32,140 nt of DNA, taken from the NCBI GenBank assembly GCA_913050565.1, contig CAJWZW010000009.1:1-32140 (forward strand), in the 5' to 3' direction. The notes below the pieces were generated by a model. That model did no database searches and was not told the DNA's origin. It was given only the letters and a program-made list of their open reading frames with translations. Shown here piece after piece: positions 1 through 32,140 of this stretch. Within the stretch, counting starts at the first letter, position 1. The number at the start of each line of letters is the position of its first letter. The stretch is from an uncultured Synechococcus sp. GTDB taxonomy: Bacteria > Cyanobacteriota > Cyanobacteriia > PCC-6307 > Cyanobiaceae. Position numbers and translations under genes: made by a program.

Positions 1-178
1 GAATCTCATAACTAGAAGGTCGGAGCAGTTCGCAAAAGTTGAGGCGATCGTGATTTGTCTCGACCTGCTTCACGTGACGACTGTTGATTGACCTTTTCGA
101 GCGACCAGCAAAGAGATCAGGCTGATTTTCATCACCAGTTGAGCTGGCATTGATGACCACCACAGCTTGAAAATTCAA
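1..178 (-). other. possible partial ORF running off the left edge
   Basis: On the minus strand a reading frame stays open from near position 178 to the window edge. The visible part reads LNFQAVVVINASSTGDENQ and continues through residues such as RHVKQVETNHDRLNFCELL, a composition that looks like protein. There is no ATG in the frame; a TTG at 176-178 or GTG codons at 158-163 could serve as starts. The 12-bp palindrome at 160-185 overlaps the proposed start. I recognise no family. It could be the 5' end of a gene outside the window, a decayed gene or a chance open frame. Confidence 0.2.
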
Positions 179-185
179 GCTGTGG
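160..185. repeat. perfect 12-bp inverted repeat, followed by a second small one
   Basis: Arms CCACAGCTTGAA (160-171) and TTCAAGCTGTGG (174-185) are exact reverse complements separated by two A bases. A second inverted repeat, CACCA-TATG-TGGTG, follows at once at 186-199. Neither strand has a T-run after the stem, so it is not a standard intrinsic terminator. It could be an operator for a dimeric regulator or a transcript-end hairpin. It lies about 55 bp upstream of the possible small membrane-protein gene at 241. Confidence 0.6.
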
Positions 186-240
186 CACCATATGTGGTGT
201 AAGCTTGCATTACCAGGCTCTACTGGTGGAGTCTGTGAAA

Positions 241-420
241 ATGGGAAGGGTTAGGGTCCCCTTCCCTACTTTCCTCAAAAAAGCAATGCCCCTGTTGGCA
301 AGGACAATAATTCGGGAGATATTGGTGCAAAGAATTGCCATTTATTTCATTCTCAGCTCAGTTGCTGTCGTTGTCATCAACCTGAGCGATTTCAGTCAGA
401 ACACAACAGCTGTTTTTTAA
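241..420 (+). CDS. small possible membrane protein, unknown
   Basis: This 59-codon frame begins at an ATG with a good Shine-Dalgarno-like GGTGGAG at 225-231, nine bases upstream; a longer version would need a TTG at 205. The product has a basic N-terminal half (MGRVRVPFPTFLKKAM, then RTIIREILVQR) and a hydrophobic stretch around residues 35-53 (IAIYFILSSVAVVVINL) that could cross a membrane once. It ends at TAA 418-420. I recognise no family. It is isolated in the AT-rich region, so its reality rests on the ribosome-binding site and the membrane-like composition only. Confidence 0.35.
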   Translation: MGRVRVPFPTFLKKAMPLLARTIIREILVQRIAIYFILSSVAVVVINLSDFSQNTTAVF

Positions 421-589
421 ATCCCAGGTTTTATAGGAATCCACATTCTTTCTCGATGGATTACCGCATAGGTCAGAACATGCCTCCACTCACCGACAAA
501 ACAAGAGAGAGCATCACACCACAGCCCAGATCCTCAGAATTCAAACCCTGAGCAAGCGGACAAGACAAGTCGTCGAATAGCAATGAACC

Positions 590-793
590 ATGCAAAATTT
601 TAAATTCCGAATTGAGGAACTGAATCCTTTTCAGGAATGGCATCTGCATGACTCAGCCGACAATCAGGAGTTTGCAATTCAACGTGCCCAGGAAATTTGC
701 AGGCAAATCTGCAGACCTGTTCGCATCCTGACGGCACAGAACAAACTCGTCGCACAATTTGAACCTGCAGAACCCAATTCAGAAAGTCAATAA
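590..793 (+). CDS. hypothetical small protein (67 aa)
   Basis: ATG-to-TAA frame of 67 residues with balanced, soluble composition. It has a charged helical middle (EFAIQRAQEICRQICR) followed by PVRILTAQNKLVAQFEP, which resembles a short beta hairpin. The length and the helix-then-strand layout recall short orphan proteins common in marine Synechococcus, but I cannot assign a family. No clear Shine-Dalgarno is visible; another ATG seven bases upstream (583) opens only a very short frame. The neighbouring DNA is AT-rich with no operon partner on the same strand. Two cysteines at residues 37 and 41 (CRQIC) form a CxxxC pair. Confidence 0.5.
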   Translation: MQNFKFRIEELNPFQEWHLHDSADNQEFAIQRAQEICRQICRPVRILTAQNKLVAQFEPAEPNSESQ

Positions 794-810
794 ATCAATC
801 AACACAACAT

Positions 811-1056
811 TCAGAACACATCAGCCATGGAAAATCGCAAGAACTGAACGATTGAGAAAGGATTCAGGATCGACCAGACCTCTCCAAAACCGAGAGATTT
901 GTTGTGGCGGTTGCTTTTCAGCTGATAGTGACGCGCCAGCAGGTCTGCACCGGACTGGATGGTCCTTGGGTCGCTCAAGGAGTCAACGGATGATGCGTAG
1001 TCCGGATCCAGGACGAGAAACCAGCGATCACCGATCAGACCCGATGAACCGGACAT
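811..1056 (-). CDS. hypothetical protein (81 aa), weak
   Basis: Minus-strand ATG frame of 81 residues with plausible protein-like composition (GDRWFLVLDPDY near the N-terminus, ADLLARHYQLKSNRHNK in the middle, hydrophobic FSIVQFLRF at the end). The plus-strand frame over the same bases is Ser/Arg/Thr-rich and looks like a shadow, so the minus strand is preferred. There is no strong ribosome-binding site. A TATTTATA stretch lies about 20-30 bases upstream of the start and could hold a -10 box. It is tail-to-tail with the 67-aa gene, with 17 bp between the stops. No family recognised. Confidence 0.35.
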   Translation of the reverse strand: MSGSSGLIGDRWFLVLDPDYASSVDSLSDPRTIQSGADLLARHYQLKSNRHNKSLGFGEVWSILNPFSIVQFLRFSMADVF

Positions 1057-1348
1057 GGAACAACAGCTCAGCTTTAGGTATAAATACTACAAGACCTGAT
1101 TCATCATTGAGAACGGCCGCCGACAAGTGCAGCTCTCGTCTGCTGTTGACCTGATACTGCAGGGCTGACTCTTGAATCCCGCCCAGACGAAATTAAATTG
1201 GCCACCCCATTCAGCGGGGATCCGAAATTTTCATCCTGGTGAAGATTGCAAGCCTCGAAGGATTTGCAAACACAACCATGATTAAATTAATTTCACCCTA
1301 TTGAGCATCCAATCGACGATCTGGAGTGTGTTCAGGACATGAGCGTTC

Positions 1349-1459
1349 TCAGAGAATTCGGCCGATATAAGCAAAAGCGACGACCATCACCGTGATGGCC
1401 ATCACAATGAAACCAAGACCCAGGGAAACCTCATTCAGTTGGTTGTCACCATCAGGCAT
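1349..1459 (-). CDS. 36-aa single-span membrane protein, unknown
   Basis: A short minus-strand gene runs from ATG (1457-1459) to TGA (1349-1351). The product has an acidic, polar N-terminus (MPDGDNQLNEVS), then a hydrophobic segment of about 20 residues (LGLGFIVMAITVMVVAFAYI), and ends GRIL. This is the layout of the small single-helix proteins that cyanobacteria attach to photosynthetic complexes or transporters. It does not match the PetG, PetL, PetM, PetN, PsbM, PsbN, PsbX or Psb30 sequences I can recall, so no symbol is given. A weak GAAGAG lies just upstream of the start. The call rests on its strongly membrane-like profile. Confidence 0.5.
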   Translation of the reverse strand: MPDGDNQLNEVSLGLGFIVMAITVMVVAFAYIGRIL

Positions 1460-2072
1460 GGACTCTTCACAGACACGTCTCTTCTATCGAACCTTTGCCT
1501 CCAAACGACTCAACATGTTCGATTGACGACAAATCAGCCGTTTAAAACCATGCAAGCCCATTCCTCCATACCACTGCCTCGCCCTCTGGCCACAGCGAGT
1601 GGAGGGTTTGGTGATGGCTTTAGAAGCACTGCCTACCCATTGGTGTGTACGCGCACGCCCAGAAAGTCCTTCTCGCGTCGATGCCGCTGCACTGGCATAA
1701 CCACCGCCGCTATCAGTGCAATTTTGGGTCCAGAAACTTCCGGTGCTGTAGTCGAAACCAGGAATATTCAAAGAGTTCCTGTACCTGCAGATCCTGTATT
1801 GAGAGGTGAGGTGGTACTTGGTTTCACAGGCTGCTTCAGCCCGGAGCGGATTAAGCCACTAAACGCACAACAAGCAGCGCCAGCAGGAGCAAAAACAAGT
1901 CTTTTCACAACGCATTGACCGCTGTTAGCACTTTCCCCGCAACAACGAGGTAAGCACCTCCCCCTTTCGATTGATTGATACAGTTCTCAGAATCGCTTTG
2001 ATACTAAATACTAGAAGCATTGGATTCAATAATACTTTTACGTGATATACGCAGAAAAGGAAAATTATTCAA
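1460..2072. other. gene-poor stretch with no convincing gene
   Basis: About 600 bases without a gene I can support. A plus-strand frame (1439-1918) is rich in Thr, Arg and Ser and looks like a shadow. A minus-strand frame (1484-1771, TTG start) contains the protein-like piece IPGFDYSTGSFWTQNCTD, then degrades into Arg/Ser-rich sequence; it could be a remnant of a lost gene. AT-rich bases at about 1990-2060 include TTGGAT (2021-2026) and TGATAT (2044-2049) spaced 17 bp apart, a possible weak promoter for the zinc-ribbon gene that follows. Confidence 0.4.
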
Positions 2073-2177
2073 ATGAGAGCTTGTACAAAGTGTGGAGGCA
2101 GTCGCTTCAATGACTGGAATGGCTGTATGGATTGCAGGCATGAGAATGAGCGTAGCAAAAAAGAAAAGCTCAAATAA
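2073..2177 (+). CDS. 34-aa zinc-ribbon peptide
   Basis: ATG-to-TAA frame of 34 residues. It carries two CxxC knuckles, CTKC at residues 4-7 and CMDC at 18-21, followed by HENERSKKEKLK, a charged basic tail. Four cysteines in this spacing are expected to bind one zinc ion. The pattern resembles the N-terminal zinc finger of phage-type HNH or endonuclease VII-like homing nucleases, here without a catalytic domain. An AAAAGGAAAA tract lies 9-18 bases upstream of the start. The next frame begins 6 bases after the stop and also encodes CxxC motifs, so the two may form one unit. It is too short for most gene callers and could be a real peptide or the remains of a longer nuclease. Confidence 0.5.
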   Translation: MRACTKCGGSRFNDWNGCMDCRHENERSKKEKLK

Positions 2178-2183
2178 AGGAAA

Positions 2184-2524
2184 ATGGAGGAACATACACA
2201 ACTGCTTAATGGAAATCCCTATTGGCATTTTTGCCGAGATGTTCTGTATGCAATCGTACCTGGGATGAGATTCCAAAAAGGCCCGATCCAAGATATGAAT
2301 ATACGTGGATGAAGGGGCCTATAAGACCGATTTACCACGGAGAAATAGACGACATTTTTAATATTCAGGCGGAATGCTATCAATGCAATTTCAACAAGAA
2401 CGCTGGAAAATTAAAACGTTTGAAATTTTGTAGTCAGACAGTTCTTCGTCAATTCAGTGAACATCGCTTAAATCCTGATTCAGCTCACTCGGAATCCATT
2501 CACACCGATGCTCTAGGGCAATAA
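2184..2524 (+). pseudogene. HNH-like/zinc-binding protein gene with a frameshift at a T5 run
   Basis: An ATG frame starting at 2184, after AAAGGA, reads MEEHTQLLNGNPYWHF and then loses protein character, stopping at 2312. The frame one base back reads LPRCSVCNRTWDEIP onward from 2231 and continues to TAA at 2524, with no ATG of its own (only TTG at 2222 or 2231). The switch falls in five T bases at 2228-2232. A -1 slip or one lost T would give a single protein of about 113 residues. It would carry CSVC, a Pro/Trp-rich linker, then NIQAECYQCNFNKNAGK, which resembles the N-x3/4-CxxCNxxK end of HNH nucleases, although the usual Asp-His is not evident. Options are a recent frameshift mutation, a sequencing error or programmed slippage. 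Confidence 0.5.
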
Positions 2525-2545
2525 AAAACCCGCCTCGTGGCGGGT
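2523..2545 (-). terminator. intrinsic terminator after tRNA-Val
   Basis: Read on the minus strand, ACCCGCC-ACGA-GGCGGGT forms a perfect 7-bp GC-rich stem with a 4-base loop and is followed by TTTTTT. It lies 33 bases beyond the tRNA 3' end, as expected for a tRNA transcript terminator. On the plus strand no T-run follows the stem. Confidence 0.9.
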
Positions 2546-2577
2546 GAGATTTGGCTGAAAAGCCGTGCTGTGACTGA

Positions 2578-2649
2578 TGGGCGATACGGGGATCGAACCT
2601 GTGACAATCTCCTTGTAAGGGAGGTGCTCTACCGCTGAGCTAATCGCCC
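2578..2649 (-). tRNA. tRNA-Val (anticodon UAC)
   Basis: The minus strand reads GGGCGAT, then a D-arm (TAGCTCAGCGGTAGAGC), an anticodon arm with loop CTTACAA giving anticodon TAC, a T-arm with GGTTCGATCC, and the 3' acceptor strand ATCGCCC. The acceptor stem pairs perfectly over 7 bp. The discriminator base is A; CCA is not encoded. The length is 72 nt. UAC reads GUA and, by wobble, other Val codons. The 3' end faces the AT-rich orphan region at 1-2550. Confidence 0.96.
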
Positions 2650-2706
2650 GAGGTGCAGATTCTGCCTCAGCACGGCACTCTGAGCCTGATTGCCGAACGG
2701 TGACCC

Positions 2707-3189
2707 TTGGCGTCGGGCCATCACCATGACCGCGCGACCGTCGGATGGAGCCTTCCCCTCGGGCTGGCGGTGGCATCTCTGCTCGGCCCAGCTGCAGGGG
2801 GCATCGCGTTTGCTGGATTCCTGTTCGGGGGCCTTTGGCTGTCGCCGGACCTCGATACCCGGTCCAACGCTCTGCATCGTTGGGGCCCACTGGGTGGGAT
2901 CTGGTGGCCTTACCGACGGCTCATTCCCCACCGCTCCATCTGGTCCCACGGACCTCTGCTCGGCACCGCGGTCCGCCTGTTGGTGCTTCTGGGCTGGACC
3001 CTGTTGATCAGCAACCTGATCCCGAACACCAGCCCCAACGACGTTCTCAGCGCCCTGCAGTGGGCAATACGGAACCACCCCCAGCAGGGAGCAGCACTGC
3101 TGCTGGGCCTGGAAGCCAGCGTGTGGCTGCACCTGATCCAGGACGGTGATCCCTTGCCGGCGGAATGGACCCGACGCCGACGGCGGTGA
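2707..3189 (+). CDS. DUF2227-type putative metal-binding membrane protein
   Basis: This 160-aa protein begins MASGHHHDRAT, matching the SGxxHDR start typical of DUF2227 (a cyanobacterial and archaeal family related to the YdjM metal-dependent membrane hydrolases). Hydrophobic segments lie at about residues 17-45 and 85-105. Conserved polar motifs sit between and after them: SPDLDT (46-51), HRW (57-59), PHRSIWSHGP (74-83) and HLIQD (142-146). These His/Asp residues are candidate metal ligands. The frame has a TGA two codons before the TTG at 2707, so TTG is the only reasonable start. It ends in a basic RRRRR tail, 31 bp before mazG on the same strand. The biochemical role is unknown. Confidence 0.8.
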   Translation: MASGHHHDRATVGWSLPLGLAVASLLGPAAGGIAFAGFLFGGLWLSPDLDTRSNALHRWGPLGGIWWPYRRLIPHRSIWSHGPLLGTAVRLLVLLGWTLLISNLIPNTSPNDVLSALQWAIRNHPQQGAALLLGLEASVWLHLIQDGDPLPAEWTRRRRR

Positions 3190-3220
3190 GAGGGTGGGCG
3201 CGCGCGCAGCCAGACGAACG

Positions 3221-4012
3221 ATGGACACCAGCTCCTCTGACGCTCTGCAGGAACTCATCCACGTTGTGGCCCAGCTGCGGGATCCGGAGGGAGGCTGTCC
3301 CTGGGATCTGGAACAGACCCATTCCTCATTGGTGCCTTACGTGCTGGAGGAAGCCCATGAAGTGGCGGATGCAATCCGTCATGGCAATGACGCAGATCTG
3401 AAGGAGGAACTGGGAGATCTGCTGCTGCAGGTGGTGCTTCATGCCCGGATCGCCAGCGAGGGGAAGCGCTTCGATCTCACAGCTGTGATTCGCACGATCA
3501 GCACCAAGCTGATGCGCCGACATCCCCACGTATTCGGCGGCGAGCCGCGCAGCTGGGAGGAGATCAAAGCCGAGGAGAACGCTGATCGGGACACCGGCTC
3601 CAGCAGTCCGCTGAGTGATCAGCTGGCGAAAAAGGTCCGTGGTCTGTCTGCCCTGGCCGGAGCGATGATGATCTCCAAAACAGCCGCAAAGGCTGGCTTC
3701 GAGTGGGATGACATCTCCGGCGTCTGGGACAAGGTGAATGAGGAGCTCGAGGAATTGAAGGAAGCGGTGGCCAGCGGTGACAAAGCCCATGCCCAGGAGG
3801 AGCTGGGGGATGTTCTCTTCACCCTGGTGAATGTGGCCCGCTGGTGCGACCTCGAACCGGAGGAAGGCCTGGCCGGAACCAACCGTCGCTTTCTCGACCG
3901 CTTTTCACGCGTGGAGGCAGCTCTCAACGGCGACCTTCAGGGGCGCAGCATCCAGGATCTGGAACGCCTGTGGCAGCAGGCCAAGCAGGCCATCCGCTCC
4001 GAACAGGACTGA
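3221..4012 (+). CDS. mazG: nucleoside triphosphate pyrophosphohydrolase MazG
   Basis: 263 aa, the length of full two-domain MazG. It hydrolyses (d)NTPs to NMP and pyrophosphate, acting as house-cleaning of abnormal nucleotides and, in E. coli, lowering ppGpp. The N-terminal domain holds CPWDLEQTH (26-34), LEEAHEVADAI (42-52) and KEELGDLLLQV (61-71); the second domain has EELEELKEA (174-182) and QEELGDVLF (192-200). Both acidic metal-binding sets (ExxE, ELGD) are intact. The ATG at 3221 was chosen because the protein then begins just before the conserved LRDPEGGCPWD; the frame stays open upstream, overlapping the previous gene. It is convergent with arfB, 28 bp apart. Confidence 0.95.
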   Translation: MDTSSSDALQELIHVVAQLRDPEGGCPWDLEQTHSSLVPYVLEEAHEVADAIRHGNDADLKEELGDLLLQVVLHARIASEGKRFDLTAVIRTISTKLMRRHPHVFGGEPRSWEEIKAEENADRDTGSSSPLSDQLAKKVRGLSALAGAMMISKTAAKAGFEWDDISGVWDKVNEELEELKEAVASGDKAHAQEELGDVLFTLVNVARWCDLEPEEGLAGTNRRFLDRFSRVEAALNGDLQGRSIQDLERLWQQAKQAIRSEQD

Positions 4013-4040
4013 ATTCCCCTGCTGAGGCGTTCTGGTGCCT

Positions 4041-4472
4041 TCAGTCATCCAGGCCGGGTCGGCTGCGCCGCTGCTTTTTGATCGCACCACGTTGCTTCTT
4101 GCTCTCCACCCGGCGCCTCTGGGAGCTGCGTGTCGGCCTGGTGGCCTTGCGGGAGGGTGGCGGTGGCTGAATCCCCTCCCGGATCAACGCCGCAAGCCGT
4201 CGCAGAGCGATCTGGCGATTCAGGTACTGAGATCGCTCCTCCGAAACGGAGACCACCAGGCAGCCGTTCACCAACCGGGCCCGATGGCTCTCCAGCAGCC
4301 GCTGCTGACGGAAAGGACCCAGGGCATCGGACTCGATCACCGACCAGGTCAACCGCACGGCGGATTCAACCTTGTTGACGTTCTGACCACCGGCTCCACT
4401 TGAACGACAAAACAACCACTGGAGCTCAGATGCAGGAATCGTCAGGCGGGCACTGATCACCAGATCCTGCAT
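4041..4472 (-). CDS. arfB: alternative ribosome-rescue factor ArfB (peptidyl-tRNA hydrolase, YaeJ type)
   Basis: 143 aa with the release-factor catalytic motif GGQ at residues 28-30 inside SSGAGGQNVNK, followed by VESAVRLTW, the hallmark of ArfB/YaeJ. ArfB enters ribosomes stalled without a stop codon and hydrolyses peptidyl-tRNA. The expected basic C-terminal tail that occupies the empty mRNA channel is present (RKATRPTRSSQRRR, KKQRGAIKKQRRSRP). It has no codon-recognition domain, which separates it from RF1 and RF2. It starts at ATG 4470-4472. The next gene upstream on the same strand stops at 4482, only 9 bp away, so the two may be co-transcribed. Confidence 0.93.
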   Translation of the reverse strand: MQDLVISARLTIPASELQWLFCRSSGAGGQNVNKVESAVRLTWSVIESDALGPFRQQRLLESHRARLVNGCLVVSVSEERSQYLNRQIALRRLAALIREGIQPPPPSRKATRPTRSSQRRRVESKKQRGAIKKQRRSRPGLDD

Positions 4473-4481
4473 GCAGAAGCA

Positions 4482-4697
4482 CTAGACAAAGCGATGGTGC
4501 ACATCCTCCCGGCAGCGCATCAGAAACATCACTTCCGCAGTGTCGGTCAGCAACAGATGGGTCTGTTCATCGGCGGCCGATCGATAGCTCAGAACCTCCA
4601 ATCCCTCCGGCTGGTGATCGCTGAACATCACCTGACCATCGCGAAGGACATATCGGTTCTGCACGACAAGCGAGGCCACTGAACGCGTTCTATTCAT
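4482..4697 (-). CDS. hypothetical small protein (71 aa) upstream of arfB
   Basis: Starting at the ATG at 4695-4697 the product is MNRTRSVASLVVQNRYVLRDG and on to HHRFV, 71 residues. A longer frame back to 4745 exists, but its extra 16 residues look like shadow. The composition alternates strands and turns (VVQNRYVLRDGQVMFSD, GLEVLSYRS, HLLLTDTAEVMFLMRC), suggesting a small beta-rich soluble fold. I do not recognise the family. It sits head-to-head with speE (91 bp between the starts) and 9 bp before arfB on the same strand. Confidence 0.65.
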   Translation of the reverse strand: MNRTRSVASLVVQNRYVLRDGQVMFSDHQPEGLEVLSYRSAADEQTHLLLTDTAEVMFLMRCREDVHHRFV

Positions 4698-4758
4698 GCC
4701 ACCAGTCCACGAAGCGATTGTGATCAAACCGGCATCAGCCGGCACTCCAAGGAGTTAG

Positions 4759-6485
<1,727 letters not shown>

Positions 6486-6914
6486 TCAGTACACATGGCG
6501 TGCATCTGCCCGCTGCTGTCGCAGCCGACGGTGCTGCTGCGCGATCAGATCCACAACAAGGGTTGGATGCCGGTGGATCAGGGTCAGGAACCCATTGCGG
6601 TCAAGCCGGATCAGGGCGAGTGGTGTCAAGGCCTTCGCATCCCGGCTGTGGCGCTGATCCGGGGACACCAGATCCTCGTAGAAGAACAGTTCCCCGATGC
6701 CGTAACGGACGCGGGAACCTGGACCACCCTCCAGCTCCACCAGCCCCTGTTCCACGACGTAGATGGCATCAACACAATCTCCTCGCCGGAACACCGGAGC
6801 ACCGGTTGGCAGGGTCAGGCGATCGATCTCCCGCTGTTCGCTGATCAACGCCAGCGGTGTCTTGGGATGGGTGGCCGCGTTCACACGCCGTGGACGTTCA
6901 TGGGATGTCAACAA
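6486..6914 (-). CDS. stand-alone cyclic-nucleotide-binding-type (Crp/Fnr N-domain) protein
   Basis: A protein of up to 142 aa showing one cNMP-binding beta-roll: LPTGAPVFRRGDCVDAIYVV, QGLVELEGG, then YGIGELFFYEDLV, SRDAKAL and LIRLDRNGF. The final helix (HPTLVVDLIAQQHRRLRQQ) corresponds to the dimerisation helix of Crp. The protein stops there, with no helix-turn-helix. GEL and R-D-A sit where Crp-like proteins bind the cyclic phosphate, but ligand binding is not certain. The start is unclear: TTG at 6912 abuts the upstream gene's stop, and a GTG at 6882 is an alternative. It probably forms an operon with the Cys-rich gene. Its stop directly abuts the speB stop (convergent, no gap). Confidence 0.82.
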   Translation of the reverse strand: MLTSHERPRRVNAATHPKTPLALISEQREIDRLTLPTGAPVFRRGDCVDAIYVVEQGLVELEGGPGSRVRYGIGELFFYEDLVSPDQRHSRDAKALTPLALIRLDRNGFLTLIHRHPTLVVDLIAQQHRRLRQQRADARHVY

Positions 6915-7178
6915 TCACCCGATGTCGCTCGAATGATTGCCCACCAGAGCACGATCCAGCTCCAGTTGCTGCTCGCGGTCACGGCCCTCCAGCCCGTTCA
7001 GGGACGGCAACTCCGGCGAGCAGGGAGTCCAGTGGTGACAGACCACCAGCCCGGCGAACTCTGGATGCACCTCCAACCGACGCAGACGACACCAGCCCAG
7101 GGTTCGCCCGTCACTTGAGCAGTGCTGACAACTGCGGCAGTTACGCCTGGAGCTCAAGGTCACGGGTCCGAAGTGCAT
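6915..7178 (-). CDS. Cys/His-rich small protein (87 aa), unknown
   Basis: The ATG at 7176-7178 is chosen over the adjacent TTG at 7179. The product begins MHFGPVTLSSRRNCRSCQHC and continues with GRTLGWCRLRRLEVHPEF and VVCHHWTPCSPE. Six cysteines and several histidines (CRSCQHC, WC, VCHHW, PC) in the first half suggest a zinc- or Fe-S-binding knuckle. The C-terminal half is acidic and charged (EGRDREQQLELDRALVG). I recognise no named family. Its stop lies directly before the cNMP-binding gene, so the two are probably transcribed together. It is divergent from gcvT, 109 bp apart. Confidence 0.7.
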   Translation of the reverse strand: MHFGPVTLSSRRNCRSCQHCSSDGRTLGWCRLRRLEVHPEFAGLVVCHHWTPCSPELPSLNGLEGRDREQQLELDRALVGNHSSDIG

Positions 7179-7287
7179 CAACGCTAGTGACGGTCTGAGA
7201 AATGGACCAGGCCTTCAGACCAATCTCCGGGTTCGCTTCCACTTGCTGAAGACCTCCATAAGAATGCGATTCGCCGCATCGAAACGG

Positions 7288-8391
7288 ATGTCTCTGCAGT
7301 GCACGCCGCTTCATCAGCTCTGCCGAGACAGCGGAGGACGGATGGTGCCTTTCGCCGGCTGGGAGATGCCGGTGCAGTTCAGCGGTCTGGTTGAGGAGCA
7401 CAGGGCCGTGCGCGAACAACTGGGGATGTTCGACATCTCCCACATGGGCGTGCTGCGGCTGGAAGGTCCCGATCCCAAATCGGCTCTGCAGCAGCTGGTG
7501 CCCAGCGACCTTCACCGCATCGGGCCTGGAGAAGCGAGTTACACGGTGTTGCTGAACGAATCCGGCGGAATCCGAGACGATCTGATTGTTTACGACTGCG
7601 GCTCGATCGATGCCGAGCGCGGAGCCCTTGTCCTGGTGATCAACGCAGCCTGTGCCGACAGCGACACCGACTGGATCCGTCAGCGGATGGAGCCGTCCGG
7701 GCTGACGGTGACCGATATCAAAAACAATGGCGTCCTGCTGGCGCTGCAGGGACCGAAGGCCATGTCCATGCTGGAGCAGCTGAGCGGTGAAGACCTCAGC
7801 GGGCTGCCCCGCTTCGGTCATCGGATGCTTTCGCTTCCTGGGCTGAGAGAACCCGTGTTCACCGCCCGCACCGGATACACCGGTGAAGACGGTGCCGAGT
7901 TGCTGCTCACGGCCGACGATGGCCGGAGGCTCTGGACTCAGCTCCTGAACCGCGGGGTGACACCCTGTGGCCTCGGTGCGCGGGACACCCTGCGCCTGGA
8001 AGCCGCAATGCACCTCTACGGCCAGGATATGGATGCCGATACCAACCCTTTCGAGGCGGGCCTCGGCTGGCTGGTGCATCTGGAAATTCCTGCGGATTTC
8101 GTCGGTCGGCAGGCCCTCGAGCGGGCTGCCGAAACCGGACCAGCCAAACGACTCGTTGGCCTGAAACTCCAGGGCCGCGCCATCGCCCGGCACAACTACC
8201 CGGTGCTGCATGAAGGCACGGAGGTGGGCATCGTCACCAGTGGCACCTGGTCGCCGACGCTCGAGGAAGGCATCGCCCTGGCCTACGTGCCGCCGAACCT
8301 GGCCAAGCCCGGAACTGAGCTGAGCGTGGAGATCCGCGGCAAATCACAACCGGCAACCGTGGTGCGACGCCCCTTCTACAAACGCCCATGA
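7288..8391 (+). CDS. gcvT: aminomethyltransferase, glycine cleavage system T protein
   Basis: 367 aa. GcvT takes the aminomethyl group from lipoylated H protein to tetrahydrofolate, releasing ammonia. In this group it supports photorespiratory glycine turnover and one-carbon supply. The N-terminus [20 protein letters not shown] followed by [10 protein letters not shown] and MFDISHMG is the standard T-protein start, which decides the ATG at 7288 over the longer open frame. YTGEDGAEL and [10 protein letters not shown] follow, and [19 protein letters not shown] marks the C-terminal barrel. No glycine riboswitch is evident in the 109 bp upstream. gcvH and gcvP are not in the window. aspS follows 49 bp later. 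Confidence 0.95.
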
Positions 8392-8440
8392 CCCGGCCCA
8401 GGGCTGTGGGAAACTCGCCTGCTACAAGTTGAGACATCCC

Positions 8441-10273
8441 ATGCGCAGCAACGGTTGCGGAGACCTGCGCGAGCAGCACATCAATCAAGAGGTGAAGCTG
8501 TGCGGCTGGGTGGATCGTCGCCGCGACCACGGCGGAGTGATTTTCATCGATCTGCGCGATCGCAGCGGCACTGTTCAGATCACGGTGGATCCCGACCTGG
8601 GAGCTGAAGCCTTCGCGGTGGCGGAGCACCTGCGCAGCGAAACCGTGCTGCAGGTGATCGGCAAGGTTCGGGCGCGACCCGCCGAATCCCTCAACGACAA
8701 GCTTGCGACCGGTGCCGTTGAGGTGCTTGCCCGTGGCATCACCGTGCTCAACAGCGTGAAGAGCAACCTGCCGTTCCCGATCTCGGTGCACGACGAGGAG
8801 AACACCCGCGAAGAGCTGCGCCTGCGGCACCGCTACCTGGATCTGCGCCGCAGGCGCATGAACGACAACCTGAGACTTCGGGCCAGGACCATCCAGGCCG
8901 CCCGTCGATTCCTGGAGGATTCCGGCTTCATTGAGGTGGAGACCCCGGTGCTGACCCGCTCCACACCTGAGGGCGCACGGGATTACGTGCTTCCCAGCCG
9001 GGTCTGCGGTGGCGAATGGTTCGCCCTGCCCCAGTCACCCCAGCTGTTCAAGCAGCTGTTGATGGTTGGTGGCATCGAGCAGTACTACCAGGTGGCGCGC
9101 TGTTTCCGCGATGAGGATCTGCGGGCCGATCGCCAGCCGGAATTCACCCAGTTGGACATTGAGATGAGTTTCATGGATCAGGAGGAGATCCTTGAGCTGA
9201 ACGAATCTCTGATCTGCGCGATCTGGAAGGAGGTGAAGGGAATTGATCTGCCCCGCCCCTTCCCTCGCATGACCTGGCACGACGCGATGGCCCGGTACGG
9301 CACCGACAGACCGGACACCCGCTACGGCATGGAGCTCAACGATGTGAGCGACATCGTGAAGGACATGGGATTCAAGGTGTTCAGCGGTGCTGTGAAATCG
9401 GGAGGATCGGTGAAATGCATCCCCGTTCCAGGCGGCAATGACGCCCTCTCCAACGTGCGTATCAAGCCTGGCGGCGATGTGTTCAGCGAAGCCCAGAAAG
9501 CGGGAGCCGGTGGACTGGCCTTCATCCGCGTACGCGATGGCGGCGAGATCGACACGATCGGCGCCATCAAGGACAACCTCAGCGACGACCAGAAAAAAGA
9601 GCTGCTCAGCCGCACCGGCGCCGAGCCCGGCACGCTGCTGCTGTTCGGTGCGGGTGACACCGCCACGGTGAACAAGGCCCTCGACCGCGTGCGCCAGTAC
9701 CTGGCCAAGGAGCTGGGCATGGTCCAACCCGACAGGGAGAACGACCAGTGGAATTTCCTCTGGGTCGTGGATTTCCCGATGTTCGAGTTCAACAGCGATG
9801 AAAACCGCTATGAGGCTCTGCACCATCCGTTCTGCGCACCGAATGCAGAGGATCTCGGCAGTGATGCATCCCGATGGGGCGACACGCTTCCAACCGCGAG
9901 GGCGCAGGCCTACGACCTTGTGCTGAACGGCCTTGAACTGGGTGGCGGTTCCCTGCGCATCCATGACTCAGCCCTGCAGCGTCAGGTGCTGCAGACCGTC
10001 GGTTTGCCCCTCGAGGATGCCCAGGAGCAGTTTGGCTTCCTGCTGGAGGCGCTGGACCTGGGAGCCCCTCCCCATGGAGGCCTGGCCTTCGGCGTTGACC
10101 GGATGGTGATGCTGCTTGCCGGCGAGGAGTCGATCCGCGACACGATCGCCTTCCCCAAGACCCAGCAGGCCCGTTGTCTCATGACCAGTGCCCCCGGGGG
10201 CGTTGCCGACAAGCAGCTTGAGGAGCTGCATGTGGCCAGCACCTGGGTTGAACCCAGCGAGGACGAGAACTGA
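8441..10273 (+). CDS. aspS: aspartyl-tRNA synthetase
   Basis: 610 aa class IIb synthetase. The N-terminal OB-fold anticodon-binding domain ([24 protein letters not shown]) is followed by class II motif 1 and by motif 2 ([21 protein letters not shown]). The bacterial GAD insertion domain runs roughly from residue 290 to 410, and motif 3 ([16 protein letters not shown]) is near the C-terminus. The long bacterial form with the GAD domain is complete. The ATG at 8441 gives [14 protein letters not shown]; a TTG 12 bases earlier is a weaker alternative. If the host lacks AsnRS the enzyme may be non-discriminating; that cannot be told from this window. Confidence 0.96.
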
Positions 10274-10296
10274 TGCTGAGCACAAGGAGCATTCAG

Positions 10297-10321
10297 ATCC
10301 CGAAGGGATTCAGCGCTTTTT
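10297..10321 (+). terminator. possible weak terminator after aspS
   Basis: A short hairpin ATCCC-GAA-GGGAT (10297-10309) is followed after seven bases by a run of five T (10317-10321). The stem is only 5 bp and the T-run is displaced, so termination would be partial at best. It lies between aspS and the sigma factor gene. Confidence 0.3.
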
Positions 10322-10341
10322 GAGCACCATGACGGGAGGGG

Positions 10342-11508
10342 ATGAACCCTGAAGAGGTACATCTCTCCCTTGAGTCTTTGCCCCGTCAACCACGACGGAC
10401 CGGGGAAACCCGCGATCGCCGCAGCAGCACCACGGATCTGCTGCGGCTGTATCTGCAGGACATCGGCCGGGTGGATCTGCTCACCAATGAGGAAGAGGTG
10501 ACCCTCGCCCGGCTGGTGCAGCGACGGGAGACGTTGTTGCAGCAGCAGCACCAGCTGGCCGACAGCGATGCCGCCATCGGAGAACTGCATCGACTGGAAA
10601 CCCTTCAACGCCAGGAAGCCAACCGCCACAGCCACTGGCCGACCAAGCAGGAGTGGGCCCGTGCAGCGGGGCTGACGCTGCAGGAGCTGCAGCATCGGAT
10701 CGAGAGCGGATACCAGGCCTGGGGCGCCCAGGCTGGCCTCGACTCAAAGGAGCTGAAACTGGCACTGCGCAACGGGCGCCGCGCCAAAGACCACATGATC
10801 CAGGCCAATCTGCGGCTGGTTGTGGCGGTGGCCAAGAAATATCAGCAGCGGGGCATGGAGCTGTTGGATCTGGTGCAGGAAGGCACCCTCGGCCTTGAGC
10901 GCGCCGTTGAGAAATTCGATCCCACACGCGGCTTCCGCTTCAGCACCTATGCCTACTGGTGGATCCGTCAGGGCATGACCCGAGCGATCGCCACCCAGAG
11001 CCGCACGATCAGGCTGCCGGTGCATGTCACTGAAAAACTCAACCGGATCAAGCGGGTCCAGCAGGAAATCGCCAGCAATGAGGGCCGCATCGCCTCCATC
11101 GCCGATCTCTCACGGGAACTGGGCATCAGCGAAGACACGGTGCGCCAGACCCTCGCCCGCGTCCCGCGCTCCGTGTCGCTGGACACCCGTGTCGGCCGAG
11201 ACCAGGACACGCAGCTTGGAGATCTGATCGAGGACGGTCATGCGACGCCGGAGCAGACCCTGACCCACCACGAACTCCACAATGATCTGGAGCATCTGCT
11301 GGACGAACTCACGGGCCGCGAAGCCGCCGTGCTGCGGCGACGCTTCGGACTGGAGGACGACACACCCCAGACCCTGGCCCAGATCGGCGAGGAACTGAAA
11401 CTTTCCAGGGAACGGGTGCGCCAGATCGAAACCCGGGCCCTGTTGAAGCTGCGTCAGCCCCAGCGACGCAGCAAGGTACGGGACTACATCCAGGAACTCG
11501 ATTCCTGA
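10342..11508 (+). CDS. RNA polymerase sigma factor, group 2 (RpoD-like, non-essential class)
   Basis: 388 aa. Region 1.2 is at about 33-65 (LLRLYLQDIGRVDLLTNEEE). A charged spacer follows, then regions 2.1-2.4 at about 150-215 (MIQANLRLVVAVAKKYQQRG, GFRFSTYAYWWIRQGMTRAI), region 3, and region 4.2 with the helix-turn-helix LKLSRERVRQIETRALLKLR near the end. It lacks the long acidic 1.1 region of the primary sigma factor, so it belongs to the SigB/C/D/E-type group 2 factors that cyanobacteria use for stress, light and nitrogen responses. GGGAGGGG directly precedes the ATG. A seven-codon mini-frame starting at 10329 overlaps the start. Which group 2 factor it is cannot be decided here. Confidence 0.92.
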   Translation: MNPEEVHLSLESLPRQPRRTGETRDRRSSTTDLLRLYLQDIGRVDLLTNEEEVTLARLVQRRETLLQQQHQLADSDAAIGELHRLETLQRQEANRHSHWPTKQEWARAAGLTLQELQHRIESGYQAWGAQAGLDSKELKLALRNGRRAKDHMIQANLRLVVAVAKKYQQRGMELLDLVQEGTLGLERAVEKFDPTRGFRFSTYAYWWIRQGMTRAIATQSRTIRLPVHVTEKLNRIKRVQQEIASNEGRIASIADLSRELGISEDTVRQTLARVPRSVSLDTRVGRDQDTQLGDLIEDGHATPEQTLTHHELHNDLEHLLDELTGREAAVLRRRFGLEDDTPQTLAQIGEELKLSRERVRQIETRALLKLRQPQRRSKVRDYIQELDS

Positions 11509-11541
11509 GTCAACTTCGGCCTCAAAGACATTCAGCAGGAC

Positions 11542-12018
11542 ATGACCAAAGCCATTGACATCGGCATCTCCACCGAACAGCGTCAGCAGATTGCCGACGG
11601 ACTGGGGCGCCTTCTGGCGGATACATGGGTTCTTTATGGAAAAACCCATGGATTTCACTGGAACGTGACAGGCCCCATGTTCAATTCCCTGCACGGGATG
11701 TTCGACACCCAATACAACGAACTGTGGGACTCCCTCGATGGGATTGCCGAGCGGATCAGAGCGCTCGGAATGGCAGCACCCTTTGGCGACAGCACATTGA
11801 CCGGACTGGCTTCAATCCAGGAAGCACCCTCCGTGCCCGCTGCGATGGACATGGTTCAGCAGCTGGTGGCGGACCATGAAGCAGTCGCTCGAACGGCGCG
11901 AAGCGTTTTCGAGATCGCTGATGCTGCCAACGACCAGCCGAGCGCGGACCTGCTGACCCAACGCCTGCAGGTGCACGAAAAAACGGCCTGGATGCTGCGT
12001 AGCCTTCTGGAAAGTTGA
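11542..12018 (+). CDS. dps: Dps-family ferritin-like iron storage/DNA protection protein
   Basis: 158 aa, the usual Dps length. Dps assembles as a 12-mer cage, oxidises Fe(II) with peroxide and stores the iron, protecting DNA. The inter-subunit ferroxidase residues have the right spacing: H39 in GFHWNVTG, H51 in SLHGMFD, D66 and E70 in LDGIAERI. The N-terminus is short, with a single lysine, so non-specific DNA binding may be weak. The start ATG at 11542 has AGCAGGA close upstream. It lies 33 bp downstream of the sigma-factor gene on the same strand, so read-through is possible. Confidence 0.93.
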
Positions 12019-12071
12019 TAAAACCAGTCGTGAGCAGCACTGGGACATCTGCTGCCCGACAGGTAATTTGA

Positions 12072-14335
<2,264 letters not shown>

Positions 14336-14359
14336 TACTGAAGTGAAGTTCCTCACCGC

Positions 14360-15226
14360 ATGACCCGAATTGCCCTGCTCGGCACAGGCCTGCTTGGTAC
14401 CGCCGTCGGCCATCGGCTCCTGGCAGAAGAAATCGAACTGGGGGTCTGGAACCGCAACCCTGAACGCTGCCAAGAACTCCTGAACGCCGGCGCGACGTCG
14501 ATCAACGACCTCAAGGAGGTAACGGCGAATTGGGACGGCGTGATCACGGTGCTGCGTGATGGCCCTGTGACTCGGCAGGTGGTTGCTGCTCTGGGTGATC
14601 TGCGGGGCTGTTGCATCATCCCGATGGGAACCATGGGGGTTAGCGAGATCCGTGCACTGGATCTTCAGGTTCAACAACAGAACGGCAGATGTCTTGAGGC
14701 CCCGGTTCTGGGAAGCAAACCCCAGGCCATCAGCGGCACGTTGTTGGTGATGGCCGGCGGAGATCCGGAGCTGTTCGAACAGCAACAACCACTGTTGAAG
14801 CTCCTGGCCGAGCAGCCTCTGCTCGTCGGCCCCATCGGCAGTGGTGCCGCGACCAAACTGGCCCTCAATCAACTGATCGCCAGCCTCACCCACGCCTTTT
14901 CCCTGTCCCTGCGACTGGTGCAGCAGGCCGGGGTACCCGTGGAGACGTTCATGTCGATCCTGCGACCCTCTGCTCTCTACGCACCGACATTCGACAAAAA
15001 ACTGCAACGGATGCTGGATGGTCATTACGCAGATCCAAACTTCAGCACCGCTCTGCTCCGCAAGGACCTGCGCCTGTTTCTGGAGGAGGCCGCCGCTGCT
15101 GAACTCCAAACCCAAGGGCTGCAGGGCCTGGACACCCTGCTGGAGCAATCCTCCGACAGAAAACTGGATGCCCTCGACTACTGCGCCCTGCATGAGCTGA
15201 CGCTCGAGCCATCCCCAAATGAGTGA
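14360..15226 (+). CDS. beta-hydroxyacid dehydrogenase family NAD(P)-dependent oxidoreductase
   Basis: 288 aa. The N-terminal Rossmann domain starts MTRIALLGTGLLGTAVGHRL with GxGxxG; N31-R32 in VWNRNPERC is typical of NADP-preferring members. Substrate-binding EAPVLGSKPQAISGTLLVMAGGD (113-135) and catalytic K166 in SGAATKLALNQ are both intact. The family includes 3-hydroxyisobutyrate, tartronate semialdehyde and 6-phosphogluconate-like dehydrogenases and the glyoxylate/succinic semialdehyde reductases. By length and motifs a glyoxylate or succinic semialdehyde reductase is plausible, but the substrate cannot be fixed from sequence. It begins 24 bp after queE. The next gene starts 86 bp downstream. 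Confidence 0.88.
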   Translation: MTRIALLGTGLLGTAVGHRLLAEEIELGVWNRNPERCQELLNAGATSINDLKEVTANWDGVITVLRDGPVTRQVVAALGDLRGCCIIPMGTMGVSEIRALDLQVQQQNGRCLEAPVLGSKPQAISGTLLVMAGGDPELFEQQQPLLKLLAEQPLLVGPIGSGAATKLALNQLIASLTHAFSLSLRLVQQAGVPVETFMSILRPSALYAPTFDKKLQRMLDGHYADPNFSTALLRKDLRLFLEEAAAAELQTQGLQGLDTLLEQSSDRKLDALDYCALHELTLEPSPNE

Positions 15227-15312
15227 TTGAGACGAATCGAATCTCCCTGGGGCGGGGGATGCAATCCATGGCTAACGCAGACATGGTGGAGATATCCAAA
15301 GGAGTGCACGAC

Positions 15313-16098
15313 ATGACATTCACCAAACTGCTTGCAGCTGCCGGTCTCAGCGCCACGTTGATCGGCACATCGCTCGCCCTGCCGGTCGAGGTCCTCGCCC
15401 GCGAACGCGGTAACCGGGTGAGCCGAAACGCCGGCAACAGGCAAGGCAATCGCCAGTCAGCCCGCAGCAACCGTCAGACCAACCGCTTCGCTGGTCCTCA
15501 GAACCGTCAGACATCCCGTCAAACCAACCGCAGCACCCGCAGCACGACTGTGAACGAGAACCGCAATGCCCGGGTCAACGACCGCGGTGTGCGGGGAGGA
15601 ATCGACACCAACAACCGCAACGATGTGGTGAAGGATCGCCAGGACGGTCGCACTGACCGCACCGATCTCCGTCAAGACGGCATGAACCACCGGGTGGATA
15701 CACGCAACAAAACCGCCAGCAAGTACGCCGACAAGTACTGGAACGGCAATGGCTACCACTGGAGTGGTGGTTATTACGGCGGTTGGTATGGCTCCAGCTA
15801 CTACAACAACTGGGGTTGGTACAACAACAGCTGGGGCGCCTTCGCCGGCGGCGCGGTGCTCGGTGCACTGCTGACAACGGCTCTGACCAGCAACACCCAA
15901 TACGTGGTGGTGCCGAACACGAGCTATCAACTCGAATACGAGACGATTCAGACCAGTGGAAACAAGGCGTATTTCACGGTGGATGGTCGCCAGACCTCTG
16001 TGGACTGCAAAGCCGGAACATTGAACTTCAAGACGCCGGGAACCACAGCTGAAGCGGAACTGGTCAACGCAGCCTGCATTTACGCCTTCGGCGCCTGA
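15313..16098 (+). CDS. secreted Arg/Asn-rich protein with Tyr/Trp/Gly segment, unknown
   Basis: 261 aa. The ATG at 15313 is set by a clear AAAGGAG about eight bases upstream; earlier in-frame starts lack one. Residues 1-30 form a signal peptide ending in a VLAR-type cleavage region. Residues 31-135 are low-complexity and strongly basic, full of NRQ, RSNR and TNR units, then Asp/Arg-rich ([19 protein letters not shown]). Residues 140-175 are Tyr/Trp/Gly/Asn-rich ([19 protein letters not shown]). A Gly/Ala segment at 176-193 could insert in a membrane. A compact C-terminal domain has the only two cysteines, C232 and C255, which could form a disulfide. It probably acts in the periplasm or outer envelope. 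I recognise no named family. A strong terminator follows. Confidence 0.82.
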
Positions 16099-16137
16099 GC
16101 ACACAACGGCGGCGAGCCGGGCTTGCCGGTTCGGATC

Positions 16138-16165
16138 AACCCCACCCCAGAGGGTGGGGTTTTTT
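16138..16165 (+). terminator. strong intrinsic terminator, abutting the queC start
   Basis: AACCCCACCC (16138-16147) pairs perfectly with GGGTGGGGTT (16152-16161) around a CAGA loop. The last two stem bases begin a run of six T (16160-16165). It ends the transcript of the secreted Arg/Asn-rich protein. The run ends only 9 bases before the queC ATG, so queC transcripts must either read through or start inside or just upstream of this hairpin. Confidence 0.93.
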
Positions 16166-16174
16166 AATGAGGTC

Positions 16175-16849
16175 ATGGCTCAACGCACCTCCATCGCGCT
16201 GCTGTCCGGCGGCCTGGATTCGGCCACAGCAGCGGCCCTTGCCCTGGAGAGCGGTGATCAGGTGATCGGCCTGTCCTTTGACTACGGCCAGCGTCATCAG
16301 AGGGAACTGGACGCTGCCGCATCGGTGGCGGATCACCTCGGCCTGGCGGAGCATCACTGCATTCGCGTGAACCTGGCCGCCTGGGGCGGGTCTGCTCTCA
16401 CTGACGCGGCAATCGATGTCCCTGTGAGTGGTGTTCAGGACGGAGTGATCCCGCCCACCTACGTCCCCGGTCGTAACACGGTGTTCATCGCCATCGGACT
16501 GAGCCTGGCGGAAGCTCGCCAGGCGGAACGGTTGGTGCTCGGGGTTAACGCCGTCGATTACTCCGGCTACCCGGACTGCCGACCGGATTATCTGAATGCC
16601 TTTCAGAACCTGGCGGATCTGGCCAGCAAAGCGGGCCGCGAAAACCACGGAACACGGCTCTGGGCGCCGCTGGTGGCCTGGAGCAAAACACGGATCGTGG
16701 AAGAGGCCCTGCGACTGAATGTGCCGATCCAGACCACCTGGAGCTGTTACAGCGGAGGGGAGACTCCCTGCAGCCTCTGCGATAGCTGCCGAATTCGTGA
16801 TGCAGCACTGCGGGAAGCAGGGCGTCCTGATCTGTGCAGCAAAAGATGA
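16175..16849 (+). CDS. queC: 7-cyano-7-deazaguanine (preQ0) synthase
   Basis: 224 aa. QueC converts 7-carboxy-7-deazaguanine to preQ0 with ATP and ammonia in queuosine synthesis. The PP-loop SGGLDS is at 11-16, [10 protein letters not shown] follows, [11 protein letters not shown] marks the substrate region, and the C-terminal zinc site is complete (C191, C199, C202 and C205 in [15 protein letters not shown]). The ATG at 16175, with AATGAGG just upstream, gives the usual [10 protein letters not shown] start; the longer frame would begin inside the terminator. It overlaps pabB by 4 bp (ATGA). No preQ1 riboswitch is visible in the short leader. Confidence 0.95.
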
Positions 16850-18141
16850 CAGCACCCCTGAGGCGACAGCTGCCCTGGCGCGAGCCGGAGGTGGTGGCTC
16901 GACAACTGGCGGCATCACACGGTGAAACAGGACTGATCTGGCTTGATGGTGACGGCAGTGCACTGGGGCGCTGGGTGACGCTGGCGGCGGCACCGCAGAC
17001 CACGGTGATCTGCCGTGGACATCCAGGCGAAACAGGTGCCGACAATCCATTCACAGCCCTTCGCAACCTCGGGCCAGGCCATTGGAGTGGCTGGCTCAGC
17101 TACGAAGCAGCTGCCTGGTGTGAACCCGGCAACCCCTGGTCAGCCGATGCGATGGCCAGCCTCTGGATCGCACGGCATGACCCGCTGCTGCGGTTCGATC
17201 TGCAGCGACGCGAACTCTGGGCCGAGGCCAGTGAAAGCAGCCGAATCGATCAGCTGGAAGATGCGCTGAGGCAAACTCCGCCGGCTCCGACACCGGCTCC
17301 ATCCCTGGCCCTGGCTGACTGGCGGCAGCACACCAACCGTCACGACTTTGCAGCGGGGGTGCAGCGAATCCGGGATCTGATTGCCGCCGGTGATCTGTTC
17401 CAGGCCAATCTCACCGCCTGCTGCAGCACCACCTGGCCCCAGCAGGCCTCGGCATTGGAGCTGTACATCAAGCTCCGCCGCCACTGCCCCGCACCCTTCG
17501 CCGGACTCATCCTCGGCAACGACGATGAAGCCCTGCTGTCCTGCTCCCCCGAGCGCTTTCTCCAGGTGGATGCCACGGGTCGCGTGCAAACACGACCGAT
17601 CAAGGGCACACGCCCACGCCACGGTGATCCGGACCAGGACGCCGAGCTGGCGGCTGAGCTGGTTTGCAGCGACAAGGACCGGGCTGAAAACGTGATGATC
17701 GTGGATCTGCTGCGCAATGACATCGGCCGGGTTTGCCGACCCGGATCGATTCAGGTGCCGCAGCTCGTCGGCCTTGAGAGCTATGCCTCGGTGCATCACC
17801 TCACTTCAGTGGTGGAAGGGCAACTCAACGACGGGCTGACCTGGGTGGATCTGCTCGAAGCGTGTTGGCCTGGAGGCTCCATCAGCGGCGCACCGAAGCT
17901 CCGCGCCTGCCAGCGACTGCATGACCTGGAGCCCACCAGCCGTGGTCCTTACTGCGGTTCGCTGATCCGGATCGATTGGGACGGCAGTCTGGACAGCAAC
18001 ATCCTGATCCGTTCTCTGATGCGACAGGGTGAGCAGCTCAGGGCCCATGCCGGCTGCGGCATCGTCGCGGACTCGGACCCTCACAGCGAAGCTGAGGAGC
18101 TGATGTGGAAACTGCAACCACTGCTCGAAGCCCTGACATGA
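16846..18141 (+). CDS. pabB: aminodeoxychorismate synthase component I
   Basis: 431 aa chorismate-binding enzyme. It aminates chorismate to 4-amino-4-deoxychorismate for folate (p-aminobenzoate) synthesis, using ammonia from a PabA amidotransferase not present here. Family motifs are complete: [52 protein letters not shown], and [13 protein letters not shown] near the C-terminus, ending [16 protein letters not shown]. Anthranilate synthase component I (TrpE) is the close alternative, but the adjacent PabC-like lyase and the stand-alone form favour PabB. It starts at the ATG overlapping the queC stop. The gene ends in a short repeated tract leading into pabC. Confidence 0.9.
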
Positions 18142-18180
18142 CAACAGCACCGTCATGAGAACAGCCACATGACAACAGCC
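18136..18180 (+). repeat. three near-identical ATGASAACAGC units at the pabB/pabC junction
   Basis: ATGACAACAGC (18138), ATGAGAACAGC (18155) and ATGACAACAGC (18169) occur in succession, spaced 17 and 14 bp. The first contains the pabB stop, and the third is the pabC start. The first and third copies share a 13-bp identity (ACATGACAACAGC). It looks like a small local duplication of the start-codon context. Only the third ATG opens the pabC frame. Confidence 0.7.
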
Positions 18181-18984
18181 ATCGCCTGGATCGATGGGGA
18201 GTGGGGAACACCCGAGAACCTCGCACTGCCGCTCAACGACCGCGGCCTGCAGCTGGCGGACGGTCTGTTTGAGACAGTGTTGCTGCGCCGAGGAACACCG
18301 GTTCTTCTGGAGGAGCACCTGCAGCGCTGGCGGGCCGGCGCGGAACTCCTGGGCCTGGGCACACCGCCGGATCACTCCCGGCTGCAACCCTTGCTCACCG
18401 AGGCGATCCAGCGAAGCGGGACGGCCAGCGTTGATGCCGTGCTGCGACTGAACTGGAGCCGTGGCGGTGCTGAACGAGGCATCGATCCACCTGCAACGAC
18501 CAGGGAACGCTTCTGGTTGACGTTGGCACCGGCTCAACCGCTGTTCAGCGCAGTGAAGACTGTGATCAGCAGGCTGGAACAACGCAATGCCTCCAGCAGC
18601 CTGAGCCGTTGCAAAAGCTTTGCCTATGGTCAGTCGATTCTGGCTCGCAGGGAAGCACGACAACGGGGAGCAGACGAGGCTCTGCTTCGGAACACCGCCG
18701 GACGGCTCTGCTGCGGAACTGTTGCCAATCTGTTGGTGCGACGTCACGGCACCTGGCTGACACCGCCTCTGGAGAGCGGCTGCCTACCAGGAGTGATGCG
18801 AGCCTGCTGCCTCGCCAGCGGATTGGCGCGGGAAGACGATCTTGGCGAAGACCTGCTGGAAGGGGATCAAGCGCTGCTGATCAACAGCCTCAGCTGTCGC
18901 CCGATCCAGTCGGTGGATGGCGTTGAACTGTCGCCCATCGAGGAGACCACCGCTCGACAGATCTGGACAAACCTGCTGAGTTAG
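18169..18984 (+). CDS. pabC: aminodeoxychorismate lyase (class IV PLP aminotransferase fold)
   Basis: 271 aa fold-type IV PLP enzyme. It is expected to release pyruvate from aminodeoxychorismate to give p-aminobenzoate, the step after PabB. Visible marks are WIDGEW at the N-terminus, DRGLQLADGLFETVLLRRG, the PLP lysine K149 in LSRCKSFAYGQ, ADEALLRNTAGRLCCGTVAN, and PPLESGCLPGVMRA for the cofactor phosphate. Branched-chain and D-amino-acid aminotransferases share the fold; the position 27 bp after pabB supports PabC. It is convergent with gpgP, 45 bp apart, with AT-rich DNA between and no hairpin. Confidence 0.88.
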   Translation: MTTAIAWIDGEWGTPENLALPLNDRGLQLADGLFETVLLRRGTPVLLEEHLQRWRAGAELLGLGTPPDHSRLQPLLTEAIQRSGTASVDAVLRLNWSRGGAERGIDPPATTRERFWLTLAPAQPLFSAVKTVISRLEQRNASSSLSRCKSFAYGQSILARREARQRGADEALLRNTAGRLCCGTVANLLVRRHGTWLTPPLESGCLPGVMRACCLASGLAREDDLGEDLLEGDQALLINSLSCRPIQSVDGVELSPIEETTARQIWTNLLS

Positions 18985-19029
18985 CACGATATCTATACAA
19001 TTTAGAAACTATACCTACACGAAATTGCG

Positions 19030-19815
19030 CTAAACATCCAGGATGTTGCGCTGAACGGCGTCGGCCCAGCCCTGGGCATGGGGAAACGCTGCCAACTGAA
19101 ATCGACCGCTCTGCACTCCCTCCAGCAAGGCCGGATGAGGTCCCTCAGGCCCCGGCACCACAACAGCAACATCCGCCGCTTCCAGCAGAGGCAGATCATT
19201 CGGGGAATCACCAAGACCCAGCACCCGCACCTGGGCAACCCCCAGACGTTGCTTGAGAACCTTCAGAGCCCGTCCCTTGCTGACCCCAGCCCCAAGAAGG
19301 TGTGCCATCCGATTGCCCTGCACGATCGCCAACCCACGCTCAGCAGCGAGCTGCCGGAGCCGTGGCCGAAGAGTCGTCGACGGCGGCACGAACGGGACGC
19401 TGCAACAGCGGCGCTGGGCCTGAAGCAGACTCTCACCCGAGAGTCCCAGCAGCTGATCCCCCTCGGCTGCAGTGAGGTCATCCAACGCCCTCAGCGGCTC
19501 TCCGAGATCAGCGGCCAAATGCTGGAGCTGCGGTTTGAGCTCAGCCCAGGTGGGCCCCAAAGCCTGCTGCCAGGAACCGATGGAAGGTGTTTCACCATGA
19601 ATCGCCCCGCCGTTTTCGACGATGTAGGGATCCCGCAGACCAACCTCAGCGCGAAATCGCTCCACCTCCTCCGCGGTCTTGCTGGTGCAGGGAATCACGG
19701 GAATCTCCCGCCGACGCAGGTCGCGAAGCACATCGGCCGCTGGTGACCAGTCGTAGCGATGGTCCATCAGGGTTCCATCGAGATCGGTCACCACCCACCA
19801 CACCGGACCGGTCAT
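19030..19815 (-). CDS. gpgP: glucosyl-3-phosphoglycerate phosphatase (HAD family, MpgP-like)
   Basis: 261 aa HAD phosphatase of the mannosyl/glucosyl-3-phosphoglycerate phosphatase type. It is expected to dephosphorylate glucosyl-3-phosphoglycerate to glucosylglycerate. Motif I DLDGTLMDH (D11, D13), motif II TSKTAEEVE, the cap region VENGGAIHG, and motif IV GLGDSPNDLPLLEAADV are all intact. The frame extends upstream to 19902, but the ATG at 19813-19815 gives MTGPVWWVVTDLDGTLMDH, the normal start, and overlaps the GH13 stop by 4 bp. The function is inferred with good support from the divergent gpgS and the sequence type. No terminator was seen after it. Confidence 0.9.
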   Translation of the reverse strand: MTGPVWWVVTDLDGTLMDHRYDWSPAADVLRDLRRREIPVIPCTSKTAEEVERFRAEVGLRDPYIVENGGAIHGETPSIGSWQQALGPTWAELKPQLQHLAADLGEPLRALDDLTAAEGDQLLGLSGESLLQAQRRCCSVPFVPPSTTLRPRLRQLAAERGLAIVQGNRMAHLLGAGVSKGRALKVLKQRLGVAQVRVLGLGDSPNDLPLLEAADVAVVVPGPEGPHPALLEGVQSGRFQLAAFPHAQGWADAVQRNILDV

Positions 19816-21557
19816 CGCTGAATCAACCAATGCACCGCGTAAGGCTCCAACTGAATGCGGGGAGGCAGATGCGCAGACCGTCCGCTGAGACAATCGGACC
19901 AATCCCCCTCGCTACATCCCTCCAGCCCGCGCCGATCCAGGGTGAGTCGTGACCCCGTGATGTTGTGCACGGCAACCAACACCTTCCCCCGATGAGAACG
20001 GCGCAGGATGACCAGATCTGCCCTGCCGTCACTCAGCAGCTGCAGATCCGCATCAGGGTGGAGGGCCGGCTGCTGTCGACGCACCTGCAGAGCGCGACGC
20101 AAAGCGGTAACCACGGCGGAAGCCTCACTGTCGGGATCCTCCAGTCGGCGCTCCACCGCCTGCAGCTTGAACTGAGGGCGATTGAGATCGCGACGCTGAC
20201 CGGTGCGGCGGAAACGGCCAAGGTCGTTCGGCTCCGCCAGCAGTGCAGGCAGGTAAAAAGCAGGCACCCCGGGCAGGGCCATCACCAGCAGCTGTGTCAG
20301 CACAAACCGCTGCAACTGGAGATGTGCCGGATCAATGCCGCCATCGGCCATCGCGCTCCACCAACTGATGTTGATCTCATAGGGCACCTCCACACCGCTG
20401 CTGAGTCGCCGATGGCTGACCAGGCCTCCGCGTTGCTCACAGCTGATCAACAGCTGCAGCAGACGCTTGTCCGACATCAGTCCCTCCAGCGGCCGCAGTC
20501 CCACACCGTCATGACTGGCGGTGAAGTTGAGCAGACCGGTTTGCTCAGGCAGCTGCGGCCAGCGGTTCAGCCAGGCATTGAGCAGATCAGCCCGACCGCC
20601 GATCACCGCCTCCAGCAGCAGTGGAGGCAAGGGAAAGTTGTAGGCGAGGTGAGCCTCGCTTCCGCTTTGTAAGTACGACAGATTTTCCTGCTCCGGAACA
20701 TTGGTCTCGGTCACCACCACCCCATCGGCACAGGCCTGATCCAGCAGCAGGCGCAGCAGCGTCACGATCCGATGCGCCTGGGGCAGGTGAATGCAGCTCG
20801 TGCCGGGGCTTTTCCAGACGAAGCCCACCGCGTCGAGGCGCAGCCAACGCACCCCATGGCGCACCATCCGCTCCAGCAACCTGGTGAATCCCAGCAGCAC
20901 TGCAGGACTCCGCCAGTTGAGATCCACCTGATCGGGACCGAATGTGGTCCACACCTCACGAGTCCCAGCAGGGCCCTGGAGCCGAGTGAACAGAGACGAA
21001 CTGCGCGGCCGCACCACATCGCACCAGCAGTCATCAGGGGACGCCTCGAGCACACAATCACGACCCGGCTCGGCATCGCTCAGAAACTGGCGCACCCAGG
21101 GATGGGACGCTGAAACATGGTTGAGCACCAGATCCGCCATCAGCCGCCGTCCATCCGACAACGCCGCCAGATCACTCCAATCGCCATGGCGCGATTCCAG
21201 ACGGTCGTGACTCGCCACCGCAAAACCACCGTCGCTGGTGGATGCCAGGAAAGGGAGAACATGCACAACGGGTGAAAACACATCAAAAAACCCGTTCACC
21301 AGGCGGGTCAGGCTGACCAACCCCGGCCGGCCCGACTGGATGACTGTGTCGGCGTAGGAGATCAGCACGGCATCGCCGGCCTGCCATCGACATGGGGCGT
21401 CACTTGAATCCTTGATTCCTGACAGACCACTCAGAATCTGCAGCAATTGCGACGACAGGTTTTCGACAACCTCGGAAGAATCATCGGGGTAGAGATCACG
21501 AAGCAGGGCCTGCAGCGACTCTTCGCGCTGGTGCTGCACAACGTTCCTCCTGAGCAT
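19812..21557 (-). CDS. GH13 sucrose-phosphorylase-like enzyme, probably glucosylglycerate phosphorylase
   Basis: 581 aa from ATG 21555-21557; the open frame continues to 21644 but would then overlap gpgS. The family is GH13 subfamily 18 type: a barrel with DLVLNHVSASHPW (142-154), nucleophile D242 in WLRLDAVGFVWK, general acid E285 in VVVTETNVPEQEN and D350 in FTASHDGVGLRPLEG. Known members phosphorolyse sucrose, sucrose-6-phosphate or glucosylglycerate. Because it is coupled to gpgP and next to gpgS, release of glucose-1-phosphate from glucosylglycerate is the most economical guess. The same family can run in reverse as a synthase. Specificity was not established from sequence; the gene is often annotated simply as sucrose phosphorylase. 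Confidence 0.82.
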   Translation of the reverse strand: MLRRNVVQHQREESLQALLRDLYPDDSSEVVENLSSQLLQILSGLSGIKDSSDAPCRWQAGDAVLISYADTVIQSGRPGLVSLTRLVNGFFDVFSPVVHVLPFLASTSDGGFAVASHDRLESRHGDWSDLAALSDGRRLMADLVLNHVSASHPWVRQFLSDAEPGRDCVLEASPDDCWCDVVRPRSSSLFTRLQGPAGTREVWTTFGPDQVDLNWRSPAVLLGFTRLLERMVRHGVRWLRLDAVGFVWKSPGTSCIHLPQAHRIVTLLRLLLDQACADGVVVTETNVPEQENLSYLQSGSEAHLAYNFPLPPLLLEAVIGGRADLLNAWLNRWPQLPEQTGLLNFTASHDGVGLRPLEGLMSDKRLLQLLISCEQRGGLVSHRRLSSGVEVPYEINISWWSAMADGGIDPAHLQLQRFVLTQLLVMALPGVPAFYLPALLAEPNDLGRFRRTGQRRDLNRPQFKLQAVERRLEDPDSEASAVVTALRRALQVRRQQPALHPDADLQLLSDGRADLVILRRSHRGKVLVAVHNITGSRLTLDRRGLEGCSEGDWSDCLSGRSAHLPPRIQLEPYAVHWLIQR

Positions 21558-21608
21558 GCCACTGGTATCGGTCAGGTCCTCTGCTCCTGTTGTCGCATTG
21601 AACACCGC

Positions 21609-22886
21609 ATGGATTTTCAGCAAGGCCTGATCACCACGGTTCATGACTACAGCCTTGGCAACCTCGACGCCATTGCCTTTAACAAAGAGCTCGGCCAGAG
21701 GCCCACAACCCTGCTGATCCCCTGTCTGATGGAGGAATTCAGCCGTCCGGCCCTGGGGCTGATCCGCGACACCCTGGCTTCCCTGAAGGGACTCAATCGT
21801 CTGGTGATCGCCCTGGCCGCTGATCGTGCCGAGGACGTACGGGATGCCGAAACGTTCTTCTCAAAGATGCCTTTTCCGGTGCAGGTGCACTGGACCAACG
21901 GGCCAGCAGTGCAGGAGCTTCTGGGGTCCATGGTGAATCTGGGCCTGGACGTCACCGGCCCACCAGGCAAAGGCTGGGCTGTCTGGCAGGGGCTCGGCGT
22001 TGCCTGTCAGGACGCTGAGGTCGTGGGCCTGTTCGATGCCGACATCCGCACCTTCGGATCGGCCTACCCCGAGCGGATGTTGCGTCCACTGCTGGACCCA
22101 TCCCACGGCATTGCCTACGTCAAGGCGTTCTACAGCCGACTCTCTCTGGAAACGCAGGCCCTGCAGGGACGTGCCACCCGTCTGTTTGTCGGCCCGCTTC
22201 TGGCCAGCCTGGAGGAGATCTTCGGTCCATTGCCCTATCTGCGCTATCTCCAGGGGTTTCGCTACCCGCTGGCGGGTGAATTCGCCTTCACCAGCGATCT
22301 GGCGATGAATCTGCGCATTCCATCGGACTGGGGTCTGGAGGTCGGTCTGTTATCCGAGGTGTATCGCCACGTTGCCCTGAGCAGAATCGCCCAGGTGGAT
22401 CTGGGCCTGTTTGATCACAAGCACAAAGGGCTGGGGTCAACGCCGGGCGAAGGGCTGCAGCGAATGGCAGGTGAAATCTTCGGCACCGTTCTGCGGGGAC
22501 TGATGGAGCATGAAGGAGCCGTTGTGTCGATGGACCAGTTGCCCACACTCGAGGTGCTTTACCGCCGGGTGGGCGAAGACCGCGTCCGCCAGTTCGGCCT
22601 CGACTCCGCCATCAATCGTCTCCCCTACGACCGTCATGGCGAGGAACTGGCTGTGCAGAGCTTTGCGGGCCTGCTGCGCCCGGGACTGGCTCAGCTGATG
22701 ACCTCACCGATTGCACATCAACTCCCGAGCTGGTCACGACTGAACAGCTGCAATCCCTCATTGCAGGCAGATCTGAGTGCCGCTGGGCAGGCCGATCGCT
22801 CAGGATGGAGAGCACGAAAATCGCCGCAATCCCTGCGCCGACCAAATCACAAACCACAGGCAACATCACAGGGAATGGCGGCCTGA
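21609..22886 (+). CDS. gpgS: glucosyl-3-phosphoglycerate synthase (GT81-type)
   Basis: 425 aa. GpgS transfers glucose from an NDP-glucose (ADP- or GDP-glucose in this family) to 3-phosphoglycerate, the first step of glucosylglycerate synthesis. Visible are TTLLIPCLMEEFSRPAL (33-49), the GT-A core LVIALAADRAEDV, a Gly-rich PPGKGWAVWQGL (118-129) and the metal-binding DAD at 143-145 in GLFDADIRTF. FSRLSLE-like and YPLAGEFAF segments follow. The ATG at 21609 gives MDFQQGLITTVHDYSLGNLD. The last 50 residues are polar and low-complexity (RKSPQSLRRPNHKPQATSQ) and may be a disordered tail. It is divergent from the GH13 gene, with 51 bp between the starts. Confidence 0.92.
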   Translation: MDFQQGLITTVHDYSLGNLDAIAFNKELGQRPTTLLIPCLMEEFSRPALGLIRDTLASLKGLNRLVIALAADRAEDVRDAETFFSKMPFPVQVHWTNGPAVQELLGSMVNLGLDVTGPPGKGWAVWQGLGVACQDAEVVGLFDADIRTFGSAYPERMLRPLLDPSHGIAYVKAFYSRLSLETQALQGRATRLFVGPLLASLEEIFGPLPYLRYLQGFRYPLAGEFAFTSDLAMNLRIPSDWGLEVGLLSEVYRHVALSRIAQVDLGLFDHKHKGLGSTPGEGLQRMAGEIFGTVLRGLMEHEGAVVSMDQLPTLEVLYRRVGEDRVRQFGLDSAINRLPYDRHGEELAVQSFAGLLRPGLAQLMTSPIAHQLPSWSRLNSCNPSLQADLSAAGQADRSGWRARKSPQSLRRPNHKPQATSQGMAA

Positions 22887-23129
22887 GTGCACTTCAGCGG
22901 CAACGGTTCAGCGCCAAATTCTTGATAACGGCGAATCGATTTGATCCCATATGGCCGAGCAACATCATCAGAAAACCTGAAGCGGAATAAACAGCTTCTC
23001 TGTCAATGTTCAGGCCGTTACAGAAGACGAAAGTTCGGTATCAGGAGATCTGTACGAAATCTAAAGGGACCACATTTTCGTCACCAATCAGACATTTGCG
23101 ACAACTCATCAACGCGACATTGTCAAGAC
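22887..23129. other. non-coding spacer after gpgS
   Basis: About 240 bp between gpgS and the DUF1830 gene. It is AT-richer than the neighbouring genes. The frame of the downstream gene extends into it as a basic, Cys/Arg-rich stretch without protein character. I see no tRNA, no strong hairpin with a T-run, and no NtcA palindrome with correct spacing. It presumably holds the promoter of the DUF1830 gene and the 3' end of the gpgS message. Confidence 0.4.
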
Positions 23130-23393
23130 TTGGATCTGCAAATCGTGATCGAGTGCATTTATCGCAATGACAGCAATCGCATGGTGATTCTGAAATGCAT
23201 CGGAGAACACCGTTTTTATCGAGAGAAGGTTGTGATGCCCGCCGAAGTCTTCTGGTTTGAGGCACCGGCCGAAGCGCGACTGGAAATCTGGAAGATGTCG
23301 GTGACCGGCCAGATGTTGCATCTTCGCGCCGATGTCAGCGACTACTCCACCGAAAAGGACGAGAACACGACGGAATCTCTCTGGGCCTGCTGA
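23130..23393 (+). CDS. DUF1830 cyanobacterial protein
   Basis: 87 aa from a TTG at 23130 (a GTG at 23145 is the other candidate). The core IECIYRNDSNRMVILKCIG, REKVVMPAEVFWFEAPAEA, LEIW matches the short DUF1830 family: an N-terminal Y-x-N, a mid V-x-P and F-E-A-P-x-E-A-x-L-E-I. These proteins are nearly confined to cyanobacteria and have no known role. The open frame reaches back to 22941, but that part is basic and Cys-rich and lies outside the usual length. It is convergent with urtE, with 12 bp between the stops. No clear ribosome-binding site decides the start. Confidence 0.75.
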   Translation: MDLQIVIECIYRNDSNRMVILKCIGEHRFYREKVVMPAEVFWFEAPAEARLEIWKMSVTGQMLHLRADVSDYSTEKDENTTESLWAC

Positions 23394-23405
23394 ACCGTTG
23401 GGGGA

Positions 23406-24116
23406 TCAGACGCTGAGAAACTGATCCACCACTGTCTGGCTGAGGTCGGCTGTCGGCCCGCTTGCCACGATTCCACCCCGCTGCATTGCGTAGTAGCGAT
23501 CTGCCTGGCGGACGAAATGCAGGTGCTGTTCCACCAGCAGAACTCCAATACCGGTTTCGGCAATGATGCGCCGAACGGCAGCTTCAATGTCCTGCACGAT
23601 GTTGGGCTGAATACCTTCGGTGGGTTCATCGAGCAAAAGCAGCTTGGGCCTGCCAAGAAGAGCCCGGGCGATCGCAAGCTGCTGCTGCTGACCGCCGCTG
23701 AGATCACCCCCTTTGCGGGACAGAAACTCCCTCAGGATCGGAAAAAGGTCGTAAACAATCGGATCAATGCTGCGGTTACGGGCCAGACCACCCGGCAACG
23801 CCTCCCTCCCCAGCATCAGGTTCTCCTCCACGGTGAGCTGCGGAATGATTTCCCGCCCCTGGGGCACATAGGCAATCCCCGCACGTGCCCGCTGATGCGG
23901 TGCCTGACGGTTCACTCCACAACCTTCAAACAGGATCTCGCCGGATCGCGGACGAAGCAGCCCGATGAGCGACTTGAGCAGCGTGGTCTTGCCCACGCCG
24001 TTGCGACCGATCAGGCAGACCATCTCACCGGCCTTCACGCTCAGGTCGACATCTCGAAGAATATGACTCTCGCCGTAGTAGGTGTTCAGGCCACTGATCT
24101 CGAGCAGATAGGTCAT
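23406..24116 (-). CDS. urtE: urea ABC transporter ATP-binding protein UrtE
   Basis: 236 aa ABC ATPase of the LivF type, one of the two ATPases of the Urt urea importer. Walker A GRNGVGKT is at 37-44, the signature is LSGGQQQQLAIARAL, and Walker B LLLLDEPTEGIQPN follows, where EGIQP is the usual UrtE/LivF-type continuation. The H-loop LVEQHLHF is present. It is the last gene of urtABCDE. Its start overlaps the urtD stop by 4 bp. It ends 12 bp from the convergent DUF1830 gene with no visible terminator. Confidence 0.95.
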   Translation of the reverse strand: MTYLLEISGLNTYYGESHILRDVDLSVKAGEMVCLIGRNGVGKTTLLKSLIGLLRPRSGEILFEGCGVNRQAPHQRARAGIAYVPQGREIIPQLTVEENLMLGREALPGGLARNRSIDPIVYDLFPILREFLSRKGGDLSGGQQQQLAIARALLGRPKLLLLDEPTEGIQPNIVQDIEAAVRRIIAETGIGVLLVEQHLHFVRQADRYYAMQRGGIVASGPTADLSQTVVDQFLSV

Positions 24117-24868
24117 CCGTTGTCCTCCTCGGTGGTGCCGAGATAAACCTCAATCACCCGCGGATCAGCCTGCACCTGATCCATGGTCCCTTCGCACAAC
24201 ACATGGCCCTGGTGCAGCACGGTCACCGAGCTGTCCAGACGGCGAATGAACTCCATGTCGTGCTCGATGACGAGCACGGTGTGATCTCCCGCCAGCGACT
24301 TGAGCAAGTCCGCTGTGAGGTCGGTCTCCTCGTCGGTGAGCCCCGCCACCGGCTCGTCCACCAGCAGAAGATCAGGGTTCTGCCCCACAAGCATGGCGAT
24401 CTCGAGCCACTGCTTCTGGCCATGGGACAGAGCTCCGGCAAACCAGTCACACCGGTTCTGCAGATTGACGATGCTCATCAACTGATGAACCCGGTCGCGC
24501 TGCTCCCCACTGAGACCACCCAGCAACAGCGACCAGGGCTGCTTCGGCTGGCTGACCGCCAGAGCGAGATTCTGCTGAACACTGAGCTTCTCGAACACCC
24601 GTGGACTCTGGAACTTGCGGCCGACCCCCAGACGGGCAATGCGGTGTTCGCGCGTCCCGATCAGGGAACGACCCTTGAACACCACATCTCCGCCCGTTGG
24701 AACCGTCTTGCCGGTGATGACATCCAGAAAGGTTGTCTTGCCGGCGCCATTGGGACCGATCACGGCCCGAAGTTCACCCGGTTGAAGGCTGAGATTGAGA
24801 TCGCTAAGAGCCAGGAAACCGTCGAAGCTGACGGTGATCTGACGCAACTCCAACAACGGCTGGGTCAT
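24113..24868 (-). CDS. urtD: urea ABC transporter ATP-binding protein UrtD
   Basis: 251 aa LivG-type ATPase. Walker A GPNGAGKT is at 38-45, the signature is LSHGQKQWLEIAMLVGQ (the SHGQ variant is normal for UrtD), and Walker B LLLVDEPVAGLTDEET follows. An H-loop VIEHDMEFIRRL is present. The N-terminus has the DGFLALSDLNL sequence common to branched-chain amino-acid/urea transporters. It partners with UrtE to drive urea import through UrtB/UrtC. It overlaps urtC and urtE by 4 bp each, so the proteins should be made in step. Confidence 0.95.
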   Translation of the reverse strand: MTQPLLELRQITVSFDGFLALSDLNLSLQPGELRAVIGPNGAGKTTFLDVITGKTVPTGGDVVFKGRSLIGTREHRIARLGVGRKFQSPRVFEKLSVQQNLALAVSQPKQPWSLLLGGLSGEQRDRVHQLMSIVNLQNRCDWFAGALSHGQKQWLEIAMLVGQNPDLLLVDEPVAGLTDEETDLTADLLKSLAGDHTVLVIEHDMEFIRRLDSSVTVLHQGHVLCEGTMDQVQADPRVIEVYLGTTEEDNG

Positions 24869-25992
24869 GGCTGCACCTCTTCCTGACCTTCACGGTCGAG
24901 ACGCGGATAGGTCGTGCTTCGACGAGCGATCCCAAGACGGTTCAGCCAGTTACCCGGACCTTCCCCACGGAACCAGCCGATCACGCCCTCCGGCAGAGCG
25001 GTGACCACAAGAATGAACAATCCGCCCTGGATGAACAGCCAGCTCTGAGGCATGGCCTCACTCACCAGACTCTTGGCGTAGTTGATCAACACCGCGCCGA
25101 GGATGGCCCCGACGAGGGTGCCGCGACCACCAACCGCAACCCAGATCACCATCTCGATTGAGAAGGGAACGGTCATGAACTGGGGTGACACGATGCCCGA
25201 CTGCACCGTGTACAAAGCACCGCCGATACCGGCAAGACCACCGGCAATTGCGAACACGATGGTTTTGAACAAGGTGGGGTTGTAACCGGCAAAGCGAAGT
25301 CGCGGCTCGTCATCCCGTATGGCGATCAGCACATCGCCGAAACGACCGCGCACCACCCAGCGCAGGAACAGCCAGGCCAGGATCACCACAACCGCGGTCA
25401 ACCAGAAAAAGACGCGCTGCATCTCCGGAGACCCCACCAGCTGACCGAACAGCTGGGTCACATCGGTTTTAAGACCGTTGGTTCCGTTGATCAGTTTTTG
25501 CTGGCCGTTGAAGAAGTTGAAGAAGACAAGCAGGGCCGCCTGGGTGAGGATCGAGAAATAGACCCCCTTGATCCGATTGCGGAAAACCAGATTGCCGAGA
25601 ACAGCTGCCAGCACAGCCGGTATCAACCAGATGGCGATCAGGGTGAACACGGGTGAATGGAACGGCTCCCAGAAACCAGGCAGCTGATCAACCCCGTAGA
25701 GACCGAAGAATTCAGGGATGCCGTTGGGAAGATCGGCTGAACTGTTCATCTGCAGATACATCGCGATGGCGTAACCACCAAGGGCGAAAAAAATGCCCTG
25801 CCCAAGACTGAGCAGACCGGTGAAACCCCAGATCAGATCGATGCCGAGAGCCACGATCGCCAACGCGAGAAAGCGCCCGAGCAGATTGAGACGGAACACC
25901 GGCAGCACAGCGGGGGCTGCCACAACCGCCGCAACGATCAGCACCCAGAAGAGAACAAGGGGCCAGCGACGCTGTTGAAGAACCTGCAACAT
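24865..25992 (-). CDS. urtC: urea ABC transporter permease UrtC
   Basis: 375 aa LivM-type permease with about ten hydrophobic segments spread from residue 10 to 340 (for example VLFWVLIVAAVVAAPAVLPV, LALAIVALGIDLIWGFTGLL, LFILVVTALPEGVIGWF). The central conserved parts IRDDEPRLRFAGYN (ATPase-contact loop) and VQSGIVSP with WVAVGGRGTLVGAILGAVL match UrtC. It sits in the inner membrane with UrtB. It starts at ATG 25990-25992, 4 bp after the urtB stop, and ends overlapping urtD. The C-terminal tail is charged (RLDREGQEEVQP). Confidence 0.95.
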   Translation of the reverse strand: MLQVLQQRRWPLVLFWVLIVAAVVAAPAVLPVFRLNLLGRFLALAIVALGIDLIWGFTGLLSLGQGIFFALGGYAIAMYLQMNSSADLPNGIPEFFGLYGVDQLPGFWEPFHSPVFTLIAIWLIPAVLAAVLGNLVFRNRIKGVYFSILTQAALLVFFNFFNGQQKLINGTNGLKTDVTQLFGQLVGSPEMQRVFFWLTAVVVILAWLFLRWVVRGRFGDVLIAIRDDEPRLRFAGYNPTLFKTIVFAIAGGLAGIGGALYTVQSGIVSPQFMTVPFSIEMVIWVAVGGRGTLVGAILGAVLINYAKSLVSEAMPQSWLFIQGGLFILVVTALPEGVIGWFRGEGPGNWLNRLGIARRSTTYPRLDREGQEEVQP

Positions 25993-25996
25993 CGAT

Positions 25997-27151
25997 TCAG
26001 GCCTCCACCATGCGTCCCTTCTGCGGGAAAAGTCCCGCAGGACGGAATTGCAGAAACACCACGATCAGGGCAAACACCATCACCTGCGCCATGCTCGTGG
26101 TGGCGAAGAAATTCACCACGTCCGCCAGAGGCGTCGGCATGTCGGGCCACACCGTGAGCAGACGACCGGCACCAATCAGGTCGGTGAGCAGACCGATGGC
26201 GAAGGAGGCCAGAACAGTGCCGAGCAGATTCCCGACACCCCCGAGCACCACCACCATGAAACAGCCAACGATGTAGGAGCCACCGACATTGGGGCCAACG
26301 GATCCCAGCAAGGAAACGGCTACACCCGCCACACCAGCCAGGCCGGACCCGATACCGAAGGTGAGAACATCCACGGTTTCAGTCGGAATACCGAGACAGT
26401 CACTCATCGAGCGGTTCTGAGTCACGGCTCGGATACGCATGCCCCAGACGCTGCGATTCAGAAACCAGGTCACACCGACAACGGCAACGACCGTGATCAC
26501 GATGATCACAAGACGCGGTACCGGAAAGGTGATGTCGAAATAGTCGATACCGCCTCGCATCCATTTCGGAGCGGTGACGTCGACATTGCGTGACGTTGCA
26601 CGGGCGATGCGACTGATCTGAGCCGCAAGACCACCGGCGAGAAGAACACCTCCCAGAGCGGAGACCGCCCAGGAGCCAGCACACATCAGTCGACGTCGCG
26701 GGCCTGCCAGAAGTTTCTGAGGCAACAGCAGAGGCAGCCCGAAGCCGAGCACCAGGGTGAGCATGAGACCAGCCGCATGGGCGAGCGGAACACTGCGCAC
26801 GAACTGCTGAAGAATCAGGCTGACACCCCAGGTGGCCAGGAGTGTTTCCAGTGGATTGCCATACAGCCGCCGAATCACAGTGCGTTCCAGCAGCACGCCC
26901 ACCACCCCGCTCACGATGAAAGCGAGGGGTATCGCAACCAGCACGTAGGTGTTGTAGACGGGCTGTAGCGCTGGCAGTTTGAAGATCAGCTGCACCACAT
27001 AGGTGGTGTAGGCCCCGAGCATGATCAGCTCGCCATGGGCGAGATTGATCACACCCATCAGACCAAACACAATGGCCAGTCCGAGAGCGGCCATCAGCAG
27101 AACGGAGCCGATGGCCACACCGTTGAACAGGCTTTCAAGAAGCAGTTGCAC
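25997..27151 (-). CDS. urtB: urea ABC transporter permease UrtB
   Basis: 384 aa LivH-type permease with a GTG start (27149-27151; GTGCAACTG). Hydrophobic helices begin immediately (GVAIGSVLLMAALGLAIVFG), then MGVINLAHGELIMLGAYTTY, the conserved LivH/UrtB entry. The ATPase-contact loop RAVTQNRSMSDCLGIPTE and the GSGLAGVAGVAVSLLG region are present. The extra 165-205 segment (RRRLMCAGSWAVSALGGVLL) is the UrtB insertion relative to LivH. It lies about 93 bp after urtA, separated from it by a strong hairpin, so its level may be set lower than that of urtA. Confidence 0.95.
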   Translation of the reverse strand: MQLLLESLFNGVAIGSVLLMAALGLAIVFGLMGVINLAHGELIMLGAYTTYVVQLIFKLPALQPVYNTYVLVAIPLAFIVSGVVGVLLERTVIRRLYGNPLETLLATWGVSLILQQFVRSVPLAHAAGLMLTLVLGFGLPLLLPQKLLAGPRRRLMCAGSWAVSALGGVLLAGGLAAQISRIARATSRNVDVTAPKWMRGGIDYFDITFPVPRLVIIVITVVAVVGVTWFLNRSVWGMRIRAVTQNRSMSDCLGIPTETVDVLTFGIGSGLAGVAGVAVSLLGSVGPNVGGSYIVGCFMVVVLGGVGNLLGTVLASFAIGLLTDLIGAGRLLTVWPDMPTPLADVVNFFATTSMAQVMVFALIVVFLQFRPAGLFPQKGRMVEA

Positions 27152-27186
27152 GGAAGTCTGAAACGAAGCGTTCAGTGAAACGACGA

Positions 27187-27216
27187 AGGGAGGAGCCCGT
27201 CATGGGGCCCCTCCCT
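27187..27216 (-). terminator. intercistronic hairpin between urtA and urtB
   Basis: Arms at 27187-27198 and 27205-27216 pair over 12 bp with one A-C mismatch around a six-base loop; most pairs are G-C. On the minus strand it lies about 30 bases after the urtA stop, but it is followed by TCGTCGTTTC rather than a clean T-run. It probably gives partial termination or protects the urtA message 3' end, raising UrtA over the permeases. Confidence 0.6.
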
Positions 27217-27244
27217 GAAAGGCGATCAGGCTGTGATCCGGGAA

Positions 27245-28540
27245 TCAGAGCTTGTACTTCTCGCCTTTGGCGGCATCGGTCCAGTCACAGGCAAAGCCTT
27301 TGGAACTGGGCTCGAACTGGTTCCAGGCCTGCGGTGCAACCGGACCGTCTGTGGACTCAAGGATGTCGAACTGACCTTCAGCGGTGATCTGACCGATGCG
27401 CACGGTCTGGGAGAGGTGATGGTTGGGCATCACCTTCACAGGACCCTGGGGCGCATCGAACTCGATGCCGACGAGAGCTTCGCGAACCTTGTCGTCGTCA
27501 AAGCTGTTGGCTTTCTCGACAGCCTTCTTCCAGAGATAAACCATGTTGTAAGCCGACTCCTGCGGGTCGGCGACCTGACGATCTTCGCCGTACTTCGCCT
27601 TGAAGTCTGCAGCGAACTTCTTGGATGCCGGAGTATCGATCGACATCATGTAGTTCCAGGCGCCGTAGTGACCTTCCAGGAACTCGGAACCGATGGTGCT
27701 GATCTCCTCCTCAGCGATGGAATAACTCATCACGTAGTAGCCGTTATCAGGCGTGATGCCGGCATCCTGGATCTGCTTGAAGAACGCGACGTTCTGATCG
27801 CCATTCAGGGTGTTGATGATCACGCCGCCATCAGGCAAGGCCTCCTTGATTTTGGCGATGATCGGTGCCACCTCGGTGTTGCCGAGGGGGAGGTAGTCCT
27901 CGCCAACCACTTCACCACCCAGGGATGTCAGCTGTTCCTTGGTGATGGTGTTGGAGGTGCGTGGGAAGACGTAATCAGAACCCACGAGGAAGAAGGGCTT
28001 GCCAGCGGCAGGCGACTTCTCATACATGAACTTGGTGGCAGGCTCCGACTGCTGATTCGGAGTGGCACCGGTGTAGAAGATGTTGTTGGAGCACTCCTGA
28101 CCCTCGTACTGAATCGGGTAGTAGAGGAAGGCGTTCTTCGACTCATAAACGGGCAGCATCGCCTTGCGGCTGGCGGAGGTCCAGCCACCAAAGACAACGG
28201 GAACCTGATCCTGATCGATCAGCTTCTTGGACTTCTCAGCAAAGGTGGGCCAATCGGAGGCGCCGTCCTCGACGATGTAATCGATCTTGTATGTCTTGCC
28301 GTCAACCTCGATGCCACCGGCAGCGTTGATCTCATCGATGGCCATCTTCTCGGTGTCCACCAGAGTGGACTCCGAAATCGCCATGGTGCCCGTCAGCGAA
28401 TGCAGGATGCCGACGGTGACCGTCTCATCGAAACTGGCGTTGGACGTGGTGTCGTCACCACCGCCACACGCTGTCACGGCGAGACCCATCGATGCCGCGG
28501 CCATGCCGACGAACAGACGCTTGGACAGAGAAGTGCTCAT
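27245..28540 (-). CDS. urtA: urea ABC transporter substrate-binding lipoprotein UrtA
   Basis: 431 aa. The N-terminus MSTSLSKRLFVGMAAASMGL then AVTACGGG is a lipoprotein signal with lipobox VTAC, so the mature protein is lipid-anchored at its cysteine. The binding domain reads VGILHSLTGTMAISES, YIVEDGASDWPTFAEKSKKL, VVFGGWTSASRKAMLPV, YYPIQYEGQECSNNIFYTGA and later GHYGAWNYM, all typical of UrtA/FmdD-type urea and short-chain amide binders. The open frame continues upstream to 28747 as shadow sequence; the ATG at 28538-28540 gives the signal peptide directly. Regulation by nitrogen is supported by the NtcA-type promoter upstream. Confidence 0.96.
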   Translation of the reverse strand: MSTSLSKRLFVGMAAASMGLAVTACGGGDDTTSNASFDETVTVGILHSLTGTMAISESTLVDTEKMAIDEINAAGGIEVDGKTYKIDYIVEDGASDWPTFAEKSKKLIDQDQVPVVFGGWTSASRKAMLPVYESKNAFLYYPIQYEGQECSNNIFYTGATPNQQSEPATKFMYEKSPAAGKPFFLVGSDYVFPRTSNTITKEQLTSLGGEVVGEDYLPLGNTEVAPIIAKIKEALPDGGVIINTLNGDQNVAFFKQIQDAGITPDNGYYVMSYSIAEEEISTIGSEFLEGHYGAWNYMMSIDTPASKKFAADFKAKYGEDRQVADPQESAYNMVYLWKKAVEKANSFDDDKVREALVGIEFDAPQGPVKVMPNHHLSQTVRIGQITAEGQFDILESTDGPVAPQAWNQFEPSSKGFACDWTDAAKGEKYKL

Positions 28541-28586
28541 GATCTCCACAAGGATGAATGGCGCGCCTAATGGCAGCGGAGACCGG

Positions 28587-28629
28587 AAAGTACGAACGCA
28601 CGTCGATATCGCTTTGTATCTGATCGAAC
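28587..28629 (-). promoter_or_regulatory. NtcA-activated promoter of urtA
   Basis: The minus strand reads GTTCGATCAGATAC (28616-28629), matching the NtcA palindrome GTA-N8-TAC with one mismatch (GTT). After 23 bases comes TACTTT (28587-28592), fitting the TAN3T -10 box. The 22-23 base spacing is exactly that of class II NtcA-activated promoters. Transcription would start near 28580, giving a leader of about 40 nt to the urtA ATG. This fits known nitrogen control of urea uptake in cyanobacteria; binding itself is inferred. Confidence 0.75.
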
Positions 28630-28655
28630 CAAAACCCGGGGAGCAGCCGGTTGAT

Positions 28656-29261
28656 TCAGTTGTTCGGTAGTTGTTGCAACACAAACGTCGCCACCTGTTC
28701 AACTCCATCACCACTGCGGAGGTTGGTGAAGCACCACGGGCGCTCACCGCGCATGCGCTGCGTGTCCCGTTCCATCACCGCTAGGTCGGCCCCAACCAGA
28801 GGAGCCAGATCGGTTTTGTTGATGACCAGGAGATCAGAGCGGGTGATTCCGGGTCCGCCTTTGCGAGGAATCTTGTCCCCGGCAGCCACATCGATCACGT
28901 AAATGCAGAGGTCCACCAGTTCAGGACTGAAGCTTGCGGCCAGGTTGTCACCACCGCTTTCCACCAGAACCAGATCCAAACCGGGGAACATCTCCTCAAG
29001 CTCCGCCACCGCAGCCCGGTTGATCGAGCAGTCTTCACGGATGGCGGTGTGGGGACAGCCACCGGTTTCAACACCCCGGATGCGGTCAGGCTCAAGGGCT
29101 CCAGCCCGCGTCAGGAACTGGGCATCCTCCTGGGTGTAGATGTCGTTGGTGACCACCGCCAGTTGAAGCTGATCACGCAGCCTCCGGCAGAGAGCCTCCA
29201 CCAACGCCGTCTTGCCGGATCCCACCGGACCAGCCACCCCCAGACGCAGCTTGCTGCTCAT
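28656..29261 (-). CDS. ureG: urease accessory GTPase UreG
   Basis: 201 aa. UreG is the GTPase that supplies energy for nickel insertion into apo-urease with UreD, UreF and UreE. The P-loop GPVGSGKT is at 11-18, then [12 protein letters not shown] and the nickel-binding CPH motif (C69-P70-H71) in [33 protein letters not shown] and the guanine-specificity VINKTDLAP follow. It starts at ATG 29259-29261, sharing one base with the ureF stop (TGATG). It ends 115 bp before the urtA start on the same strand, with the NtcA promoter of urtA in between. Confidence 0.97.
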
Positions 29262-29929
29262 CAGCTCCGAAACAGGCGTGAATACAACTCAGCATGGGTG
29301 AGTTGCGCCAGAGCGGCACCCACTCCACCACTCCACAGCGAGCGAGGATCGCTGCTCTGCAGCAACTCAGCCTGCTCGGCGATCAACGGCAACAACCGCT
29401 GCTGCTGCACCTGCGCACGGGTAGGGCCAAGCGGCAGAAGCCGCACGGCAGCACTGAGCTGATTGGCCACCCAGCCATAGAGATATCCCTCCACCATCTC
29501 CGGAACAGTGACGTTCAACACGAGAGATGCCGACGCCCAGGCCGCCGGCCAGCTCAAGGCGATCCGTTCCGGCAACGGATGACCCATATCAGCCAGCAAC
29601 AGCAGCAACGACTGGCCCATTTGACGCTGCTGAGCGCGAACTTCGGCTGCTTCGCGTGTGGCTGAAAGCCACCCGTCAAGATCGATCAGACGCCGCTGCG
29701 CAGCAGCCTCACCAGCCCGCCAGTTGCTGAGCTCAGCTCTCAGATGAGGGAGCGCGGCAGCCTCGAGTCGCAGCATCCCGTTGTTCAACTCCCCTTCCAG
29801 CCAGGCCTGCAGCTGTGCTTCCTCACCGATGTCGCCGGACTGAATCAACACCTCCAGCCCTTCGGAGTAACTGAAGGCACCAACCGGCAGAGCCGGACTC
29901 ACCAGCTGCAGCAGAGCGAGAGCCGTCAC
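29261..29929 (-). CDS. ureF: urease accessory protein UreF
   Basis: 222 aa all-helical accessory protein that bridges UreD and UreG in the urease activation complex. The N-terminus [20 protein letters not shown] followed by [11 protein letters not shown] is the standard UreF opening ([16 protein letters not shown]). The start is a GTG at 29927-29929, overlapping the ureE stop by 3 bases, and the stop is shared with the ureG start. [15 protein letters not shown] and [22 protein letters not shown] are conserved later blocks, including the C-terminal PLG, which UreF uses for partner contact. Confidence 0.95.
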
Positions 29930-30396
29930 GGGTGGGAATGGCGACCGTAAGCGCCACCTTCCGGCAGAAAAGAACGCCGGCAGTGGCTCAGCCTCAGCCC
30001 TCTCTGCCGAAGCATCGTTTCCAGCACCGCATCCTGGGGCAGCAGAAGTTCATGGTCATGCACTTCCAGCGCCACATGGCGATTACCGAGGTGGTAAGCC
30101 GCCTGTAACAGCTCCAATGGGCTCCCAGCCTCCACGCGCATCAGTGGCTCAGGCGCAGCGATCACTTCCACCTGAACGGATCTGGCCGCATCGGTTAAGC
30201 GATCACCCGGGCAAAGGGCGCCAGCCCGCGGCAACTGCAGGAGCACCGCTCGACCACAATCCGTGCGGCGACGCCCCCGCAGCACCATGCGCTGTTCCGC
30301 CGTCAGCTGCAGCCTCAGAACCACATCATCGCCATGAACGGCGGTGACGTCGTCGTCGCAATGCCGCTCCAGCACGATCACGGCTTCACTCACCAT
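29926..30396 (-). CDS. ureE: urease accessory nickel chaperone UreE
   Basis: 156 aa from ATG 30394-30396. GGGAGAG stands close before it, so a GTG one codon on (30391-30393) is also possible. UreE binds Ni and delivers it to UreG/urease. The N-terminal domain has RMVLRGRRRTDCGRAVLLQL; the C-terminal metal domain has NRHVALEVHDHELLLPQDAV and ends [12 protein letters not shown]. The C-terminal histidine tail is short, unlike the long His-rich tail of Klebsiella UreE, so storage of extra nickel is unlikely. It leads the ureE-ureF-ureG unit and is divergent from ureD. Confidence 0.93.
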   Translation of the reverse strand: MVSEAVIVLERHCDDDVTAVHGDDVVLRLQLTAEQRMVLRGRRRTDCGRAVLLQLPRAGALCPGDRLTDAARSVQVEVIAAPEPLMRVEAGSPLELLQAAYHLGNRHVALEVHDHELLLPQDAVLETMLRQRGLRLSHCRRSFLPEGGAYGRHSHP

Positions 30397-30445
30397 CTCT
30401 CCCGCTTTCAGGTTGAAAGCCTGCCCAGCAGTGGAGACTGGTTTG

Positions 30446-30459
30446 GTGTGCATTGCTAC
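30446..30459. promoter_or_regulatory. candidate NtcA site between ureE and ureD
   Basis: The plus strand reads GTGTGCATTGCTAC, fitting GTA-N8-TAC with one mismatch (GTG). It lies in the 97-bp spacer between the divergent ureE and ureD starts. No good TAN3T box stands 22 bases away in either direction: GAGCGT at 30482 on the plus strand and CAGGCT on the minus strand are poor. The match may be real but weak, or chance. Confidence 0.35.
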
Positions 30460-30493
30460 CAAGCCTGAGGTGACGGGGACCGAGCGTGGGCCG

Positions 30494-31432
30494 ATGCAAC
30501 GAGCTGAACCCTGGCACGGCCGCTGCCAGCTGCACTTCAACCGCGACGCCTCCGGCCGCAGCCGGCACCAGGGAGGATGCTCAGCGCCGTTCAAACTGAT
30601 GCGGGCCGAAACCGGAGACAACGGCCGTTGCGAACTGCCCCTGCTCCACACCGCCGGTGGATTGGTGGGCGGCGACCAGCTCAGCATCGACCTCAGGCTG
30701 CACAGCGGCACCCGCAGCCTGATCACAAGCGTCGCAGCACAGAAGGTGTATGGCTCAATCGGTCGCAGCCGAATACAACCCGCCGGCAGCTGGGCCCATC
30801 AGGAGGTGAGGGCGAGGCTGAGCGACCGCTGCGATCTGGAGTGGGTGCCGCAGGAACTGGTGCTGTACGCCGATGCGCTTTATGAACAGCGTGTGAACGT
30901 GATCCTTCCGGAGAACGCCTCGTTTTTCAGCACTGAGATCGTGCGGCTGGGACGAACCGCAGCCGGTGAACAGCTGAATCGTGGGCGGTGGCGTTCCGAG
31001 CTGACCATTGAGCGCAGCGGACCATCTCAACCGCGCTGGGAATTTGTGGATCGACTGGAAGTCGGCTCCGACAGCCTCCACAGCCTGCATGGCCTCAACA
31101 GCGCTCCGGTGTTCGGGACCCTGGTCTGGGCAGCACCCATGGCGATCAACCCCCAACAGCAGGATGACCTTCTGCAACAAGCGCGAGCCGCTCGATCGGG
31201 GCTGAAGGGAGCCATGCGCTGCGGCAGCCTCGACCAGGGACTGGTCGCCCGCTACGTCGGCCACTCCAGCCGCGATGCCCGCTTCTGGTTCAGTCGGATC
31301 TGGGCCCAGACCCGGTTGCTGCGCTCCCTCTGCAGGCCGAGCATTCCAAGGGTCTGGCCCCTGCAGGAAGACCCACTGAGCACACAAACGTTCACCACGA
31401 ACCCAATCCCGGCCGCAACGGCGACACACTGA
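30494..31432 (+). CDS. ureD: urease accessory protein UreD (UreH)
   Basis: 312 aa. UreD binds apo-urease and recruits UreF and UreG for nickel loading. Typical blocks are GGCSAPFKLMRAE (N-terminal fold), LPLLHTAGGLVGGDQLSIDL, SLITSVAAQKVYGS, ELVLYADALYEQRVNVILPE, and LGRTAAGEQLNRGRWRSEL. The ATG at 30494 was chosen because MQRAEPWHGRCQLHFNRDAS is the usual start; the frame is open to 30344, overlapping ureE on the other strand. The C-terminus is slightly extended (STQTFTTNPIPAATATH). It is followed by ureA after 18 bp, so it heads ureDABC. Confidence 0.94.
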   Translation: MQRAEPWHGRCQLHFNRDASGRSRHQGGCSAPFKLMRAETGDNGRCELPLLHTAGGLVGGDQLSIDLRLHSGTRSLITSVAAQKVYGSIGRSRIQPAGSWAHQEVRARLSDRCDLEWVPQELVLYADALYEQRVNVILPENASFFSTEIVRLGRTAAGEQLNRGRWRSELTIERSGPSQPRWEFVDRLEVGSDSLHSLHGLNSAPVFGTLVWAAPMAINPQQQDDLLQQARAARSGLKGAMRCGSLDQGLVARYVGHSSRDARFWFSRIWAQTRLLRSLCRPSIPRVWPLQEDPLSTQTFTTNPIPAATATH

Positions 31433-31450
31433 AAACGACTGCATTTCCCC

Positions 31451-31753
31451 ATGCATCTCAGCCCCCAGGAAAAGGACAAGCTCCTGATCGTGACCGCCGC
31501 GCTGCTCGCGGAACGACGGCTGAACCGAGGTCTGAAGCTCAATCACCCCGAGGCGGTGGCATGGCTCAGCTTTCTGGTGCTGGAGGGCGCCCGCGACGGC
31601 AAGAGCGTGGCTGAACTGATGCAGGAGGGCACCACCTGGTTGCAACGCAGTCAGGTGATGGAAGGCATTCCGGAGCTGGTGCAGGAGGTGCAGATCGAAG
31701 CGGTCTTCCCCGACGGCACCAAGCTTGTGACCCTGCACGACCCCATCCGCTGA
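31451..31753 (+). CDS. ureA: urease gamma subunit UreA
   Basis: 100 aa, exactly the usual gamma length. [20 protein letters not shown] is the canonical start, then [29 protein letters not shown] and [22 protein letters not shown] at the end. It forms the (abc)3 urease with UreB and UreC, which hydrolyses urea to ammonia and carbamate. Separate gamma and beta genes are the normal bacterial arrangement. ureB starts 10 bp later. Confidence 0.98.
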
Positions 31754-31763
31754 GGCCACACCC

Positions 31764-32084
31764 ATGGCACCCCTGATTCCCGGCGAACTGATGCCCGAAC
31801 CCGGCACGATCGAGCTCAACGCCGGTCGACCTGTCACCAGCATCCATGTCGCCAACAGCGGCGACCGGCCCATCCAGGTGGGCTCCCATTTCCACTTCGC
31901 CGAAGCCAACGCGGCACTGCAGTTCGACCGCACTGCCGCCAGGGGCCAGCGGCTCGACATTCCCGCTGGAACAGCCATCCGCTTCGAACCCGGCGACAGC
32001 CGCGATGTGAATCTGATTCCCTTTGCCGGAGCCCGTCGGGTTGTGGGCTTCAACGGTCGGATCAACGGACCTCTCGACGCCTGA
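31764..32084 (+). CDS. ureB: urease beta subunit UreB
   Basis: 106 aa, full length. The protein starts [20 protein letters not shown] and contains [20 protein letters not shown], the core signature, then [18 protein letters not shown] and [15 protein letters not shown]. It is a structural partner of UreA and UreC and carries no metal. The spacing to ureC is 3 bp, so translation is probably coupled. Confidence 0.98.
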
Positions 32085-32087
32085 CCC

Positions 32088-32140
32088 ATGCCCTACCGCA
32101 TTTCCCGCCAGGCCTACGCCGAGACCTACGGCCCCACAAC
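32088..32140 (+). CDS. ureC: urease alpha subunit UreC, cut by the window edge
   Basis: Only the first 17 codons are present, reading MPYRISRQAYAETYGPT, the expected UreC N-terminus. The catalytic two-nickel site and carbamylated lysine lie beyond the window. The position directly after ureA and ureB confirms the assignment. Confidence 0.93.
   Translation, partial: MPYRISRQAYAETYGPT

Follow-up and report, generated by a model that had tools for sequence, protein, structure and literature searches.

A very probable pseudogene of a zinc-ribbon and HNH endonuclease gene, broken upstream of a chance T5 run, in an uncultured Synechococcus

Positions 2073-2524 of the window (the whole 32,140-nucleotide stretch of DNA analyzed here, from an uncultured Synechococcus sp.) are very probably a pseudogene of a horizontally acquired zinc-ribbon and HNH endonuclease gene. 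The gene would have been broken in its linker and by a nonsense codon, with loss of its catalytic histidine. An earlier note, made from the sequence alone, had described an HNH-like gene at 2184-2524 interrupted by a frameshift at a T5 run. By homology, the window copy spans about 2073-2419, in a frame that stays open to 2524. The earlier reading is partly supported, as it had seen a real gene remnant but misplaced the break. Among the options it had offered, that of a pseudogene held up, and its HNH assignment is supported as well. The case for a dead gene is carried by the frame shift, a separate stop codon, and the loss of the histidine.

As a single query, the 100-residue frame of the HNH half gave no confirmed relative in viral or genome contigs. 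The fused reading matched a stretch of an Azospirillum brasilense plasmid (E = 7e-9, 44%), which is one open frame encoding a zinc ribbon, a linker, and an HNH domain. This intact zinc-ribbon HNH gene (NZ_CP059450.1, 272487-272894; L051, 2806-3213) has no listed feature in that collection. We then used a two-row alignment of the window and Azospirillum sequences as the query, which returned 4 viral and 14 genome contigs. These 18 further relatives come from proteobacteria, Mucilaginibacter, Dyadobacter, a Bryobacterales MAG, three archaeal records, and the 4 viral contigs. Fourteen of the 19 relatives are open through ribbon and HNH domain in one frame and, drawn from viral contigs, bacteria, and archaea, make up profile A2. 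The other five are damaged or truncated and were left out of A2: two in-frame stops interrupt L063, the frame changes in L065, and L067 has a stop and has lost most of its ribbon, while L069 (restored in A3 and A4) keeps only the end of its ribbon and the middle of L070 is replaced. Scanning the viral contigs again with A2 brought up 8 loci, made up of the 4 contigs already known and 4 partial ones (L104-L107, 33 to 36% over the HNH side), and these partial loci were excluded from the 19 relatives and from all counts.

Several weaker matches were not taken further. Phage matches to the 100-residue frame were of HNH type only (best E of 1.0), the longer ribbon-to-HNH reading brought no improvement (best E of 1), and the ribbon alone matched weakly (E of 1 or more). 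The Azospirillum protein had matches in 541 phage records (best E of 2e-4 among the matches listed) and in 57 plasmid records, where, among the matches listed, all but the protein itself were at 3e-3 or weaker. Where annotated, these were mostly HNH by name among the matches listed, and none was taken as a row.

The A2 genes share a layout of an N-terminal zinc ribbon (two Cys pairs), a linker that is always 14 residues long (14/14), and a C-terminal HNH domain, with the motif [NA].G.HT..[EQ][WF] between linker and HNH core. In the first half of the ribbon, the three archaeal rows carry C.K.GH in place of the CxxC of the other rows. The window copy is 53 to 60% identical to five rows, L053-L056 and L068 (113 columns; four are viral contigs), and 35 to 48% identical to the other nine (102 to 113 columns), so that its best relative stands at 60%. 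With the five closest rows it shares a Gly before the catalytic position and the segment AECYQCNF. The neighbors of the relatives vary. L053 has a DUF6441 gene one open reading frame (ORF) off on one side and a phage tail tube gene one ORF off on the other, L057 adjoins a TSCPD gene and ribonucleotide reductase, L064 adjoins a helicase with a PLD domain, and L068 lies about 1.5 kb from a serine recombinase. In Comamonadaceae and Polaromonas, the related HNH copies of L058 and L063 (4001-4345 in each) stand at nearly equal distance from a tRNA. With two in-frame stops in L063 and Gln for the histidine in L058, this looks like parallel decay at one site.

Every segment of the A2 layout was found in order in 2073-2419 of the window, across two frames, and A2 scored 106.8 bits over 2075-2410 (Table 1). 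The ribbon lies in frame 0, while linker and HNH domain lie in frame 2, where homology starts at about 2177 and ends at about 2419; the tail beyond is without a match. One continuous reading frame, a trait of the A2 family, is absent. Because of the frame change and the nonsense codon, we regard the window copy as most probably a pseudogene of this family and no working member. Frame 2 retains all the structural Cys pairs and the Asn of N..C..CN..K, and the H of the HT motif is Y. As the earlier note had said, the downstream frame is open to its TAA at 2522-2524 and carries two CxxC pairs and the N..C..CN..K motif. Its statement that this frame has no start is true for ATG only, since a TTG start occurs at 2222 in a frame open from 2210.

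Table 1. Features at and around the remnant gene, in window coordinates
Feature	Position	Strand	Remarks
N-terminal zinc-ribbon part and linker start, CTKCGGSRF..W..CMDC	2073..2174	+	Frame 0; closing stop TAA 2175-2177; aligns with the relatives' ribbon (A2)
A-rich interval of reading-frame change	2159..2177	+	Frameshift-aware alignment, 6 runs; linker lengths
Linker remnant KENGGTYTTA	2177..2206	+	Frame 2; matches ..NGG.HT.. of relatives
In-frame nonsense codon TAA	2207..2209	+	Glu (10) or Gln (4) in 14/14 relatives
HNH half	2210..2521	+	Frame 2; stop TAA 2522-2524; PF01844 E 0.003; A2 profile; model
CCT (Pro) in the catalytic-His column	2318..2320	+	His in 13/14 relatives, Gln in L058
ORF A, out-of-frame overlap, outside the gene proper	2184..2312	+	Score -23.0 against the family profile
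T5 run	2228..2232	+	Within the continuous HNH frame; loop of a small hairpin 2222-2237; frame change elsewhere
Terminator-like hairpin downstream of tRNA-Val	2528..2545	-	L038 homology starts at 2518
tRNA-Val (TAC)	2578..2649	-	Related loci mostly start homology at its 3' end

We located the break by frameshift-aware alignment of window positions 2040-2560 to the relatives' profile, with a frame change allowed anywhere at a cost. The alignment was run six times, with two profiles (5 rows and 14 rows) and three penalty sets for each. All six runs gave one frame change in 2159-2177, the stop at 2207-2209, and no event at the T5. The ribbon began at 2073 (2067 with the 14-row profile), and the change fell at 2159-2162 with the 5-row profile and at 2171-2177 with the 14-row profile. 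After the stop, the HNH domain aligned through to 2419 with no additional event. Between CMDC and NGG, the window has 47 nt, compared to 42 nt (14 codons) in all 14 relatives.

The earlier note had claimed that two half-real frames join exactly at TTTTT. That claim fails: in the HNH frame, the residues encoded by 2183-2227 (NGGTYTTA-stop-WKSLLA) scored 35.1 against the family columns, a value reached by 0 of 20,000 shuffles, whereas the ORF A frame scored -23.0 in the same columns, and when its own residues were shuffled, 18,482 of 20,000 shuffles did as well or better. Over 13 offsets, the best score of the ORF A frame was -2.3. Frame-2 homology starts 50 bases before the T5 and crosses it unbroken. 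Taken together, the alignment runs, the profile scores, and the CMDC-to-NGG spacing place the length change in the A-rich linker, upstream of the entire ORF A. Judging from these alignments, the T5 frameshift is no real feature of the gene, and the break lies further upstream. As no close orthologue is available in an unbroken state, the alignments do not settle the order of the lesions or the precise base at which the frame changes.

Much of what had been said about the T5 region is locally accurate. The T5 is present, as is an ATG at 2184 with AAAGGA close upstream; the frame from this ATG ends at a TGA at 2310-2312 after 42 codons, and the arithmetic by which a -1 slip on the TTT at 2229-2231 would yield 113 residues is right. 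We nevertheless give almost no credence to programmed -1 ribosomal frameshifting on the T5 as the source of a 113-residue HNH protein. The TTT can re-pair at -1 behind a plausible start, and the product would bypass the TAA at 2207, as no stop interrupts the HNH frame from 2210 onward to its end. However, the ORF A peptide misfits the profile of the 14 relatives where the other frame fits, and the downstream frame is homologous to the relatives on either side of the T run. A slip could supply neither the conserved linker nor the histidine; its product would be an unrelated 16-residue start joined to an HNH domain that has no ribbon and no catalytic His. The relatives show no similarity to those 16 residues, one half of a joint observation that the earlier note had named as speaking against its reading; the other half, the same T5 in relatives, was not seen. 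Within the W..C stretch, a T5 is absent from 13 of the 14 relatives, and the T run of L064 sits at a different codon; the relatives pass through the equivalent position in one frame.

Under a first-order Markov model of 2000-2524, an A5 or T5 run in 100 nt has a probability of 0.46, and two occur in the 100 nt shared by the two frames (2210-2309), the T5 at 2228 and an A5 at 2275. Folding of RNA 2215-2320, computed without pseudoknots, gave a z score of -1.17, only slightly better than shuffled sequence, with 27 of 200 shuffles as good. Among the abstract openings returned by a literature search, we found no paper on programmed frameshifting with HNH and none on an HNH pseudogene with a frameshift. 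We conclude that the T5 and ORF A are bystanders and that the T5 is a chance feature within a dead gene.

The remnant carries damage beyond the frame change. The stop at 2207-2209 falls in a column where no relative has one, and Pro replaces the His of the first beta strand, which we take to be the catalytic residue of an HNH endonuclease. The loss of His alone is no proof of gene death, since L058 also has no His and is otherwise open. The Gly before this position is no lesion, as it is found in the five closest rows. Of the 23 columns that never vary among the 14 rows, 5 are broken in the window copy, although 2 of these 5 lie in the linker close to the shift, a part of uncertain alignment. 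When the unbroken rows were left out one at a time, each broke 0 to 2 of 23 to 25 invariant columns. When only the five closest rows are considered, 18 of 73 columns are broken in the window copy (one being the stop and one a gap). The contrast here is modest because L053, when left out in turn, breaks 12 of 85; the other four break 0 to 5.

These lesions bear on two further readings. An intact gene misread through sequencing or assembly error would be conceivable in a fragmented assembly (127 contigs, 87% complete) with a shift in an A-rich stretch, where indel errors occur. The earlier note had listed such an error as an option, but a single error cannot explain the shift, the separate stop codon, and the loss of the catalytic His, nor the loss of 5 of 23 invariant residues, and we consider this reading extremely unlikely. 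The pieces might instead still be expressed separately, as a 34-residue ribbon peptide (2073-2177) and a 100-residue protein from the TTG at 2222, forming a DNA-binding, noncutting remnant. The TTG is a possible start, and the HNH half is still modeled with confidence, with block-mean pLDDT values of 80 to 95 in residues 1 to 60. Against this stand the conserved residues that were lost and the lack of any orthologue in 400 family genomes, where the 100-residue frame matched only the window's own genome (1/400); for the latter reason no sign of selection can be read. Separate expression is very unlikely in our judgment. We would likewise be much surprised if the 100-residue HNH half were still made and kept as a noncutting DNA-binding protein, for example to shield an old target site. 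If that were true, the loss of His would have been selected and would not be decay.

In its family, the remnant has no orthologue among the 400 genomes searched. At an E value of 0.001 or less, A2 matched 216/400 family genomes and 193/386 phylum genomes, with the HNH core alone in most of the matches listed. The window scored 106.8 bits against 36.7 for the next match in the family (G165) and 45.8 in the phylum (G425). We inspected five of these A2-matched places. In three (G001, G425, and G443), a ribbon-like part precedes the HNH domain, which makes them distant cousins; the other two (G556 and G165) are larger HNH proteins. No A2-matched place was counted as an orthologue, those beyond the five being judged by score and span only. 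In its own genome, outside the remnant, the next A2 match was an HNH core on contig C4 (E = 0.0014). Gene content suggests that the host is a marine picocyanobacterium.

The segment is AT-rich, with a G+C content of 0.384 in 2001-2500 compared to 0.58 to 0.67 in the intervals that follow, from 2501 to 8000. We compared the region with 11 loci from 33 other genomes of the genus: homology begins at 2576-2577 in 10 of them and at 2518 in L038. Another genome, G016, has a match from about 2519 (72%). Left of tRNA-Val, over positions 1-2577, homology to 10 of the 11 related loci ends at the tRNA 3' end. Two of these loci (L040 and L042) share left-flank ORFs with each other, which for them puts the change on the window's side. 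G017 shares parts of 186-1533 (68 and 76% DNA identity) without any match to the HNH segment. It does not amount to a clean empty site, because the 8 kb examined from it carry no tRNA. Seven window ORFs of 60 residues or more in 1-2291 gave no PHROG match. No direct repeat of the tRNA end was found in 1-2800, where direct repeats of at least 14 nt amounted to three short imperfect pairs not involving the tRNA. A homing endonuclease in an intron was rejected, with no Rfam intron at gathering score in window positions 1-4000 or in the 19 relative loci. A one-off insertion beside the tRNA would fit, but with neither a phage gene nor a repeat to mark an element, mobile DNA is its presumed route.

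Two other features of the left flank were recorded. ORFs of 67 and 81 residues (590-793 on the plus strand and 811-1056 on the minus strand) have clear counterparts in the same order in another genome (L121, 3506-3718 and 3742-3990). Neither has a Pfam or PHROG match, and they are probably real, unnamed small genes. Positions 11-95 match the first 85 bases of another contig of this genome, C107, on the minus strand (94% identity), which could be either a repeat or a broken contig join.

We propose that the ancestor was one continuous gene for a small zinc-ribbon and HNH endonuclease, like those found as free-standing genes in phages and other mobile DNA. In the A-rich stretch at 2159-2177, a change in length would have put ribbon and HNH half in different frames, with a stop after the ribbon. 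A separate event would have given the nonsense codon at 2207-2209, and the catalytic His would have become Pro. The most likely course is that mobile DNA brought the gene in beside tRNA-Val and that it then decayed without selection. The pseudogene is an ordinary dead gene of little importance by itself. It does illustrate that a chance T5 in a two-frame overlap of a dead gene can yield a plausible "slippery-site" story, and that relatives, when found, locate the break elsewhere. Small zinc-ribbon HNH genes are scattered over viral contigs, bacteria, and archaea, and the damage or truncation seen in 5 of 19 relatives would fit short-lived selfish genes.

The HNH identity that had been assigned to the remnant is weak for the window alone. 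Its HNH frame matched PF01844 (HNH endonuclease) at an E value of 0.003, yet with 18.1 bits it stays below the gathering score of 21.4. Four PHROG HNH families matched at 0.0045 to 0.033, none reaching 0.001. A search of NCBIfam gave only matches far below cutoff, the window frame had chance matches only among solved structures, and PHROG 10853, with weak matches in 17/201 genomes (E of 7e-4 to 0.1), was not used. All 14 unbroken relatives match PF01844 at an E value of 0.001 or less, and each of PHROG 1035 ("endonuclease VII") and PHROGs 8660, 6050, and 589 ("HNH endonuclease") is matched by all 14 at the same threshold. The PHROG 1035 match spans residues 5 to 116 of L053, from ribbon to HNH, and this family is not among the four that the window HNH frame matched.

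Models of L053 (mean pLDDT 79.4, pTM 0.53) and of the window HNH half (mean pLDDT 73.9, pTM 0.54) both show an HNH core of two strands and a helix. Fold searches with these models gave no match passing an E value of 0.001. The top fold match for both L053 (E = 5.5e-3) and the window HNH half (E = 1.6e-2) was the Mn-dependent Gme HNH nicking endonuclease of Geobacter metallireducens (PDB 4h9d), which also ranks first among the sequence matches to the family profile (E = 6.9e-4). Judging from fold and motif, the most likely activity of the intact relatives is DNA binding with cutting or nicking at a beta-beta-alpha-metal HNH site; with the neighbors considered as well, a free-standing selfish life style is suggested. 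Compared to 4h9d, the window copy has no catalytic His. The viral-contig gene of L053 (2983-3357, IMG/VR UViG_2751185828_000004) is like the window copy in its ribbon spacing, in the KG..YHG and NIQAECYQCNF segments, and in its identity of 60.2% over 113 columns. Unlike the window copy, it has one open frame, the His, and the 14-residue linker, and it sits among phage structural genes, whereas the window copy lies beside tRNA-Val.
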